Shown: piece after piece, positions 1-64,000 of the stretch
How positions within the stretch are numbered: the first letter of the stretch is position 1
Layout of the letters: each line of letters opens with the position of its first letter
The notes under the pieces: generated by a model
The model's input: only the letters and a program-made list of their open reading frames with translations
What the model was told of the DNA's origin: nothing
The model's database searches: none
Origin: Bacteroides nordii WAL 11050 = JCM 12987
GTDB taxonomy: Bacteria > Bacteroidota > Bacteroidia > Bacteroidales > Bacteroidaceae
Direction of reading: 5' to 3'
Assembly (NCBI GenBank): GCA_000613465.1
Contig: BAJA01000001.1
Location: 186,001-250,000, forward strand
DNA: 64,000 bases
Program-made: the position numbers and the translations under genes

Positions 1-79
1 AAACTATGGTTTAGAACGCGTTAAACAGTTTTCCTGGAGAAAAAGTGCGGAAGCATTGCAGAAAATATACCTACTTTAA
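1..79 (+). CDS. C-terminal tail of a glycosyltransferase, cut by window edge
   Basis: An open frame enters from the left edge (first full codon at 2) and stops with TAA at 77-79. The 25 visible residues include YGLERVKQFSW and an alpha-helical tail. This matches the last helix of GT4 (group 1) glycosyltransferases, where a 'RVKQFSW' type helix packs back onto the N-terminal domain. The cluster that follows is full of glycosyltransferases, which supports the reading. The start and most of the gene lie outside the window, so substrate cannot be judged. Confidence 0.55.
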   Translation, partial: NYGLERVKQFSWRKSAEALQKIYLL

Positions 80-291
80 AGGATGGAGAGTTGTTCGATC
101 ACTCTGCACAGTACTTCTCCTGATTGATAGAAAAGTTGTACGGAACAGAATTGAAATATCGGTCAAAGCAATATACACCGACGCAGGTGCGGAATAATTA
201 CAGAAGCATAGGAAAGCCATGAGAGAGTTATATGAATTATGATTTATTAGCGCTATATACCACATGGCATAAATCATAATTCATAATTCAT
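80..291 (+). other. short gap with a possible decayed coding remnant
   Basis: No intact gene. One forward frame from 88 to 222 reads like protein (GTELKYRSKQYTPTQVRN is a stretch of it) but has an in-frame TGA at 121-123 and no convincing start. It may be the end of a broken polysaccharide gene. From 266 to 291 there is a direct repeat of the unit CATAATT, similar to the gap at 10398-10457. Confidence 0.3.
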
Positions 292-1584
292 TTACCAAGT
301 TGCTACTTGTCCAGTTACAGGATTCTTGTACCAATTTGCATAAAAGTCATCTCCACTAGACTCAACCCAAGCCTTAAAACCCTTGTATGCTTTGTTTATA
401 TCTACCTTTTCAAGAGGAAACTGAAAATCTTTTATTACTTTCATTCCCCATACCAAATTCTTATCTGTTGAATATGCCATATCCGGATTCATCACAATAT
501 CTTTGCTGGTAGCTGCATCAGTTGTATAAGCAGTGTAAAGGGATGTAGGCTGATAGCCACGCAAGTGTATTTCACGATTTCTCGTAGTAACAAGAAAAAG
601 ATCCTGATTTATAACACTGGATGCCTGAGCAAAACCGGTACTTGCTTCGGCACTTCCACCCTTCTTTGTATAAATGGAGAAATTCACAGTAGCTGCCTTC
701 TGAACATTATGCTCTTCTGTATTATAAAAGTCTTTTCCATTTTTCAACTCTTTCAGTCCTTCTATCAGGAAGACAGGAGCAACATCGCCCTGATCATTAT
801 CGGCAAGTTTCACAGTGAGCCCGTTTTGTGTTACATCTTCAAAGTCAGCGATGTGGCGTTGAAGTAGTTGCCCGTAAATATTACCCGTAAAAGTTAATCC
901 GAGTTTAGATGGGAGATTACCTCCGATAGCACGAATTGTTACTGATACATCTATACGTTCATTCTGATATTGCGCTTCATTTCCGGTAGAAACATGAGTT
1001 GCAATGGAGTAATCGGCTACCAGGTCATTAAAGTCATAATCGCCTAAATCTGGCCAGCTATCTTCAAATACCAATGTTCCGGAATTAATAATAACGGCTA
1101 ATCCTTTTTCATCCTTTCCTACTTCAAAATGATACATTCCGTACAGCATATTTTCTCCAACAGGCAGAATTGTTTCTTCTTTAGCGGCACGACTTGACGG
1201 TATGACTTCTGCCAAGTCTACTTTTACAACTTTGGTTTCGGTTGCACTAATGGGATACTCCAAATAGAGTACATTGTTGGCAGTAGGAATATCTACTGTT
1301 ACTCGCGTTACCTGTTCTGGAAATACAGAGAGTTTAGCTTTCAAAGAGGATTCCGAACAGTCGGCATCAGCATAGACCCAAAGTACAGACTCTTCGGGAG
1401 CATTTACTTCAAGGGTCACACCACGCGTTACAATCCAACCAAAATCAGCAGGAATATTTAATTCTGCAGTCTTCTCCTCCAGATCGGTAGGCAGGGATAA
1501 GTCTTTACCATCATTTACACAAGCGGTAAACGTGAAAGCTATTCCAAACAAGGAATACAATACCCAATAATTTACTTTCATCAT
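292..1584 (-). CDS. LruC-domain outer-surface lipoprotein
   Basis: The 430-residue product starts with a hydrophobic signal and a lipobox ending in Cys22 (FTFTAC), so it should be a lipoprotein. The middle (about residues 175-190) has the acidic SWPDLGDYDFNDLVADY signature of the LruC domain (a DUF4842-type C-terminal region), common in Bacteroidales surface lipoproteins of unknown role. The Asp-rich loop looks like a calcium-binding type motif; that is inference. The first two codons are both Met, so the start is 1584 or 1581. The gene runs against the flanking glycosyltransferase genes and has its own promoter-like TATCTTTG on the reverse strand (1618-1625), so it is an independent insertion in the sugar cluster. 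Confidence 0.8.
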   Translation of the reverse strand: MMKVNYWVLYSLFGIAFTFTACVNDGKDLSLPTDLEEKTAELNIPADFGWIVTRGVTLEVNAPEESVLWVYADADCSESSLKAKLSVFPEQVTRVTVDIPTANNVLYLEYPISATETKVVKVDLAEVIPSSRAAKEETILPVGENMLYGMYHFEVGKDEKGLAVIINSGTLVFEDSWPDLGDYDFNDLVADYSIATHVSTGNEAQYQNERIDVSVTIRAIGGNLPSKLGLTFTGNIYGQLLQRHIADFEDVTQNGLTVKLADNDQGDVAPVFLIEGLKELKNGKDFYNTEEHNVQKAATVNFSIYTKKGGSAEASTGFAQASSVINQDLFLVTTRNREIHLRGYQPTSLYTAYTTDAATSKDIVMNPDMAYSTDKNLVWGMKVIKDFQFPLEKVDINKAYKGFKAWVESSGDDFYANWYKNPVTGQVATW

Positions 1585-1617
1585 TACTTAATTATAAAGT
1601 TGTTTTGTTTTAGGACA

Positions 1618-1625
1618 CAAAGATA
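1618..1625 (-). promoter_or_regulatory. -7 promoter element for the LruC lipoprotein gene
   Basis: The reverse strand reads TATCTTTG here, an exact match to the Bacteroides -7 consensus TAnnTTTG. It leaves a leader of roughly 30 nt before the start codon at 1584. No clear TTTG -33 box is seen 19 bases upstream. Confidence 0.45.
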
Positions 1626-1904
1626 GGTATTTTGTTGTATATTCTATTTATAAAAGTTGATTATTTTATTCAAAATAGAAACACGAGTTCGTCCACTCAC
1701 TCGGATTTTCCGCTACTGGGGCCGAAACCATTTTCGTACACTCTATTAAAACCAACTATTTATAGAGAATATATTTTTAATAAAAGTTAATGAGTAGAAC
1801 TCTCATCCTCTTTACTCCATTTTCTGTTTTCATAACAATTGATAATTATTTCCGTTTTCATGTTTATGCAAATTGTTGTATCTTATGAATATTCAGTTTG
1901 TTCC

Positions 1905-1982
1905 TCGGTGAGAAACGACCTGTTTCTCGTAGAGTTTCGACCCGATCTCCGTAGAGAAACAAGGCGATTCTCGTAGAGGAAA
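1905..1982. repeat. three imperfect copies of CTC(C)GTAGAG with hairpin
   Basis: The unit CTCGTAGAG or CTCCGTAGAG occurs three times at about 22-bp spacing (1926-1934, 1948-1957, 1970-1979). GAGAAAC at 1910-1916 can pair with GTTTCTC at 1922-1928. Function unknown; it lies between divergent transcription units. Confidence 0.4.
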
Positions 1983-2535
1983 AATAAAGATAGATAACAT
2001 ATTGATTTACAGCATTTTGACAGAGTATTAAAATGTTATATATTTTCAATATCTAAACAATCTTTTTATCTATTTATTTAGCATTTATATGTATCCAAAA
2101 TCACAACATGTTTCGGATCTTTTGTATATAATCCCGGGCATAAAGCTGTTGTTTTGTGAATCAGGCTGTAATTCAGACGCAATAACTTATTAGTAATATA
2201 TTAATCACTATGAAAAAGTGCTTCCTCTCAACTTCATATTTTTTCAGAAAATACAATTTTATTTCTTTGTTATGATTCTTGGCTAGACGTACACACATGA
2301 AAAAAGCAATATTTTCAATTGTTTGTCACGCACAGGCGATATCCATACATTTGACGATGTTATTCAAACTCCTTTATTGAACATAAAAAAATCCGAATAC
2401 ACGGATGAAAAGACTATTAAAGAAATATATCCAACTAATACACACGGGCATTAGCATAACCGGAAAATTATGAATAGGAATTTGGCTATGAAAAGATTTC
2501 TATCTACATTTGCTTACTTATTATATATACTTAAA

Positions 2536-3486
2536 ATGAAGCAAACAAATACAGAAAAAGATACTCCGAAAGTTAGTGTAATCATTCCCGTATATAATAC
2601 AGAAAAATATTTACAATTAGCAATAGAAAGTATTTGTCAGCAAACACTATATGAACTGGAGATAATCATTGTGGATGATGGTTCAACAGACAGAAGCCCC
2701 GACATATTGCACCAGTTAGCTGAACAAGATCATCGGATACAAGTATACAAACAAAAGAATCAAGGGCCATCTGTAACCCGGAATACAGGAATGGAATATG
2801 CTAAAGGACAGTATATCTATTTTATGGATAGTGATGACCGACTCGAAACCAATGCGCTTGAGCTTTGTTATCAAAAATGTGAAACAGAATATTTGGATTT
2901 TGTTTTTTTTGACGCTGAGAATTTTAGTGAGGAAATAACTGAAAATCTGCCAGCTTTAACCTATTCGCACACAAAAGAATTGGAAGACAAAACTTATGGA
3001 GGATGTGAAATGCTAAGCATTCAGGTGAAAAAACATCAGTTTACCCCTTCTCCGTGTCTCAATTTTATCCGTCGCTCATTTTTGCAGAAACATGCATTAA
3101 AATTCTATCCACATATTCTGCATGAAGACCAACTATTCACTTCATTACTCTATTTACAGGCTCAAAATGTAGGATTTATTAAACGAAATCTCTTTCATCG
3201 CAGACTACGTCCGAGCTCTATTATGACCAGCCGTTTCGCTTGGAAAAACATGTCAAGTTACTTAACTGTAGTATATGAGTTGAACTATTTCGGTCAAAAA
3301 CAAAGCCATGAAATTCAGAAAACAATCCATCTTTTTCTTTCTCAGATGCTCGATGCCGCTGTATGGCAGGCACATGCACTGCCACTACAACAACGAATCA
3401 AACTCCTCATCCTCTGCCTGACGAAATACAGAAAATATGTCACACCACGCACACTGGCAGTACTAATGATAAAAAGAAAGAAATAG
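2536..3486 (+). CDS. GT2 family glycosyltransferase
   Basis: The classic GT-A entry KVSVIIPVYNTEKYL is followed by IIIVDDGSTDRSPDI and the metal-binding MDSDDR (a DxD motif), so this is an inverting family 2 glycosyltransferase using a nucleotide-sugar donor. The product is 316 residues from Met at 2536. The frame is open back to ATG 2470, but the extra 22 residues are unlike the family N-terminus, so 2536 is preferred. It precedes the flippase by only 4 bp, so it belongs to the cell-surface polysaccharide operon. The sugar specificity cannot be read from the sequence. Confidence 0.85.
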   Translation: MKQTNTEKDTPKVSVIIPVYNTEKYLQLAIESICQQTLYELEIIIVDDGSTDRSPDILHQLAEQDHRIQVYKQKNQGPSVTRNTGMEYAKGQYIYFMDSDDRLETNALELCYQKCETEYLDFVFFDAENFSEEITENLPALTYSHTKELEDKTYGGCEMLSIQVKKHQFTPSPCLNFIRRSFLQKHALKFYPHILHEDQLFTSLLYLQAQNVGFIKRNLFHRRLRPSSIMTSRFAWKNMSSYLTVVYELNYFGQKQSHEIQKTIHLFLSQMLDAAVWQAHALPLQQRIKLLILCLTKYRKYVTPRTLAVLMIKRKK

Positions 3487-3490
3487 CTCT

Positions 3491-4968
3491 ATGACAAGTA
3501 ACCTCAAACAACAGCTTTTCTCCGGTGTATTCTATACCGCCCTTGCCAAATACAGCGGTATTATCATTTCCCTTGTGGTGGCCGGAGTGCTGGCACGGCT
3601 CCTCTCACCAGACGATTTTGGTATAGTTGCCATCGCTACAGTCATCATCGCCTTCTTCAGTATCTTTACTGATATGGGCATCTCCCCTGCCATTATACAA
3701 GATAAAACACTGACCGAACATGAACTGTCTGACATCTTTTCATTCACCCTCTGGATGGGAATAGGCTATCAGTACTCTTCTTTGCCGCCTCGTGGCCCAT
3801 TGCTGCCTATTATGACAGCCCAATCTTGCGCATCTTATGCCAATTGCTCTGTGTCAACCTCTTTTTTGCCTCTGCCAACATAGTGCCCAATGCACTGTTT
3901 TATAAAAATAAAGAGTTTAAGTTCATCGCCCTGCGTAGCTTCGGTATACAAATGGCGAGTGGCGCAGCTGCAGTCACCGCTGCTCTGAGTGGTGCCGGAC
4001 TGTATGCATTAATAATCAGTCCAATTCTTTCCAGTATACTGATATTCGGTATATCAATTAAACGTTATCCTCAGCATGCCTCGCTAACGTTGGGATTGAA
4101 AGCCATTCGCAAAATATTTTCCTACTCTGCCTATCAATTCCTGTTCAATGTCATCAACTACTTCAGCAGAAACCTGGACAAGCTATTAATTGGCAAGTAC
4201 ATGGGTATGTCTCAGCTGGGCTATTATGAAAAATCCTACAGATTGATGATGCTTCCGCTTCAGAATATCACGCAAGTAATTACACCGGTAATGCATCCCA
4301 TTTTCAGTGATTATCAGAATGACCTGCAACGCCTCGGCTCTGCCTACGAACGTATTATGCGCTTGCTTGCTTTTATCGGGATACCACTCAGCGTATTGTT
4401 ATTTTTCACAGCCAAAGAAGTTACCCTTATCATCTTCGGAGATCAGTGGTTACCCTCTGTACCTGTATTCCGTATTCTCACCCTCTCGGTGGGAGTACAG
4501 ATTATCCTCTCCTCGTCCGGAAGTATCTTTCAAGCAGCGGGAGATACGCGTAGCCTGTTTATCTGTGGATTATTCTCGTCCCTGCTCAACGTAAGTGGTA
4601 TGTTGCTGGGCATTTTTTGGTTTGGCACACTCGAAGCAGTGGCATGGTGCATTGTCATTACATTTTGTATCAACTTCATCCAATGCTATTGGCAGATGTA
4701 CCGCATCACACTCAAACGAAGCATGTGGACACTGTTGCGACAATTCGTGTCACCTATTATTGTGAGTATGCTTATTGCTGCCACGCTGCTACCGCTACAC
4801 TATCTTACAGAGGGGAACAACATTTTTTTCACGTTACTATTGAAAAGTATTATAAGTTTCCTTATCTTTGGGCTGTACATACAGACCACACACGAATATG
4901 ATCTGATAAGAAAAGCACGCGGGCTGGTCGGAAAACTAAGAAAAAAAATAAACGATACAAACAAGTAA
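3491..4968 (+). pseudogene. polysaccharide flippase (MOP/Wzx-like), frameshifted
   Basis: The N-terminal part (QQLFSGVFYTALAKYSGI, ARLLSPDDFGIVAIATVII) and the long C-terminal part (NLDKLLIGKYMGMSQLGYYEKSYRL) together make one multi-pass flippase of the MOP superfamily (RfbX/WzxC-like), which moves lipid-linked sugar units across the inner membrane. Near 3765 the frame breaks: adding one base after GG in ATAGGCTATC restores a continuous protein (GIG then LSVLFFAASW). About 490 residues, the normal family length, would result. A one-base loss in a G-run may be a sequencing error; if real, the flippase is inactive. It lies between GT2 and GT4 genes in the same direction. Confidence 0.8.
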
Positions 4969-4979
4969 CAAAGCAAACA

Positions 4980-6116
4980 ATGAAAATATTGTTTCTTATC
5001 TTTCACGGATTTGATGAAGCCAATGGCATCAGCAAGAAAATTCGTTATCAGGTGAAGGCATTGCGTGAGTGTGGGGCCGATGTACGTGTGTGCTACTATG
5101 ACATTGCTCCTAACGGACATCGTCAATGGTTAGTAAATGAAGAAGTTATTGCAGATCTGGGAAAAGGTGAAATAGCTAAAATAAAGAAACGTGTGTACTT
5201 TAAACCGATCTATGAATATGCACAAAATGAAAGTATCGATTTAGTTTATATTCGCTCATTCCACAACGCCAATCCGTTTACTATTCATCTGATAAAGCAG
5301 TTGAAGACTATGGGAGCGCGTGTCATAATGGAAATCCCGACTTATCCTTATGACCAGGAATATGTCACTCCCGGTATGAAAGTTTACCTTACCATAGACC
5401 GACATTTCCGACATAAATTAGCCAGAGAACTGGATGCAATTATTACATTTTCTGATAAAGAAAAAAATATTCGGAGTTCCTACCATTCGTATATCCAATG
5501 GTATTGATTTTGATGCTATACCTTTGAAACAACACATAAACGATACCTCCCACGAACTACATCTGATCGGAGTGGCCGAAGTACATTACTGGCATGGTTT
5601 TGACCGTCTGATACAAGGATTAGCGGAGTATTATCTTCAAGAGCAATCCTACAAGGTATTTTTCACATTGTAGGTCAATTAAGTGGTGAACGCGAACGAC
5701 AAGAGATAATACCAGCTATCTACAACAACGGACTAACACCTTACGTGATACTTCATGGTGCACGCTATGGTAAAGAACTGGACGAACTTTTCGAGCAGGC
5801 TGATCTAGGGATCGGAAGCTTAGGACGCCATCGAAGCGGGATTGACAAAATAAAAGTATTAAAAAACAGGGAATACGCTGCCCGCGGATTAGCTTTCACA
5901 TATTCGGAAACGGATGAAGACTTTGACAATATGCCATACGTATGGAAAGTGCCTGCAAATGAGACTTCTATGGATATACAAAAGTTAATAGAGTTTCATC
6001 AGAGCATCCATCTCCAACCAATAGAAATACGGAATTCTATAGCTAACCTATCATGGAAACATCAGATGCAGGAAGTGATAAACCAGATTTCACTAATGAC
6101 TACTCATAATGCTTAA
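4980..6116 (+). pseudogene. GT4 family glycosyltransferase, two frameshifts
   Basis: Three frame segments join into one GT-B glycosyltransferase of about 378 residues: an N-terminal domain (MKILFLIFHGFDEANGISKK), a middle piece (RISNGIDFDAIP, HLIGVAEVHYWHGFDRLIQG) and a C-terminal piece (ILHGARYGKELDELF, ADLGIGSLGRHRSGI). The frame shifts at a 7-A run (5461-5467; six A restores it) and near TTTTT at 5655-5665, where one base is missing. The usual GT4 donor-site EGFG-type loop is degenerate (GSLGRHRSGI), as in some wall and capsule transferases. The next glycosyltransferase begins 6 bp downstream. Homopolymer location suggests assembly error. Confidence 0.75.
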
Positions 6117-6122
6117 ACAGAT

Positions 6123-7273
6123 ATGACGAACACTCCCCTTAAATTAGTTTATTGTATCCCCTCTTTACATATTCCGGGTGGTATGGAACGGGTGTTGACC
6201 ATTAAAGCCAACTATTTTGCAGAAGTGTACGGATATGACATATCTATCATTCTTACTGATGGCGAAGGCCAAAAAACGTTTTATGAACTCTCCCCTAAAA
6301 TCCATATTATCCATCTGAATCTGAACTTCAATCAGATGTGGGATCAGCCTTTTTACAAAAAGCTCTGGATCTATCTGAAAAAACAAAGACTTTACAAGAA
6401 ACGATTGACCGATGCCTGACAGAAATCCAGCCGGATATCACAATCTCTATGCTACGAAGAGAAATCAACTTTATCACTTCCATACACGACGGGAGTATAA
6501 AGATAGGCGAGATACACGTTAATAAGGATAATTTCCGCGACTTTGCAGAAGAAGGTATGAGTGGTTTTATCAAAAAAGGATTGGCCAAAATATGGATGTG
6601 GCAACTTAAACAAAAGCTAAAAAAATTATCCCGTTTCGTCGTGCTGACAGAAGAAGACCGTGTCAAATGGAGTGGCCTGAATAATACAGCTGTCATCCAT
6701 AATCCACTCCCTTTCTATCCGGACCAGACATCGGACTGCTCAAAAAAAGAGGTCATTGCTGTGGGTAGATATTGTTATCAAAAAGGATTTGACCTTCTGA
6801 TAGAGGCATGGCGAATTGTGGCCGAAAAATATCCAGAATGGAACCTGCGAATCTATGGAGGCGGAGAGCAGGACGAGTATCTCCAGTTGAAAGAACGATA
6901 CAGACTAACCTCCCTTTACATAGAAAGACAGACACAAGAGATTGTAAACAAGTATTGTGAAAGTTCTATCTTTGTACTATCCTCACGCTTTGAAGGATTT
7001 GGTATGGTGATTGCCGAAGCAATGGCTTGCGGTCTCCCTGTGGTCTCTTTTGCCTGCCCATGTGGGCCGCGCGATATCATCCATGAAGGAAAAGATGGTT
7101 TTCTGATCAAAAACGGAAACATTACACAAATGGCCGAAAAGATAATGTACTTGATAGAACAGGATGACATTAGAAAAAAAATGGGATATCATGCACGTGC
7201 TGATATAGAACGCTTTAAGATAGAGAACATTGCCAGTCAATGGAAGTCATTATTTGAAAAAATTATAAGATAA
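6123..7273 (+). pseudogene. GT4 family glycosyltransferase, frameshifted
   Basis: The first 97 codons (KLVYCIPSLHIPGGMERVL, the glycine-rich N-terminal GT4 loop) and the following frame (AVGRYCYQKGFDLLIEAW, RFEGFGMVIAEAMACGLPVV) form one protein of about 383 residues. The EGFGMVIAEAMACG segment is the family's nucleotide-sugar binding E-x7-E motif, so the C-terminal half is complete. The frame switches between about 6380 and 6412, where one frame ends RLTDA-stop and the other reads on as CLTEIQPD. The gene abuts the previous transferase and the GT2 gene 4 bp after it, so it is one polysaccharide operon. Confidence 0.8.
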
Positions 7274-7277
7274 GATA

Positions 7278-8333
7278 ATGTATAAAGTAACAATCGCTAT
7301 CCCTCTGTATAATGCCGAGAGATACATACAGGAGACTTTACTTTCGGCTTTAGAGCAGACGTTTGAAAGTATTGAGATTCTTATCATCGATGACAAAAGC
7401 ACAGACGGTAGTATTTCTATCGTTAAGAATTTTCAGCAAACACATCCTCATGGAAAGAATATACGAATTTGCTCCCATAAAACCAATCAAGGAGTAGCAA
7501 TGGCACGAAATACAGCTATTGCAAACGCTATGGGAGAATATTTCTTTTTTCTGGATAGTGATGATTTAATAACTCCCGACTGTATATCATTATTGTATGA
7601 AACAGCTCAAACAAACGGAAGTGATGTAACCATTGGATCGTACAAAGAAACACATTATAAAGATTTCAAAGAGAAAGTGTTCCGTTTTTCATATCAAAAC
7701 ATGAAGGGGAAAGATAAATTTATATCCTTTTTATATAGTTATCCCTATTATCCACCCTACAAAACAATATGGAACACTCTGTTTAAACTGTCATTCTTAA
7801 CTGAGAAGAGACTGAAATTTGACAACATAAGAAAATGTGAAGATACACTTTTCATTGCCCAAATGGCCCCTGAGGTCGAGTCCTATACAACTATTTCTGA
7901 CATCACATATATGTATAATAAACGGGAAGGATCATTGTGTCAATATAATCCAAGAACAACAATACCGGCAGAGGAAATAGAATTACAAACGTATGTCAGA
8001 ATACGAATAAAAAATATTGCAACCCAATATATTGATAATACTTATGGAGAACATTTCATGACACACGCTATGATGAGCAGTTTTGAAGCCGCATGTATAA
8101 TATTAAATAAGAAAAAGTTAATTGTTCCTCGGGAAGTAGCTGACTCAACTGCAAAACAACTATTAGATCATCCATTAAATCTTAATAAAATAAGATACTT
8201 TAAAAAATACAAAAAAATAAACATTGTCTGGATGTTGTTAGGCAAACTGCCCTATAGCATACAAAAGCCATGTTTGATATGTTTCCAATATGGAATAAAA
8301 TGGTATAGAAAATTAAAACATAGAATGAGATGA
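7278..8333 (+). CDS. GT2 family glycosyltransferase
   Basis: The 351-residue product begins with the GT2 signature VTIAIPLYNAERYIQETL, then IEILIIDDKSTDGS and FFLDSDDL, giving the nucleotide and metal (DxD) sites. CEDTLFIAQMA supplies the usual catalytic acidic residue region. The C-terminal third is basic and AT-rich and looks like an acceptor or membrane-proximal part. It overlaps the next gene by 4 bp (ATGA), so the two are translationally coupled. Role: addition of one sugar in the surface glycan made by this operon. Confidence 0.85.
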   Translation: MYKVTIAIPLYNAERYIQETLLSALEQTFESIEILIIDDKSTDGSISIVKNFQQTHPHGKNIRICSHKTNQGVAMARNTAIANAMGEYFFFLDSDDLITPDCISLLYETAQTNGSDVTIGSYKETHYKDFKEKVFRFSYQNMKGKDKFISFLYSYPYYPPYKTIWNTLFKLSFLTEKRLKFDNIRKCEDTLFIAQMAPEVESYTTISDITYMYNKREGSLCQYNPRTTIPAEEIELQTYVRIRIKNIATQYIDNTYGEHFMTHAMMSSFEAACIILNKKKLIVPREVADSTAKQLLDHPLNLNKIRYFKKYKKINIVWMLLGKLPYSIQKPCLICFQYGIKWYRKLKHRMR

Positions 8334-9178
8334 AATGGTATACCAAGTACTTGCAGGTTTATGAAAAACCATTTGTAGATGCGCCACAATCTGTTATTGA
8401 CGAAGTACGCAACAAGTTGGCAAAACTGCAAAGTAACCAACCAGTAGTTACAGTCTCTTTGATCGGCTACAACGAGGAGAAACGCCTGTTGGCATGCCTC
8501 TGGTCTCTGAGCGAGATGATATGTAAATATCCGGTAGAAATCATTGGAGTAGACAATGAATCTACAGACCGTACAGCAGAAATATATCAGGCTACAGGGA
8601 TACCTTATTATACAGAAAACCAGCATAGTTGTGGCTTTGCCAGACTCTGCGGGCTAAATAATGCCAAAGGAAAATATCATATTAACATAGACTCTGATAC
8701 TTTATACCCACCTCATTATGTAGAAACGATGATAAAGGTACTGGAGAAACCAGGAGTAGTGGCAGTAAGCTCATTATGGAGCTATATCCCTGATAAAAAT
8801 CATTCTTGGATAGGCCTTAAATTCTATGAGTTTGCAAGAGATGTACATTTGTATTTGCAATCTTTCAAACGTCCGGAATTAAGTGTTCGGGGACTGGTTT
8901 TTGCATACCGCACAGATTATGCCCGCCAGGTAGGTATACGCACAGATATACGACGTGGTGAAGACGGCTCTCTGGCGTTGGGATTAAAAAAATATGGAAA
9001 AATAGTATTTGTACGTAAACGTAAAGCACGTGCCGTGACAGGATATGGTACCATCAGTGCCGATGGTTCATTACTGAATAGTTTTAAGGTACGCGTCCTA
9101 TATGCACTGAAAGGAATCGGTGGAATTTTCTCTAAAAAAGAGGTATACAAAGATGAAGATTCTAATTTGATAAAATAA
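8330..9178 (+). CDS. GT2 family glycosyltransferase
   Basis: A 282-residue GT-A protein. VTVSLIGYNEEKRLLACL and IIGVDNESTDRTAEIY form the nucleotide-binding half and NIDSDTLYPP is the DxD motif. RRGEDGSLALGLKKYG is the catalytic-acid region. No membrane segments are visible, so it is probably cytoplasmic or peripherally attached. It overlaps the previous stop (ATGA at 8330) and is followed after 13 bp by a membrane-bound GT2, consistent with sequential action in one pathway. Confidence 0.82.
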   Translation: MKWYTKYLQVYEKPFVDAPQSVIDEVRNKLAKLQSNQPVVTVSLIGYNEEKRLLACLWSLSEMICKYPVEIIGVDNESTDRTAEIYQATGIPYYTENQHSCGFARLCGLNNAKGKYHINIDSDTLYPPHYVETMIKVLEKPGVVAVSSLWSYIPDKNHSWIGLKFYEFARDVHLYLQSFKRPELSVRGLVFAYRTDYARQVGIRTDIRRGEDGSLALGLKKYGKIVFVRKRKARAVTGYGTISADGSLLNSFKVRVLYALKGIGGIFSKKEVYKDEDSNLIK

Positions 9179-9191
9179 AGATACTTACTAT

Positions 9192-10391
9192 ATGAATACT
9201 CTTTGGATTGAAATCATCTTTTGGATAGCCCTCTTCATCGTGTTCTACACGTATCTGGGCTATGGTATCGTTCTCTACCTGCTCGTAAAGCTGAAAGAGC
9301 TTTTGATAAAACCAATAAAGCGAAAACTGCCCGAAGACAGTACACTGCCCGAAGTAACGCTCTTTATCACTGCTTTCAACGAAGAAGAGGTGGTGGACGA
9401 AAAGATGAAAAATTCTCTCGAACTGGACTATCCAGAGGATAAACTACACATCGTATGGGTGACAGATGGTAGTAATGACGGAACAAACGAACAGCTACGC
9501 ACTCGTTGGGAAGGAAAAGCCACCGTACTCTTCCAACCCGAACGACAAGGAAAAACTGCTGCGATGAACCGGGGTATGAAGTTGATAAACACGCCTATTG
9601 TAGTGTTTACTGATGCCAATACGATGGTAAACCAGGAGGCTATCCGCGAAATCGTATTGGCGTTTGAGGATACACGCGTAGGCTGTGTGGCCGGAGAGAA
9701 ACGAATTGCCGTACAAACACGGGATGGTGCAGCTGCCGGAGGAGAAGGTATCTACTGGAAATATGAATCAACCCTGAAAGCCTTGGATGCACGACTGTAC
9801 TCGGCCGTAGGAGCGGCTGGAGAACTGTTTGCCGTACGCCGGGAATTGTTTGAAGAGATGGAGCAGGATACATTACTGGACGACTTCATCCTCTCACTGC
9901 GTATTGCCATGCAAGGACATACAATCGCTTATTGTACAGAAGCATACGCTATCGAAAGCGGATCGGCAGATATGCACGAAGAAGAAAAACGAAAAGTACG
10001 CATCGCTGCCGGAGGTCTGCAATCTATCTGGAGACTGCGCCCGTTGCTGAATCCGTTCCGCTATGGGATACTGAGTTTCCAATATGTATCGCACCGGGTA
10101 CTACGATGGTCGCTCACTCCCATACTGTTGTTTCTGTTATTGCCATTCAATACGCTATTACTGTGTATGGGAGCTTCGTGTGAGATCTACGGAACGATTC
10201 TGATACTTCAGATATTGTTCTACATTCTGGGACTTGGGGGGTATTACCTGTCAACACGACAGATAAAAAACAAACTGCTGTTTATTCCTTATTATTTTCT
10301 TTTTATGAACGTCAATGTACTGAAGGGAATAGGATATCTGAGGAAAAAACGTGGAACCGGTGCGTGGGAAAAGGCTAAAAGAGGGAAATAA
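9192..10391 (+). CDS. membrane-bound GT2 family glycosyltransferase
   Basis: This 399-residue protein has an N-terminal membrane helix (about residues 6-32), a cytoplasmic GT-A domain (VTLFITAFNEEEVVD, IVWVTDGSNDGTNE, VVFTDANTMV, DTLLDDFILS) and two or three C-terminal helices (about 310-375). That layout is like cellulose/hyaluronan-synthase type or poly-GlcNAc synthase type transferases (CESA-like). The strict QxxRW motif of processive synthases is absent; KVRIAAGGLQSIWRL lies at that place, so it may add single sugars. It is the last gene of the glycan operon before an AT-rich repeat gap. Confidence 0.85.
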   Translation: MNTLWIEIIFWIALFIVFYTYLGYGIVLYLLVKLKELLIKPIKRKLPEDSTLPEVTLFITAFNEEEVVDEKMKNSLELDYPEDKLHIVWVTDGSNDGTNEQLRTRWEGKATVLFQPERQGKTAAMNRGMKLINTPIVVFTDANTMVNQEAIREIVLAFEDTRVGCVAGEKRIAVQTRDGAAAGGEGIYWKYESTLKALDARLYSAVGAAGELFAVRRELFEEMEQDTLLDDFILSLRIAMQGHTIAYCTEAYAIESGSADMHEEEKRKVRIAAGGLQSIWRLRPLLNPFRYGILSFQYVSHRVLRWSLTPILLFLLLPFNTLLLCMGASCEIYGTILILQILFYILGLGGYYLSTRQIKNKLLFIPYYFLFMNVNVLKGIGYLRKKRGTGAWEKAKRGK

Positions 10392-10397
10392 ATCCTC

Positions 10398-10457
10398 ATA
10401 AATCATAATTCAACATCCTCTCATAATTCATGAATCATAAACCATAAATCATAATAC
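10398..10457. repeat. CATAA/TTCATAAT short-unit repeat in intergenic gap
   Basis: The gap between the last glycosyltransferase and the sensor kinase is built mostly of the unit (AA)TCATAATTCA in several imperfect copies. The same unit occurs at 266-291 in the gap beside the LruC gene. Similar low-complexity AT repeats occur in many Bacteroides intergenic regions. Confidence 0.5.
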
Positions 10458-10460
10458 CAT

Positions 10461-13110
10461 ATGGACAGAACATTACATGACGCGCAGAACGCCAAAAAAA
10501 TACTGCAAATCACAGCTGATACAATGATACTGGTAGATCAGGATGGGACTTGCGTAGACATTGATACACACAGTAATCTTTGGTTTCTGCAGGAAGAGAA
10601 ACTATTGGGAAAAAACATATTTGATTTATTGCCTCTGTATACCCGTCAGAAGCTGGTCCCGATTTTCCGGCAGGTTATAGACAAACAAAAAAAGTGTTAG
10701 CAAAAACTATAAATTAGAATTGGCAGAGGGAACGTATTACTTCAAATGTATCATGTATCCTTATGAGGATAAAGTACTTTGCCAATATCGGGATATCACG
10801 GCTCGAAGCAATGTGAAACTACAGCTGGAACGCACCAATCATGAATTAAGAGAGATTCAAAAGGCTGCCCAGATCGGACAATGGAAATACGTCAGTAAAG
10901 AACGGATGTTCTATTACTGGGGATACACAGGTATCCTCTGTGGAGAAGCACAACGCTCTATTCCAATCGAACGTTACTATGAGATGATAGTAGAGGAAGA
11001 CAAAAGTCTTTTTGCTAAGTGGCTGGAGAATAATGAGAAAGAAATGAATGAAAATAGCACAAGCTACCGCATTAACTATGATGGCGAAGTATATTATCTG
11101 AGAATACAAACGTACACCCGGGAAGAACTGTCCGATGGGACATTTTACATGGAAGGATATGTACAAAATGTGACGGATATACAACGCCATCGGAATGATA
11201 TAAATACGCTTACACATGCTATCAACAATGCCAAAGAAAGTATTTTTGCTGCCCGGAAAGATGGCACACTGATATTCGCCAACAGATTATTCAAAGAGAA
11301 TCACGGAATATCGGAAGAAGATAAATTAAACCTGTATAAGATCTATGAACTGGCCGGTGATATAAACACAGCCGAAGACTGGCAACAGAGGTATAAGCAA
11401 ATAAATGAAGGAGGTTACTGTAACTTCATCGCGTATCAGCCGATACCCGGTAACAAGAAGATATTAGCCTTTGAGGGAACAATGTATCACGTAACAAGTG
11501 ACGAAGGGGAAAGTAGCTACTGGTCATTCACACATGATATCACAGAACGCCTGCATTACGAATCGCAGATAAAACGCCTGAACAGTATCATGGATACCAC
11601 GATGGAAAATCTGCCGGCAGGCATTGTGGTCAAAGATGTAAATAGCGATTTCTGCTATATATACCGTAACCGGGAGTCATATAACCGGGATATGAGTTTT
11701 GAGAACGAAACCACAGGTATGACTGATTTTGACTACTATCCGCAGGAGGTGGCCGAGCAGAAGCGAAAAGAAGATATGGAGGTTGCTACCACCGGAAAAT
11801 GCAAACACTGGGTGACGGAAGAAAAAGATAAGAATGGAAATCTGATTATCCTGGATAAACAGAAGATAAAGGTAGAAGGGAAAGACTTTTCACCGGTTGT
11901 CATCAGTATTGAATGGGACATCACACAGTTGGAACTGATGAAGCGGGAGTTGATGATTTCTAAAGAAAAAGCAGAAACATCGGATAATATGAAGTCGGCT
12001 TTTCTGGCAAACATGAGTCACGAAATACGTACCCCACTAAATGCCATCGTAGGATTCTCACGCCTCATAGCAGAAAGTGAGAATGCTGACGAAAGACAAG
12101 AGTACTATACCATTGTAGATGCCAACAATGAACGGTTACTTCAACTGATCAATGAGATATTGGACTTATCAAAAATAGAATCGGGTATTGTAGAATTTAC
12201 TTATGCTCCTGTAAGGCTAAATGGATTATGTAAGGAGATTCATGATGCACATGTGTTTCGTACTCCGCAAGGTGTACAACTACTGTATGAACCTTCAAAT
12301 GAAACAACTATTATTGACTCTGACAAGAATCGTATCTTCCAGGTATTGTCCAATCTGATAGGAAATGCCTTAAAGTTTACAACAGAAGGGAGTATCAGTT
12401 ACGGATACCGACAAGAAGGAGAAAAGGTGATCTTCCATGTGACGGATACAGGAACAGGCATCGCAGCAGATAAAGTGAACAAAGTGTTTGAACGCTTTAT
12501 GAAACTGAATAATACGGCACAAGGAACGGGACTCGGCCTTTCTATCTGCAAGACAATCATTGAACGGCTGGGCGGAGAGATCTCCGTAACCTCAGAAATA
12601 GGAAAAGGAACAACATTCACTTTTTGGCTACCTGCAAAATTCAATGTGGAAACAGAACCATCTACACTGGCAAAAGAGTCTTTACCTACAAATACGGAAA
12701 ATAACACAGCTACCGTAGAATTACAACCCGGCAATGTAGATAAAGGAACAGACATGCCAACCATTCTCATTGCTGAAGATACGGACAGTAACTATGATCT
12801 GCTGAATGCAATACTGAAAAAGAATTATAATCTGACACGTGCACGAGATGGTATGGAAGTAGTAATGATGTTTGAAGAAGTAAAACCGGATCTAATATTA
12901 ATGGATATCAAAATGCCCAACCTGAATGGATTGGAGGCTACCAAGATCATTCGTGAACTATCTCCGGATGTACCTATCATCATGCAAAGTGCATTTGCTT
13001 ATGAATATGACAGGAATGCCGCTGCGGATGCAGGATGTACAGAGTTTATCCCAAAGCCGATAGCACAAGAGAAATTAAAAACAATTATAAAGAAATACTT
13101 AAAGAGCTGA
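10461..13110 (+). pseudogene. PAS-domain hybrid sensor histidine kinase, one frameshift
   Basis: The intended product is about 882 residues with no membrane segments: several N-terminal PAS-like sensor domains (VDQDGTCVDIDTHSN in the first), a HisKA dimerisation box (NMSHEIRTPLNAIVGF; phospho-His codon at 12019-12021), an HATPase domain (NLIGNALKFT, DTGTGIAADK, GTGLGLSICK) and a C-terminal receiver (LMDIKMPN; phospho-Asp codon at 12904-12906, Lys in FIPKPI). This is a cytoplasmic two-component hybrid kinase; its signal is unknown. The frame breaks in a run of seven A (about 10687-10693): with six A, reading passes through as KSVSKNYKLELAEG. An output partner is not obvious nearby. Confidence 0.85.
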
Positions 13111-13144
13111 CAATTGACAGTTGACAATTGTCAATTAAACAATT

Positions 13145-14218
13145 ATGGGAAAAAGAGCTGTATTCAAACTATTTTATTGCATATCAATTGTAATAACCTT
13201 TATACTGGCAGGTATAACTCTGGCAGGAGCTTTCTCCGGTTACGCATCTCCGGACAAATACATTGGCTTTGCCTTTATAGGCCTTGCATTGCCGGTATTA
13301 TTGCTGATAAATCTTATCTTACTTATCTATTGGACCACACGGCTCCGTATATGGTTACTTATCCCCCTTATCGCCATCCTTGGCAACTGGGCATACCTGA
13401 ACCGGATTATTCAGTTCTCTTCTCCGAATACAGCTAAAGCATCACTAACTCTCGCTACCTACAACGTAGATGCTTTTAATGGAGATCAGACCGGATATTC
13501 CTGTAAAGAGATAGCCCGCTTCATGGAGGAACAAGGTGCAGATATCCTGTGTATGCAGGAATTTGGCAGTAACCGTGAGTTCAATGAGGATAGTGTAAAG
13601 CAGGTCCTTTCTGCATGGCCCTACTATTCTATACCCAAACCAACAGACGGAACGTCCATTTTGCAAGTAGCTCTGTTCAGCAAGTATCCCATCCAAAATA
13701 CTGTACTTATCACGCATCCGGACAGCAGAAATTGTAGTATGCAATGCGATATCAATGTGAATGGAAAAACAATCCGTATCTTCAATAACCATCTCCAGAC
13801 AACAGAGGTGAGCAGTAACAAACGTATTTTAGAAAAAGAACTCGCTACAGAGAATACCACTGGTACTGAAAATGCAATTCATAAACTGGCAGCAGGACTG
13901 GAAGAGAATTTTGTGAAACGTGCTGCTCAAGCAGCAAAACTGCATAGGATGATAACCGCTTCCCCCTACCCTACACTGGTATGCGGTGACTTCAACTCAC
14001 TGCCTTCATCCTATACATATCGCACCATGAAAGGCGATAAACTAAAAGATGGCTTTCAAACCTGTGGACATGGATATATGTACACTTTCCGCTATTTCAA
14101 GAAACTGTTGAGGATTGACTATATCCTACACACAAAAGACTTTGAAGGGTTGGATTATTTCTCTCCGGAAGTGGATTATAGCGATCATAAACCAGTGTTG
14201 ATGAGAATGAAGATATAA
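13145..14218 (+). CDS. membrane-anchored endonuclease/exonuclease/phosphatase family protein
   Basis: The 357-residue protein has three N-terminal membrane helices (about residues 10-32, 40-62, 66-86), then an EEP (DNase I-like) domain facing the periplasm. The family catalytic landmarks are present: TYNVDAF, MQEFG (metal Glu), NNHLQTTE, GDFNSLPSS (Asp-Asn), RIDYIL and YSDHKPVL (final Asp-His). The family hydrolyses phosphodiester or phosphate bonds in nucleic acids, sphingolipids or inositol phosphates; the real substrate is unknown. A short palindromic tract (CAATTGTCAATT type, 13108-13143) lies just upstream, and a strong terminator follows the stop. Confidence 0.85.
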   Translation: MGKRAVFKLFYCISIVITFILAGITLAGAFSGYASPDKYIGFAFIGLALPVLLLINLILLIYWTTRLRIWLLIPLIAILGNWAYLNRIIQFSSPNTAKASLTLATYNVDAFNGDQTGYSCKEIARFMEEQGADILCMQEFGSNREFNEDSVKQVLSAWPYYSIPKPTDGTSILQVALFSKYPIQNTVLITHPDSRNCSMQCDINVNGKTIRIFNNHLQTTEVSSNKRILEKELATENTTGTENAIHKLAAGLEENFVKRAAQAAKLHRMITASPYPTLVCGDFNSLPSSYTYRTMKGDKLKDGFQTCGHGYMYTFRYFKKLLRIDYILHTKDFEGLDYFSPEVDYSDHKPVLMRMKI

Positions 14219-14267
14219 AAAAGTACAGAGTTGTCCGTTTCCGATAACAACCCTGTACTTTTTTTTA
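14217..14267. terminator. bidirectional rho-independent terminator
   Basis: AAGTACAG (14221-14228) plus GTTGT (14230-14234) pair with ACAAC (14247-14251) plus CTGTACTT (14253-14260). Runs of A before and T after the stem allow termination in both directions, as needed between the convergent phosphatase-like gene and the lipoprotein gene. Confidence 0.85.
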
Positions 14268-14282
14268 GAAGGCTAATCGATT

Positions 14283-16198
14283 TTATTCAACCTTTACAAC
14301 ATCACCTACATGTATAAAGTTTGAACCATCATAATTAAACTGCATAGTATAGTTATTTCTTGTACCAGATTCTGCAGGATTAAGATACACTGAGAATGTT
14401 ACATAATAATCCAATGTAATACCATCTATATCACTCTTTGCATCGGGATACATCCCCTTAAGCATAATACATAAACCTTCGGCAGCACGTTTAAACATAA
14501 AGGCAGCTTGTTCTTCGACATCTGTAATTTTTGCTAATTCAGGATCTTTACCATATCTATCCACACGGTCAGAAACTTTAAAGTTAAAATTACCTTGATA
14601 TTCGCTTGCACCATAATAGTATTCAGCTGTACCATAACTATCTACATAAGTAGAATTGGTTTCTTTCACATAGTCAACAATACGTTGCAAATTACCATCA
14701 CCTTTAGATATCACATAATAGATAGAAGGATCGTAGATCCATTTTCCATTACCAACATTCACAAATTGCGAAGTAATATCAACCACTGCTGTATTTTTGG
14801 CCCATACTTTATCACTACCCAGCTTATATTCAGCAGCTTCAGCTACAACAGTTTTACTTCCACTATCGTAATTTTTATAAACAAGGGTCTTTACGTCACC
14901 TATCTGTGCATAAGGTAACATTTTAGCCAAATATGCTGGTAGATAATTCTCTGGTAACTTAGAAGACCCAAAATCTGTTATCCCCATAGCAGCATAATCT
15001 TCTGGTGTCAATATAAGTACATCCTTTTTGTTAAACGGTTTCCAATCTACACCATCAAACTGATACATAGCATTAAATGGCTTTTCATGCGTAGGGGCCA
15101 TACGAGTAGTGGAGATAGAAACATTATCAAGCTGATAAGTGGAAGTAATCGTAGCAGAGCCTACATACTTAAATGCAATATATAATCCTTTGCCTGCATA
15201 TTTACTCAGATCAGCCATCCCAGGTGAATACCATTCAGTGTAGTTGTTACCTGCATTCTGAAATTTGAAAGCAGAGGTAATATCTTCCCAGTCCTCATCT
15301 TTTAAATTGGCAGTTCCGTCATAAGTAGTAGAAACCATCACATGTAAAGCGTCGCCTACATGGTAGCCAATCTTTGCATCGAAAGTCAAAGATGCACCAT
15401 CAACGATGTTTGTTTTAGGACCAACTAACCAAGATACATTATCTCCGGTAGCACCAAAAGCAGAACATTGTACGTAACGATTATCATTGTAAAACTTACC
15501 AACCCAATTTTTAGTACCAGATGCATTTATTACCTGCCAACCTTCTACATTACCGTTGATTGTACCCGTAGCTTTACTATCGTGAACATCCAATGATTCA
15601 AATTCTTGTTGATACAGATCATCTCCAACTTCAATTGTAGGTTCTTCGGTATCGTATTTATAATCAACCAATACTAAGTCTCCCTTCTTTGCATTTGTTT
15701 TAACATTAGTCAATACTTTAGGAAGATACTCAACAGGAGATTTTTTTGGAGTCAGAAAGTTCACTACAGTTTCATCACCCCATACAAAAGCATAAGCATC
15801 ATCTTTCAGTTCATAAGTTTCTGTTTTAGACATCTCAAGAACCGTTTCAGGCAATGCATCCTGATAGGCATATGTAACTTTTACAGTTGATTTCTTACCC
15901 CAATCAGCATATGATTTGGCAAGAAGCGCTGGAATATAATCCTCTGCTTTTACTAATTCATTCAATGTATTAGTAGATTTAACTGCATTTGCAGCAGCTT
16001 TCTTTTCTGCCGTAATATTTTCTTCAGCAAGCACAAGTTTACTTATACTTGTATAATCGGCTGCAACCAATGTATATTCTCCAGACTTGACTACAGGACT
16101 TGACTTTCATCAATTTCATTATAGATGTCATTCATCGGATCACAGGCTACCAATCCCAACAAAAGAAAGGCACCCAAGATTGTATGTTTTTTATTCAT
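14283..16198 (-). pseudogene. repeat-containing choice-of-anchor-J type lipoprotein, frameshifted near start
   Basis: From ATG at 16198 the product has a signal with lipobox LVAC (Cys19), then the frame breaks at about 16098-16106 and resumes as VVKSGEYTLVAADYTSISK. The full protein would be about 638 residues. It has three copies of a module of the form Y-(I/L)-P-x2-L-(x)n-G/K-x-V-x-V-x-Y-x-Y (YIPALLAKSY, YLPKVLTNVK, YLPAYLAKML) and a central beta-sandwich (about residues 160-300 of the mature region, SLTFDAKIGYHVGDAL) like 'choice-of-anchor J'/MAM-type carbohydrate-recognition domains. It lies 32 bp after a TonB receptor gene in the same direction, so it is probably the receptor's surface partner. 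Ligand unknown. Confidence 0.7.
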
Positions 16199-16230
16199 AA
16201 TCATCTTTATAACTATTAATATTTAAAATC

Positions 16231-18818
16231 TTAAAAGTTTACTCTAAAACCAGTAGACCATGTTCTTCCAAAGCCATAGAATACCAATGCAGTCTTCATA
16301 TCATGCTTATCACCATCTTTTGCATCAGCAATATATTCAACGTCAGTCAGATTATTTACGTTCGCATACATAGTGGCAGAAACACCTTTTACTATCTCAA
16401 AACGATAACTCAGTCCAAGATCAATGGTGTAATAATTAGGAAGTTTCCATGAGTCAACTCCAGTATCTTTAGGATTTGTCCGATTTTGAGGATCAAAATC
16501 TGCAAAATTCTTACCTGCAAAGTTATAAACAGCATTCAATTTCAACCCTTTTACCATCTCCCAAGTAGCCCCTAAAGAAGCTGTCATCTGAGCAGAATTA
16601 CCAACATGTACATTTTTTATATATGCACTTTCCTCCTTTCCAATAGGATTCTGTGCTTCATCATATAACTGAAAATGCACATCATCTGCCCAAGTCCAAT
16701 CCCCCCATGAGAACATACCTCTTATATCAAGACTAGAACAAGGCTTATAAGTAGCTTCCAATTCAATACCTGCATGAATAGCATCAACACCAGTTATATT
16801 GATTTTCTCATTATTAATGGTTCTTGACATTGATTTGTCCATCCACTTTGTATAATATCCATTCAGTGTTACATTGAAATATTCATTATTAAACCCATAT
16901 CCTAATTCAAATGTACCAATCTTTTCATATGAAACACCTTTTACAGGTAAAATATTATAATTGGCAAAAACAGCATTCATAAATGGTGCACGAGTAAAAT
17001 AACCTCCATTTACAAAAACATTATGGTTTTCATTAAATTTGTAGTTAAAACCAGCTTTTGTGCTCCACGGAAGGAAAGTTTTAGCTTCAGATACTGTTTT
17101 ACCATCAATAGGAGCTCCTCCCGGATTATGATATTTATAAACCTCTCCCGTTAAGGAAGCTGACAAAAAAGCAGACCATTTTTCAGTATTATATTCACCT
17201 TGTGCAAAAACTCCAGCCCAAAATATTTCACCTATATTATCATAATTAATCTTATCGCCAACTTTCAATACAGCATTTGCAGGACGATAATACAGTTTCT
17301 TACTTGCTGATTGATTTTCCAAAAAATAATCTCCTCCCAAAAGATTATCAATTATTTCTGTGTGGTATCCTTTATAATAACGTCCATCAAACCTGCAGTT
17401 AAAGTAATTTTTTCAGTCAAATCATTTCTATATGAAGAAAGCAAACCATACCAGTCATGAGAATTTACAACATTAGTAAAAGCCACCTGAGAACCATGTT
17501 CAGACTCTGCATTAGCTTTCAATACAGCATCATAATCAAATAATCCATCCGGAGTCAGCATAGCACCTGCCTGCGGACGTCCTGTATTATAGTCGATAGT
17601 CAGCCAATTAGTCTTATTCCCAGCTACTCTGCGCCCGCCCCCACGTGCTAAAGAAGCATAAGCGGAAGTAGTCAACGAAGAATTAGCATTAATAGTCCAA
17701 TAATGATTCAATGAAACTTGTGGTTTGTGGTAGTAATTATATCCGTATCCAGCGCCAGTTAACGCTCCATTCAGATAGCCATAACCATTACTATAACGTC
17801 CACCATCCGGACTATTTTTATAATCTTCAATATAGTGCTTCGTTGCACGTTGATTGTGCCATTGAGGAGCACCAAAAGCAGTTAAAGAAAGTTTATGGCT
17901 ATCATTTATTTTCTTTGAAATATTTCCAAAGTAGGTCCAGCCTTCATAATTTGTCCCTCTAATATAACCATCACCTGTATTTAAAGCCCCAGAGAAGGTA
18001 AATGCCCAACCATTGTCAAGCATTCCTGTAGACAGTGTTACCGCATATTTACGATATCCATCATTGCCAACACCTACATATGCCGAACCTCCCTTTTTAC
18101 TCTCAGTACTTTTAGTTACCATATTCATAGTACCTCCCACTGAAGATATACCTAACTTTGAAGCACCTAATCCACGTTGTACCTGGATAAACTGAGTAAC
18201 ATCTGACAAACCTGACCAATTAGACCAATATACTTTTCCATTTTCCATACCGTTAATAGGTACTCCATTTATCAAAACGCCAAGGTTAGATGAATCAAAC
18301 CCACGCACATTAATACGAGAGTCTCCATATCCACCACTATCTCTGGTTACATATACGGAGGGAGTAGATTTCAACAATTCCGGAAATTCCTGATTACTCA
18401 ACATCTCTTCAATAGTTCCTAACTTAATATTAGAGATAGGTACTGGAGTCTGTCTATCTGAACGAATAATGGAAGCAATAACACTAACCTCGTCAAGTCC
18501 AACTGCATCGGTTTCCATTTTTACAACTCCTAAATTGACAACTCCGGAGTGATTAATTTTCTTTTCTACATCCAAATAACCGATATACTTAAATAGCAAA
18601 ACGGCTTTTAGAGTTTTCAACTCTATTGTAAAATTACCGTTAACGTCAGTCACACTACCTTGTGTAGTACCAACAACTGTTACGGCTGCCCCAATCAATG
18701 GGTCACCGGTTTCAGCATCAACAACTTGACCTTTCACTGTAGTCTGTGCAAAGGCAGTAGCAGCAGAGCAAACTGTCAGTATTGCAACCAGCAGGAAATG
18801 AATTAGATGTCTTCTCAT
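16231..18818 (-). pseudogene. TonB-dependent outer-membrane receptor, frameshifted
   Basis: The N-terminus has a Sec signal (LLVAILTVCSAATAFAQ), a CarboxypepD-like domain (VKGQVVDAETGDPLIGAAV, typical of SusC-like receptors) and a plug domain (INVRGFDSSNLGVLINGVPI). The rest is a beta-barrel ending in an aromatic strand (STGFRVNF). The frame breaks near 17388-17392; one extra base in AGGTTTGATGG restores GLDGRYYKGYHTEIIDNLLGGDYF. About 862 residues would result, the family norm. The reverse-strand -7 box TATATTTG at 18872-18879 fits its promoter. It should import an oligomer or chelate together with the downstream lipoprotein. Confidence 0.85.
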
Positions 18819-18871
18819 AAATTCTGTTTGTTAGTTAATAGAATTTGTTAATTAATAAATGTTTTGAAGTG

Positions 18872-18879
18872 CAAATATA
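18872..18879 (-). promoter_or_regulatory. -7 promoter element of the TonB receptor operon
   Basis: Reverse strand TATATTTG matches the Bacteroides TAnnTTTG box, leaving a leader of about 47 nt to the start codon at 18818. No clear -33 TTTG was found at the usual spacing. Confidence 0.4.
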
Positions 18880-18960
18880 ATTAATAAGATTTAAAATCAC
18901 ATTACATTTTCATGTCGATTTTTAAGAGTAACAAACATTTTATTGCATTATAAAACACGA

Positions 18961-19023
18961 GAAGCTCCGCAGTAAAACTACGGAGCTTCCCATTTGAAAC
19001 TGAAAGCTTTAGAAAGCTTTCAG
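18961..19023 (-). terminator. tandem hairpins after the ABC-F gene
   Basis: GAAGCTCCG (18961-18969) pairs with CGGAGCTTC (18981-18989), extended by AGT/ACT inside. A second perfect stem, CTGAAAGCTTT (19000-19010) with AAAGCTTTCAG (19013-19023), lies between it and the stop at 19037. The first is the likely terminator for leftward transcription, though the following T-tract is weak. Confidence 0.6.
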
Positions 19024-19036
19024 AATATCATAAATA

Positions 19037-20731
19037 TCAGTCATTAACGAGCTTTCTATAACGAACACGTTTGGGTTCTTCATTACCTAATCGCTTCTGT
19101 TTATTCTCTTCATACTCCGAATATGAGCCTTCAAAATAGAACACATTTGAATCTCCTTCAAAAGCAAGAATGTGAGTACAGATACGGTCGAGGAACCAAC
19201 GGTCATGCGAAATAACAACGGCACATCCTGCAAAGTCTTCAAGGCCTTCTTCAAGTGCACGAAGCGTATTCACATCAATATCATTGGTAGGTTCATCAAG
19301 AAGAAGTACATTACCCTCTTCTTTCAATGCAATAGCAAGGTGCAAACGATTACGCTCACCACCTGAAAGCATTCCACAAAGTTTTTCCTGATCGGCACCG
19401 GAGAAATTAAAACGTGAAAGATAAGCACGTGCATTGATATCACGCCCACCCATACGAATCAATTCCGTACCACCGGAAATAACCTGGTAAACGGTCTTAT
19501 TAGGATCAATATCTTTATGTTGCTGATCTACATAGGCTACCTTTACAGTCTCTCCTACTTCAAACTCACCTTTATCCACGGCATCAAGCCCCATTATCAG
19601 ACGGAAAAGGGTGGTCTTACCTGCACCATTAGGACCGATAATACCTACAATACCATTAGGAGGAAGCATGAAATTAAGATCATCAAAGAGTAACTTATCA
19701 CCATAAGCCTTAGCCACATGTTTGGCTTCGATCACCTTATTTCCCAAACGAGGACCATTGGGAATAAATATCTCAAGTTTCTCTTCTTTCTCTTTTACAT
19801 CCTCATTCAGCAGCTTATCATAAGAATTCAGACGAGCTTTACCTTTAGCCTGACGGGCTTTAGGAGCCATACGTACCCAATCCAGCTCACGCTCAAGTGT
19901 TTTACGACGTTTGCTTGCAGTCTTCTCTTCCATCTCCATACGTTTGGTCTTCTGTTCAAGCCAGCTAGAGTAGTTACCTTTCCAAGGAATACCTTCACCA
20001 CGGTCCAATTCAAGAATCCATCCGGCTACATGATCAAGGAAGTAACGGTCATGCGTTACGGCAATTACCGTACCCTCATATTGTTGCAAGTGCTGTTCAA
20101 GCCAATCGATAGACTCAGCATCAAGGTGGTTGGTAGGCTCATCAAGGAGAAGGATATCTGGCTTCTGTAGCAACAGACGACAAAGTGCTACACGACGGCG
20201 TTCACCACCTGACAGATTTTCCACTAATTGATCTTCTGGGGGACAACGAAGAGCATCCATAGCACGTTCCAACTTACTATCCAGATTCCAGGCATCAGTA
20301 GCATCAATAATATCCTGTAATTCTCCCTGACGGGCAAAGAGCAGATCCATTTTATCCTGGTCTTCATAATACTCAGGCAAACCAAACTTCTGGTTGATCT
20401 CTTCATATTCGTTCAGCGCATCAACAATGGGTTGTACCCCTTCCATTACGATTTCTTTCACCGTTTTCGTATTATCCAGATAAGGTTCCTGAGCCAGATA
20501 ACCAACCGAATACCCCGGTGAAAAGACTACTTCACCTTGATAGGATTTTTCCAGTCCGGCAATAATCTTCAGCAAAGTCGATTTACCCGATCCATTGAGA
20601 CCAATGATACCAATCTTTGCTCCATAGAAAAAGGATAGGTAAATATTTTTTAATACCTGTTTATTATTCTGGAAGGATTTACTCACTCCCACCATTGAGA
20701 AAATAATCTTTTTATCGTCTACTGTTGCCAT
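19037..20731 (-). CDS. ettA: ABC-F ATPase, energy-dependent translational throttle protein EttA-like
   Basis: Two ABC cassettes without membrane segments: first Walker A GLNGSGKST, signature LSGGERRR, Walker B DEPTNHLD; second GPNGAGKTT, LSGGERNR, DEPTNDID. The linker between them is rich in Lys/Glu, as the ABC-F P-site tRNA-interaction motif. EttA-type proteins bind the ribosomal E site and gate the first peptide bond by ATP/ADP ratio. ATG at 20731 is chosen because an earlier Met at 20767 would lie on the -7 promoter element (20765-20772). The product is 564 residues, the EttA length. It is divergent from tRNA-Lys and is chromosomal backbone. Confidence 0.9.
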   Translation of the reverse strand: MATVDDKKIIFSMVGVSKSFQNNKQVLKNIYLSFFYGAKIGIIGLNGSGKSTLLKIIAGLEKSYQGEVVFSPGYSVGYLAQEPYLDNTKTVKEIVMEGVQPIVDALNEYEEINQKFGLPEYYEDQDKMDLLFARQGELQDIIDATDAWNLDSKLERAMDALRCPPEDQLVENLSGGERRRVALCRLLLQKPDILLLDEPTNHLDAESIDWLEQHLQQYEGTVIAVTHDRYFLDHVAGWILELDRGEGIPWKGNYSSWLEQKTKRMEMEEKTASKRRKTLERELDWVRMAPKARQAKGKARLNSYDKLLNEDVKEKEEKLEIFIPNGPRLGNKVIEAKHVAKAYGDKLLFDDLNFMLPPNGIVGIIGPNGAGKTTLFRLIMGLDAVDKGEFEVGETVKVAYVDQQHKDIDPNKTVYQVISGGTELIRMGGRDINARAYLSRFNFSGADQEKLCGMLSGGERNRLHLAIALKEEGNVLLLDEPTNDIDVNTLRALEEGLEDFAGCAVVISHDRWFLDRICTHILAFEGDSNVFYFEGSYSEYEENKQKRLGNEEPKRVRYRKLVND

Positions 20732-20764
20732 ATTATATAATAATGTGTAAAATGTAATTTGGTA

Positions 20765-20772
20765 CAAAGATA
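20765..20772 (-). promoter_or_regulatory. -7 promoter element of the ettA-like gene
   Basis: Reverse strand TATCTTTG, an exact Bacteroides -7 box. It gives a leader of about 26 nt before ATG 20731 and so decides the start choice of the gene. Confidence 0.5.
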
Positions 20773-20792
20773 AGAAAAAATATTAGATTTCC

Positions 20793-20823
20793 TTTGGCAG
20801 TTAAAAAAATCCCTCTATCTTTG
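20793..20823 (+). promoter_or_regulatory. promoter of tRNA-Lys
   Basis: TTTG (20793-20796), a 19-base spacer and TATCTTTG (20816-20823) match the Bacteroides primary sigma-factor consensus exactly. Transcription would start just before the tRNA at 20849. Confidence 0.8.
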
Positions 20824-20848
20824 CACCCGCTTAACAGCAATAAGGATT

Positions 20849-20921
20849 GATTCGCTAGCTCAGCAGGTAGAGCACAACACTTTTAATGTTGGGGTCCTGG
20901 GTTCGAGCCCCAGGCGGATCA
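20849..20921 (+). tRNA. tRNA-Lys (anticodon UUU)
   Basis: 73 nt without encoded CCA. Acceptor stem GATTCGC/GCGGATC closes with a T-G wobble; the anticodon stem CAACA/TGTTG holds loop CTTTTAA with anticodon TTT; the T-arm has GGTTCGAGCCC. It reads lysine codons AAA/AAG. Its last 13 bases plus the next C (20909-20922) are repeated at 50709-50722, showing that it is the integration target of the mobile element that follows. Confidence 0.95.
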
Positions 20922-20922
20922 C
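20909..20922 (+). other. attL: attL core, left end of integrated element
   Basis: CCCAGGCGGATCAC covers the 3' end of tRNA-Lys and one following base. The same 14 bp recurs at 50709-50722 in the same orientation. A tyrosine integrase starts 240 bp inside. This is the usual arrangement of tRNA-targeting elements, which regenerate the tRNA 3' end on insertion. Confidence 0.88.
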
Positions 20923-20945
20923 TGAAAACAAAAGAAAAATCAAGC

Positions 20946-20984
20946 AAATCCCTGATAATCAGACATTATCAGGGATTTCTTTTT
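20946..20984 (+). terminator. rho-independent terminator just inside attL
   Basis: AAATCCCTGATAAT (20946-20959) pairs perfectly with ATTATCAGGGATTT (20965-20978), followed by CTTTTTT. It would end tRNA-Lys transcription and insulate the integrase from it. The chromosomal terminator lies beyond attR, so the element brought a replacement. Confidence 0.85.
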
Positions 20985-21030
20985 TCTGGCAGATAGCAGA
21001 AAATAGCCGTTTCAAGCATATTGTTGGTGT

Positions 21031-21076
21031 GCAAATCGTGGTACATAAATCAGGCTGAAAAAAGTCCCACGATTTA
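21031..21076. repeat. left-end TAAATCGTGGG-type repeats, putative integrase arm sites
   Basis: CAAATCGTGG (21032-21041), TAAATCAGG (21046-21054) and the inverted CCCACGATTTA (21066-21076) are copies of one motif, TAAATCGTGGG. The same motif recurs near the right end (50405-50415, 50442-50453, 50636-50646). Short repeated motifs at both ends of a tyrosine-integrase element usually bind the integrase N-terminal (arm-binding) domain. Confidence 0.6.
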
Positions 21077-21163
21077 GCTTCTTTCTCACTGATTCATAGC
21101 ATTTTGCATGGTCGTACTTTGGAAGAGAATACATAGTTTTGTAACTCTAAAAACGATGTAAAA

Positions 21164-22384
21164 ATGGCTAGAAAAACCTTCAATGTGCTATTCTTTATCA
21201 AGAAAGCCAGATTATTAAAGAATGGAGAAGCACCCGTGTGCATGAGAATTACTGTAAACGGCTGTATGGTAGATGTTTTAGTAAAAAGAAGCTGTCCTGT
21301 AAATCTATGGAATCAGGCAAAAGAAAACTCCAAAGGAAAAGATCGTATGTCGGTGGAACTGAACCACTACTTGGAAATCACACGCTCTCGCATACACCAA
21401 ATTTATAGAGAACTGGAATCCACAGGTAAGACTATTACAGTCGATCTTATGAGAAAGCTATATTATGGGGTGGATGAAGATAGTAAAACGCTATTGCAAG
21501 TATTCAGAGAGCATAACGAACAAAGCCGTAAGCTAATCGGTAAGGACTTCGTTAGTAAGACCGTTCAACGGTATGAAACCACTACCCGATATTTAGAGGA
21601 ATTCATAAAGAAAGAATATCAATTATCTGATATTGCCCTAAACAACTTGGAAGCCAACTTTATTTCTAAGTTCGATGCTTTTTTGAAAATTGAAAAAGGT
21701 TGTGCGCAGAATTCAGCTATCACCCGATTGAAGAACTTGAAGAAGATTATCCGTATTGCTTTGGAAAACGACTGGATAAAGAAAGATCCGTTTGCTTACT
21801 ATCGCTTCAAACTGGAAGAAACCGATCCTGAGTTCCTGACGATGGACGAGATTAAAATTATTCTTGCAAAAGAATTCACGATTAAGCGAGTAGAACAGGT
21901 ACGTGACGTTTTTATCTTTTGCATTTTTACTGGATTGGCGTTCAGCGATGTGAAAGATTTATCACCCGAACACTTGGTAAAAGACAACAAAGGGGAGCTT
22001 TGGATAAGAAAGAACCGCCAAAAGACAAAAATCATGTGCAACATTCCTGTGCTGCCTGTAGCAGCTTCTATACTTGATAAATATAAGGATGTGGCAGAGT
22101 GTACCGGAAAACTTTTACCTGTATTGTGTAATCAACGCATGAACAGTTATTTGAAAGAAATTGCCGATGTGTGCGGAATTCATAAAAATCTTAGCACTCA
22201 TACGGCCAGACATAGCTATGCCACTTCCGTGTGCCTTGCAAATGGCGTAAGTATGGAAAATGTAGCCAAGATGTTAGGTCATGCAGATACCAGCGTGACG
22301 AAACACTACGCACGGGTATTGGATCAGAATATTCTAAAGGATATGCAGAAAGTGAATAGCTGCTTGTCGGAATTGGCTATATAA
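21164..22384 (+). CDS. int: tyrosine-type site-specific integrase
   Basis: The 406-residue product has an N-terminal arm-binding region, a SAM-like core-binding domain (about residues 115-210) and a catalytic domain. The catalytic boxes are HTARHSYAT (His-x2-Arg) and MLGHADTSVTKHYARV (Gly-His and nucleophile Tyr). At the first-Arg place the sequence is FTGLAFSDV, so Ala replaces the usual Arg, a known feature of Bacteroidales integrases such as IntDOT relatives. Next to attL and reading inward, it is the enzyme for insertion and excision of this element. A weak hairpin with T-rich end (about 22408-22456) follows. Confidence 0.93.
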   Translation: MARKTFNVLFFIKKARLLKNGEAPVCMRITVNGCMVDVLVKRSCPVNLWNQAKENSKGKDRMSVELNHYLEITRSRIHQIYRELESTGKTITVDLMRKLYYGVDEDSKTLLQVFREHNEQSRKLIGKDFVSKTVQRYETTTRYLEEFIKKEYQLSDIALNNLEANFISKFDAFLKIEKGCAQNSAITRLKNLKKIIRIALENDWIKKDPFAYYRFKLEETDPEFLTMDEIKIILAKEFTIKRVEQVRDVFIFCIFTGLAFSDVKDLSPEHLVKDNKGELWIRKNRQKTKIMCNIPVLPVAASILDKYKDVAECTGKLLPVLCNQRMNSYLKEIADVCGIHKNLSTHTARHSYATSVCLANGVSMENVAKMLGHADTSVTKHYARVLDQNILKDMQKVNSCLSELAI

Positions 22385-22484
22385 ATAAGGCAGTAGCCAA
22401 TATAGAAAAAAGGATTGGGAATAATGAACTTCATTTTCTCAACCCTTTTCTTTTAAAGTAAGTTTTCCAGAACCCAATATGAAG

Positions 22485-22625
22485 CATTGACAAAGGTAAT
22501 TTCCGTATTTAGCCTGTTCAAGTCCAAGCCTTCGGTTTAGATAAAAATCTTCCTCTCATTGCATTTCGAGCGTATTTTTATCTAAAGACTTGCACAGACT
22601 AAATACTTCACTGGAAAAGTCAATG
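22485..22625. repeat. 141-bp four-tier nested inverted repeat downstream of integrase
   Basis: Paired arms, outside to inside: CATTGAC (22485-22491)/GTCAATG (22619-22625); GTATTTAG (22505-22512)/CTAAATAC (22599-22606); CAAGTC (22519-22524)/GACTTG (22587-22592); TTTAGATAAAAAT (22536-22548)/ATTTTTATCTAAA (22574-22586). The arms are exact and in order, so the region folds into one long interrupted hairpin. It contains no gene. Candidate roles are a structured RNA, an excision/transfer control site or an origin. Confidence 0.65.
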
Positions 22626-22669
22626 ATTCAAATTAAATTCCGAAAAACAATGTTTTTGTGAGTGGCAGA

Positions 22670-22963
22670 TTATTCTTTCCAACTTTCAAAATAATGCTTT
22701 TGGAGCAGTTTATCAATATCACTTTGCCGATAGATGATTTTACCTTTTATCTGGATAAAGGGGATTAAGCCTGTATCTCGCCATTCTTGCAGGGTTCGCA
22801 GGCTGACATTCAGTTTTTTAGAAACCTCATGATTGGAAAGAAAACGTTCTCCGTTCAGGTGGGGCTTATAGTGCTTGACAATTGATTCAATACCGCTTAG
22901 CATTGAGTCGAGCGAAGAAATAAATTCTTTGACTTGTGGTGTATCTTTATTTATTAATTCCAT
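22670..22963 (-). CDS. helix-turn-helix (excisionase-like) protein
   Basis: A 97-residue protein with a MerR-type/HTH_17 winged helix in its second half (FLSNHEVSKKLNVSLRTLQEWRDTG..., then IIYRQSDIDKLL). Such small proteins beside Bacteroides integrases act as excision factors or as regulators of excision and mobilization genes. It faces the integrase and is followed on the left by the nested palindrome, a possible binding target. The specific role is inferred from position only. Confidence 0.75.
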   Translation of the reverse strand: MELINKDTPQVKEFISSLDSMLSGIESIVKHYKPHLNGERFLSNHEVSKKLNVSLRTLQEWRDTGLIPFIQIKGKIIYRQSDIDKLLQKHYFESWKE

Positions 22964-23043
22964 GATTGAAAGATTGTTTTATTGAAATATTGATTTTAAG
23001 ATGGCTAGATAGCGAATCAGTTAGAGATTAACTGGTCGATTGA

Positions 23044-23337
23044 TTAGTTACGCAGATAGTCACCCAATGACGAAAGGTTTAGCACATCTTTCGCTGGATC
23101 ATAATCTATGTAAATCCGTTTAGGAGCAGGAGCAATAAAATACTGGCTACCGTCTTTCTGTATTTCATAAGTAGAGGGTGAAGCCTGTTTGGTGGTTTCC
23201 GATACATATATAATAGAAAGAAGATACTCTTTGTCGTTCCGATAGATGATAACCGTAGGATTCAGATTAACACTTTCCCATGTGCCGACAATGGAAAACA
23301 AGTTGAAGGACGGATAATATTCTTTAGTTCTTTTCAT
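23044..23337 (-). CDS. DUF3876 family protein
   Basis: From Met at 23337 the product is 97 residues. The core FSIVGTWESVNLNPTVIIYR and the following beta-strand pattern match DUF3876, a small family found almost only in Bacteroidales conjugative and mobilizable elements next to HTH genes. The function is unknown. Its start overlaps the end of the upstream HTH gene by 14 bp, so the two are translated together. A longer start at 23397 is open but would overlap the HTH gene by 74 bp. Confidence 0.7.
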   Translation of the reverse strand: MKRTKEYYPSFNLFSIVGTWESVNLNPTVIIYRNDKEYLLSIIYVSETTKQASPSTYEIQKDGSQYFIAPAPKRIYIDYDPAKDVLNLSSLGDYLRN

Positions 23338-23638
23338 AAGGCTTGATTTGTTTGGGTGACTGATTTTGTGTTTCACTGTCCGCAATAATTCTTTCAATAT
23401 CGGAAGACTTATAATAAATCTTGCTCCCTATTTGAGAATAAGCCAGTCGCCCACTACTTCGGTAATATTGCAGCGTTCGCTTGCTCAAGCCTAACAACAG
23501 GCACACTTCCTGACTATCCAGCCAGTTTTCTACTTTTTGAGTATGACTGCTGCACAAACTCTCTATCCGTTTGGCAAACTCCGTGAAGCTCTCGCAGACA
23601 TACGAAAATGTTCTTTTTTCGATGGTTACTACTTCCAT
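23324..23638 (-). CDS. helix-turn-helix (excisionase-like) protein
   Basis: A 104-residue protein with an HTH_17-type domain: WLDSQEVCLLLGLSKRTLQYYRSSGRL, then KIYYKSSDIERII. It resembles the HTH at 22670-22963 and the one at 36475-36846, so the element has three such proteins. It is first in a two-gene unit with the DUF3876 gene. Probable role: DNA-bending excision factor or regulator. Confidence 0.78.
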   Translation of the reverse strand: MEVVTIEKRTFSYVCESFTEFAKRIESLCSSHTQKVENWLDSQEVCLLLGLSKRTLQYYRSSGRLAYSQIGSKIYYKSSDIERIIADSETQNQSPKQIKPYEKN

Positions 23639-24104
23639 ACATTTAATTTTTAATGGTTAATAAAACGTGTTGATTCTATTTTCATCGGCAAATGAAAGAA
23701 GAATCAAGAGCCGTTTTCTAAACTGTCCGAGAGTGGTATAAAAAGACTGTTTATGGCAAAATGACACATGAATAATTTATTAGTCATAATACTCTTGCGG
23801 CACAACTATCAAAATGAATCCGAGTTAATTAATGGCGACAAGCTAAATAGATAAAGGTAGAATGACAGAAAAGAGAAGTTTTATATGATACATTTTTAGC
23901 ATATTCGATTAATCATTACTAAAATGGGAATCATGAAAAGATTAAAGTAGTTTTTACACATGATTTATAACCTGCGTATTAACAATAGCCATGGAAAGAG
24001 GTCAGAATAAGAATAACAAGAGGATACAGTAGAGGCAATACACGTACTTATGACTATGGTTTGGCGTGAAGTGGCTCTGCTGATAGTTACATACCCTTTT
24101 TTGT
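23639..24104. other. gene-free stretch between excision and metal modules
   Basis: About 465 bp of AT-rich sequence with stops in all frames. No tRNA, terminator or strong repeat was seen. It separates the reverse-strand HTH pair from the forward-strand TetR operon, so it must contain promoters for one or both. Confidence 0.4.
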
Positions 24105-24147
24105 ATCCCTACAAATAGGGATTGTTTTATAGAAAATACCCATTTGT
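24105..24147. promoter_or_regulatory. palindromic operator-like sites before the TetR gene
   Basis: ATCCCTA (24105-24111) CAAA TAGGGAT (24116-24122) is a perfect 7-bp-arm palindrome. About 20 bp further a related imperfect dyad CCCATTTGTATGG occurs. Two such sites 70-110 bp before the TetR start fit autoregulation by a dimeric TetR repressor. Confidence 0.5.
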
Positions 24148-24214
24148 ATGGATTGTTTTATTTTTGAAATACAACGTACTTTGTATTCTAATAACAGGAA
24201 CTACGTTCTGACCT

Positions 24215-24841
24215 ATGCAAACAACAAAAGAATATACACATAAATTATTGTTGGAAACAGCAAGGAGAGCCTTTTTCAAGAAGGGCTTTAAGGCTGTGTC
24301 TATGCGTGAAATATCCAAATTGTCGGGTATCGGTCTGAGCAACATCTACAATTATTATCCTTGTAAGGACGATTTGTTGGCTGACGTGTTGCATCCGCTT
24401 TTGGAGGCGATGAACAGTATGCTGGAAGATCATAATCGCCCGGAGGCCTTTTCTTTGGATGTCTTTACCTCCGAAGAATATCATCGCTCATCCATGAAGG
24501 AGGTAATGAACATCGTAAGACGGTATCGTGAAGAATTTAAGTTACTTTTTTCATCTATCCAAGACTCTCGTTTCAATGATTATTGGGAACAATGGATTAA
24601 AAGAAGTACAGTAATGGGTATAGAATATATGGAAGGTATGAAAAAGCTCTACCCTGATCTGCATACCGATATTTCTCTATTCTTTATGCACTTCACCTGC
24701 TCATGGTGGGTTAATATGATGAAAGAGGTGGTGCAACATGAAGAGCTTTCCAGTGAAGAAATTGAATGTTTTATTGGTGAGTATATCCGCTTTAGCACAG
24801 GAGGCTGGAAAAGGCTCATGAATGTAAAAATAGAAAGATGA
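24215..24841 (+). CDS. TetR/AcrR family transcriptional regulator
   Basis: The 208-residue protein begins with the TetR HTH (about residues 7-53: ARRAFFKKGFKAVSMREIS, then GLSNIYNYYPCKDDLL). The C-terminal part is an all-helical ligand domain of usual size, of no recognisable subclass. It heads a forward unit with two small genes (4-bp ATGA overlaps) upstream of metal-transport genes, so it probably senses a metal, chelate or related stress and controls the island. Palindromic sites lie in its leader. Confidence 0.85.
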   Translation: MQTTKEYTHKLLLETARRAFFKKGFKAVSMREISKLSGIGLSNIYNYYPCKDDLLADVLHPLLEAMNSMLEDHNRPEAFSLDVFTSEEYHRSSMKEVMNIVRRYREEFKLLFSSIQDSRFNDYWEQWIKRSTVMGIEYMEGMKKLYPDLHTDISLFFMHFTCSWWVNMMKEVVQHEELSSEEIECFIGEYIRFSTGGWKRLMNVKIER

Positions 24842-25095
24842 AAACAAATAGAAACATCCACACATCCTCCTGCCTACAATGCAACCCTTGTGGAAGCGGT
24901 TGTACAATTGTGGACAATCGGATTTCTTTCGTATTCGATTCGGAAAAGAAGCACTTTAGCCATCTTCTGTTCGACCCGACACCCGTTGCTTGCATGGGCA
25001 GATGCGGCAGGTCTTGTCAAGCAGGATTTCGCTTGGTGCAGGAGGCTAAATACCGCACCACTTCGGTAGAACAACTAAAAACAATCAATATATGA
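24838..25095 (+). CDS. small Cys-rich protein of unknown function
   Basis: An 85-residue product, overlapping the TetR stop and the next start by ATGA. It has two Cys clusters (CLQCNPCGSGC near residues 12-22 and CMGRCGRSC near 52-60), seven Cys in all, which suggests metal or Fe-S binding, or disulphides if exported. No signal peptide is seen. I do not recognise the family. Its position between a TetR regulator and a ZIP transporter suggests a metal-related role. Confidence 0.6.
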   Translation: MKTNRNIHTSSCLQCNPCGSGCTIVDNRISFVFDSEKKHFSHLLFDPTPVACMGRCGRSCQAGFRLVQEAKYRTTSVEQLKTINI

Positions 25096-25295
25096 GTATC
25101 ACCAACATCATCTGTAACGGCGAAATAACGCTTGTGCAAGGAGTAAACGGACTTTTCCTCTGCGAGGAATCGTGGGTAACACAAAGCAGAAAATCCGCTC
25201 TGCCCAGAGAGGCTTTGAACAAAGAGACTATTAGAATTAAAAAAGAATGCATCGATATTGAACGTCCAGAGACTGATTTTCCAGACTTAACTTAG
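25092..25295 (+). CDS. small protein of unknown function
   Basis: A 67-residue product coupled to the Cys-rich gene by an ATGA overlap and followed by a strong terminator. It has two Cys near the start (IICNG, FLCEE) and an acidic end. I do not recognise it. The translational coupling of three genes (TetR, Cys-rich, this one) suggests one function. Confidence 0.5.
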   Translation: MSITNIICNGEITLVQGVNGLFLCEESWVTQSRKSALPREALNKETIRIKKECIDIERPETDFPDLT

Positions 25296-25346
25296 TAACA
25301 GATGTATGAAACATCCCATTTTTAATAATAATAATTCATCGTATCA

Positions 25347-25383
25347 AGCGAGTCGCCTGCAAAGAGCGACTCGCTTTGTTTTT
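25347..25383 (+). terminator. rho-independent terminator of the TetR operon
   Basis: AGCGAGTCGC (25347-25356) pairs perfectly with GCGACTCGCT (25366-25375), followed by TTGTTTTT. It separates the TetR unit from the ZIP transporter gene. Confidence 0.88.
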
Positions 25384-25439
25384 GAACAAAATAGATTTTC
25401 GTTCTCTTTTGAAGTACTAACTCCCAATCTGTCATAGCC

Positions 25440-26254
25440 ATGTCACAACAAGTATTTGTTCCATTTCTTCTGACACTGTTTGCCGGTATATCCACCGGCA
25501 TAGGCAGTGCCATTGCTTTTTTCGCCAAACGCACCAACACGTCGTTTCTTTCTCTATCGCTGGGCTTTTCGGCGGGAGTCATGATTTATGTATCGTTTGT
25601 CGAACTGTTTACCTCTTCTGTGCAAACACTTGTGGAGATGCACGGCAAATCAGAAGGAACGTTTTATGCCACGCTCTCTTTCTTCGGGGGTATCGTGTTG
25701 ATATTGCTCATCGACAAGCTAATTCCTCGCTACGAGAATCCGCATGAAATGCACCGGGTGGAAGAAATGAGTGAAAAAGCGAAAATACAATTAGACGTGA
25801 AGCCCAAATTGCTACGTGTTGGCATGGTAACAGCCTTGGTGCTGGCTATCCACAATTTCCCGGAGGTATGGTTACGTTTCTTGCTGCCCTAAAGGATGTG
25901 AACATTGCCATACCCATTGCCATCGCCATTGCCATACACAACATACCGGAGGGTATTTCGGTATCCGTTCCTGTTTTTTACGCTACAGGCAACCGCAAGA
26001 AAGCCTTTTGGTTCTCGTTTTTGTCTGGATTGGCAGAGCCGGTGGGAGCCGTCATAGGCTATCTCGTGCTGGCTCCGTTCCTCGACGACAATGTGTTCGG
26101 CATCATCTTCGGCATGATTGCTGGCATCATGGTATTTATCTCGCTCGATGAGCTGTTACCCGCAGCTGAAGAATACGGTAAGCACCACCATGCCATCTAC
26201 GGTTTGGTGGTAGGCATGGCGGTCATGGCACTAAGCCTGCTGATGCTGGGTTAG
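25440..26254 (+). pseudogene. zupT: ZIP family zinc/metal transporter (ZupT-like), frameshifted
   Basis: Two frames together give a 270-residue, eight-helix ZIP protein: LTLFAGISTGIGSAIAFF and VLAIHNFPE(G), then AIAIHNIPEGISVSVPV. The paired HNxPE motifs in helices IV and V are the ZIP binuclear metal site. The frame breaks near 25864, where GAGGTATGG lacks one G (GAGGGT would read EGMVTF on). ZupT-type proteins import zinc, iron and other divalent metals across the inner membrane. The loss of one G in a G-run may be a sequencing error. The gene follows the TetR operon terminator and starts the transport block. Confidence 0.85.
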
Positions 26255-26300
26255 CAAGAAGAAGTAATATAGAAACAATAAATAAAAAACAGAAAAAGAT

Positions 26301-26414
26301 ATGCATACATCTCACACTTACCACTGTCATGAGCACGATGCTCACAAAGAGCATACTCACGGGCGTATATTTTTTAGGTATCGCGCACAGCAAATAATAG
26401 ACATATCATATTAG
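26301..26414 (+). CDS. 37-residue His-rich peptide
   Basis: ATG at 26301, preceded by an A/G-rich stretch (AGAAAAAGAT), to TAG at 26412-26414. The first half carries eight His plus one Cys (HTYHCHEHDAHKEHTHG), spaced like a metal chelator. The second half is basic and hydrophobic. It lies 46 bp after the ZIP gene and 30 bp before the methyltransferase gene in the same direction. It could be a metallopeptide, a leader sensing metal, or the front of a broken larger gene. Confidence 0.5.
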   Translation: MHTSHTYHCHEHDAHKEHTHGRIFFRYRAQQIIDISY

Positions 26415-26444
26415 TAAGAAAAGACTTAAAAACAAAGAATAATT

Positions 26445-27098
26445 ATGAGCATAATAAAAAACATCTTTCAAAACTTCCGCAAACCCAAGAATAGCTTTAT
26501 GGGCAGGTGCATTGTGAAAATGATGAACCAAGGGCATAACCGGATTTCTCTTTGGTGCATTGACAACTTCGTAAAACTTTCCGGTGGCGAAACGGTGCTC
26601 GATATCGGTTGTGGCGGTGGGCAAAACGTAGCTAATTTCATCAAACGAACTCATGGATTAGTTTGCGGCATGGATTATTCACCCACGTGCGTGGACATTG
26701 CGAGTCGCAAGAACAAGGCGGCTATCAGTCAGGGACGAGCATCTATAGTAGAGGCGAATGTTTCAAACATTCCTTTTGACGATAACCGCTTCGATATTGT
26801 AACCGCTTTCGAAACTATCTACTTTTGGAATGATATAGTGGAAAACTTCAAGGAAGTATTGCGTGTATTGAAACCCGAAGGAAGGTTCTACATCTGCAAC
26901 GAGGCATGCAGCGAGGAAGGCAATGAAAAGTGGGTGAGGAATATCGACCTGCGCATTTACTCACCCATAGAAATACAAAGAATGCTGGAACAAGCGGGAT
27001 TTATAAATGTGACCTACGACATCTCGCCGGAGAGCCAATCGCAACGAATATGCGTGCAAGCGACAAAACAACCGATGATGAAACCAATAGACAGATGA
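26445..27098 (+). CDS. class I SAM-dependent methyltransferase
   Basis: A 217-residue protein with motif I VLDIGCGGGQN, the acidic loop GMDYSPTCVDIA, motif IV-like FDIVTAFETIYFW and the post-motif VLRVLKPEGRFYI of the UbiE/Methyltransf_11 class. It transfers a methyl group from S-adenosylmethionine to a small molecule; the substrate is unknown. Its end overlaps the next start. Setting in a chelate-uptake island suggests that it modifies the chelator or a cofactor (inference). Confidence 0.85.
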   Translation: MSIIKNIFQNFRKPKNSFMGRCIVKMMNQGHNRISLWCIDNFVKLSGGETVLDIGCGGGQNVANFIKRTHGLVCGMDYSPTCVDIASRKNKAAISQGRASIVEANVSNIPFDDNRFDIVTAFETIYFWNDIVENFKEVLRVLKPEGRFYICNEACSEEGNEKWVRNIDLRIYSPIEIQRMLEQAGFINVTYDISPESQSQRICVQATKQPMMKPIDR

Positions 27099-27334
27099 GC
27101 ATCAATAAATATACCCCGATACATCGGGTTCTGACTACCTATCCGCAGTTGATTCATCGACTGGTGAAACGAGACAGTCGTTATGTTTCTTTAATCAATC
27201 CTGTATCAACTTGTACGTTGGGGCATTGCACTACTATTGAGAGCATTGCCTTTACAGTAGGAGACGATATGGAGACTCTTCTCACATACCTCAAAGGAGA
27301 AATGGAACGAGAAGATATACAGTTCAAATATTGA
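27095..27334 (+). CDS. small protein, possibly DUF1858-like
   Basis: ATG at 27095 overlaps the methyltransferase TGA (27096-27098). The 79-residue product has YPQLIHRLVKRDSRYVSL and a pair of Cys in STCTLGHC, followed by IESIAFTVGDDMETLL. The pattern (helix, Cys pair, helix) is like the DUF1858 redox-disulphide domain, but the match is by eye only. Probably cytoplasmic. Confidence 0.5.
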   Translation: MSINKYTPIHRVLTTYPQLIHRLVKRDSRYVSLINPVSTCTLGHCTTIESIAFTVGDDMETLLTYLKGEMEREDIQFKY

Positions 27335-27382
27335 AAATTACTACTAATAACTGCCCGAAAGGGCACAAAACAATATCGATTT

Positions 27383-27658
27383 ATGCTTATACTTTATAAC
27401 AAAGCAGCCCGCAAAAATCTTTCCAAGCCGAAGGAAGCTGCCAAATGGTATCCCGTGCTACGTTCTACGGGTATGTTGAAAGAACGTGAAGTGCCCAAAC
27501 TCATTGCTGACAAAACGACACTCAACCCCAAAGAGGCGATCGCCAGAATAGAGTTTAAGGATGTTGAGGTACTTACACAAAAAGTAACCGAAGGAAACTC
27601 TTCAGGTACAACTCCTATAGTCGTTTCCACGCCGGAAGCTCCCGATCCCAGCATTTAA
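27383..27658 (+). CDS. short HU-like DNA-binding protein, C-terminal half missing
   Basis: The 91-residue product starts like the HU-related proteins of Bacteroidetes (ARKNLSKPKEAAKWYPVL, then LIADKTTLNPKEA), but where the beta-arm and second dimer half should follow it has a short EFKDVEVLTQKVTEG tail and a Ser/Thr/Pro-rich end. Full family members are about 120-150 residues. It may be a shortened regulator or a relic. It lies 29 bp before the TonB receptor gene, so it is in the uptake operon. Confidence 0.5.
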   Translation: MLILYNKAARKNLSKPKEAAKWYPVLRSTGMLKEREVPKLIADKTTLNPKEAIARIEFKDVEVLTQKVTEGNSSGTTPIVVSTPEAPDPSI

Positions 27659-27687
27659 GGAGAAACCAACAATCATATAAATAAACA

Positions 27688-30024
27688 ATGAAACAGAAAG
27701 TACTATTTTCTCTATTGATACTGATGCTCATGAGCATCAGTGTATCCGCCCAAACAGGTGGGGGGCGGATTGCGGGCGTGGTCATCGACAACACTGACGA
27801 AGATCCACTGCCCGGAGCAACCCTCTTTATTGAGGAACTGAAAAAGGGCGATGTAACCAACAAATATGGCGAGTTCTCTTTTTCAGACATTCCTTTCGGT
27901 ACTTATACATTCACCGTGAAGTTTATGGGCTATCAAACAGCAGTCCAAAAAGTAACCGTAAGTAAAGAGAATGTAAAGAAAACTATTATCCGCCTGAAAG
28001 CCGAAGTCAAATCGCTGGACGAAGTGGTGGTGATGGGCAAAAGTGAAGCCCGCAAGATTCGGGAGCAAGCCATGCCGGTAACGGTTTACAGTATGAGCCA
28101 GTTACAAGGTACAGTAAATAGCGTAGAAGATATTCTGACTAAGACCGTAGGCGTAACCATTCGTTCGCAGGGAGCAGTAGGCAGTGCCTCGCGTATCTCT
28201 GTTCGCGGCTTGGAAGGCAAGCGTATTGGATTCTTTATAGACGAAGTACCGATGAACGATAATTCCGATTTCATCGACATCAACGATATACCCATCGACA
28301 TGATTGACCGCATTGAAATATATAAAGGTGTGGTTCCAGCCAAGTTCGGTGGATCTGCCGTGGGGGGTGCTGTAAATATCGTGATTAAAGAGTATCCACC
28401 TCGTTACTTGGATGCTTCGTATTCGTTCGGTAGCTTCAATACACATAAAGCAAGTAGCGTCTTCAAGCGGAATCTGGTCAAACAAGGAATAGAGTTGGGG
28501 GCAGCGTTGTTATACACCCATTCTGATAATGACTATCGTATGGAATTGCCTCAGAACAAAGGTAAGTTCATAAAACGCGACCATGACAAATTCAACCAAT
28601 CGGGGGGAGGGATATCGATGAAAGCCCGTAAATGGTGGTTCGATCAGATGGAGTTTGAACTTGAATTTATCCGAAACAGCAAGCAGATACAAGGCGTGGT
28701 AGAGAACATACGCTCTGCCGAAAGTAGTGCCGGAGCTTACAACTTCGCCATTGATTTACAGAAAGACAATTTCCTACTCAATGGACTTGACTTCAGTAGC
28801 GGCACGGGCTATGCCTATTCTCAATACAACTTTGTGGATACAGCTAGGCTTCGCTACGACTGGGATATGAATCCTTATCCGCCTGTTTCGGCTTACGGAG
28901 GAGAAATAGGAGTTTTACCCTCTGACATGAAAATGCGTAAGCATACCGTGGGAAATAAGACCAATCTCAATTACATCATCAATGACCGGCACTCCATCAA
29001 CCTCAACTCATTATTCAAATGGGCATTGGGGAAGCCCTCCGATCCGTTGTTGGATAAAGCGGTGGGGCGACAGATAAACTTCGACTCACACATGACGAGC
29101 TGGGTATTAGGCTTGGGTTACGACTATAAATCCCCCAATGACAAATTCCTCAACTCGCTGACGGGTAAGTATTATTACTATTCCATGAATACGAAAATAG
29201 GAGATGTTTGGAATTCCGTACCCAAAGAAGTGGATATGCAGCAGCACGATTGGGGTGTAAGTGAAGCCTTGCGCTACCGCTTCACCAAAGAGTTGTTGGG
29301 GAAAGCTCCGTAAGCTATGATGTACGACTACCGACAGATGCCGAACTCATTGGCGACGGCTTCCTTATTGCTCCTTCGGGCGACTTGAAACCCGAAAGAG
29401 GAACTAACGCTAACATCGGATTGATGTACGATAAAAAGATTGGTTCCGGATTGTTGCAGGTGGAGGTAAACGGATTCTTCTCTTACCTGCAAGATATGAT
29501 ACGCTATACGCGCAACTTCGTGCAGGGCAGATACACTAATTTCGGTGAGATGCGTACCTTCGGTGTAGAGGCAGAAGTCAAAGCAGATGTTACACGCTGG
29601 CTTTACGGATATGTAAATGCCACGTTTCAAGACCTTCGCGATACACGTAAGTACGAACCAACGAGTAACGTTCTCAATCCGTCGAAGGGATTGCGTATGC
29701 CTAATATTCTATTTCTTAGCAAATGCGGGGGTAGAGTTTCACAAAGAGAATCTCTTCGGAGGGAAAGGTCAGAATGTAAGACTATTTACCGATGCTTCAT
29801 TCGTAGAAGAGTATTTCTTCGATTTCGAAGTAAGTCAATATCAAGAGAAACGCATTCCGCGCTCTTTCAAGCTCGACTTGGGATTAGAATACTCCATCAT
29901 GAACGGTGGGCTTACCTTCTCGGCAAAAGCATCCAACCTTACGAATGCCCGCCTGTTCAGCGAGTTTAATTACCCGCTTCCCGGCAGAGCCTTTACCGCA
30001 CGTATCAGGTACGTGCTGAAATAA
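27688..30024 (+). pseudogene. TonB-dependent siderophore-type receptor, two frameshifts
   Basis: The order is Sec signal (ILMLMSISVSAQ), CarboxypepD-like domain (GRIAGVVIDNTDEDPLPGAT), plug (SRISVRGLEGKRIGFFIDEV, GVVPAKFGGSAVGGAVNIV) and barrel to the terminal aromatic strand (RAFTARIRYVLK). Two frame breaks occur, near 29300 (TTGGGGAAAG) and near 29710; with both repaired the protein is about 778 residues. A TonB receptor followed at once by a DUF4374 lipoprotein is the arrangement of the xenosiderophore system XusAB in Bacteroides. So the likely cargo is a ferric catecholate or similar chelate (inference). Confidence 0.85.
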
Positions 30025-30072
30025 AGCTAATCACAATTCAATATATTATTCAACAATAAAATAAAAAGTAAA

Positions 30073-31314
30073 ATGAAAAAGAGAATCAACGGAGTATTAC
30101 TCCTCCTAATGAGTATCACTATGCTGTTTTCAGCTTGTAGCAAAGACCCGGAAACGAAACCAATCACGACCGATCCGGAAGTAAAAGTTGGCGATATACT
30201 TGTTTACACCATGCTTATGAATCCCGGTGGACAGACCGGGTCAGGTTGGATGCAGTTAGCAGATGGAGTGTCTCCCAAGAAACTGACAAACAAAAATGCC
30301 GTGCAAGTCGGTTACGGAATGATGCCAGTGTGCAACGGTAATGATGTGTACACTTTTCCTGCGTTCGGAGCACAAGGTGATGAAAATGTAGTAACAAAAT
30401 GGGGGCGTTCGGGAACTAAACTCACCAAAACGGCAACCATGCCTATTCCCCTTAATTCTGTTCCAAGACACATCTCTTTTGTTAATGCAACAAAAGCCTA
30501 TCTGATATCACTTATCGGCAAGTTATTTATATTCAACCCTCAAACGATGGAACTAACTGGTGAGATTGATCTGTCCTCTTACGCTGCACCGGGATTGGCC
30601 GTACCGATGTTTGGATCTCCGTTTGTGCATAATGGACGTTTGTATGTAACACTGAATCAGACAGACATGACATTCCAACCGGCTACCGAACCTCAGATAG
30701 AACTCGCGGTAATCAACACTCAAACGGACAAGGTGGAGCGTGTCATCTATGAAAAGGCGAGTGGTATCGGTATCGGGGCTTATACCTATGGGCAACAAAC
30801 CTTTATCGATGAAAAAGGCGATATGTATCTGATGTGCACGGGCGCATACGGCATGAATCCTAAGTACAAGACCGGTATCTTGCGCATCAAGAAAGGCGAA
30901 ACCGAATTTGACCCTACCTATAATTGGGTGTTGAACGATCAAACAATCGAAGGCGAATCGGGCAAAACCGTTTGGCTGCTTCAATCACAATACGCCGGCA
31001 ACGGAAAAATGTATGCCACGATGGATATTCCTTCTTATTGGGCAAACCCAACATCTCCCAACTGGTTCACGGATAAATCGCTCATCAGTGTAGAGATGGA
31101 TATTTACAATAAAACGGTAAAAAAACTTCCGATACCGATGACGTCAAGCTTTGGAGGAGCAGTGGAGAAATACAAGAATCTTATCGTGTTTGCTATTAAT
31201 GGCAGAAATGATGTGGGCTTTTATACGCATAATCCTGCAACCGGCGAAACAAGCTCGGATGCCGTAGTAAAGGTAGATGGAGCTCCTGCATATTTCCATT
31301 GGTTTGAAAACTAA
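30073..31314 (+). CDS. DUF4374 surface lipoprotein, XusB-like
   Basis: The signal peptide ends in lipobox FSAC (Cys at residue 18). The rest of the 413 residues fits the DUF4374 beta-propeller-like family: repeated blades with aromatic ends (PVCNGNDVYTFPAFG, FGSPFVHNGRLYVTLN, YAGNGKMYATMD). The best-known member, XusB, sits on the outer membrane, binds enterobactin-like siderophores and hands them to its TonB receptor. Here it lies 48 bp after the receptor gene, and a terminator-like hairpin follows. Identification with siderophore binding is by family and context. Confidence 0.82.
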   Translation: MKKRINGVLLLLMSITMLFSACSKDPETKPITTDPEVKVGDILVYTMLMNPGGQTGSGWMQLADGVSPKKLTNKNAVQVGYGMMPVCNGNDVYTFPAFGAQGDENVVTKWGRSGTKLTKTATMPIPLNSVPRHISFVNATKAYLISLIGKLFIFNPQTMELTGEIDLSSYAAPGLAVPMFGSPFVHNGRLYVTLNQTDMTFQPATEPQIELAVINTQTDKVERVIYEKASGIGIGAYTYGQQTFIDEKGDMYLMCTGAYGMNPKYKTGILRIKKGETEFDPTYNWVLNDQTIEGESGKTVWLLQSQYAGNGKMYATMDIPSYWANPTSPNWFTDKSLISVEMDIYNKTVKKLPIPMTSSFGGAVEKYKNLIVFAINGRNDVGFYTHNPATGETSSDAVVKVDGAPAYFHWFEN

Positions 31315-31338
31315 GTAATAATCAATCACTCAGAAGAG

Positions 31339-31388
31339 GCAAAGGTGAGAGTTGAATTATCGGCCTTTCCTTTGCTCTCATTTTTTAG
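31339..31388 (+). terminator. probable terminator after the DUF4374 gene
   Basis: GCAAAGG (31339-31345) pairs with CCTTTGC (31369-31375); the loop is long and TTTTTT follows at 31381. The stem is short, so termination may be partial and let transcription into the ABC genes continue. Confidence 0.45.
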
Positions 31389-31472
31389 CCCAAACATTTA
31401 TTAATCTTGTTTCTCCATTCAGAAATGGCTATTCAAGGGTTTCAATATCACACACAATAAATAAAATTTCGT

Positions 31473-32036
31473 ATGCCAATAAACGATTTCATTCAATTTC
31501 ACTTCGGTTGGCTCAATGCATGGATACCTTCGTTTGCATTGGTGCTGATACAACTTTTGTATATGATTCTTTACCGAGAAGGTGGCAAACGTGCCGTAGA
31601 TACATCTTGGTATACCTCTAAGGACAAGCGGTACGCCACTTTAAGCTTTGTGTTTCAGGGAACATTGCTTTTGGTGTCGCTCTTTGTCCCTCTCCGCATA
31701 GGTACACCGCTATTCACGGTGGGGTGCGTCTTGTTTGCCTTTGCACTTGTCGGATTTATGGCAGCCTTTCATGCTTATGCCTCTACGCCTAAAGGAGAAA
31801 CTGTCGTACGAGGCGTTTACCGCCTGTCGCGCAATCCGATGTACTTCTTCTATGAAGTGGGAGCATTGGCGGTTTGCATTGCCTCGGCATCGTTGTGGTT
31901 GCTGCCTGCCACAATTCCTTTGATCCTCGTCACGCATGGCGTTATCTTGGGTGAAGAGCGATACTGCATGACCACTTATGGGGAAGACTATGCGCGGTAC
32001 AAAGCGAGAACTCCCAGATACTTCTTACTCAAATAG
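31473..32036 (+). CDS. isoprenylcysteine carboxyl methyltransferase-like membrane protein
   Basis: A 187-residue protein with four or five membrane helices. The C-terminal catalytic-type motif RLSRNPMYFFYEVG...GEERYCMTTYGEDYARYKARTPRYF is that of the ICMT/PEMT methyltransferase family. Bacterial members often sit beside metal or lipid transport genes and have no known substrate. The stop is 7 bp before the first ABC gene, so it is co-translated with the transporter. Possible role: methylation of a chelate or lipid during uptake (inference). Confidence 0.8.
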   Translation: MPINDFIQFHFGWLNAWIPSFALVLIQLLYMILYREGGKRAVDTSWYTSKDKRYATLSFVFQGTLLLVSLFVPLRIGTPLFTVGCVLFAFALVGFMAAFHAYASTPKGETVVRGVYRLSRNPMYFFYEVGALAVCIASASLWLLPATIPLILVTHGVILGEERYCMTTYGEDYARYKARTPRYFLLK

Positions 32037-32043
32037 CAACCTT

Positions 32044-33810
32044 ATGAACAATCTCTCTCAAATACTCAATTCCGCCACGATGGGGCAGCCCCGTCGCTTG
32101 CGTCCGCTGATAGGCTGGACGGTTGCGGAGTACTTTTTTCGTGGCGCACCGTATGGGGCAATGCTGCTCGTGGTGTGGGAGGTATTCAAACCTCTGCAAA
32201 ATCCCGGCACACCGCTCAACCTCGTGAACATAGGTTGGGCGTGCCTAATGCTCCTAATTTCTCTCGTTTGCCTTTGGCTCATTAGCAAAAAGGCATACCT
32301 TGTAGCCTATAAAGACGGCTACGACATTTGTTGCGATGGTCGTTTGGAAGTGGTCAATCACCTGCGCCAACTGCCGATGAGTTTCTTCAATAGTCGTGAT
32401 CCCGGCGACATCGGGGCATACATTGTCAGCGACTATAACAACGTGGAGATGCTCACTACTCACCTTATCGGTCAGTTCTTTGGCGGGCTGGCGATGCCCA
32501 TCGTCGCTTTGGTTTCGCTCTCATTCTTCAACTGGCAATTAGCTTTGGCGGCAGCAGCTGTCATTCCATTGGCATACCCCATGATGTGGCTCACCAATCA
32601 CTTTGTGGCAACCTTGGGCAAGAGGCATCAAAAAATAAAGACCAATGCCGCTTCGCGCATGATCGAGTATATACAAGGTATCCGCCTGATTAAGGCTTTC
32701 AACCTGAGCGGCAATAAGTTTGAACGCTTGGAACGAGCTTTCCGTGATCTAAAGCGGGAGAGCATCCGTTTGGAAGCGGCTCCCGCACCCAGCATCACGC
32801 TGGCTTCCACTCTGCTCAATGGCGGCCTGGTTCTTATTATGCTACTTGGCTTCTCGATGTTGTTAAATGCCAAAGTCTCCATGCCCGTTTACATCATGTT
32901 CCTGCTGGCAGGATCGGCTATCTATGCCCCACTCATCAACGCCTTGACCTTTATCGCCCTCATCAACTACATGAAGCTGGGAGCCGAACGCATTGATGCT
33001 CTTTGCAAAACGCCCGTACTTCCGGAGGGTATAATAGAAGATGTTGTCAACTCAGAGATAGAGTTCCGTCACGTCAGCTTCAGCTATAATGCCGATATTC
33101 CCGTACTTCGGGATGTATCGCTTACCATTCCCGAAAAGGAACTGACCGCTTTTGTGGGACCATCGGGTTCGGGCAAAACGACATTGACACGACTCATTGC
33201 CCGTTTCTGGGATGTAAGCGAGGGGGAAATCCTATTTGGCGGACGAAACATCAAAGACTACACCGTGCATACACTGATGCAACAAGTTTCCATCGTCTTT
33301 CAGGATGTGTATCTCTTCAACGATACCATTTATAACAACATCCGCGTGGGACGTGAGACAGCTACCCGCGAAGAGATAGAAGTTGCCGCACGCAAGGCGC
33401 AATGCCACAACTTCATCACCGCTATGCCTGATGGCTACGAAACGATGGTGGGTGAAGGAGGTAGCACACTATCCGGTGGAGAGAAACAGCGTATCTCTAT
33501 TGCCCGTGCCATTTTGAAAGATGCGCCCATCGTGTTGCTTGACGAGGCAACCGCTTCGCTCGATCCCGAAAACGAGGTTCACATCCAAGATGCTATCAAC
33601 GACTTGGTGAAAGAAAAGACTGTAGTCATCATCGCTCATCGCTTGGGCACGGTGATAGGTGCCAATAATATTGTAGTGATAGACCAAGGACGGGTGGTGC
33701 AGCAAGGCAAGCATCAAGCTCTTTTGGCAGAGGAAGGACTGTATCGCAATCTTTGGGAGGAACAACAACGGGTAAAAGGATGGAAGTTCAAACAATCGAA
33801 TAAACAGTAA
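32044..33810 (+). CDS. ABC transporter, fused permease-ATPase, YbtP-like
   Basis: A 588-residue half-transporter: six membrane helices (about residues 20-310) then an ATPase with Walker A GPSGSGKTT, Q-loop FQDVYLF, signature LSGGEKQR, Walker B VLLDEATASLD and switch His IIAHRLG. The fold is of the exporter type, but in siderophore loci such pairs (YbtPQ, IrtAB) import or reduce-and-release ferric chelates. ATG 32044 is chosen because longer starts would overlap the ICMT-like gene. It is followed after 4 bp by its partner. Confidence 0.85.
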   Translation: MNNLSQILNSATMGQPRRLRPLIGWTVAEYFFRGAPYGAMLLVVWEVFKPLQNPGTPLNLVNIGWACLMLLISLVCLWLISKKAYLVAYKDGYDICCDGRLEVVNHLRQLPMSFFNSRDPGDIGAYIVSDYNNVEMLTTHLIGQFFGGLAMPIVALVSLSFFNWQLALAAAAVIPLAYPMMWLTNHFVATLGKRHQKIKTNAASRMIEYIQGIRLIKAFNLSGNKFERLERAFRDLKRESIRLEAAPAPSITLASTLLNGGLVLIMLLGFSMLLNAKVSMPVYIMFLLAGSAIYAPLINALTFIALINYMKLGAERIDALCKTPVLPEGIIEDVVNSEIEFRHVSFSYNADIPVLRDVSLTIPEKELTAFVGPSGSGKTTLTRLIARFWDVSEGEILFGGRNIKDYTVHTLMQQVSIVFQDVYLFNDTIYNNIRVGRETATREEIEVAARKAQCHNFITAMPDGYETMVGEGGSTLSGGEKQRISIARAILKDAPIVLLDEATASLDPENEVHIQDAINDLVKEKTVVIIAHRLGTVIGANNIVVIDQGRVVQQGKHQALLAEEGLYRNLWEEQQRVKGWKFKQSNKQ

Positions 33811-33814
33811 GGCT

Positions 33815-35614
33815 ATGGATACAAATAAACGCAAGACCGGGCTGGCACGGTTGATAGAAATAGCCGGCACTAAACGTCGGCTGCTCATCGGGGCGATGTT
33901 GTTGGCAGTTATCACCGCCATCGTGCAGTTTGTGCCGATCATAGCGGTGTACAATATTCTCATCGAGTTGGCAGAGCATGCGCTTGATCCCTCATTAATT
34001 GACAAGGCATACATCTGGCTGTGGAGCTATATCGCCTTGGGAGCTTTCTTCGCTTTCGGAGTGCTCACGTTTGCTTCCCTCATGCTCTCGCACATTGCCG
34101 CTTTCAACATTCTGTATGAAATACGAATGCAGCTAGTACAAAAAATGGTTCGTTTGCCCTTGGGGTTCTTTTCCCGCCGGGCTTCGGGAGAACTGAAGAA
34201 AATAATGAGCGACGACGTGGAGCGCATCGAACTGTTTATTGCCCACCATATCCCTGACATCGTAACTGCCCTACTTTTTCCGCTGATTCTCGTCAGCTAT
34301 ATGTTTGCCGTAGACTGGCGGTTGGCTATCGTAGTATTGGCTGTGCTGGCGATGGCATTCTATGTGATGGGAAGAATGTACACCGGCAAAAAAATCCGGG
34401 AGGTTTCCAAACGGTATGTGGAGACCTTAGGCAGAATGAATGCTAGTATTGTGGAATATATTCGCGGTATTCAGGTGGTGAAGACCTTCACCGAATCGAC
34501 TAATGCCTATCGCAAACTCAATGACGACATCAAGGAGTACCGCAAATTTGCCAACGAGGTAAACGTACAATACCAACCCACATATGTAGGTTTCCTTACC
34601 ATACTCTCTTCGGCACTGCTCTTCATCATTCCCGTGGCAGTGTGGCTGTTTGTGGGGAGTGCCTCGTATGCCACTTTCGTGCCGGTGCTACTCATGTTCC
34701 TGTTTTTCGGCGTGGCTGTTTTCTTTCCCGTGCTTAAACTCTTGTGGATAGGCAGCTTTCTGAATCAGAACAACATGGGTGTACAGAAGATTGATGACAT
34801 TCTCTATATGGACGAAATCGAAGAGCCTGACATTCCCCGACACCCCAAAGACGCTTCAGTGGAATTTCGCAACGTCTCTTTTGCCTACGACACCACGCCG
34901 ATACTCAAAGCGATATCTTTCATCTCCCATCCCGGTACGATAACTGCATTAGTCGGTCCTTCGGGAGCCGGTAAAAGTACCGTTGCTATGCTTGCCGCCC
35001 GCTTTTGGGACGTTCAAAGCGGAGAAATCTTAATAGGAGGAGTGCCAGTCAAAGAGATTCCCACTTCGGTGTTGATGGACAACGTCGCTTTTGTCTTTCA
35101 GGATAATATGCTCTTCTTCGATACCATCGAGGAGAATATCCGTATGGGTAACAAGACTGCAACCTTTGAGGAAGTGGCACGGGCTGCCTGTGCCGCTCAA
35201 TGCCATGAGTTTATAGAATCCTTGCCCAATGGTTATCAGACATTGGTAGGCGAAGGAGGCATCTACCTCTCTGGTGGTGAAGCACAACGCATAGCCTTGG
35301 CTCGCGCCATATTAAAAGACTCCCCTATTATCTTGCTGGACGAAGCCACCGCCTTTGCCGACCCCGAAAACGAAGGTAAGATTCTGGCAGCATTCTCTCA
35401 TCTCATCAAAGGAAAGACGGTATTGGTCATCGCTCACCGATTGTCTACAATCACCAATGCCGACCGAATTCTGTATGTAGATAAGGGTGTGATAGCCGAG
35501 CAGGGAACACATGAGCAGCTACTTGCTCTTAAAGGAGAATACGCTCGTATGTGGGAAACCTACAACCGAGCAAAGAGGTGGACGATTGGTGGAAAAAATA
35601 ACCGTAAATTATAA
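33815..35614 (+). CDS. ABC transporter, fused permease-ATPase, YbtQ-like
   Basis: A 599-residue half-transporter that should pair with the preceding one. Six helices come first; the ATPase has GPSGAGKST, FQDNMLFF, LSGGEAQR, LLDEATAFADPENE and VIAHRLST. The ADPENE extension after Walker B is typical of the YbtQ/IrtB branch. Together with the receptor, DUF4374 lipoprotein and ZIP transporter this completes a route from cell surface to cytoplasm for an iron chelate. Energy coupling is ATP. Confidence 0.85.
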   Translation: MDTNKRKTGLARLIEIAGTKRRLLIGAMLLAVITAIVQFVPIIAVYNILIELAEHALDPSLIDKAYIWLWSYIALGAFFAFGVLTFASLMLSHIAAFNILYEIRMQLVQKMVRLPLGFFSRRASGELKKIMSDDVERIELFIAHHIPDIVTALLFPLILVSYMFAVDWRLAIVVLAVLAMAFYVMGRMYTGKKIREVSKRYVETLGRMNASIVEYIRGIQVVKTFTESTNAYRKLNDDIKEYRKFANEVNVQYQPTYVGFLTILSSALLFIIPVAVWLFVGSASYATFVPVLLMFLFFGVAVFFPVLKLLWIGSFLNQNNMGVQKIDDILYMDEIEEPDIPRHPKDASVEFRNVSFAYDTTPILKAISFISHPGTITALVGPSGAGKSTVAMLAARFWDVQSGEILIGGVPVKEIPTSVLMDNVAFVFQDNMLFFDTIEENIRMGNKTATFEEVARAACAAQCHEFIESLPNGYQTLVGEGGIYLSGGEAQRIALARAILKDSPIILLDEATAFADPENEGKILAAFSHLIKGKTVLVIAHRLSTITNADRILYVDKGVIAEQGTHEQLLALKGEYARMWETYNRAKRWTIGGKNNRKL

Positions 35615-35635
35615 ATACAACAAAATATAACCGGT

Positions 35636-36345
35636 ATGAAAAAACTCATTCAAACCGCTGGCTACGGGAGAATTGTATCAACGCAATCCTCAGCAAAGCA
35701 ACGCAATTTATCAATATGTAAATGTATTAATTATGAAAGACTTATCAGATTTGAGATTTTTCCGACTATTATCGGAACACTCACAGAAAGAGTTTGCCGT
35801 AAATGATTTTACGGCCGCATTGCAAGAACTTGCCAATCACTTAGTAAGTATTGCTATAAAGGAACAGGACTACGCTGTATTATTACGTTACTTCTCTTTT
35901 GGACTAAACAGGCTCAAGTCGTATCGAGTACAATTTGAGCAGGGGGAAAAACGCCTTGTCATTGCTTATTGATGAAGCGATAGGACTTGTAAATACGGAA
36001 ATCCGCATACTCAATATGCAAATTAAATATCCGGTTCAATTCCAAAACCGGAAGAATAAACTTCCACTCTCGCCGCTCTACCTTACAGACGAAACCTATC
36101 TTATTGAGATTATGGAGATAGTTAGTGGATTGTTCCTATCTAAAAGAGTGGTAACGCGCAGTGGTACAGAAGCACCACTTACAGAAATCGGAAGAGCCTT
36201 TGAATACCTTTTCAATATTAAATTGGGCGATGTGCATAAGAAGCATGAAAGTGTCGTTAGTCGTAAACCATCAAAAATAACCGAATTTTTAGATACGCTT
36301 CGTAAAGCCATTAATGAAGAAAGCAAAAAGAAAGGCTATCTATAA
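35636..36345 (+). pseudogene. rteC: RteC-family mobilization regulator, frameshifted
   Basis: The C-terminal part (LSPLYLTDETYLIEIMEIV, AFEYLFNIKLGDVHKKHE, KITEFLDTLRKAINEES) matches the RteC domain, which in CTnDOT-type elements activates excision genes. The N-terminal part reads in another frame (YQRNPQQSNAIYQYVNVL...) and the two join at a G-run (GGGGG around 35940; one G less restores EQGKNALSLL). A second break close to the start (about 35660) is likely because no good start fits that frame. It precedes the HTH and mobilization genes. As given it is broken; it may be intact in reality. Confidence 0.68.
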
Positions 36346-36369
36346 ATCAACTATTTAACAACTATTTAT

Positions 36370-36394
36370 AGGGGTGTACCAGTGGTACACCCCT
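36370..36394. promoter_or_regulatory. perfect 12-bp dyad between rteC-like and HTH genes
   Basis: AGGGGTGTACCA (36370-36381), one G, TGGTACACCCCT (36383-36394). The one-base centre makes a poor RNA loop unless inner pairs open, so it may be either a terminator (no strong T-run follows) or a binding site for the adjacent HTH protein. Confidence 0.6.
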
Positions 36395-36474
36395 AACTTA
36401 TTTTCATCCATTTGCCGAACTTTGCTTCATCAATCGATTGAAACCAATAATGTTAAACTTAAAAATGAAGCAAA

Positions 36475-36846
36475 ATGTATATAGACAACGAAAACTTCGA
36501 CAAGTGGATGGAACGGCTATCAAAAAAGCTCTCCGAAATCGGACAAGACCTAAAATCCCTTATCAATACCGACAAGATATTAGATCCTAGCGACAAGATA
36601 TTAGATCCTAGCGACAAGATATTGGATAATCAGGATTTAGCTTTCCTGCTGAAAGTATCTTTCCGAACCCTGCAACGCTATCGGGCAAGTGGCAAACTTC
36701 CTTACTTTATGATAAGTCATAAAACCTATTATCGTGCTGCTGATATTCGGGTATTTATTCAAGAAAATGCCGACTGTAAAACATACGAACGGTTCAAAAA
36801 GGAAAACCAACTCGATAAGCAAACTGAGGCAAACCAAGGTGGGTAA
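36475..36846 (+). CDS. helix-turn-helix protein with internal DKILDPS repeats
   Basis: A 123-residue protein. After a helical start it has two full copies of DKILDPS and a partial third, coded by a 21-bp tandem repeat (36571-36591, 36592-36612, then a partial copy). An HTH_17-type domain follows (NQDLAFLLKVSFRTLQRYRASG, TYYRAADIRVFIQ). It resembles the excisionase-like proteins near the integrase. Lying just before the mobilization genes, it probably regulates or assists transfer. Confidence 0.78.
   Translation: MYIDNENFDKWMERLSKKLSEIGQDLKSLINTDKILDPSDKILDPSDKILDNQDLAFLLKVSFRTLQRYRASGKLPYFMISHKTYYRAADIRVFIQENADCKTYERFKKENQLDKQTEANQGG
36571..36627 (+). repeat. 21-bp tandem repeat inside HTH gene
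   Basis: Unit GACAAGATATTAGATCCTAGC occurs twice exactly, then 15 bases of a third copy with one change. The length keeps the reading frame, so copy number can vary without breaking the protein (a linker-length polymorphism). Confidence 0.85.
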
Positions 36847-36970
36847 TATTACCGCCTGATGAAAAGCTATCGCTCCCCATTTAGCAGAAACGGCCTCACC
36901 TTGTGGCTCGGCTCGTTTCGCTAAATGAAGCAAGAGGGAACTGGACAAGTCCTGTTCTTCCTTCTTGCTG

Positions 36971-37012
36971 CGGGGCAAAGCCTTCGGCTTTAGCGGTTTA
37001 AGTGAAACCGCT
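36971..37012. other. candidate origin of transfer: two adjacent hairpins before bfmA-like gene
   Basis: AAAGCC (36977-36982) TTC GGCTTT (36986-36991) is immediately followed by AGCGGTTT (36992-36999) AAGTG AAACCGCT (37005-37012). Both stems are perfect. The 250-bp non-coding stretch lies directly before the accessory gene and relaxase gene, where Bacteroides mobilizable elements keep oriT. Confidence 0.5.
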
Positions 37013-37099
37013 GTAATGACACCTGTAATAATCAATTTTAGTTTATTGCTTATTATCAGGTGATTAATAGAGCGAATTTCTATAAAATTGTAATTACTC

Positions 37100-37513
37100 A
37101 TGCAAAATAACAGCAGGAAAACCATATTCACCACCGTTTCCATAGACAAGGAAACGGGCGGCTTAGTAGAAAAGATATGTAAACACTATTCGCTGAAAAA
37201 GGCGGAAGTAGTGAAACTGGCTTTTCGGTATATCGACAAGGCAAATATCAATCCCGCCGATGCCCCCGAATCGGTCAAAGCCGAACTTGCCAAAATCAAC
37301 AAACGGCAGGATGCTATTATACGTTTTATCCGTAACTACGAGGAAAAGGAACTTAACCCGATGATACGGGCGACCAATTCGATAGCCGTCCGCTTCGATA
37401 GTATTGTGAAAGCATTGGAAACACTTGTTCTTTCGCAGTTGGAGAAGAACCAAGAGAAACACAATGCCGTGCTGCAAAGAATCAGTGACAAATTCGGCGA
37501 ACATGCGACGTGA
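37100..37513 (+). CDS. bfmA: BfmA/BtgA-family mobilization accessory protein
   Basis: A 137-residue protein with an N-terminal ribbon-helix-helix-like start (KTIFTTVSIDKETGGLVEKI), a KKAEVVKLAFRYI helix and a long C-terminal coiled coil (LAKINKRQDAIIRFI, EKNQEKHNAVLQRI). This is the layout of BfmA/BtgA, the DNA-binding relaxosome partner of Bacteroides mobilizable elements. It binds near oriT and helps the relaxase. The stop overlaps a small GTG-start gene. Confidence 0.8.
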   Translation: MQNNSRKTIFTTVSIDKETGGLVEKICKHYSLKKAEVVKLAFRYIDKANINPADAPESVKAELAKINKRQDAIIRFIRNYEEKELNPMIRATNSIAVRFDSIVKALETLVLSQLEKNQEKHNAVLQRISDKFGEHAT

Positions 37514-37683
37514 TAAACAGTCAGGGTAAACATATCGGCGCGTTAAAAGAGACGCAGAAAAAAGACAATGCAAAACTTTTGAAGTTGATTAGCCTTTATG
37601 CGGAGTTGGCAGCTTGCGGAGTGATGGACGGCAAGCGCAAAGAGAGCCTGAAAGCCGAGATAACGAACCTGATAAACGAATAG
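37510..37683 (+). CDS. small mobilization-linked protein (GTG start)
   Basis: GTG at 37510 overlaps the bfmA-like stop TGA (37511-37513); TAG at 37681-37683 lies 6 bp before the relaxase start. The 57-residue product is helical and basic (KLLKLISLYAELAACGVMDG). I know no function; its place between accessory and relaxase genes, with overlap on one side, suggests that it is part of the relaxosome operon. Confidence 0.6.
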   Translation: MINSQGKHIGALKETQKKDNAKLLKLISLYAELAACGVMDGKRKESLKAEITNLINE

Positions 37684-37689
37684 CAAACA

Positions 37690-38626
37690 ATGAACATCGA
37701 TTTCCCGCCACCGTCCAACGGAGTGTATAACAATGCAGGCAGCAGCCGACAGTTAGCCAACTATTGCGAGCATGAAGATTTGCAACGGATGGAGCAGGGA
37801 ATCTATACCGAAGGCTTTTTCAACCTTACGGATGATAATGTCTATAAATCCCATGTGATTAAAGACATTGACGGGAATATCGGGCAACTCTTAAAGACTG
37901 ATGCCAAGTTTTACGCCGTTCACGTCAGCCCGTCCGAAAAGGAACTGCAAGCGATGGGAAGCACGGAACAGGAACAAGCCGAAGCCATGAAGCGGTATAT
38001 CCGCGAAGTGTTCATTCCCGAATATGCCAAGAATTTCAATAAAGGATTATCAGCCGAAAACATCAAATTTTACGGCAAAATCCATTTCGACCGAAACTGT
38101 TCCGACAACCGTCTGAATATACACTGCCATTTGATTGTGAGCCGTAAAGACCAATCGAACAAAGTCAAGATAAGCCCGCTTACCAATCATCGAAACACCC
38201 AAAAAGGCGTTATTACAGGCGGTTTTGACCGTATCGCCTTATTTGAGAACGTGGAGAAAGGTTTTGATAATCTATTCGGTTATAATCGGCAACTACCCGA
38301 AACTTTTGAATACTGCAACACTATGAAGAACGGCACTGTCACGGATAAACTATGGATGCAGGAACGGGAACTGAAAGCCCCCGAACAAGATTTTGCTGGT
38401 GAAAAGAAAAAAATTGTCTATGTTCAAACAGATGAAAATATAAAAACACAAATAAATAAAAAATGTAAAAACGTTTTCAAATATTCCAACCAATACGCAA
38501 ACAGATGAAAGCGGTTTATCTTCTTTATTTTCCATACTTCCATCGGCTGCGGATGTCAATCCAATGGATGAGCAACAACCGCTGAAACCCAAGAAAAAGA
38601 AGAAACGGAGACCAAGATTAAGCTGA
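37690..38626 (+). pseudogene. bfmB: BfmB-type relaxase (DUF5712 family), frameshifted near end
   Basis: The first 270 residues show the Bacteroides relaxase pattern: an N-terminal Tyr-containing region (NNAGSSRQLANYCEHED), KFYGKIHFDR and the metal-binding NIHCHLIVSRKD (HxH). The frame ends at 38508, but another frame carries the expected C-terminus (TDESGLSSLFSILPSA to the Lys-rich KPKKKKKRRP tail, stop 38624-38626). The switch lies in the A-rich stretch about 38440-38500. It would nick oriT and pilot the strand to a helper's secretion channel. The catalytic part is intact. Confidence 0.78.
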
Positions 38627-38650
38627 TAAAATATTAGATTTATATTGTGC

Positions 38651-38759
38651 CAAAAGTTATTTCCCGTCCAACTTCGGTTATTTCCCGCTCATGGCTTCCC
38701 TGCCCGTTTTGGAGGCGGAAGCCCCGCGAGAATAACCGATTGTCCGAGAATAACTTTTG
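38651..38759. repeat. three-tier nested inverted repeat after the relaxase gene
   Basis: Arms: CAAAAGTTATT (38651-38661)/AATAACTTTTG (38749-38759); CGGTTATT (38675-38682)/AATAACCG (38731-38738); GGCTTCC (38693-38699)/GGAAGCC (38717-38723). A further small hairpin (GCGGCATAGCCGC, 38771-38783) follows. It lies between the convergent relaxase and Wadjet operon ends; it may terminate both or be a transfer/replication structure. Confidence 0.6.
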
Positions 38760-38810
38760 CCAGTTTAACGGCGGCATAGCCGCTTTTATTAATACAGTTT
38801 ATTTTTGATA

Positions 38811-39257
38811 CTAAAATCTAAAGATGCAAATATATATTGTGTACAACAGTTCTATGGCTGAAACAATTATAATAAGTAACGACAATATGGTGACCTGACC
38901 ATATTTCTTTTCTGCTTTATTTAAATGCTCAGATAAATTTACTTCAAACATACCGTATGACTGCTTGCGAGCGATTTCTTTCATAAAATGCTCAATATAA
39001 ATCAGCATTGAAAGAGAACAAAATGGCAACAACAATATCAGACTATTAAATTCTTTATTTATCTGACATAAAGCAAAATATCCTGTAATAAAAATTGTAT
39101 TGAACATGAACAACTTATCATGCAACCTATCGAAATATTTTAACACATATCTTTTGGAATCGTATTCCAATTGTTCTATTTTACGTGAAAGGCGTTCCAA
39201 AGACTTCTCCGCTTCTTCGATTATTTTATCTCCATCAAGATTATCCATATTATTCAT
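38811..39257 (-). CDS. small membrane protein, last gene of the Wadjet-like operon
   Basis: A 148-residue protein: a helical N-terminal part likely to form a coiled coil (residues about 10-40), then hydrophobic segments (about 50-68, 72-90, 122-146). The start codon overlaps the stop of the TPR-HEPN gene (TAATG), so it is translationally coupled. I do not recognise the family. A membrane partner placed after a HEPN toxin-like gene might anchor, transport or inhibit it (inference). Confidence 0.6.
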   Translation of the reverse strand: MNNMDNLDGDKIIEEAEKSLERLSRKIEQLEYDSKRYVLKYFDRLHDKLFMFNTIFITGYFALCQINKEFNSLILLLPFCSLSMLIYIEHFMKEIARKQSYGMFEVNLSEHLNKAEKKYGQVTILSLLIIIVSAIELLYTIYICIFRF

Positions 39258-40751
39258 TATATCTTAGAATTATCGTTTATTATCGGCATATCTATTGTTT
39301 TGGTTAAACCCTCTAAAGGCTTTCGGGAGCTTTCTTCTTCGTAAATAAGAGATGAAAGATAGATTAATGCAGACCTCGTAAGTTTCAGAATTTTAAATGC
39401 TTTATCATAAAAATCAAGCCTTTCAATTTCATATGTTTCCGGTGATTCGTTCCAACAAATATTTTTCCCTTCAACAATTTTAAATGATTTATGCTCCATA
39501 AAATTTCTCATTATCGCTATTTCCTTCGCTTCCGGTTCTATTGGTGAATCTACTCCTTCGTCCAAATCCTTGCTCAACCAAAATAAGCCCTGCAAAGCCA
39601 AATTTTGAGAGGTAAACATTTCCTCATTTATCGGATTATTCCTATTTCCTCTTTTATGCCATATATTTCTAAAAGAAACTCGATTTTTATCAATTCCCAA
39701 GTTTAAATATATATTCATAAGATAGGCTATCTTATCAAAAATAGAATAGCAAACGCGAAAGGATATTTTTATTTTTTCAATGGAAATGGCATAGACCGGA
39801 CAATCAAAAGCAGTATAAAGGACAACATCTCTGTCTGAATAATGAGGTTTGTCAGTATTTACGCCTTCATAGAACAGAAACCTTGCTGAAACAAATTCCT
39901 GCTTCATTTGATTATACATCGATTGGCATATTGGTTTTTCTTCTCTTTTCAAGACCATTGTTGGAGTATGCAGAATATCGTGTGCAACAACATTTTGGGC
40001 TATAACATCATTTAGTGGATTTAGAAATAATACATTATCAATGCACCACTGTCTATAGTCAATTTCATCCGTTGATAATCCATGAAAGAAATCGTCATAT
40101 TGCTTGAAATCATTCAAGTCTTTTAATGGATACCTTGTGGCAATGTGTTCCGCCAAACTATTAAACCCTGAACGGGCTTCTTCGTAAACATCTTTTTTAT
40201 CACATGCTTCCAGTAAATGCTTTCGGGCATATTGCAAAAATATAAATTGATGTACCCCGTCAAAAACTTCCCTTGCATATCGGTATAATCCAAAACCCTT
40301 ATTCCCCAAAGCCATGCCAAAATTGGGATTTATCAAAAGTGCTTTATTGAAATAGTCCTGCGCTTCTGAGAAAACGCCCGATATGGTCAAAAGCACATCC
40401 CAGATTAGTTAGGATTTGACAAACATTAATATCTTCTCTTTTGCCAATGAGTTGCAAAGCACAACGTAAATGATATACTTGTTTTTCAAACTCTTTGGAA
40501 CTAATGGGAACTTCGTAAGAGTTTAGATATTTTAGTTGTAATACATAACTCCAACCATTTGCCAAAAAATAATGAAATGTACTTTTTTGCTCATCATTGA
40601 AACGCTGCAAATCCACGTCCACAGATAGATTTAAACCGTTTTTTATAGATACAAGGTCATTTATACTTCTGGATTTCTCAAAAATATTGGCAAAATTATT
40701 TAGTATCTCATTAGGCGAATATGTATTTATATTAGTAGGGGTTATATTCAT
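39257..40751 (-). pseudogene. TPR + LA2681-like HEPN protein, frameshifted
   Basis: The N-terminal 125 residues (ILTNLGCAFDHIGRF is a TPR helix pair) and the following frame (SEAQDYFNKALLINP, ALGNKGFGLYRYA) join into one TPR protein. The break is at a T/A run near 40372, where one base less restores GRFSEAQDY. The C-terminal half (SIEKIKISFRVCYSIFDKI, NLGIDKNRVSFRNIWH, then RNFMEH as R-x4-H) fits the LA2681-like HEPN family, predicted ribonucleases of conflict systems. About 497 residues in total. It follows jetD by 19 bp, so it is part of the same operon. RNase activity is inferred from the motif. Confidence 0.7.
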
Positions 40752-40770
40752 GTTTATTTGTAGATTTATG

Positions 40771-41757
40771 TTATTTTACTTTTCCTATCTCGTCGATTAT
40801 TCGACCTATATCGTTCCCTTCTTCCTCAATCCACTCATCAGTTTTTATGAGGTTTTGTAGTATTGCCAGTTGTTCAGAAGAATATAGGTTAGCGGTTAAT
40901 GATGATAATTCTGTAGTTTTATCCCATTCGCTACGGTGATAATCTTCTGTATCTTTGATTCGTTCGGGTTTACCGTTGGGATTTAGAAGTTGTAACGAAG
41001 AGGCTTTGTCCTTAATCATTTCAACCCGATGATAAATCCGCTCATAAATTTGTAATCCCATCAAGTCCCAATCACACAGGTAATATATCGGATATTCAAT
41101 TTTCGGTAAATTTTCAATCGGCAAGGTATTATTGCCGCCAACGTGCCATAATTCAACATTCCTTTTTGGGGCAATGTCAAGGGTAAGAAAATAACGATTT
41201 TCACATAGGATTATACATGTTGGATTTTTGCATGGAACACGATAAATCCACTGACCTTCGTTCTGGGGAAACTTATCTATCCCTATTATTTTTAACACAG
41301 CATCTTCCAATGCAGAACCCTTTTCAATATGTTTGGCCGATTTGAAGAACGATTTTGAAATTCCTTTTCGTCCGTCTTTTCCTGCCTCTATTTTACTTCG
41401 CATTTCGGATAATAGTGTTTGCCCACTATCGACCAAGACATTCTCACATTGCTTGATGTTCATTAGGCTCTTGATTTCAAATTCCGAAAATGGAGTGTGG
41501 GGCGTCAAAATCTGATTTTCCGACAGAAAGGAATAATACTTGTGAAATAGACCTTCTATATTTTCCCGCTCATATTCATCGTCGAATTTACTGTATGGCT
41601 CTATGGTTTTAGTTGAACCGATTTTCTTCTTAATATACCCTTCTCGTTTTAGATATTTGAAGTATGGGCGTTCCTGTACTTTCAAATTGGTTTTGCGTTC
41701 GTGGTATAATTGATACAGCGCTTTAAACTCAGGCCATGTTAATTGTTTATTTATCAT
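40771..41757 (-). CDS. jetD: JetD-like Toprim nuclease subunit of a Wadjet-like system
   Basis: The 328-residue protein has an N-terminal winged-helix region (EFKALYQLYHERKTNLKV, YFKYLKREGYI) and a C-terminal Toprim-like domain: Glu in IILCENRYFL (about residue 188) and DWDLMGLQIYERI (the DxD-x2-G motif, about 227). This is the pattern of JetD (DUF3322/DUF2220, topoisomerase VI-like), which cuts small circular DNA. Start and jetC stop overlap by ATGA. It is a little shorter than the usual 380-400 residues. Identification rests on motifs and gene order. Confidence 0.75.
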   Translation of the reverse strand: MINKQLTWPEFKALYQLYHERKTNLKVQERPYFKYLKREGYIKKKIGSTKTIEPYSKFDDEYERENIEGLFHKYYSFLSENQILTPHTPFSEFEIKSLMNIKQCENVLVDSGQTLLSEMRSKIEAGKDGRKGISKSFFKSAKHIEKGSALEDAVLKIIGIDKFPQNEGQWIYRVPCKNPTCIILCENRYFLTLDIAPKRNVELWHVGGNNTLPIENLPKIEYPIYYLCDWDLMGLQIYERIYHRVEMIKDKASSLQLLNPNGKPERIKDTEDYHRSEWDKTTELSSLTANLYSSEQLAILQNLIKTDEWIEEEGNDIGRIIDEIGKVK

Positions 41758-44700
41758 ATCTTCTGAATTTCATCGGCATTACTAAATATAGCAAAAGTAC
41801 TCACTCGTTCTTTCCGCTTTTTACTGCCGTTGAGGATGTATAAATATTGTTCACCGTCCCTGAAATCATCAAGGGGATTGATTGACATTGATATTAGCTG
41901 ATAATCTTTGGCTTCGGCAATTCGTTCAAGTAAATCGAAATTACTACCAATTCCTTCAGCCTCGTCAATAGGCATAAAACGTAATCCACTGTGTTGTCTC
42001 CCCTTTTCTTTTTTCTCAACTAAGGAAAGACGGGCAACGCATAACATGGCAGTAACGGCATAGGTCTGACCTGCGCTCCCGACATTCTTTTCTCCATCAT
42101 CCGACTCCATTTCGAATTTTATATCAAAATAGTTCTTGGGATTTAATAAGTCTTCTATTTTCGCATTCTTGAATCCACCACATTTTTCAAAAGCTGTAGC
42201 CATCATGTCAGGAATATCAATTTTTTCTCTTAATGCTGCAAATAAATCTTGATGAATGCTTTCTTGTTTTATCGAATCATTAAGCTTTTCCAAAAACATA
42301 TCAATCCAATCGATTGGATAAATTAAAGAAAACGGACAAGTAAGACTTAACTTAAATCCTTGTGATATTTCTTTATCCGAGCCTTTAAAATAGGCTCCAA
42401 TCTCATACATTTTTGCAACATAATCGCTGACAGCATCTCTAACATCCTGAAAAATTTCCTTGAGCAAATTCAGTTTCCGATTTCCGATATGGATATGTGT
42501 GTCATTTAACTGTTTGAGAAAGTCTAACATTTGCTGTAAAGCATCTGTCTCATTTGACGTCAATTGTTTTGCGGGAATCTCATTAACAACTTCCCTTGTT
42601 AATGCCAAATAATCTTCAGACCCCATGAATCGTTGATACATTTTTTCGCTTAAAAACTCGATAACAATATCATCATATGCTTGCTTATAAGCATTCCTTG
42701 CTGAATAGAATAATTGTTCTTTTTCTTCGGGTTTGGCTACAATATTAATTTTTAAGTTTATCTGTTGGTCTGACTGTGCTTGATAATCTAACTTTGCCTG
42801 ATGATAAAGGCTGTCTTCTTCTTGAATCTTAGTTTTCAGAACTTTTATTTCTTCTTTGCAACTGTGTTTTTTCTTTAGATTATCATTTAGTTCTGAGCGA
42901 AGATTTAATATGCTTGTCGTATCTAAATCCTCAGGGATTTGTATATAAGTTGAAAATAATTGTCGAAATCGAGTTGCTCTATTTTGTTTATATATAAGCA
43001 GTCTGTTTGCTTTTTCTTGAAGTTGTCTGATAGCGGTTTGAACTTCAAGAAAAGAGAAATTCTTTGAGAATTCTATTTGGCAGGCTTGTTGTATATCTTT
43101 TTTTACTTGCTCTTGCTCCGTTTCTCCCTTTATTTTCAGGATTTTGGCAGCATCAAGTTCCGATTTGGTTTGCTTAATGTCTTCTCCATTAAAATGGACT
43201 TTCAACAATTCATCTAATTGTGTGGCAGTAATATCTAAATTTTCATCAATGATATATGCTGATATTTCATCTCTACGAACAAAAGCGTTAACTGCATTCT
43301 CGCCATGTTTAGACGCCACTTTTTGCATAGCCTCTATAGTTTCTTTCTCTTCTCTTAATGAATTGATGATTTCTGCTGCATCTTTGTATTTTTCGTTGAA
43401 GTATCCCGTAATTTCGTCACTATTCTTCGTTGTGAAAAATCGTTCGGGTATGTAAGGTACAAATCTCCTAATGCTGCCCCAATCAACCCAAAAACCATTC
43501 GGATTGCTTTCTTTTTCCCCGATTTCCAAGTTGCCAAAAAAAGTTTCCGGATTTGGTATATATTGTGTATTCTTTTCAATACTTGCAGGTTTCTCAATAA
43601 GTATCATATCTAAGTTGAACAAGACACTTTCTTCCTCATGTGATAATGATGGTTTGTTCTGTATTGTCCAATATGCTAAAGATTTAGTATTGGTGACATC
43701 TGAAAAGTCCTTTAAAGTAGTAAGTCTCTTTATTTCGGTGTTGATTTCTTCTGTTCTCTTCTTGTAAAAAGCAGAGCCATCAACTGCTCCTCTCGCCCAA
43801 GGAGATTTTGTCCATTCTTCATATAACTTTTGCTTCATCAATTCATCACCCAAATTTTTCAAGTGTTCCTTTTCAGCCTTCTCACTCAATTGTTTTGAGT
43901 GCCTATCTCGTAATTTTTCGCATGTTTTATAAGCATCAAGTAATTTTTCTACTTTTTGCACTTGAATGTACTGTTCGTCGAGTTTGGGGTATTTCTGAAA
44001 TGCAACGGACTCTTTAGTCAGATACGCTGTTATATTTTCTTGAGCATTTTCAATGATGGATAATTTATCTGCTAAAAGATTTACGTTTTTCCGTTGCTCC
44101 TCAGCTTCTGCTGAAAATAAACGCAAAAAGGAATTGGCTACTTTATGATTGATACTTTTTATGTCATACTGAAGCTGAATACATTTTTCTTCTGCCGTAT
44201 TCTTGTTTTGATAATGAAATATGGTTTTTGTTTTCAAATAGTCTTCCTGTGCTGCATCCCGTGCTTGTTTTAAATCGAAAAGACGTTTGAACTTTTCGTA
44301 TTTGATTCGCACTTTTTCTAATGTGTCTTTATTTTCTTTGTGGTCTCTTAATTCTTGTGCTATATCTGCAAGTTGTTCGTCAAAACGAACTTTGATGATA
44401 TTTTCCCTATCGTCATTAAGGAAAAACTCTTTCAACCATTTCGAATTGTTTTTAAATCCTTTACCACGAGAAAATGCGCGAATGATTTGTGCAAAATTCT
44501 TTAAGTTTCCTTCTGTCTTCAGGTCAATGGGAAGGATTTTGTTTTGTTCAAGTAATTCATGATATTTATTCAAAGACAGTTTTGCAGCATAAGCCTGTTT
44601 ATTTTCTTTCATCCTTTCAGGAAGATTAGTTATATCTATAATCTCGTCACCCAACATAAAATCTTTTGATATAAGAGGTGAAGAAAGAGGCTCAAATACG

Positions 44701-45050
44701 TCTAATCCTATATTTGCTTGAATAATAAAAGGGTCAATGGAAGTAGTTGATATGTACATCCCGATGACAATAAATTTGTCCGTATCTATTGCAATGTTTA
44801 GAAATACATATCCATATCGTTCAATGATTAACTTTCTTGCTTCCCGCTCTGAACTTGAATCTGTGGCAGATTTAAATTCCCTTTCTCCGACTAATATCAG
44901 TTGTAACACATCTGCAATAATAGATTTTCCGACACCGCTGTCACCTGCAAAATCTGTCCGAAACGGATGAAAACGATAATCTGAATTATAATGATTACGA
45001 ATGCCTACTGTTGAAAGGCTATATATACGAGGAAATTTTTTATTACTCAT
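41754..45050 (-). CDS. jetC: JetC-like SMC/MukB-type ATPase of a Wadjet-like system
   Basis: From Met at 45050 the product is 1098 residues. Walker A is GDSGVGKS (residues 36-43). Two long coiled-coil regions flank a hinge-like middle. Near the end come the signature-like SAGQTYAVTAM and Walker B FMPIDEAEG, followed by ISMSINP. This is the head-coil-hinge plan of SMC/MukB proteins; JetC extrudes DNA loops in Wadjet. It overlaps jetB by 8 bp and jetD by 4 bp. A longer start at 45083 is possible. No frame breaks occur in its 3.3 kb. Confidence 0.85.
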   Translation of the reverse strand: MSNKKFPRIYSLSTVGIRNHYNSDYRFHPFRTDFAGDSGVGKSIIADVLQLILVGEREFKSATDSSSEREARKLIIERYGYVFLNIAIDTDKFIVIGMYISTTSIDPFIIQANIGLDVFEPLSSPLISKDFMLGDEIIDITNLPERMKENKQAYAAKLSLNKYHELLEQNKILPIDLKTEGNLKNFAQIIRAFSRGKGFKNNSKWLKEFFLNDDRENIIKVRFDEQLADIAQELRDHKENKDTLEKVRIKYEKFKRLFDLKQARDAAQEDYLKTKTIFHYQNKNTAEEKCIQLQYDIKSINHKVANSFLRLFSAEAEEQRKNVNLLADKLSIIENAQENITAYLTKESVAFQKYPKLDEQYIQVQKVEKLLDAYKTCEKLRDRHSKQLSEKAEKEHLKNLGDELMKQKLYEEWTKSPWARGAVDGSAFYKKRTEEINTEIKRLTTLKDFSDVTNTKSLAYWTIQNKPSLSHEEESVLFNLDMILIEKPASIEKNTQYIPNPETFFGNLEIGEKESNPNGFWVDWGSIRRFVPYIPERFFTTKNSDEITGYFNEKYKDAAEIINSLREEKETIEAMQKVASKHGENAVNAFVRRDEISAYIIDENLDITATQLDELLKVHFNGEDIKQTKSELDAAKILKIKGETEQEQVKKDIQQACQIEFSKNFSFLEVQTAIRQLQEKANRLLIYKQNRATRFRQLFSTYIQIPEDLDTTSILNLRSELNDNLKKKHSCKEEIKVLKTKIQEEDSLYHQAKLDYQAQSDQQINLKINIVAKPEEKEQLFYSARNAYKQAYDDIVIEFLSEKMYQRFMGSEDYLALTREVVNEIPAKQLTSNETDALQQMLDFLKQLNDTHIHIGNRKLNLLKEIFQDVRDAVSDYVAKMYEIGAYFKGSDKEISQGFKLSLTCPFSLIYPIDWIDMFLEKLNDSIKQESIHQDLFAALREKIDIPDMMATAFEKCGGFKNAKIEDLLNPKNYFDIKFEMESDDGEKNVGSAGQTYAVTAMLCVARLSLVEKKEKGRQHSGLRFMPIDEAEGIGSNFDLLERIAEAKDYQLISMSINPLDDFRDGEQYLYILNGSKKRKERVSTFAIFSNADEIQKI

Positions 45051-45708
45051 TGCTAATCGGTGTATTGATGATGTAGTTTTCAAACATATTCAGTAAACGA
45101 TTGAGAGACGGCATGATTTCAAAAGTTTCCGTGCTTTTGTCTATCATAATCCAACATAAATCGTTGAATTTTTTAAGCGCTTTGTCCATCTCATCTTCAA
45201 TAGATTTTAGCTCATAATCCGTTTCTTCTGTATCTTCCGATTTTGCAAATAGCCGTAATAAGTGCGGTTTATATTCTTCATACTCCGACAATACTTGTAC
45301 TTTAAAATCTTGGATTAGTATACGGCTTTCTGCTCTTGGTTCAAGAACATACATGCGAATTAATAGAAAGGCTATGATTAGATGCGATTCCGCAAGATAT
45401 TCACGATTTTCTACAGGAATATTACCCCGTTGGTAGTATCCGTTTCCATCTTTGAAGAAATCAATGAAAAAGTATTCTAAATCACCTTCGCCCTCACGAT
45501 TCAAATGGATATCAAACAAATTGTCATAATAAGATTTTAGTTTGTCGTAATATTTTCCGACAAAAGCAAACTGCTTACCCTGTGAAGGACATTTTTGAAT
45601 ATGTTTTCCACTTTTCAAAGCATAATCGACATCTGCAAATATTGATATTGCTTCTTGTGTCGTTAAAAATGCATAGCCTACATTTTCTTGTAAATAATCG
45701 TCTTCCAT
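45043..45708 (-). CDS. jetB: JetB-like (MukE-type) subunit of a Wadjet-like system
   Basis: A 221-residue protein without membrane segments, predicted mostly alpha/winged-helix (LAESHLIIAFLLIRMYVL, then acidic SEDTEETDYELKS). Size and position between jetA-like and SMC genes match the MukE-like JetB (DUF4194 type), which bridges kleisin and SMC heads. Sequence similarity could not be checked. The start overlaps the jetA-like gene by 31 bp and the end overlaps jetC by 8 bp. Confidence 0.7.
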   Translation of the reverse strand: MEDDYLQENVGYAFLTTQEAISIFADVDYALKSGKHIQKCPSQGKQFAFVGKYYDKLKSYYDNLFDIHLNREGEGDLEYFFIDFFKDGNGYYQRGNIPVENREYLAESHLIIAFLLIRMYVLEPRAESRILIQDFKVQVLSEYEEYKPHLLRLFAKSEDTEETDYELKSIEDEMDKALKKFNDLCWIMIDKSTETFEIMPSLNRLLNMFENYIINTPISNE

Positions 45709-46988
45709 ATTTTTATCATTGGATATTCGGGGATGCCAACTATTTCAGTTGAAATAGATATCCCGAATGAATTAATGTCACGGTAATATTTAGACATGGT
45801 TTTGTGAGCTAACTTCACACAAATACGGATATTCCCATTTTCTTTTTTGAGCACTTCATAAAAGAAAGCAGAAAAATCAACTTCTTGATATGCTTTTAGT
45901 CGATTTTCCAAATCAAGCATATAAAGGTTAATCCTTTTTTGAATTTCAATCCTTTCTTTTTCCAATAAAAAGCGATTCTCTGTTTCAGTGGCGTTGGTTA
46001 CGGGAATTTTTGATTTCGCTGTTTTGAACCGACTAAGGGAAGCTCCATCAAAATTTTCTTTAACGATAATAAACCTTGGTTGCTGAGTATAACGTATCGG
46101 GATACTTGGTATGCCATCAGGGAAACGGATTTTGCCTTTTTCCAAAGTGCTTTTTTCAAGTAGTTGATTAAAGAAGCGTTTGAACCGAATGTAGAAATCG
46201 TGCCTATTGATATTTCTGATATATTCATTTAGTCGAGGTTTAACGCTGTCTATACGCTTGCTGATGATTTTCAGATTACCTCGAACTTCCTGAAAGAAGG
46301 ATAGCACATTTGCCCGTTGTCTGTTCAGAAGAATATCTTCTGTAATGATATTACTCTTCAATAGCTTGTTTTGAATATCGTGCGCTCCACTAAAGGCATT
46401 ATTCAACTCTTCTGTTTTGGAACGAATATCTTCCAATGTGTTAACTATTGATTTTAAAGCATTCAAATCGTAAGCATGCTCATTTGATATCTGTCGTCTG
46501 AAATCAATGACTAATCGGTCAATTTGGATATATAGGGTATTAATTTGTGTATCTACTCTTTGGCTATAGCTTTCGAATGTAGTAGAGTACCACTCTGTGA
46601 AGGATTGTTCGCTAAAGGTGTTAGAAAGGTATAAAAACTCTTTTTGTAGCTGAGTGGGATTGAATGTCTCTTCAAGAATATTTTCAATCAGTTTGCACCA
46701 CTTTTTGGTAAAAGGTTTGAGACGGTATAGCCGATTCTTTTCATCGCGCCATAAAAAATACTTTTGAAAATACTTGACTATATTATTAAACTGTATTTTC
46801 TGATTGGTTTTCAAATCATATCGGATCTCCCTCAACGATTTGATGATTTCTTCTTCTGAAAACTCTTTCCCAATGTCTCCGTCCTTTTGTTTCTGATACA
46901 GATGAAACAGCACCAATCCTTCCTGCTTAAGAGGAATAAGATTTTCATATTCTTTTTCTATTTCATTGTATAGATTGAATAAGGACAT
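45678..46988 (-). CDS. jetA: JetA-like (MukF/kleisin-type) subunit of a Wadjet-like system
   Basis: A 436-residue, mostly helical protein: an N-terminal winged-helix-like part (about residues 1-115), a long helical coiled region (about 150-260, with IDRLVIDFRRQIS) and a C-terminal winged-helix-like part. This is the MukF/JetA kleisin plan (DUF3375 type). JetA joins the SMC dimer. It is the first gene of the Jet block, 27 bp after the DUF4917 gene. Identified by architecture and order rather than clear motifs. Confidence 0.7.
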   Translation of the reverse strand: MSLFNLYNEIEKEYENLIPLKQEGLVLFHLYQKQKDGDIGKEFSEEEIIKSLREIRYDLKTNQKIQFNNIVKYFQKYFLWRDEKNRLYRLKPFTKKWCKLIENILEETFNPTQLQKEFLYLSNTFSEQSFTEWYSTTFESYSQRVDTQINTLYIQIDRLVIDFRRQISNEHAYDLNALKSIVNTLEDIRSKTEELNNAFSGAHDIQNKLLKSNIITEDILLNRQRANVLSFFQEVRGNLKIISKRIDSVKPRLNEYIRNINRHDFYIRFKRFFNQLLEKSTLEKGKIRFPDGIPSIPIRYTQQPRFIIVKENFDGASLSRFKTAKSKIPVTNATETENRFLLEKERIEIQKRINLYMLDLENRLKAYQEVDFSAFFYEVLKKENGNIRICVKLAHKTMSKYYRDINSFGISISTEIVGIPEYPMIKIWKTIIYKKM

Positions 46989-47015
46989 AACTTTAACAAT
47001 ACAAAAAAGTTAACC

Positions 47016-48065
47016 TTATTGCCAAACATTGGTTGTTTTAGCATTATAAAGATTAACCTTACATTTAAATTTAGTTTTTATTTTCTCAATATGCATCAAA
47101 TCGGCATCTGAGTATACACCGATATACACACTCCATAATTTGTCTTGTGCCTTCTTCCCTTGATTAGCCGCGATGTTTATGGCTTCTATGATATGTGTAT
47201 CATTGTCGCCAAAGTTGAAACCAAATGTTATTAATGAGCCTTTTATCGAAGAAAACTTATCAAAGCAAAACGACAGGTATTTGTTATGCATAATGTGCGT
47301 AAGTTTTTCATTTGCATTGCCTGCTGTCACAAAAATGGGATATTCTTTCTTTTCCATTCTTGCTTTAATGTTATCTAATAAGTAGTCACCGTTATATTCT
47401 TCTTTGATTATATCTATTCCTGTATCAAATAGAGGAAGCGCACCATGCAAATAAAATACGGATTGGCTATCCTTATTTTTACCCCAACGAAGTTCAGAAT
47501 ATTCCGGTTCATAATCCGGAACATACTCATCTCCTAATGGGTTTTCGACTTCTCTTCCAAAGCCATCTCCTGCATTTTTACAAGTGTTGCGCATTAATAC
47601 CCAATAAAGAAGCAAGTCATAATTCGACGAAAAAACATATCCGTCATTAACTAAGTAATCTTCTAAAAAAGTACAGCAAGCGGCATTTTTTTCTTCAGGT
47701 ATCTTAAACACATGTTCAGGGTGCATTGCTTTAACAGCATCAATCAAGCTATTTTTCAGGGTTTCACTTGTATGCTTGATTTTATCAATCAGTTCTTTGT
47801 CTGCATTGAAAACTTGAGCAACATTAGCGAAAAGGTCTAATTGCTGCATGATTATCTCAAAGTTCTTTGTATTTATGCTGTTGAATAGCTGTTTCAATAA
47901 TTCATCTTCCGAGTTTTCTATAAATGCACTAAGCGCATTATATGAGAATATTTTGGCATCATAAGCCATACTGAATCCATTTCCCAACAGCAAATGCTTA
48001 GCCCTTCCTTTTTTGCGTAGGGATTGAACAACCTCTTGATAGGTTTGAAGTTCTTCAACTTTCAT
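47016..48065 (-). CDS. DUF4917 protein with SIR2-like fold
   Basis: A 349-residue protein. LLLGNGFSMAYD (about residues 25-36), FSSNYDLLLYWVL and FYLHGALPLFD give the nucleotide-binding Gly loop, Asn-Asp pair and catalytic-type His of SIR2-like proteins; the family DUF4917 belongs to that group. SIR2-like proteins in defence systems often degrade NAD+. It overlaps the upstream small gene by ATGA and lies 27 bp before jetA, so it is part of the same operon. That would couple an NAD-type effector to a Wadjet core. Activity is inferred. Confidence 0.72.
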   Translation of the reverse strand: MKVEELQTYQEVVQSLRKKGRAKHLLLGNGFSMAYDAKIFSYNALSAFIENSEDELLKQLFNSINTKNFEIIMQQLDLFANVAQVFNADKELIDKIKHTSETLKNSLIDAVKAMHPEHVFKIPEEKNAACCTFLEDYLVNDGYVFSSNYDLLLYWVLMRNTCKNAGDGFGREVENPLGDEYVPDYEPEYSELRWGKNKDSQSVFYLHGALPLFDTGIDIIKEEYNGDYLLDNIKARMEKKEYPIFVTAGNANEKLTHIMHNKYLSFCFDKFSSIKGSLITFGFNFGDNDTHIIEAINIAANQGKKAQDKLWSVYIGVYSDADLMHIEKIKTKFKCKVNLYNAKTTNVWQ

Positions 48066-48412
48066 ACTTCAACTTTTTTCCAATGATGTTTGGGAACAAA
48101 ACAAGGCAATTTACTCAAAATAATATCCTGAGGTAAGCCCCACATGATTTCATATGTATTTTCTCCAACTTGGGAATTAGCTTCCTTTGCTTCTAATTCC
48201 ATATCTATGGGGACATTCACAAATATAGTATAGTAAGGACTGGTAGATTGGTCATAACTTTTAAGTTTTGGGTCTATGGCAACAAGCTTGTCAAATAACC
48301 CTTCAACATTTAACTTCTTATCTACACTAATAGGAATTGAACAATAAGAATTGCCCTTGCTGTCCACAAGGTGACTTTTAATAATGCTATCTGCTAACTT
48401 AATCTTTATCAT
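48062..48412 (-). CDS. small protein, first gene of the Wadjet-like operon
   Basis: A 116-residue soluble product (DSKGNSYCSIPISVD, YYTIFVNVPIDME, ENTYEIMWGLP) of no family I recognise. It is coupled to DUF4917 by a 4-bp overlap, so the two may act together, for instance as partner or inhibitor. A reverse-strand -7 box (48455-48462) lies about 43 bp before its start, making it the first gene of the operon. Confidence 0.6.
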   Translation of the reverse strand: MIKIKLADSIIKSHLVDSKGNSYCSIPISVDKKLNVEGLFDKLVAIDPKLKSYDQSTSPYYTIFVNVPIDMELEAKEANSQVGENTYEIMWGLPQDIILSKLPCFVPKHHWKKVEV

Positions 48413-48454
48413 GATATTTTCTTTAAGATTTCTACTTCAAACTTTCGTTAATGG

Positions 48455-48462
48455 CAAAGTTA
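48455..48462 (-). promoter_or_regulatory. -7 promoter element of the Wadjet-like operon
   Basis: Reverse strand TAACTTTG matches TAnnTTTG, giving a leader of about 36 nt to the first start codon at 48412. No good -33 box is seen at 19 bases. Confidence 0.4.
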
Positions 48463-48727
48463 GCAAATCTTTTAACATTGTCACTAACTTTTTCATTTTA
48501 AGAATGAAATCTATGGTATTAATACTAGGAATTAGTTGTTTTGCTTCACCATTCACAATAAACAAGCTGTTTTTATTCGAATAAAGTTGCTTATGACATC
48601 TCTGTTACCACTACTTCAGCAGTTGCAAAATAGCAGGGCAAAGTCTTTTTTGTTTTATCGACAAAACAAAAACAGCTTATTTTCGTCTTATCGACAGAAC
48701 AAGAATACCCCTAACTAATCCTGATAT
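48463..48727. other. divergent spacer between Wadjet-like and AbiE operons
   Basis: Gene-free. It contains a partly repeated motif TTATCGACA(A/G)AACAA (about 48655-48702, two copies 36 bp apart) that may be a regulator site for one of the divergent operons. Nothing else is clear. Confidence 0.4.
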
Positions 48728-48758
48728 TTTGTTTTGTTTCTAAAATGCATTATATTTG
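48728..48758 (+). promoter_or_regulatory. promoter of the AbiE operon
   Basis: TTTG (48728-48731), 19 bases, TATATTTG (48751-48758): both boxes and spacing match the Bacteroides consensus. The transcript would start close to the ATG at 48785. Confidence 0.7.
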
Positions 48759-48777
48759 CAGCATAATAGAAACAAAA
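48732..48777. promoter_or_regulatory. inverted repeat around AbiE promoter, possible AbiEi operator
   Basis: TTTTGTTTC (48732-48740) and GAAACAAAA (48769-48777) are exact inverted copies flanking the -7 box. AbiEi-type antitoxins repress their own promoter by binding inverted repeats, so this is a natural operator. Confidence 0.6.
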
Positions 48778-48784
48778 TCAAGAA

Positions 48785-49402
48785 ATGACATTTTTGGAAT
48801 TTAAGAATCAGCTATTCGATTTGGCATGCTTCAATATCTATCAGGTATATGCATGGCAATCGGATTTTGACCGTAATAGCCTTACTCGCTGGGTGAAGAA
48901 AGGATATCTTATCCGGTTACGGCAGGGATACTTTGCTTTCTCTGAATATAAGAGCAAACCGGATTATTTCCTTTATTTTGCCAACAGGATTTACCGTCCG
49001 TCCTATATCAGCTTGCATACAGCATTGTCGTTCTATGGGATGATACCGGAAGCGGTGGTACAGATTACCAGTGTGACAACCCTAAAAACAGCATCTTTCG
49101 TCAATGACTTCGGCGAATACTCTTATAAGAACGTCAAAGAAAACCTGATGTTCGGGTACGAGTTGAAGCCAATGGCAGACAATCATACCATACAGTTTGC
49201 CACACCCGAGAAGGCATTACTTGATTTGCTGTATCTTTATCCGTTCTATGATAGTGAGCAGGAATTGGAAGAATTGCGCTTGGATGAAGATTACCTGCAC
49301 GATGATTTAAACAAGGATTTACTGATGGACTACTGCGACATGTTTCAAAGCAAGGCACTTGATCATCGTGTAAAGTTACTTCTTAAAACTTACGATTTAT
49401 GA
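48785..49402 (+). CDS. abiEi: AbiEi-type antitoxin/transcriptional regulator
   Basis: A 205-residue protein with an N-terminal winged helix (SLTRWVKKGYLIRLRQGYFAF) and the AbiEi C-terminal domain (ISLHTALSFYGMIPE, FATPEKALLDLLYLYP). AbiEi proteins neutralise the AbiEii nucleotidyltransferase (type IV toxin-antitoxin) and repress the operon. It overlaps the toxin gene by 4 bp (ATGA). An inverted repeat covers its promoter. Confidence 0.88.
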   Translation: MTFLEFKNQLFDLACFNIYQVYAWQSDFDRNSLTRWVKKGYLIRLRQGYFAFSEYKSKPDYFLYFANRIYRPSYISLHTALSFYGMIPEAVVQITSVTTLKTASFVNDFGEYSYKNVKENLMFGYELKPMADNHTIQFATPEKALLDLLYLYPFYDSEQELEELRLDEDYLHDDLNKDLLMDYCDMFQSKALDHRVKLLLKTYDL

Positions 49403-50187
49403 TACAGATTGAACAGATAAGAAATTATTTTCCGGTTCAAATCCGTGGAAATTCGGGGTTCGATAAGCACATACTAAAAGAGTATTTACAGTTGATGATT
49501 CTGGATTACCTTTCTTCTACGCCAAACATCCAAAAGATGGCTTTTATCGGTGGGACAAACCTGCGTTTAGTAAAAGGGATAGACCGGTTTTCTGAAGATT
49601 TGGATTTTGACTGCAAAAACCTGTCGAAAGACGAGTTTATTGAAATGACAAACGGCGTAATTCAGTTTCTGGAACGTTCAGGATTACGCGTGGAGGCAAA
49701 AGATAAAAAAAATCCAAAGCTAACAGCCTTCCGGCGTAATATTCATTTTCCTGAACTGTTATTCGATTTGGGATTGAGCGGACATAAGGAAGAACGCTTT
49801 TTGATAAAGGTCGAAAGCCAATACCAAGGAATTGCTTATCCCCCTGTTATCACAAATATCAAAGGGTACGGATTCTTTTTCCCGTTTCCCGTTCCTTCTG
49901 ATGGTGTATTGTGCAGTATGAAAATTGCCGCCATGTTAGCCCGCGCCAAAGGACGTGATTTTTACGACCTGATGTTTTTGCTTTCGCAGTCAAAACCCGA
50001 TTACGATTTTCTTTCAAAGCGTTGCGGAGTACATAATTTGCAGGAGTTCAAACAGGCAGCAGGCGAATTGCTGAAAACAGTCGATTTGAAGAAGAAGCAA
50101 AAGGATTTTGAGCACTTGCTTTTCAATAAAGCGAATAGTGAGAAGATTTTGAGGTTTGGGGATTTCGTTAATTCGCTTACAGAATAA
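49399..50187 (+). CDS. abiEii: AbiEii-type nucleotidyltransferase toxin
   Basis: A 262-residue protein with the DNA polymerase-beta-like active site FIGGTNLRL and RFSEDLDFD (the two Asp), then KVESQYQG and a helical end. AbiEii toxins transfer nucleotides to RNA (tRNA acceptor ends in close relatives) and stop growth during phage infection. Near the right end of the element it also serves as a stability module: loss of the element would free the toxin. No odd features. Confidence 0.88.
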   Translation: MIQIEQIRNYFPVQIRGNSGFDKHILKEYLQLMILDYLSSTPNIQKMAFIGGTNLRLVKGIDRFSEDLDFDCKNLSKDEFIEMTNGVIQFLERSGLRVEAKDKKNPKLTAFRRNIHFPELLFDLGLSGHKEERFLIKVESQYQGIAYPPVITNIKGYGFFFPFPVPSDGVLCSMKIAAMLARAKGRDFYDLMFLLSQSKPDYDFLSKRCGVHNLQEFKQAAGELLKTVDLKKKQKDFEHLLFNKANSEKILRFGDFVNSLTE

Positions 50188-50404
50188 TTCGATGCGAAAT
50201 GCACATTTCGGAAATGACCGTTTCGGAACAATGGAAAGGCAAATTAAACAGCCGTAAATTTTACCGCCATAAAAATTACCTTCTATTTCTGTTATGCCCT
50301 ATTTTTGCTGCACAAGAGAAGTAAAAAGACTAATTATTTCAACTTTTCGGTCAAACAATGGATTAATTTAATATTCTTTCTTAACTTTGCAGTAACAATC
50401 GTGT
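50188..50404. other. gene-free right arm of the element, part 1
   Basis: AT-rich sequence after the AbiEii stop. Short tandem similarity occurs (AAATGCACATTTCGG then AAATGACCGTTTCGG near 50199-50226). A -7-like TAACTTTG lies at 50382-50389 without a matching -33 box. No coding potential is seen. Confidence 0.4.
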
Positions 50405-50646
50405 TAAATCACGGGCAAAACGATGAGAAATAATCGTGTGCTAAATCGTGTGGATTTTCCGATGAAAGAAAAGATAAGTCGGTGATTGTCAATGGTGATA
50501 CGTAAAGCGTTCACTTTCTGGTGGAAACAAATGCATATTACCCCTAATTTTGTAGATTTAAAGAAAGTACTTATCTTTGCTTTCAGTATTCTCCATGAGC
50601 AAACTATCGCAAAAGCACGTAGCAAATTAGTGGGTTAAATCATGGG
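50405..50646. repeat. right-end TAAATCGTGGG-type repeats, putative integrase arm sites
   Basis: TAAATCACGGG (50405-50415), TAAATCGTGTGG (50442-50453), a weaker CAAATTAGTGGG (50623-50634) and TAAATCATGGG (50636-50646) repeat the motif found next to the integrase gene at the left end. All right-end copies share one orientation; the left end has both. Confidence 0.6.
50549..50579 (+). promoter_or_regulatory. outward-facing promoter at the right end of the element
   Basis: TTTG (50549-50552), exactly 19 bases, TATCTTTG (50572-50579): a full consensus Bacteroides promoter pointing toward attR. No gene follows inside the element. In the excised circle it would point across the joined att site toward the integrase end. 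Confidence 0.65.
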
Positions 50647-50708
50647 ATATGCTTGAAGCTAAAAATATAAAGTTTTAAATATCAGCGTGGTAACTCTGTA
50701 AGGAGAAT

Positions 50709-50722
50709 CCCAGGCGGATCAC
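50709..50722 (+). other. attR: attR core, right end of integrated element
   Basis: CCCAGGCGGATCAC, identical to the tRNA-Lys 3' end at 20909-20922. There is no tRNA body upstream of it here. Chromosomal sequence with the original tRNA terminator follows. Confidence 0.88.
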
Positions 50723-50755
50723 CAAGAAGCTGGAAAAACCAGACAATAAAAAGAC

Positions 50756-50791
50756 AACTCCTACAATATCAAGGTATTGTAGGAGTTTTTC
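50756..50791 (+). terminator. terminator, probably the original one of tRNA-Lys
   Basis: AACTCCTACAATA (50756-50768) pairs perfectly with TATTGTAGGAGTT (50775-50787), followed by TTT. It lies 34 bp after attR, as the terminator does after tRNA-Lys on the left, so it would have served the tRNA before insertion. Confidence 0.85.
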
Positions 50792-50890
50792 CTTGTATAA
50801 TGTCCGTGACCTAAGACACGAAATAGTCACAATTATCACATACTATCCTAAACAATTTACGGAAAATATATTGATTCCCATTTCAAATCA

Positions 50891-51664
50891 TCATATGTTA
50901 TCTTTAAGAAACCCACACGGAATAGATATAACCTTCATTTTCTCAATAATATTATCTATTAGCCCAATGAAATGCTCTTCATCTTGATAGACGGAAACAA
51001 TAAAACGTCCTCCCTCATCAATACTCTTGTAACCAATCTGTTTATACCATTCTATTTTATCGGCCATCTTTTCACCGTATTCCAGATCATCTGTCATTCC
51101 AAAATGTTCCCAGTGAAAGACAGTCCGAGTTTCTTTATTATATACGGTAAAGTCAGGGTATCGTTCTTTACCAGCAGCAACTAAAAGACGTTCATAATAA
51201 ACATCGAATATCTCTACCGCCAATAACCGATTCATTATATTAAGTTCTTGTATAGATCGGACCATTGTTCCATTGGCTGCCCGATATTTTTTATTTCCTC
51301 TAAAGAACTGGCTTTTATCCGGATGCGAACTGGCAATATTCTTATTTTCTGACGTCGTTTTTTTAGAGTAAACTCTTAATGGAGGAAAGAAGTACCATTG
51401 ATAAAAACTTTTATTAGAGGTGTCAACCTTCACATTCTTGATAATTTGAGTTAATACTCCCCGGTCGTGCATCCTACGCATAAAACCATTAAATTCTTTA
51501 GCTGATGCGAAATGTTGTCTAAAATCATCTTTATGTTTCAAAAACTCATATATATCTGTACTTCTTACTGTTTTCGTATTGACCATCATAGCAAAATACT
51601 CTCCAATGTACTTGTTAATGGTCATTAGTAAACTATATTCTTTCGGAAGTGATTCCATTTTCAA
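50891..51664 (-). CDS. PD-(D/E)XK-like protein of unknown function
   Basis: A 257-residue protein. RYPDFTVYNKETRTVFHWEHFG (Asp, then Glu 13-14 residues on) has the spacing of a PD-(D/E)XK nuclease core, and the segment before it (NRLLAVEIFDVYYERLLVA) the usual first-helix Glu. The first half is helical and basic, maybe DNA-binding. The strict Lys after the Glu is replaced by His-Phe, so activity is uncertain. It lies outside the element, facing attR. The start may be Met1 or Met3. Confidence 0.55.
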   Translation of the reverse strand: MKMESLPKEYSLLMTINKYIGEYFAMMVNTKTVRSTDIYEFLKHKDDFRQHFASAKEFNGFMRRMHDRGVLTQIIKNVKVDTSNKSFYQWYFFPPLRVYSKKTTSENKNIASSHPDKSQFFRGNKKYRAANGTMVRSIQELNIMNRLLAVEIFDVYYERLLVAAGKERYPDFTVYNKETRTVFHWEHFGMTDDLEYGEKMADKIEWYKQIGYKSIDEGGRFIVSVYQDEEHFIGLIDNIIEKMKVISIPCGFLKDNI

Positions 51665-52031
51665 TAGATTAAGTTTTATATTTTAATTATTGGTATCTAT
51701 AATTTCGATCTTTACTTGTTGTGCTGTTTTTTTATACAAGTCCAAATCAGGAATACCATTCTATTTATCATTTAATCTCTGATTCTAAATACGAATAATC
51801 TTTTCTCGGATTTTTCAACTCAGTTTACAAATATATCTATAAAAAAAGATTCAAGAAATATTTTTCCAAGTTTTTTAAACAGTATATCTTCAAAATAAAT
51901 ACTTTCCCGTTTTAGTTATTTCTTCCCTATGAAATGAAATCTTCTCATACCTCTTATATAGTAGAAAATGAATCTACAAATCAATTCTATAAATAATCAG
52001 TCTTAAAAAAATAAGAGTTCGATTCATCATG
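51665..52031. other. gene-free AT-rich gap
   Basis: About 370 bp very rich in A and T with stops in all frames. No hairpin of note. It separates the reverse-strand PD-(D/E)XK gene from a decayed forward lipoprotein gene. Confidence 0.4.
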
Positions 52032-52093
52032 TAACTTTGCAATTTTTACACCAAATTTGTATTTACATAATATAATAGTAAAACTACACGATA

Positions 52094-52371
52094 TGAAAAC
52101 TAAAAAATATTCGGAACACTCTGACTATTCCTTTCTGCACTCTGCTTCGCAGGCTGTTTAAACAATGATGATTCACAAGATAAAGTTGAAACCATTAAAA
52201 TGTTTGTTTCAGCAGAAATGAGCATGTATCAACTTTGAGAAGCATCTGATCCTATTGAATGTATGTTAGTAAAAGAAGAAAAAGAAAACGACATTAGCTA
52301 ATCCTCCAGCAGATGGAGGTAGTATTAGATATCAATTGATAGAAATATTATCGAAAGATAAAGTAGAATAG
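52094..52371 (+). pseudogene. decayed small lipoprotein gene (DUF4377-like)
   Basis: ATG at 52094 begins MKTKKY, but the continuing protein lies in other frames: CLNNDDSQDKVETIKMFVSA, then DPIECMLVKEEKEND, then NPPADGGSIRYQLIEILS to stop 52369-52371. Several frame changes and stops occur in 280 bp, so this is a true relic and not one base error. The pieces resemble DUF4377-type Bacteroides lipoproteins. A -7 box TAACTTTG (52032-52039) remains upstream. Confidence 0.6.
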
Positions 52372-52529
52372 AAAATTATGTAGTTTCCTGTTAGAAAGTA
52401 TATCATAAATTATGCTTAAGGAGAAGTTATAGAAAACAATTTTCAGATCGGATAAATTTGAATTTAAAAGCCCAGACTTATCCGATCCGAAAATCAACCA
52501 TTAAATATACACATCCAGATTTCTTTAGA

Positions 52530-53117
52530 TCAACGAATAAAATTAGTTCGAATAGCAGATTCTATTTCAGGATACTTTTTTTCTTTAGCAATGTTTTCCA
52601 ACAACCATGCCATATTTTTACCTAACATCCGCATTGTCTGCAGACCTTCCGCATCTTGCAAAGCATCTCCAGGTAACATCCCATGTACAATATTCCAGTA
52701 CTGAGAGGAAACAACAGGCATGTGATTAATTGTAAAATACTTATTCAACCGGTCAAGAGTTGCACTCGCTCCTCCCCTTCTGCAAACAGTTACCGCTGCA
52801 GCAGGCTTGTACTTCATCAAATCCGAACTTGAATAAAAAACCCGGTCAAGCAGAGCACACAGTGAACCATTAGGCCCTGCATAATAAGTTGGTGAACCCA
52901 CTATTAATCCGTCAATTCCATCTTCCAGTTGTTTTCTGATTCTATCGTACAATTCATCTTGAAAAACACATCGTTCCAACTCTCTGCAACGATTACAAGC
53001 GATGCAACCTTGCATGGCCTTTACCCCAATTGAAACGATTTCTGTTTCCACTCCATTCTCATTTAAAGTTTTAGCCACTTCTGACAAAGCAATATGAGTA
53101 TTCCCACCCTTTCGTGG
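52530..53117 (-). pseudogene. flavodoxin-family NAD(P)H-dependent reductase, start frameshifted
   Basis: From Met at 53087 there are 185 residues with the Cys pattern CIACNRC and the flavin motif GSPTYYAG of the iron-sulphur flavoprotein/NADPH-FMN reductase branch. The expected N-terminal phosphate loop SPRKGGNTHIAL lies just upstream in the same frame (to about 53117), but no start codon is found there; the first beta-strand (KFYIL) is in another frame, so a one-base shift near 53110 is likely. The family reduces quinones or metals with FMN. Substrate unknown. Confidence 0.7.
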
Positions 53118-53131
53118 GCTACAAGATATAA

Positions 53132-53425
53132 AATTTTATAACAAACTGATTTACTATATTTTATATAATATATAAAAGAGTAGTTATATAATTTAGTACC
53201 ATTTTGGCACCACTATTTAGCCAACGTAAATAAAATCAAGGGATGGTGCAAATGGCATTGGATAATTAATTTCTCCGGCTGCATAAACCACATTCGTTTA
53301 CCGTCCTCAAATCTGTCAACACTTTCCAGAGGTAATCAGAGGTTTATTTGAATCTCCAACAAATGACGAATTGTTGATTTTGCATCTATATTTCGTAATT
53401 TACCTACAATAATTGAATTTATGAC
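53132..53425. other. gap with possible coding remnant on reverse strand
   Basis: About 290 bp. On the reverse strand, about 53320 down to 53215 reads like protein (DRFEDGKRMWFMQPEKLII is a piece) but lacks a start and soon meets a stop. No other structure was seen apart from the promoter at 53426-53455. Confidence 0.3.
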
Positions 53426-53455
53426 TTGCTGTACAAGATTTTATTTGTATCTTTG
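53426..53455 (+). promoter_or_regulatory. promoter of the AAA/RloB/Thoeris operon
   Basis: TTG (53426-53428), 19 bases, TATCTTTG (53448-53455). The transcript would start about 20 bp before ATG 53484. It is the only clear promoter before five close-packed defence genes. Confidence 0.65.
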
Positions 53456-53483
53456 CACCATACAATAGATAAAATCAATAATT

Positions 53484-54782
53484 ATGATAGCAGAGTTCAG
53501 CATTGAGAATTTTTTCTCCATTAAATCGGTTCAAAAAATCAGTTTTGAGCCATCGGCAGATACTTTTATGTCTAATGAGTATTCGTATGAAGTTAAGGAC
53601 GGGGTAAGATTGCTGAAAGTGGGAATCATCTACGGTGCCAACGCTTCCGGTAAAACGAATATATTGAATGCCATCGAATTTTTCAAGATGTTGGTTTTGA
53701 GAATGCCTAAAGACCGGACCGAGAAAACCGGGGTTGTCCCTTTCATGTTGGATGATACTTCAAGGAACGAAAAGACAAAGATGTCAATGGTGTTCTATAT
53801 CAATCAGTCGAAGTACATTCTCAGTTTTGAATTGGACGCAAAGCATATCTATTCCGAGACATTGATTGTTTATGATTCCATTCGCCCGACCAAGCTGTAT
53901 AACCGAAGTTATGATACCGTGACAGATTCCTCGACTATCGACTTTGGCGTAAATCTGAAAATGACAAAGAAAAGCCAGGATGTAATTTCCGGCAACACTA
54001 TCAATAATTGCAGTGTGCTTGCCGCATTTGGCAAAAGCAATGTGGAACGGACAAGGCTGAATGATGTGTACGATTATTTTGCCAAGCAGGTCAAAGATGT
54101 ATTGGCTCCCGGTATGTTGCTTTCGGGATATGTCAAATCACGATTGGATAAAGACGAGGCAGGAGATTTGAAGAAATTCATTTTAAATTTCCTGAAAGCG
54201 TCCGATTTCAATATAGAAGATGTGGTATTAAACGAAGAGGAAGAGCTGATTACCCCTGAATTGGAACAACTGATTCAGAATGCCCCTATTGATAAAGATG
54301 CAAAGGCTGAAATGCTTAGAAAGGGGAAAATTACAAATACGGAACTGACCTTCAAGCATAAGGCTGGCGATAAAGTATATGATTTGTCGGAAGAATACGA
54401 GTCCAATGGCACTATGAGATTCCTGGGAATGGCGGTGATACTGAATTTCCTGTTAAAGACCAATCGGTTTGTACCCATTGATGAAGTGGAGACAAGTATT
54501 CATTATGAACTGTTGGCTTATTTCCTGAAAGTCTTTCTGGCAAACAGCGACGGAACATCCCAAATGCTCCTGACCACACATGACATCAATCTTCTCAACG
54601 AGGATTTCATTCGCCGTGATACGATATGGTTCACCGACAAAGACGAACTTGGCGAAACTAAAATAGTACGCCTGTCTTCTTTGGGACTGCATAAGAATCT
54701 TTCCCCATACAATGCTTACAAGCAGGGAAAATTGGTAAAGTTGCCGTTCTTGGGTAGTCAGTATATCAACCTGAATGACTAA
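53484..54782 (+). CDS. AAA family ATPase, AbiLi/RloA-like
   Basis: A 432-residue ATPase: Walker A YGANASGKTN (about residues 50-59), a long insert, Walker B PIDEVETSIHY (about 330-340) and TTHDINLLN. This is the OLD/RloA class ATPase that pairs with RloB proteins; the pair is known as AbiLi/AbiLii abortive-infection or retron/anticodon-nuclease-linked systems. It should act as the sensor/energy part. It overlaps the RloB gene by 8 bp if the latter starts at 54775. No damage is seen. Confidence 0.85.
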   Translation: MIAEFSIENFFSIKSVQKISFEPSADTFMSNEYSYEVKDGVRLLKVGIIYGANASGKTNILNAIEFFKMLVLRMPKDRTEKTGVVPFMLDDTSRNEKTKMSMVFYINQSKYILSFELDAKHIYSETLIVYDSIRPTKLYNRSYDTVTDSSTIDFGVNLKMTKKSQDVISGNTINNCSVLAAFGKSNVERTRLNDVYDYFAKQVKDVLAPGMLLSGYVKSRLDKDEAGDLKKFILNFLKASDFNIEDVVLNEEEELITPELEQLIQNAPIDKDAKAEMLRKGKITNTELTFKHKAGDKVYDLSEEYESNGTMRFLGMAVILNFLLKTNRFVPIDEVETSIHYELLAYFLKVFLANSDGTSQMLLTTHDINLLNEDFIRRDTIWFTDKDELGETKIVRLSSLGLHKNLSPYNAYKQGKLVKLPFLGSQYINLND

Positions 54783-55395
54783 TGATATGGGACGGACAGT
54801 AACAAAAAGTATCGCCATCATAGGCGAAGGAGAAACGGAATGGTTCTATTTCGACTCTCTGAGGATTGCGTGTCGGTATCCTTTCAAGGTTGCGCCGGAT
54901 TTTCCGCAGCACAGCGACATCAATCATATTTTGAAACTGGTAGAATCCTATTTGAACAAGCAATACGACTTTATCGTATGCCTGTTTGATATGGACAGAT
55001 TATTCCAGTTTCCATCTGAAATGCAGTTGTATCAGCGGGCAAAGAAAGAGTATAGCAAGAAGAAATATGCCGGAAAGGTTCTGTTCGTAGAAACGAATCC
55101 CTGCACGGAGTTTTGGTTTCTACTCCATTTCTTGCCTAATGTGGTTTGTCGGCGATATGAAAGTTACGACCAACTGCTTCCCGTATTGCAGAAATATATG
55201 CCGGGGTATGAAAAGACAAAGCGATATTTCATACGCACCAACCTCTATAAATACCTGACAGAGAATGGCGATTTGGAACGGGCGATGTCAAACTCAGAAA
55301 AGTTATGTCAACTTTGCAAGGAATCGCCAGAGGATTTGAAAGCATACTCAGAGATTCACCAGGTTATCAAATTATTAAATAATAATTCTATATGA
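54775..55395 (+). CDS. RloB family Toprim-like protein, AbiLii-like
   Basis: A 206-residue protein. IIGEGETEWFYFDSL (Glu pair) and VCLFDMDRLFQF (DxD) are the Toprim-like active site of RloB; VLFVETNPCTEFWFLLHF is the family's other conserved block. It is the probable nuclease effector of the preceding ATPase. ATG 54787 (MGRTVTKS) is a possible alternative start that would avoid the overlap. Its stop overlaps the next gene by 4 bp, so it is coupled to the Thoeris genes. Confidence 0.85.
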   Translation: MTNDMGRTVTKSIAIIGEGETEWFYFDSLRIACRYPFKVAPDFPQHSDINHILKLVESYLNKQYDFIVCLFDMDRLFQFPSEMQLYQRAKKEYSKKKYAGKVLFVETNPCTEFWFLLHFLPNVVCRRYESYDQLLPVLQKYMPGYEKTKRYFIRTNLYKYLTENGDLERAMSNSEKLCQLCKESPEDLKAYSEIHQVIKLLNNNSI

Positions 55396-55940
55396 CAAAA
55401 AGACAAGTATTTTACAGTTTTCATTTTAAGAATGACTCATGGAGAGCCGGACAGGTTCGGAATATTGGAGTAGTAGAAGGAAATATGCCAGTTTCTTCCA
55501 ATGATTGGGAAGAGGTTAAGCGCAAAGGTGATGATTCTATTAAAAGGTGGATTGATACTCATATGGATTATCGCTCTTGTGTTATTGTATTAATCGGTTC
55601 TGATACTGCATCAAGAGAGTGGTGTAGGTATGAAATTAAACATGCATGGAAAGAGGGCAAAGGAGTTGTTGGTATTTATGTGCATAATCTAAAGAACATT
55701 GAAGGAGAGCAGGATATAAAAGGAGATAATCCATTCAAATTATTCTGTATTGATAAGACATTTAACTATATAATCGAACATAAACATCCAGCTGATAGTA
55801 ACGAAATTAATTTGTCCGAAATATGTAAGACTTATGATCCTCCATATAAAATCAGTACCAATGTGTATGATTATATCAAAGAGCATATAAATGAGTGGGT
55901 AGAAGAGGCCATTAGAATTCGTAATCAGTATCCTAAATAA
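55392..55940 (+). CDS. thsB1: Thoeris ThsB-like TIR protein (first)
   Basis: A 182-residue single-domain TIR protein of the DUF1863/ThsB type. QVFYSFHFKNDSWRAGQVRN is the N-terminal strand and loop, VIVLIGSDTASREWCRYEI holds the catalytic-type Glu (about residue 80). ThsB senses phage and makes a cyclic ADP-ribose isomer signal from NAD+. ATG at 55392 overlaps the RloB stop. The SIR2 gene starts 9 bp later. This copy differs strongly from the second TIR gene. Confidence 0.88.
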   Translation: MTKRQVFYSFHFKNDSWRAGQVRNIGVVEGNMPVSSNDWEEVKRKGDDSIKRWIDTHMDYRSCVIVLIGSDTASREWCRYEIKHAWKEGKGVVGIYVHNLKNIEGEQDIKGDNPFKLFCIDKTFNYIIEHKHPADSNEINLSEICKTYDPPYKISTNVYDYIKEHINEWVEEAIRIRNQYPK

Positions 55941-55949
55941 ATTTTTGTT

Positions 55950-57365
55950 ATGCCAATAAATAAAAATGTTTTCATAAAGAATTATCTTAGTGCTCTTAAT
56001 AATGGTGATGCTGCTATATTTGCAGGTGCTGGATTGTCTGCTCCAAGTGGATGCGTTAATTGGAAGCAATTGCTAAGAGAGATTGCCGAGGAATTGGAGC
56101 TTGATATTGAAAAGGAGTCAGATTTGGTAGCGATAGCACAATACTATTACAATAAAAATGGATGTAATCGAACAAAATTAAATGATATAATTAAAGATGC
56201 TTTCCAGACAGGAAAACAACCAAATGTTAATCATAATATACTCGCTAAATTGCCTATTTTTACATATTGGACCACAAACTATGATAAACTAATAGAAAAG
56301 GCATTGGAGAATAATGGTAAGATCTGTGATATAAAAACTTGTTGTGCGAACCTCACGACTACTTTAAAAGGACGCAATGTTGTAGTTTATAAAATGCATG
56401 GAGATGTTGATCATCCAGAAGATGCTGTATTGATTCGCGATGACTATGAGTCATATAATCAAGAAAAGGCGCCTTTTATAAATACATTATCCGGAGACTT
56501 AATGACAAAAACATTTTTGTTTATAGGCTTTAGTTTTACGGATCCTAATTTTTATTATATATGTGCACATTTAAGGGCACGTCTAAAAGGAAATATGAGG
56601 GAACATTATTGTTTCCTGAAAGATGTTTCTAAAACAGATTATAAAGATGAGGACGAATTTAAATATGAGAAGAGAAAACTATCATATTTTATTGATGACT
56701 TAAAACGATTCAATATAAAAACCGTGCTTATTCAAGAATACTCAGAGATAACTGAAATATTACAAAGTATAAAGAGGGTTTATAATGGTCGTACAGTATA
56801 TCTATCTGGTGCGGCAGCTGAATACAACCCAGATGGTAAAGACGCATATGAAAAATTTATAAGTAAATTAAGCGGTCGCTTAATTTACGAAGGATATAAA
56901 ATAGTTTCAGGATATGGTTTAGGTGTGGGTAGTGCGGTAATAAGTGGTGCTCTTTCTGAAATATATTATAATCAGAAAAAATCGCTTACAGACCAATTAA
57001 TTCTGAGACCTTTTCCACAAGGTGACGATGCAAAAGAAATGTGGGAAACTTATAGACAAGACATGATATCTTATAGTGGTATATCAATCTTCTTGTTGGG
57101 TAATAAGAAAGAAAGTGGAACTATTGTTCCATCTAATGGAATGCGGTCAGAATATGAAATTTCAAAAGAACAGGGTAACTTCCTAATCCCTATTGGTAGA
57201 ACAGGATATATATCTAAAGAATTATGGAATGAGTTATTGGAAGAAAGACAAGACGACCATACTTTTGATATTTATCGACATGATATTGAGTCTTTGGGCG
57301 ATGATACAAAAACATTAGACGAAGTAATAGAAATAGTAATAGAGTTAATTAAAAAAGTAAAATAA
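55950..57365 (+). CDS. thsA: Thoeris ThsA: SIR2 NADase with C-terminal SLOG/STALD domain
   Basis: The 471-residue product has an N-terminal SIR2 domain (FAGAGLSAPSG, residues 24-34; WTTNYDKLI about 106-114; KMHGDVDHP about 148-156; FIGFSFTDPNF) and from about residue 280 a SLOG/STALD domain (TVYLSGAAAEYN, IVSGYGLGVGSAVISGAL). This is type I ThsA. Binding of the TIR-made signal to the STALD pocket triggers tetramer or filament formation and NAD+ depletion. Flanked on both sides by TIR genes in a tight operon. Confidence 0.92.
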   Translation: MPINKNVFIKNYLSALNNGDAAIFAGAGLSAPSGCVNWKQLLREIAEELELDIEKESDLVAIAQYYYNKNGCNRTKLNDIIKDAFQTGKQPNVNHNILAKLPIFTYWTTNYDKLIEKALENNGKICDIKTCCANLTTTLKGRNVVVYKMHGDVDHPEDAVLIRDDYESYNQEKAPFINTLSGDLMTKTFLFIGFSFTDPNFYYICAHLRARLKGNMREHYCFLKDVSKTDYKDEDEFKYEKRKLSYFIDDLKRFNIKTVLIQEYSEITEILQSIKRVYNGRTVYLSGAAAEYNPDGKDAYEKFISKLSGRLIYEGYKIVSGYGLGVGSAVISGALSEIYYNQKKSLTDQLILRPFPQGDDAKEMWETYRQDMISYSGISIFLLGNKKESGTIVPSNGMRSEYEISKEQGNFLIPIGRTGYISKELWNELLEERQDDHTFDIYRHDIESLGDDTKTLDEVIEIVIELIKKVK

Positions 57366-57367
57366 CT

Positions 57368-57979
57368 ATGGCACATAAAACATTTATTTCTTATAAATAT
57401 AGCGAAGCGCAGGATCTTCGCGATAGGATAATAAAGGCATTGGGGGATGATGCGAGTTACTATCAAGGAGAAACAAGTGATTCTCCTGATTTAACAGATA
57501 CGTCTACTGAGAATATAAAGAAGAACCTAAAAGATATGATGTATGACACATCTGTAACGATTGTAATTATTTCTCCGCATATAAAAGAAAGTAAGTGGAT
57601 TGATTGGGAAATTGAATATTGTCTTAAGAATATAACAAGAAAAAATAGGACATCGCATACTAATGGGGTTGTTGGTGTTATAATGAAAGTAAATGGGGGC
57701 TATGACTGGTTTAAATACACCTCAACTAAACCAGATGGATGTTCTGTTACTAATTATTATGATTCAAAGGTTTATGATATCATAAACAATAATAGATATA
57801 ACCAATATCCTAAAGTGTATTCTTGTAATCAATGTAAATGTGTAAACGCATTGACTGGTTCTTATATTGCTTTTGTTGAAGAAGATGAGTTTTTGTCAAA
57901 TCCTCAAAAGTATATTAACAATGCCTATGATAAAAGTGAAAAGGATGCAGAAGGATATAACTTAACAAAACAACGATAG
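57368..57979 (+). CDS. thsB2: Thoeris ThsB-like TIR protein (second)
   Basis: A 203-residue TIR protein: HKTFISYKYSEAQDLRDRI at the start and ISPHIKESKWIDWEIEYCL with the catalytic Glu (about residue 81). A long C-terminal part has CNQCKC and an acidic stretch. It starts 2 bp after thsA. It belongs to another ThsB branch than the first TIR, so the locus may respond to two phage cues through one ThsA. Confidence 0.88.
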   Translation: MAHKTFISYKYSEAQDLRDRIIKALGDDASYYQGETSDSPDLTDTSTENIKKNLKDMMYDTSVTIVIISPHIKESKWIDWEIEYCLKNITRKNRTSHTNGVVGVIMKVNGGYDWFKYTSTKPDGCSVTNYYDSKVYDIINNNRYNQYPKVYSCNQCKCVNALTGSYIAFVEEDEFLSNPQKYINNAYDKSEKDAEGYNLTKQR

Positions 57980-58087
57980 ATTAGGTATGTTTGACAAATA
58001 ATCCGATATTTAAATCAAGCATTCTTCTGTAAATAATAATAGCGTGTCCTTGGCTATATAATTCAAGGACAAAATGGAAGGTAAGAT

Positions 58088-58261
58088 ATGGCAACAAATC
58101 CACCGTCAGGAGACGGACATCGCAATGGTGCAGTGAGAAAACGTTCTCAGGTTTTTAATCCCAAAACAGAACAATGGGTAAAACGGGATAAAGATACAGG
58201 ACGCTTTATTGATGTAAAACAAGATGGTACACCATTTAAGGGTGTAACTAAAGAAAAGTGA
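58088..58261 (+). CDS. 57-residue conserved-type small basic protein
   Basis: ATG 58088 to TGA 58259-58261. The product (MATNPPSGDGHRNGAVRKRS start; TGRFIDVKQDGTPFKGV near the end) is basic, Gly/Lys-rich and well formed. I recall near-identical small proteins beside bacterial defence loci, but give no function. It lies 108 bp after the last Thoeris gene and before a strong terminator, so it may be the end of the defence operon. Confidence 0.7.
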   Translation: MATNPPSGDGHRNGAVRKRSQVFNPKTEQWVKRDKDTGRFIDVKQDGTPFKGVTKEK

Positions 58262-58270
58262 TTTTTTAAC

Positions 58271-58305
58271 GAGGGCAAGAATGATACTTGCCCTCATTTA
58301 TTTTT
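58271..58305. terminator. rho-independent terminator between convergent units
   Basis: GAGGGCAAG (58271-58279), 7-base loop, CTTGCCCTC (58287-58295), then ATTTATTTTT. It ends the small-protein unit from the left and, with the A-rich left flank, may also serve the restriction gene coming from the right. Confidence 0.88.
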
Positions 58306-61300
58306 ACATTGGCCTTATCATTGATTCCATGAAGGATATTTCATCTTCTGAGAGACTGTATTTTGCATAGAGTTGTTGGTCAATTTCGGGAATACTCTTA
58401 CTCCAATCAATATCGGATTTTGATGTAAAGTCTTGCAACGGGACAAAACGAAAGACATCCTGTGACACCTGCATTGTTCCTCTTCCAAAAAATAGCAGTA
58501 TTCTGAAAAAATTGGATTTGAGATATTTATTTGCATTTTGCTGTTCTATTGAATTATCAAATGGTCCAATTACGAGAAAAGTTTCACTACAAATAACATT
58601 AGGTGAAGCTAAAATTATTTCGGGAGGAACAATTGCATCAGCAGAATAAGCTTTTGATATAAATAATTTGTATTTATTTATCCATGCTTTATTTTTAGTG
58701 ATAGCATCGATTGCTATATAACTGGTTATTCGTTTTGCCCCTCCTTTTATACCATAAACGCCCCATAGTAAAGCTGAATTCACAAAAGGTTTGTCACTTA
58801 ATTTATACTCAGTATAAACTGATTTATTGTTAAAAATATCTGTGCTTATACCAAAAGGTTTACGAGCTGACACAATTTGACTAAATGAAGGATATTTAGA
58901 AGTCTTAGTTATTATCGCTTGTCGACGACTATCCCTAATAACTATATCAGAGTTGCCATCAGTTAGTAATCGTTTTGTCAAGAAGCGATTGCCGTTTGTA
59001 GGTTTATAGAAATATATCAATTCACCAGAATGTTTCTTATCCCAAAGGAAATACATAATACCACCGTCTATATGTTGACCATTAAAACAAAATCCAGAAT
59101 CTTCATAATCGAAAACACTTGCAAGATGTTTATCTTTCATCATCTCTTTTCTAAAAGGTTTAAGAACGGCCTTTCCTCCAATCATCCATTTAGATGGCAT
59201 AATTAATGAAAAATAATTAGGGCAAATCTGTTTTGCTATTTTTACAAATACTTGATATATAGGATTGGCTGCATCATCAGAAGCTCCACTACCATCATTT
59301 ATTTGATACGGTGGATTCCCCACTATCGCATTGATTTTCATGTTCTTTATTCCTGTTCTTTCTGTGATGAATTTATCTACCTGCTTGATAAAATGTTCAG
59401 GTTTGTTTTTGATTTGATTGATTAAGTCCTCGAAATATCGGGTGTTTACCTTCGCTTTGCGGAAACCTATAAGGGTGCGTTTGGTGATACTCTTTGCCAT
59501 CGGAGTTTTACAGATGACGAAGATGTTTTCAGCCACTACCTTATCCCATATTCGTTGTTCATCTTCGATACTTGACACCGAGAACAGAGAGTTCTTTACC
59601 CTTGTGCGATAAATGCTATATGCCATATAAAGAGGATATAATCCAGACTTTGAATTTATTTCAAGGATTCGGGAATCCGGGGCGAATACATTGGATGTCA
59701 CTTCGCCCCGGTCTATGAAACGAGGCTCAGATAAAGTGGTTTCATAACCCTTTTCAAAGAAGTTATATCCGCCCAGACAGTCACCAAGGTGCATATTGAC
59801 GACACGCCAAGGCGTAAGCACCGTTTCCTTGTCGGGATTGCGGAACGTGCTGAATATATCCGTTATACGCTCGATGCGTTCTTCCACGCTTAGTTTGTCT
59901 GCGGCACGAGCCATGGCACGGATGCGCTTGCCTGCCGCACAAAATATTTCCGGGTCGTAATATTTCTTGATGCTGTTGAACTTCTGTTTGGTAACACCCT
60001 TGGGCATGAACTCCTCCCACGATTGCGGGTCAATGAGTGAAGCGAAGTTGTCAATCGTTATATCTTGACTCTCATCGCTCAACTCTGCACCGTAGATAAG
60101 CAATGGCATACGGATGGAGATACCCCGAAGGATGGAAATGGCGGCCTCGCGGTTGTTCTTTTTCTTTTTCAGTTCTTCAAGACGCTTCTTCTCTTCTTCC
60201 GTCAAAGGTTGCTTGTCCTTGCCGCGTTTCTTGGATTTCTTTTCAAGGTCTTCAAGTTCCTCGTATTGCTCATCGGTCAGCCCTTGGTTGTTGATGTCCA
60301 CCTGATTGGTCTTTGGCATTGCCTTGGTCTGGCCGATAATCTTTTTCAGGTCGTCAAACTCCTGCAATTCCAAGTCGTTGAGTTTCATTAACTCATCATT
60401 ATATAGGCTCTTGTCCTCAAAACCGTTGCGGACCACACGTTCCACATAAACACGTTTAAGTTGTTCCAACATCTTGGGTACATCGAACTGGCTCATCTTG
60501 GAACCTTCGATGGAGATAATCGGACAGAAGTTCAGGAACTCGCCCATAATCTTGCGGTCGTTACCGCTGGTTTTTCCTGCCTTGGAAGAAATCTTTGCTG
60601 TCTCGGCAATGACTTTCAGTGTTCTGTCAGGCGCAAAGTCAAACACATAACACTGTTCCTTGACACGTCCGTTGATGGTGGCAGGAGTCTGCACACGGAA
60701 GATGGTCTGCATATAACTTGATGCAGCGGTATTATAAGAGCCGGACAACATGAATACGCCCGTCCACGCCTTGACACTGACACCCGTGGTCAATCGTCCG
60801 CAAGACAAGGTAATGGTACGGGTGGCATCAGGGTCTTTGCCGATGGCTTCTTCCACCGCAGCAAGAGCATCCTTGCTCTCTTCGTCCTCGTCACCGTCTC
60901 CTGCCACATTCACTACCTTGAAATGCTGGAATACAGGATGCGATTGCAGTAAAGCACTCATGGCACGAGCCTCCTTCACGCCCGGCAACATCCATAGCGT
61001 ATGCCGGAAGATGTTGCGGTATTCCTCGTTGGCAAACGGATAGCAACTATCCTTATCCTCCTTGGAAATAAGATTCAAAAATGCCTTCACATCTTTTTCA
61101 TGAATAAAGTTTCCAGCTTCATTGACCCGAAAAAACTCGCGGAAGTTGAAAGCCACATCTTCATCCACGAACTCATGGAGTAACCGTCCAAGGTCGTAGG
61201 TATAGATGTTCATCGTAGGTAGAGAGGCGTATGGATTTGGATCACCGAAATGGGTCAAATCCCATGAAGCCTTTGCCCGTTGCTCCATCACATAGTCCCA

Positions 61301-62293
61301 GGTATAAATCTCGTCCTCCTTGAAGTCGTCCAACAGGTTGAACGGAGTGCCGGAAAGTCGCAATATCTTGGTATTCGCTTTTGTCAGTTCCTGCATGACA
61401 GCCTTGCCGAGTTCCGTCTGTGTCCCTTCGTGCGCTTCGTCCACGATGATGCAATCCCAAGCGGTGGCAAACACTTCATTGTTCTTGTCAAAATTGCCGC
61501 CCACAAGTTCAGAACCGCGCAAATCCTGCATGGAAGCGAAATACACATATTGGCATTTACCCTGTTTTGCTCTCGCTTCAAGTGAAGCATGATTGTCACC
61601 ATTGTTCTTTGAACCGTATGCAAAACCGGGACTGTCATAGAATATCCTGCCGAAATCCTCGAACCAGCCGCTATTCACCACAGGGCGATGGGTAAGAATC
61701 AGAGTACGACTGAAATCCATGTCTTTCACCACCTGCAAGGCTGACAGCGTCTTGCCGAAACGCATCTTAGCGTTCCAAAGCATTTGGTTACTTTTCCTGA
61801 ATTGCTTTTTTGTTTTTTCAATAGCCTCCTGTTGTTCGGGACGGAACACAATCGGCGTTTGGTCGTGTGACACCTCGGTCGATGACAACGATTCTCGTCC
61901 TTCCTTCACGGCTGCGATTGCCCGCTTGACGGTTTCAAGGTCGGTGATGAACCACTCGTTGGCTTTGTTCTCGGTATCGAATATCTTTTTTCTGATGCCG
62001 GAACGTTCTAGAACGCTATGCACTTCCTTGTCGTTAAAAGAGCACAAGCCCTTTTTACTGTTGTATATCGTAAGTTCCGTATATAAGAGGTCGTATGCGA
62101 TACCAGCCGTCTGCGTATATTGGTTGATGCGTTTCTTCGCGGATTCGTTGAGAGCCTTGCTGTTCGGAGCAAGACCGAAAACATTGTCATTGTCACAAGT
62201 GGCCTCGCCCACTTTCAGGCATCCCCTATGTGCAGCATCATTGATGCGGAACACATATATCAGTTTTAATTTTAGTGAAGATGTGAATTTCAT
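58304..62293 (-). CDS. single-chain restriction-modification enzyme: GIY-YIG-like + SF2 helicase + Eco57I-type methylase
   Basis: The 1329-residue protein has: residues about 8-125, a T5orf172/GIY-YIG-like nuclease (LIYVFRIND, LKVGEA, RINQYTQTAGIAYDLLY, FNDKEVHSVLE); about 150-560, an SF2 helicase (WNAKMRFGKTLSAL, CIIVDEAHEGTQ, ILRLSGTPF); a Lys/Glu-rich linker (about 680-720); about 850-1150, an N6-adenine methylase (NAIVGNPPYQ, about 984-993); and a C-terminal target-recognition part. It is like type ISP/LlaGI enzymes but with GIY-YIG in place of an Mrr-like nuclease. The last 330 residues are coded by clearly more AT-rich DNA. Partner gene 6 bp upstream. Confidence 0.82.
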   Translation of the reverse strand: MKFTSSLKLKLIYVFRINDAAHRGCLKVGEATCDNDNVFGLAPNSKALNESAKKRINQYTQTAGIAYDLLYTELTIYNSKKGLCSFNDKEVHSVLERSGIRKKIFDTENKANEWFITDLETVKRAIAAVKEGRESLSSTEVSHDQTPIVFRPEQQEAIEKTKKQFRKSNQMLWNAKMRFGKTLSALQVVKDMDFSRTLILTHRPVVNSGWFEDFGRIFYDSPGFAYGSKNNGDNHASLEARAKQGKCQYVYFASMQDLRGSELVGGNFDKNNEVFATAWDCIIVDEAHEGTQTELGKAVMQELTKANTKILRLSGTPFNLLDDFKEDEIYTWDYVMEQRAKASWDLTHFGDPNPYASLPTMNIYTYDLGRLLHEFVDEDVAFNFREFFRVNEAGNFIHEKDVKAFLNLISKEDKDSCYPFANEEYRNIFRHTLWMLPGVKEARAMSALLQSHPVFQHFKVVNVAGDGDEDEESKDALAAVEEAIGKDPDATRTITLSCGRLTTGVSVKAWTGVFMLSGSYNTAASSYMQTIFRVQTPATINGRVKEQCYVFDFAPDRTLKVIAETAKISSKAGKTSGNDRKIMGEFLNFCPIISIEGSKMSQFDVPKMLEQLKRVYVERVVRNGFEDKSLYNDELMKLNDLELQEFDDLKKIIGQTKAMPKTNQVDINNQGLTDEQYEELEDLEKKSKKRGKDKQPLTEEEKKRLEELKKKKNNREAAISILRGISIRMPLLIYGAELSDESQDITIDNFASLIDPQSWEEFMPKGVTKQKFNSIKKYYDPEIFCAAGKRIRAMARAADKLSVEERIERITDIFSTFRNPDKETVLTPWRVVNMHLGDCLGGYNFFEKGYETTLSEPRFIDRGEVTSNVFAPDSRILEINSKSGLYPLYMAYSIYRTRVKNSLFSVSSIEDEQRIWDKVVAENIFVICKTPMAKSITKRTLIGFRKAKVNTRYFEDLINQIKNKPEHFIKQVDKFITERTGIKNMKINAIVGNPPYQINDGSGASDDAANPIYQVFVKIAKQICPNYFSLIMPSKWMIGGKAVLKPFRKEMMKDKHLASVFDYEDSGFCFNGQHIDGGIMYFLWDKKHSGELIYFYKPTNGNRFLTKRLLTDGNSDIVIRDSRRQAIITKTSKYPSFSQIVSARKPFGISTDIFNNKSVYTEYKLSDKPFVNSALLWGVYGIKGGAKRITSYIAIDAITKNKAWINKYKLFISKAYSADAIVPPEIILASPNVICSETFLVIGPFDNSIEQQNANKYLKSNFFRILLFFGRGTMQVSQDVFRFVPLQDFTSKSDIDWSKSIPEIDQQLYAKYSLSEDEISFMESMIRPM

Positions 62294-62299
62294 ACTGCA

Positions 62300-63316
62300 C
62301 TATTTTATGAGGTCGATAAATCGGATTCGTTTTCCCATCTTTCCCGTTTCAGGGTCTTTGGCCCGCCAGTCCTTGATTTGGCAATAGACACCATTATGCC
62401 TGCGGATGTCATCTTTCTGACAGCCTTCGCATTGACTGACTTCTTCCCTTGTCCCGAACAAGTCGGCTACAATAGTCCGGCGTTCACCGCAACTGTTCGG
62501 GATGACACCTTTAAGCCCGTCCATCTGCCAGACGTTCCATGAAATGATGTAGGCGATATAATTGATGGATTTCAACAAGGGTCGCTTGCCGAACTTTTGT
62601 TGATAGTATTCGATAAAGGAGATAAGCATGGATTCACGGGCAATCAGCAAGTTATCGCCTTGCCATTCGTAAGCAAAAATGCTCTTATATGCTTCCTGTG
62701 CCCATTCCAACCATTCGCCGGAAGTTTCCGTGTTTTCGCCAACTACCCGCAACTTGCGGTCAAGCAGCCCGATACGCTGTTCTAAGGGAATAGCCTCCCC
62801 CGTTGTGGTGTCATATCGGCTTATAATATAAGGGGCTTCCCCGCAGGTTATCTCCAGTCGGTTGTCACGTACATAATCTTTCCAAGTCTTACCTTCCGGA
62901 AATTGAATTTTCTCTGAGTTGGGTCTCCACCGATGACAACCCTGTTCATCGGTGTACTCCGTATTGAACACATCCTTTCTTCCAAACCATGCTTCATCGA
63001 TCAGGTTGTTCTGCGCATTGCATATCCATGACGGAGTGAACACCTCTGCCATTTCTCGCGAACGTGCGGTTTGGGTGTCACGACTTTTGAGGATACGCGG
63101 CATGATGACATGCCCGTTATCTCCGGTAATAAGACTGGGAAGAATTGGCGAATCATATTGATACCCTTCGCCCAGATATTCATAATCGGAAGTAGCCCAA
63201 AAGATATTGCGCTGAATATCCTCCTTGCTCGTTGTATGGTCTTTGAGCAGGTTATTCAACAGTTCGGGCGAAAGCCGAAAGATACTATCTTCCAATATAT
63301 CAACTTCAACAGGCAT
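62300..63316 (-). CDS. restriction-modification partner protein with methylase-like N-terminal motif
   Basis: A 338-residue protein. Near residue 88 it has AEVFTPSWICNAQNNLID, the 'EVFTP' entry motif of N6-adenine methylases (SAM-binding side), but no NPPY motif; the large neighbour has that. A Cys cluster (CEGCQKDD) near the end could bind metal. The two proteins may therefore share a methylase function, or this one may supply specificity. It precedes the large gene by 6 bp, so they form one operon. Confidence 0.7.
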   Translation of the reverse strand: MPVEVDILEDSIFRLSPELLNNLLKDHTTSKEDIQRNIFWATSDYEYLGEGYQYDSPILPSLITGDNGHVIMPRILKSRDTQTARSREMAEVFTPSWICNAQNNLIDEAWFGRKDVFNTEYTDEQGCHRWRPNSEKIQFPEGKTWKDYVRDNRLEITCGEAPYIISRYDTTTGEAIPLEQRIGLLDRKLRVVGENTETSGEWLEWAQEAYKSIFAYEWQGDNLLIARESMLISFIEYYQQKFGKRPLLKSINYIAYIISWNVWQMDGLKGVIPNSCGERRTIVADLFGTREEVSQCEGCQKDDIRRHNGVYCQIKDWRAKDPETGKMGKRIRFIDLIK

Positions 63317-63335
63317 TTTATATCGGGTTTATGAG

Positions 63336-63374
63336 TATCTCTTGATAAGAGATATAGTTTATTTCGCAAAGGTA
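63336..63374 (-). promoter_or_regulatory. promoter -7 box with palindromic operator for the restriction operon
   Basis: Reverse strand TACCTTTG (63367-63374) matches TAnnTTTG. Just downstream of the expected start site is the palindrome TATCTCTT GAT AAGAGATA (63336-63354). The same 15-bp core occurs inverted at 63513-63527. A repressor on this palindrome would block the restriction genes. Confidence 0.6.
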
Positions 63375-63512
63375 CGCATAATATTTCAAATTCCGTGTTT
63401 AATCCTCATTTATAATGATATATGAAAGGCATTTTGTGAGAATCTGTTTTGTAAATCCGTCAAATCGGATTCCTATAACACTGATTATTAGTGCTTATTT
63501 CTTCGGGATGGC

Positions 63513-63527
63513 TCTCTTATCAAGAGA
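63513..63527. repeat. second copy of the TCTCTTGATAAGAGA palindrome, inverted
   Basis: TCTCTTATCAAGAGA is the exact reverse complement of 63338-63352. It lies 41 bp after the end of the recombinase gene. The pair may be binding sites for one dimeric regulator, or recombination sites. Confidence 0.6.
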
Positions 63528-63567
63528 TTCGTCTTTTCGCTCAACACATTTCACCATAAACATCCGG

Positions 63568-64000
63568 TCAAAAATCTTTCAGGATAAGGCTGTTTGCCTT
63601 GTCCACCACGCTTGTGTCAAGCGATGCGAGATAGATGCGCGTAGTCTCTTCCGAATCATGTCCCATGCCCTCGCTGATGACTGAAAGAGGGATGTTCTTG
63701 CTCTTGGCGACGCTCGCCCAACAATGCCGGGCAACGTGCATGGTCAGCGGTATGTTCAATCCTGCTAGACCGGCAACTTCCTTCAACGCCACATTGATGC
63801 GGCAGATGGCGTTACGGTATTGTGTCCGTTCATCGGAACAAGGGTTTGTGATTATCGGCAGGAGGTAGCGGGTGGCCGTATTCTCTCCATACTTGGCGAT
63901 AATGTCTTCCATGCACTTCTCCCATTTGACTGTGAGTTGCTGCCCGGTCTTTCTTCTACGGTACGTGATTATTCCGTTCTTCAAGTCCGATTTTTTCAGA
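63568..64000 (-). CDS. tyrosine recombinase, C-terminal half, cut by window edge
   Basis: The frame is open to the right edge and ends at 63568. The catalytic residues are HVARHCWAS (His-x2-Arg) and MGHDSEETTRIYLASL (Gly-His, nucleophile Tyr). It resembles Bacteroidales element integrases but differs from the one at 21164. It reads toward the restriction operon, suggesting that the restriction genes, and perhaps the whole defence island, belong to a second mobile element extending beyond the window. Confidence 0.85.
   Translation of the reverse strand, partial: LKKSDLKNGIITYRRRKTGQQLTVKWEKCMEDIIAKYGENTATRYLLPIITNPCSDERTQYRNAICRINVALKEVAGLAGLNIPLTMHVARHCWASVAKSKNIPLSVISEGMGHDSEETTRIYLASLDTSVVDKANSLILKDF

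Follow-up and report, generated by a model that had tools for sequence, protein, structure and literature searches.

A putative restriction-modification gene pair of Bacteroides nordii with an adenine methylase probably divided within its catalytic domain

Results

A two-gene locus and its modules

Two adjacent genes in a 64,000-nucleotide stretch of Bacteroides nordii WAL 11050 = JCM 12987 (contig BAJA01000001.1, positions 186,001 to 250,000; hereafter the window) probably encode an ATP-dependent restriction-modification system in which the catalytic domain of the adenine methylase is split over two proteins. The small protein, module A, would supply the cofactor half of this methylase, and the C-terminal module C of the large protein would supply the NPPY half. 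The large protein also holds a nuclease-helicase part (R) and a look-alike cofactor half, N'. See Table 1 for the coordinates of all modules and motifs. A preliminary description had proposed a GIY-YIG-like front end on a helicase-methylase chain, with the methylase split over two proteins. The motifs on which it relied are indeed present, NPPY in the large protein (residue 993) and EVFTP in the small protein (residue 91). The helicase-methylase chain was confirmed by Pfam matches to ResIII (residues 149-318, E 9.7e-14) and Eco57I (residues 922-1066, E 9.5e-29) in the large protein.

Table 1. Features of the gene pair, in window coordinates
Feature	Position	Strand	Description
Large gene, R-N'-C	58304..62293	-	intact ORF, 1329 aa: GIY-YIG-like nuclease - SF2 helicase - N' - C
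Small gene, module A	62300..63316	-	intact ORF, 338 aa
GIY-YIG/T5orf172-like nuclease domain	61904..62272	-	residues 8-130
SF2 helicase-like ATPase (ResIII)	60434..61861	-	about residues 145-620
N'	59342..59851	-	residues 815-984; motif I altered (EINSKSG), motif II altered (CKTPMA)
Altered motif I of N', ILEINSKSG	59642..59668	-	residues 876-884; K882 replaces first glycine
Module C	58307..59341	-	residues 985-1329 (345 residues): NPPY half + putative target recognition region; exchangeable cassette
NPPYQ codons	59303..59317	-	residues 993-997; motif IV; left edge of exchanged cassette
Motif X of A, EVFTP	63032..63046	-	residues 91-95
Motif I of A, LEITCGEAPY	62828..62857	-	residues 154-163
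Motif III of A, WQMDG	62516..62530	-	residues 263-267

Both genes are real, and the pair belongs to a widespread family. The small gene lies upstream, separated from the large gene by 6 nt. PADLOC gave strong matches of the large protein to REase_MTase_IIG PDLC03626 and of the small protein to MTase_II PDLC03390 (1.9e-123), and a further model, MTase_II PDLC03375, matches the C half of the large protein (985-1329). Using tblastn, we found the small gene, whole or partial, in 78 of 84 loci; judged by these sequences, the pairing of the two genes is conserved beyond chance. Among the loci missed, the available sequence of L023, L030, and L070 starts within the large gene, and a divergent copy in L081 was recovered by profile. 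The other two, L025 and L045, have only 222 and 278 nt upstream, with no small-gene end visible there; as loci with equally short upstream stretches, such as L056, do show one, these two may lack the small gene. Among 395 sampled genomes of a single phylum, 7 matched the A profile at E <= 1e-8 and 31 matched the C profile at E <= 1e-20.

The pair shares its gene cluster with Thoeris and AbiL. A tyrosine recombinase, which we take for the integrase of the element, adjoins the small gene in 17 of 88 loci, a count limited to close matches on its upstream side. Two loci, L020 and L086, carry spare C cassettes. We rejected a shufflon recombinase at the window locus, as the recombinase is absent from both of these loci.

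The nuclease-like front end and the helicase

The N-terminal domain of the large protein is GIY-YIG-like, with a resemblance that is weak on the window protein alone and holds across its relatives. Searched with the whole large protein, Pfam places T5orf172 at residues 53-128 with an E value of 0.043 and 14.8 bits, under the cut-off of 20, and the genome-wide search returned no T5orf172 match at E <= 0.001. The N-terminal 140 residues by themselves score 20.1 bits, just over the cut-off. T5orf172 is matched at E <= 1 by 53 of 54 sequences, the window's included (best 8e-6), and separate R proteins of relatives score 26.8 and 20.7 bits. Residues Y13, K27, G29, R55, and D88 are invariant, and the model runs strand 9-16, strand 25-33, helix 46-60, strand 68-74, and helix 88-97. 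We tentatively assign these elements to the two-stranded GIY/YIG hairpin, the helix with its arginine, and the acidic residue of GIY-YIG enzymes, in which case the usual glutamate would be an aspartate here. Profiles, conservation, and the order of strands and helices all speak for the front end as originally proposed, and it may well be an active nuclease; the profile search of PDB sequences does not, as it returned three rows and no GIY-YIG nuclease. A fold search with the large model gave rows only for the helicase and methylase parts and is uninformative on GIY-YIG. The Mrr family is absent from the large protein at Pfam E <= 1, and T5orf172 and MUG113 are found there instead.

The model from residue 145 to about 615 matches SF2, SNF2, and UvrB motors in the fold search, although the second helicase lobe (501-610) is poorly modeled, with a pLDDT of 40-56. 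A relic, or an orphan methylase without restriction, was the conclusion for DnmA-YeeB-YeeC of B. subtilis, where the accessible text reports no phage defense by yeeB and yeeC, cousins of the helicase and the GIY-YIG protein, under the conditions tested (PMC9973331). We think it very improbable that the same holds here, as the frames are long and intact in many loci, the helicase residues are invariant across an alignment of 63 sequences, and the neighbors are Thoeris and AbiL.

Module A resembles a cofactor half without motif IV

Module A appears to be the cofactor (SAM) half of a gamma-class adenine methylase that lacks motif IV. It bears the cofactor motifs X, I, II, and III, and its conservation was examined in 78 sequences. 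Residues E155, C158, E160, P162, and Y163 of motif I are invariant (alignment A1, 74 sequences), and 145 of the 155 A frames with at least 150 aa show the acid pattern of motif II. None of 160 stand-alone A frames, some of them fragments, contains [NDS]PP[YFW]. A reads LEPACGxGNF / YG[VI][DE] / GDAL in all 14 three-gene relatives listed, and motif I reads DPSCGxGQF in the A of L100 and L104. From these motifs we infer that A binds SAM.

AlphaFold 2 (AF2) modeled A with a pLDDT of 89 and a pTM of 0.88. The nearest PDB folds are gamma methylases, of which the best is MmeI at a Z score of 8.3, close to the tool's own chance level, followed by DrdV (7.2), LlaGI (7.0), BsaXI (6.8), and BrxX (6.2), with the twelfth match at 3.6. 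Foldseek found nothing in the PDB at E <= 0.001 and two matches at this threshold in BFVD, both named N-6 DNA methylase. A sequence search for solved structures gave no convincing relative of A or of the large protein.

N' is an altered look-alike of the cofactor half

A TP motif (residue 826) and a motif-I-like stretch (residue 876) are present in the large protein as well, so its NPPY half is not bare. These belong to N', in which the first glycine of motif I is a lysine in at least 152 of 161 frames; N' reads DPxxK[ST]GVF in 16 of 16 sequences from the same listing as the 14 three-gene relatives. The motif II acid pattern occurs in 13 of 161 N' frames, as FGFDK in six, YAYEF in four, and in canonical form in three (L183-L185). 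As we read them, FGFDK and YAYEF lie outside motif II. N' therefore presumably does not bind SAM. However, its motif X (LTPWRVVN) is strongly conserved, as are the altered motifs themselves, so an unusual mode of SAM binding by N' is conceivable. We dropped the idea that A and N' are recent duplicates, since a profile comparison shows no similarity between them.

In the AF2 model, N' and C of the large protein fold as one complete Rossmann methylase. The pLDDT is mostly 78-94 over residues 831-1100 and falls to 49 just past NPPY, in a whole-protein model with a pTM of only 0.50. The best fold match of N'+C is CamA, with a Z score of 18.9 over 260 residues. It follows that, in the window's protein, C may pair with N' and not with A. 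A complete methylase within the large protein was named at the outset as what would refute the split: the large protein alone does have NPPY and a methylase fold in the model, but the canonical first glycine of motif I (here K) and the acid of motif II are absent.

Module C is exchanged at the NPPY codons

Relatives are 97-99% identical over residues 1-984 versus 23-39% over C. In 7 of 12 hand-picked pairs, DNA homology reaches the last of the NPPYQ codons and stops there. By these comparisons, strains swap C at the NPPY codons and keep A, N', and the nuclease-helicase unchanged. The variability of C suggests that it includes the target recognition region.

Natural A+C pairs and fusions

Several relatives carry A and C in other arrangements. 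Jumbo phage PTm1 encodes A (57% identical) and a stand-alone C as two genes, the latter beginning MKFDIIVGNPPYQ. In Fusobacterium phage FNU4, A is fused directly to C in a single 630-aa frame, and the Pfam Eco57I match crosses the A-C join (residues 178-371, profile positions 9-171); in the stand-alone C of PTm1 the match is confined to profile positions 73-171. Searching the whole PTm1 and FNU4 records for residues 1-984 of the large protein gave nothing at E <= 0.01; the L110 record, by contrast, matches them at 1.4e-97. Two further A+C loci, L154 and L135, show no R-N' match in the available stretch of their records. In L152, L160, and L201, A-C is fused next to an R-N' that ends without NPPY. 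Once A and C are joined, motif I precedes motif IV, NPP(Y/F/W), and the recognition region follows; motif I and the junction are seen in the fusions of L109, L135, L154, L152, L160, and L201. Because phages hold A+C without the nuclease-helicase-N' part, and A-C fusions stand beside R-N', the methylase is most likely A+C.

An architecture was assigned to 184 of 194 loci (213 loci minus 19 that repeat another locus). C is joined to N' in two architectures, with A beside R-N'-C in 78 loci and A beside N'-C and a separate R in 44. It is joined to A in A-C beside R-N' (3 loci) and in A-C alone (4 loci). A further 8 loci hold A, C, and R-N' as three genes, at most five of them independent, since L158, L159, L165, and L171, whose A proteins are 99-100% identical, represent a single element. 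These counts are not natural frequencies, because loci were selected for matching any of A, C, and the large protein, contig ends truncate many of them, and the thresholds for calling modules were set by us. Of 27 stand-alone C frames, 21 lie in a locus that also has an A; the 27 include fragments of broken large genes in L023, L043, and L055. No A was recognized in the locus in the other 6 of 27, nor, for L121, by eye within 13 kb.

These arrangements also bear on whether the large protein is a self-sufficient Type ISP/IIG restriction-methylase, with the small protein as an accessory without catalysis, such as a second methylase-like subunit for positioning the complex or sensing SAM. The complete methylase fold matching CamA, the conserved motif X of N', the database class REase_MTase_IIG, and the locus L146, which has R-N'-C and no A recognized in its 9 kb, are all consistent with it. 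We nonetheless judge it unlikely: motifs I and II are altered in N' and the cofactor motifs of A are intact, A-C pairs and fusions exist without N', and L152, L160, and L201 carry N' on a chain free of NPPY. The split methylase therefore survives in modified form. The A+C pairs and A-C fusions point to the small protein as the working cofactor half, but the split is not as first drawn, as the large protein also carries N'.

Discussion

We propose that A holds the methyl donor S-adenosylmethionine and that C provides both target recognition and the catalytic pocket with NPPY. Together they would form the working methylase, marking the host's own sites. On unmarked DNA, C would read the same site, with N' linking it to the helicase and the GIY-YIG-like nuclease, which, going by their domains, would then translocate and cut. 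New specificities would arise by replacement of C at the NPPY codons, a change seen among the sequences compared, with A, N', and the nuclease-helicase unchanged.

A more specific form of the A+C explanation, and compatible with it, is that A and N' alternate on the same C, with A giving methylation and N' giving restriction. C is covalently bound to N' or to A, depending on the locus, N'-C is modeled as a single domain, and PTm1, FNU4, L154, and L135 have A+C with no R-N' match (for L154 and L135, in the available stretch). A fixed three-part assembly accounts for the same fusions, however, and we offer such an exchange only tentatively. It is equally speculative that N' is a counterfeit of the cofactor half, such that C on A with SAM marks and C on N' guides the GIY-YIG helicase nuclease.

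If the A+C explanation is true, the pair represents a common, seemingly undescribed class in which the active site of a methylase is built from two chains. A single cassette, C, would fix the specificity of methylation and cutting alike, so that replacing it reprograms both at once, a simple route to new specificities. It would also account for the small methylase gene beside annotated "complete" enzymes of the family and for phages taking the methylating pieces only, and the old question of how marking or cutting is decided would become directly testable. Our literature search, in which subscription journals were thinly covered, found no account of how the pair works, of the methylase split, or of the look-alike half. 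The PADLOC models name the parts only, and their visible model information describes no split or look-alike half.

The Type ISP enzymes LlaGI and LlaBIII combine a nuclease, an SF2 translocase, a gamma methylase, and C-terminal recognition in one chain, according to the accessible text of PMC3874165. The large protein has the same domain order, also in one chain. VIA-align tracks LlaBIII (4xqk) along the large model from residue 145 to 1129, over 640 residues at an rmsd of 18, so only the domain order is shown by this comparison. The likeness to Type ISP noted in the preliminary description thus holds for domain order, with a GIY-YIG-like domain in Mrr's place, but filing the pair as Type ISP does not: we rejected membership for the absent Mrr-like nuclease and the extra gene. 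Here the nuclease is GIY-YIG-like and not Mrr-like, a second gene, A, is conserved next to the large one, the cofactor half is altered, and the catalytic half is swapped along with the recognition region.

In the part of PMC9973331 available, DnmA-YeeB-YeeC has like gene content, with a gamma adenine methylase encoded next to a helicase and a protein of T5orf172/GIY-YIG type. In that system the methylase DnmA comes from a single gene, and the helicase and nuclease from two more; here the methylase is split into A and C, and helicase and nuclease are joined to N'. GIY-YIG precedents in PMC1564403 include HsdR of Methylococcus and an Slx1-like GIY-YIG domain fused to an NPPY methylase; the accessible text contains no helicase-methylase chain with an N-terminal GIY-YIG domain and no divided methylase. 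MmeI, of the MmeI-like (Type IIL) group, is the best fold match of A. CamA, a single-chain gamma adenine methylase, shares its fold with N'+C but has all motifs in one chain, and acids of its motifs I, II, and III contact SAM, as far as the available text of PMC8187626 describes. Type 1 1/2 methylases such as M.AhdI are gamma methylases of separate M and S chains in the accessible portion of PMC3874165. On that description, M.AhdI is cut between the catalytic and recognition parts, whereas the division proposed here separates motif III from motif IV inside the catalytic domain.

The gene pair and its neighbourhood

Both frames of the pair are intact on the minus strand of the window: the small gene (338 aa) comes first and is followed, after a 6-nt spacer, by the large gene (1329 aa). 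Hereafter A is the small gene (the cofactor, or SAM, half), R the nuclease-helicase, N' residues 815-984 and C residues 985-1329 of the large protein; a hyphen marks fusion and a slash separate genes. Both parts are already known to databases. In PADLOC the large protein falls under Type IIG restriction-methylases and the small protein under Type II methylases, and the usual name among 40 listed plasmid matches, from 87 matching records, is Eco57I restriction-modification methylase domain protein. A literature search found no description of the logic of this pair in searchable papers. The small protein matched no Pfam family at E ≤ 1.

The pair adjoins Thoeris genes and an AbiL-like pair. A tyrosine recombinase gene lies just upstream of the small gene, an arrangement seen in 17 of 88 loci examined, and farther upstream is a gene that by eye resembles a relaxase/mobilisation gene (related locus L089, 6571-7623). 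Given these neighbours, the pair probably sits in a mobile defence cluster. A near-identical contig belongs to Bacteroidaceae bacterium IMSAGC_004 (L001).

Features of the gene pair, its neighbours and related loci
Feature	Record	Coordinates	Strand	Remark
Large gene	window	58304-62293	-	
Small gene	window	62300-63316	-	
ResIII helicase	large protein	residues 149-318		Pfam
Eco57I methylase	large protein	residues 922-1066		Pfam
T5orf172	large protein	whole protein		Pfam, E 0.043 only
AbiL-like pair: AAA ATPase (AbiLi), RloB-like protein (AbiLii)	window	53484-55395	+	
ThsB-like TIR	window	55392-55940	+	Thoeris set, 55392-57979
ThsA SIR2-STALD	window	55950-57365	+	Thoeris set
Second ThsB-like TIR	window	57368-57979	+	Thoeris set
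Tyrosine recombinase	window; L089	63568-64000; continuing 4569-5780	-	just upstream of small gene
PTm1 A and C modules	L084	4576-7008		
FNU4 A-C fusion	L109	5989-7878		
Spare C genes	L020	10230-11279 and 14441-15487	+	82% alike, DNA level
Spare C cassette	L086	11936-12985	+	beside large gene; no in-frame start in view
Inverted C cassette	L086	13027-14001	-	beside large gene

A probable division of the methylase over two chains

A carries the cofactor-side motifs X (EVFTP), I (LEITCGEAPY) and III (WQMDG), with E217, conserved at least 90%, as the motif II acid; it has no motif IV. AlphaFold2 gave a confident half Rossmann fold (pLDDT 89) whose three strands bear motifs X-III; beyond it lie two strand pairs (279-294, 313-332). 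Its top matches among solved structures are to N-terminal regions of MmeI, DrdV, LlaGI, BsaXI and BrxX/PglX, at Z scores of 8.3 to 5.2 in the first 11 rows and 3.6 thereafter. A Z score of 8.3 alone would be weak; the weight lies with the top rows all belonging to one family.

The preliminary description had hinted at a methylase divided over two chains, an idea that a complete methylase in the large protein alone would speak against. As to fold, such a methylase is predicted: the large-protein model (mean pLDDT 75, pTM 0.50) contains a complete Rossmann methylase spanning residues 829-1097, in which strand 4 is formed by 989-992 and the catalytic motif IV, NPPY, by 993-996. The pLDDT of the region is mostly 78-94, dipping to 49 at 1001-1010, and among solved structures CamA matches it best (Z 18.9 over 260 residues). 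The motifs, however, favour a division, since I and II are altered in N'. Motif I reads ILEINSKSG, where a lysine, invariant in 41 aligned sequences, replaces the first glycine, and the place of motif II is taken by VICKTPMA, which lacks the acid. For CamA, PMC8187626 describes SAM contacts from one acid each in motifs I, II and III.

The same pattern recurs among relatives. An NPPY-type motif was found in 0 of 160 stand-alone A frames, 151 of which have the motif I glycine (the rest being fragments or variants outside the pattern). Of 161 N' frames, 152 have the lysine and nine fall outside the search pattern; six of the nine, read by eye, comprise four with lysine (L119, L142, L161, L168), one with STAG (L145) and one canonical (L183). 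Three-gene relatives are the clearest case: the 14 listed all have a canonical A, and N' reads DPxxK[ST]GVF in 16 of 16.

Natural dissections of the system

Jumbo phage PTm1 encodes a 344-aa protein, starting MKFDIIVGNPPYQ, that aligns only to residues 985-1329 (38%, E 5e-70), near an A gene 57% identical to that of the window. In Fusobacterium phage FNU4, a single 630-aa frame joins A straight to C, and the match to the Pfam Eco57I model extends over the junction. Residues 1-984 (R and N') had no match at E ≤ 0.01 in complete PTm1 (224,680 bases) or FNU4 (44,440), nor in the L135, L154 and L167 records, possibly fragments; the L110 record does match them (E 1.4e-97). PTm1 and FNU4 bear only the putative methylating modules A and C, split or fused, likely as self-protection against such systems. 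In phage family PHROG 11371, an A-type query matches the end (283-368) and a C half the middle (192-248), so that some phages may have a C-A fusion of circularly permuted order.

Among loci fetched by match to A, C or the large protein, so that counts are not natural frequencies, we found A / R-N'-C, the window form, in 78; A / N'-C / R in 44; A / C / R-N' in 8 (at most 5 independent), plus L110 with a frame-shifted R; A-C / R-N' in 3; and A-C alone in 4, including the broken L172. The remaining smaller classes are partly contig-end pieces. In the 11 loci with a separate R-N', this chain stops 95-103 residues past the motif I start, ahead of any NPPY (its absence displayed for 7 of 11). Judged from these chain ends and the fusion classes, N' goes with R, and C is joinable to either N' or A. 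Two possible exceptions to the pairing of A with C are a large-type protein (L146, 3103-7038) with no A recognised within 9 kb and a stand-alone C (L121, 5878-7053) with none within 13 kb.

C is exchanged as a cassette

Across 76 sequences of the large protein, conservation is high as far as NPPYQ and gives way to variability beyond it. Pairs 97-99% identical over residues 1-984 drop to 23-39% over C (98% and 23% for the window and L010); other close pairs retain C (L003 and L004, 97% and 92%). Among 12 hand-picked pairs, DNA homology stops 13-18 nt past the first base of NPPY in seven; in two it stops about 80 nt earlier, then resumes in a short block ending at the NPPY breakpoint, and in three it ends 85-119 nt before that point. 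In four pairs the DNA also matches over 111-150 nt at the 3' end. In pairs of 68 loci, the small gene follows the constant part (r 0.84), not C (r 0.21).

Two loci also have spare cassettes downstream. In L020 these are two stand-alone C genes, and both begin at the NPPY boundary (MKFNAVVGNPPYQ). In L086 they are accompanied by a 33-bp inverted match (97%) at the NPPY codons, an arrangement that may allow phase-variable switching of specificity.

The putative N-terminal nuclease

T5orf172 scored 20.1 bits (cut-off 20) against residues 1-140 alone, and matched 53 of 54 N-terminal sequences at E ≤ 1 (best 8e-6); MUG113 matched 40 of 54, the window fragment lying below its cut-off. Stand-alone nuclease-helicase relatives score higher than the window protein (T5orf172, 26.8 bits in L101). 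Y13, K27, G29, R55 and D88 are invariant in all 54, and we take Y13, K27/G29, R55 and D88 to be the positions of the GIY-YIG tyrosine, lysine/tyrosine-Ile-Gly, arginine and acid. The domain was modelled as part of residues 1-1200; there its strand and helix order agrees with GIY-YIG (pLDDT 63-87 in ten-residue blocks, residues 11 to 130). Comparison with structures and PDB sequences turned up no GIY-YIG enzyme.

Proposed working and known relatives

Most probably, A would supply SAM and C the target pocket and recognition region, the two jointly methylating DNA; R would do the cutting, and N' would make C available to R as its site-recognition part. That C occurs fused to either side is compatible with competition between A and N' for C as well as with joint assembly. 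From NPPY and the family, we infer that the methylated base is adenine. More speculatively, marking a second strand would take a further cassette or a further methylase, a role that spare C genes may fill. For the Bacillus subtilis relatives yeeB and yeeC, PMC9973331 reports no protection in the conditions tested; in Vibrio crassostreae, it reports that deleting the dnmA and yeeB homologues raised sensitivity to some phages.
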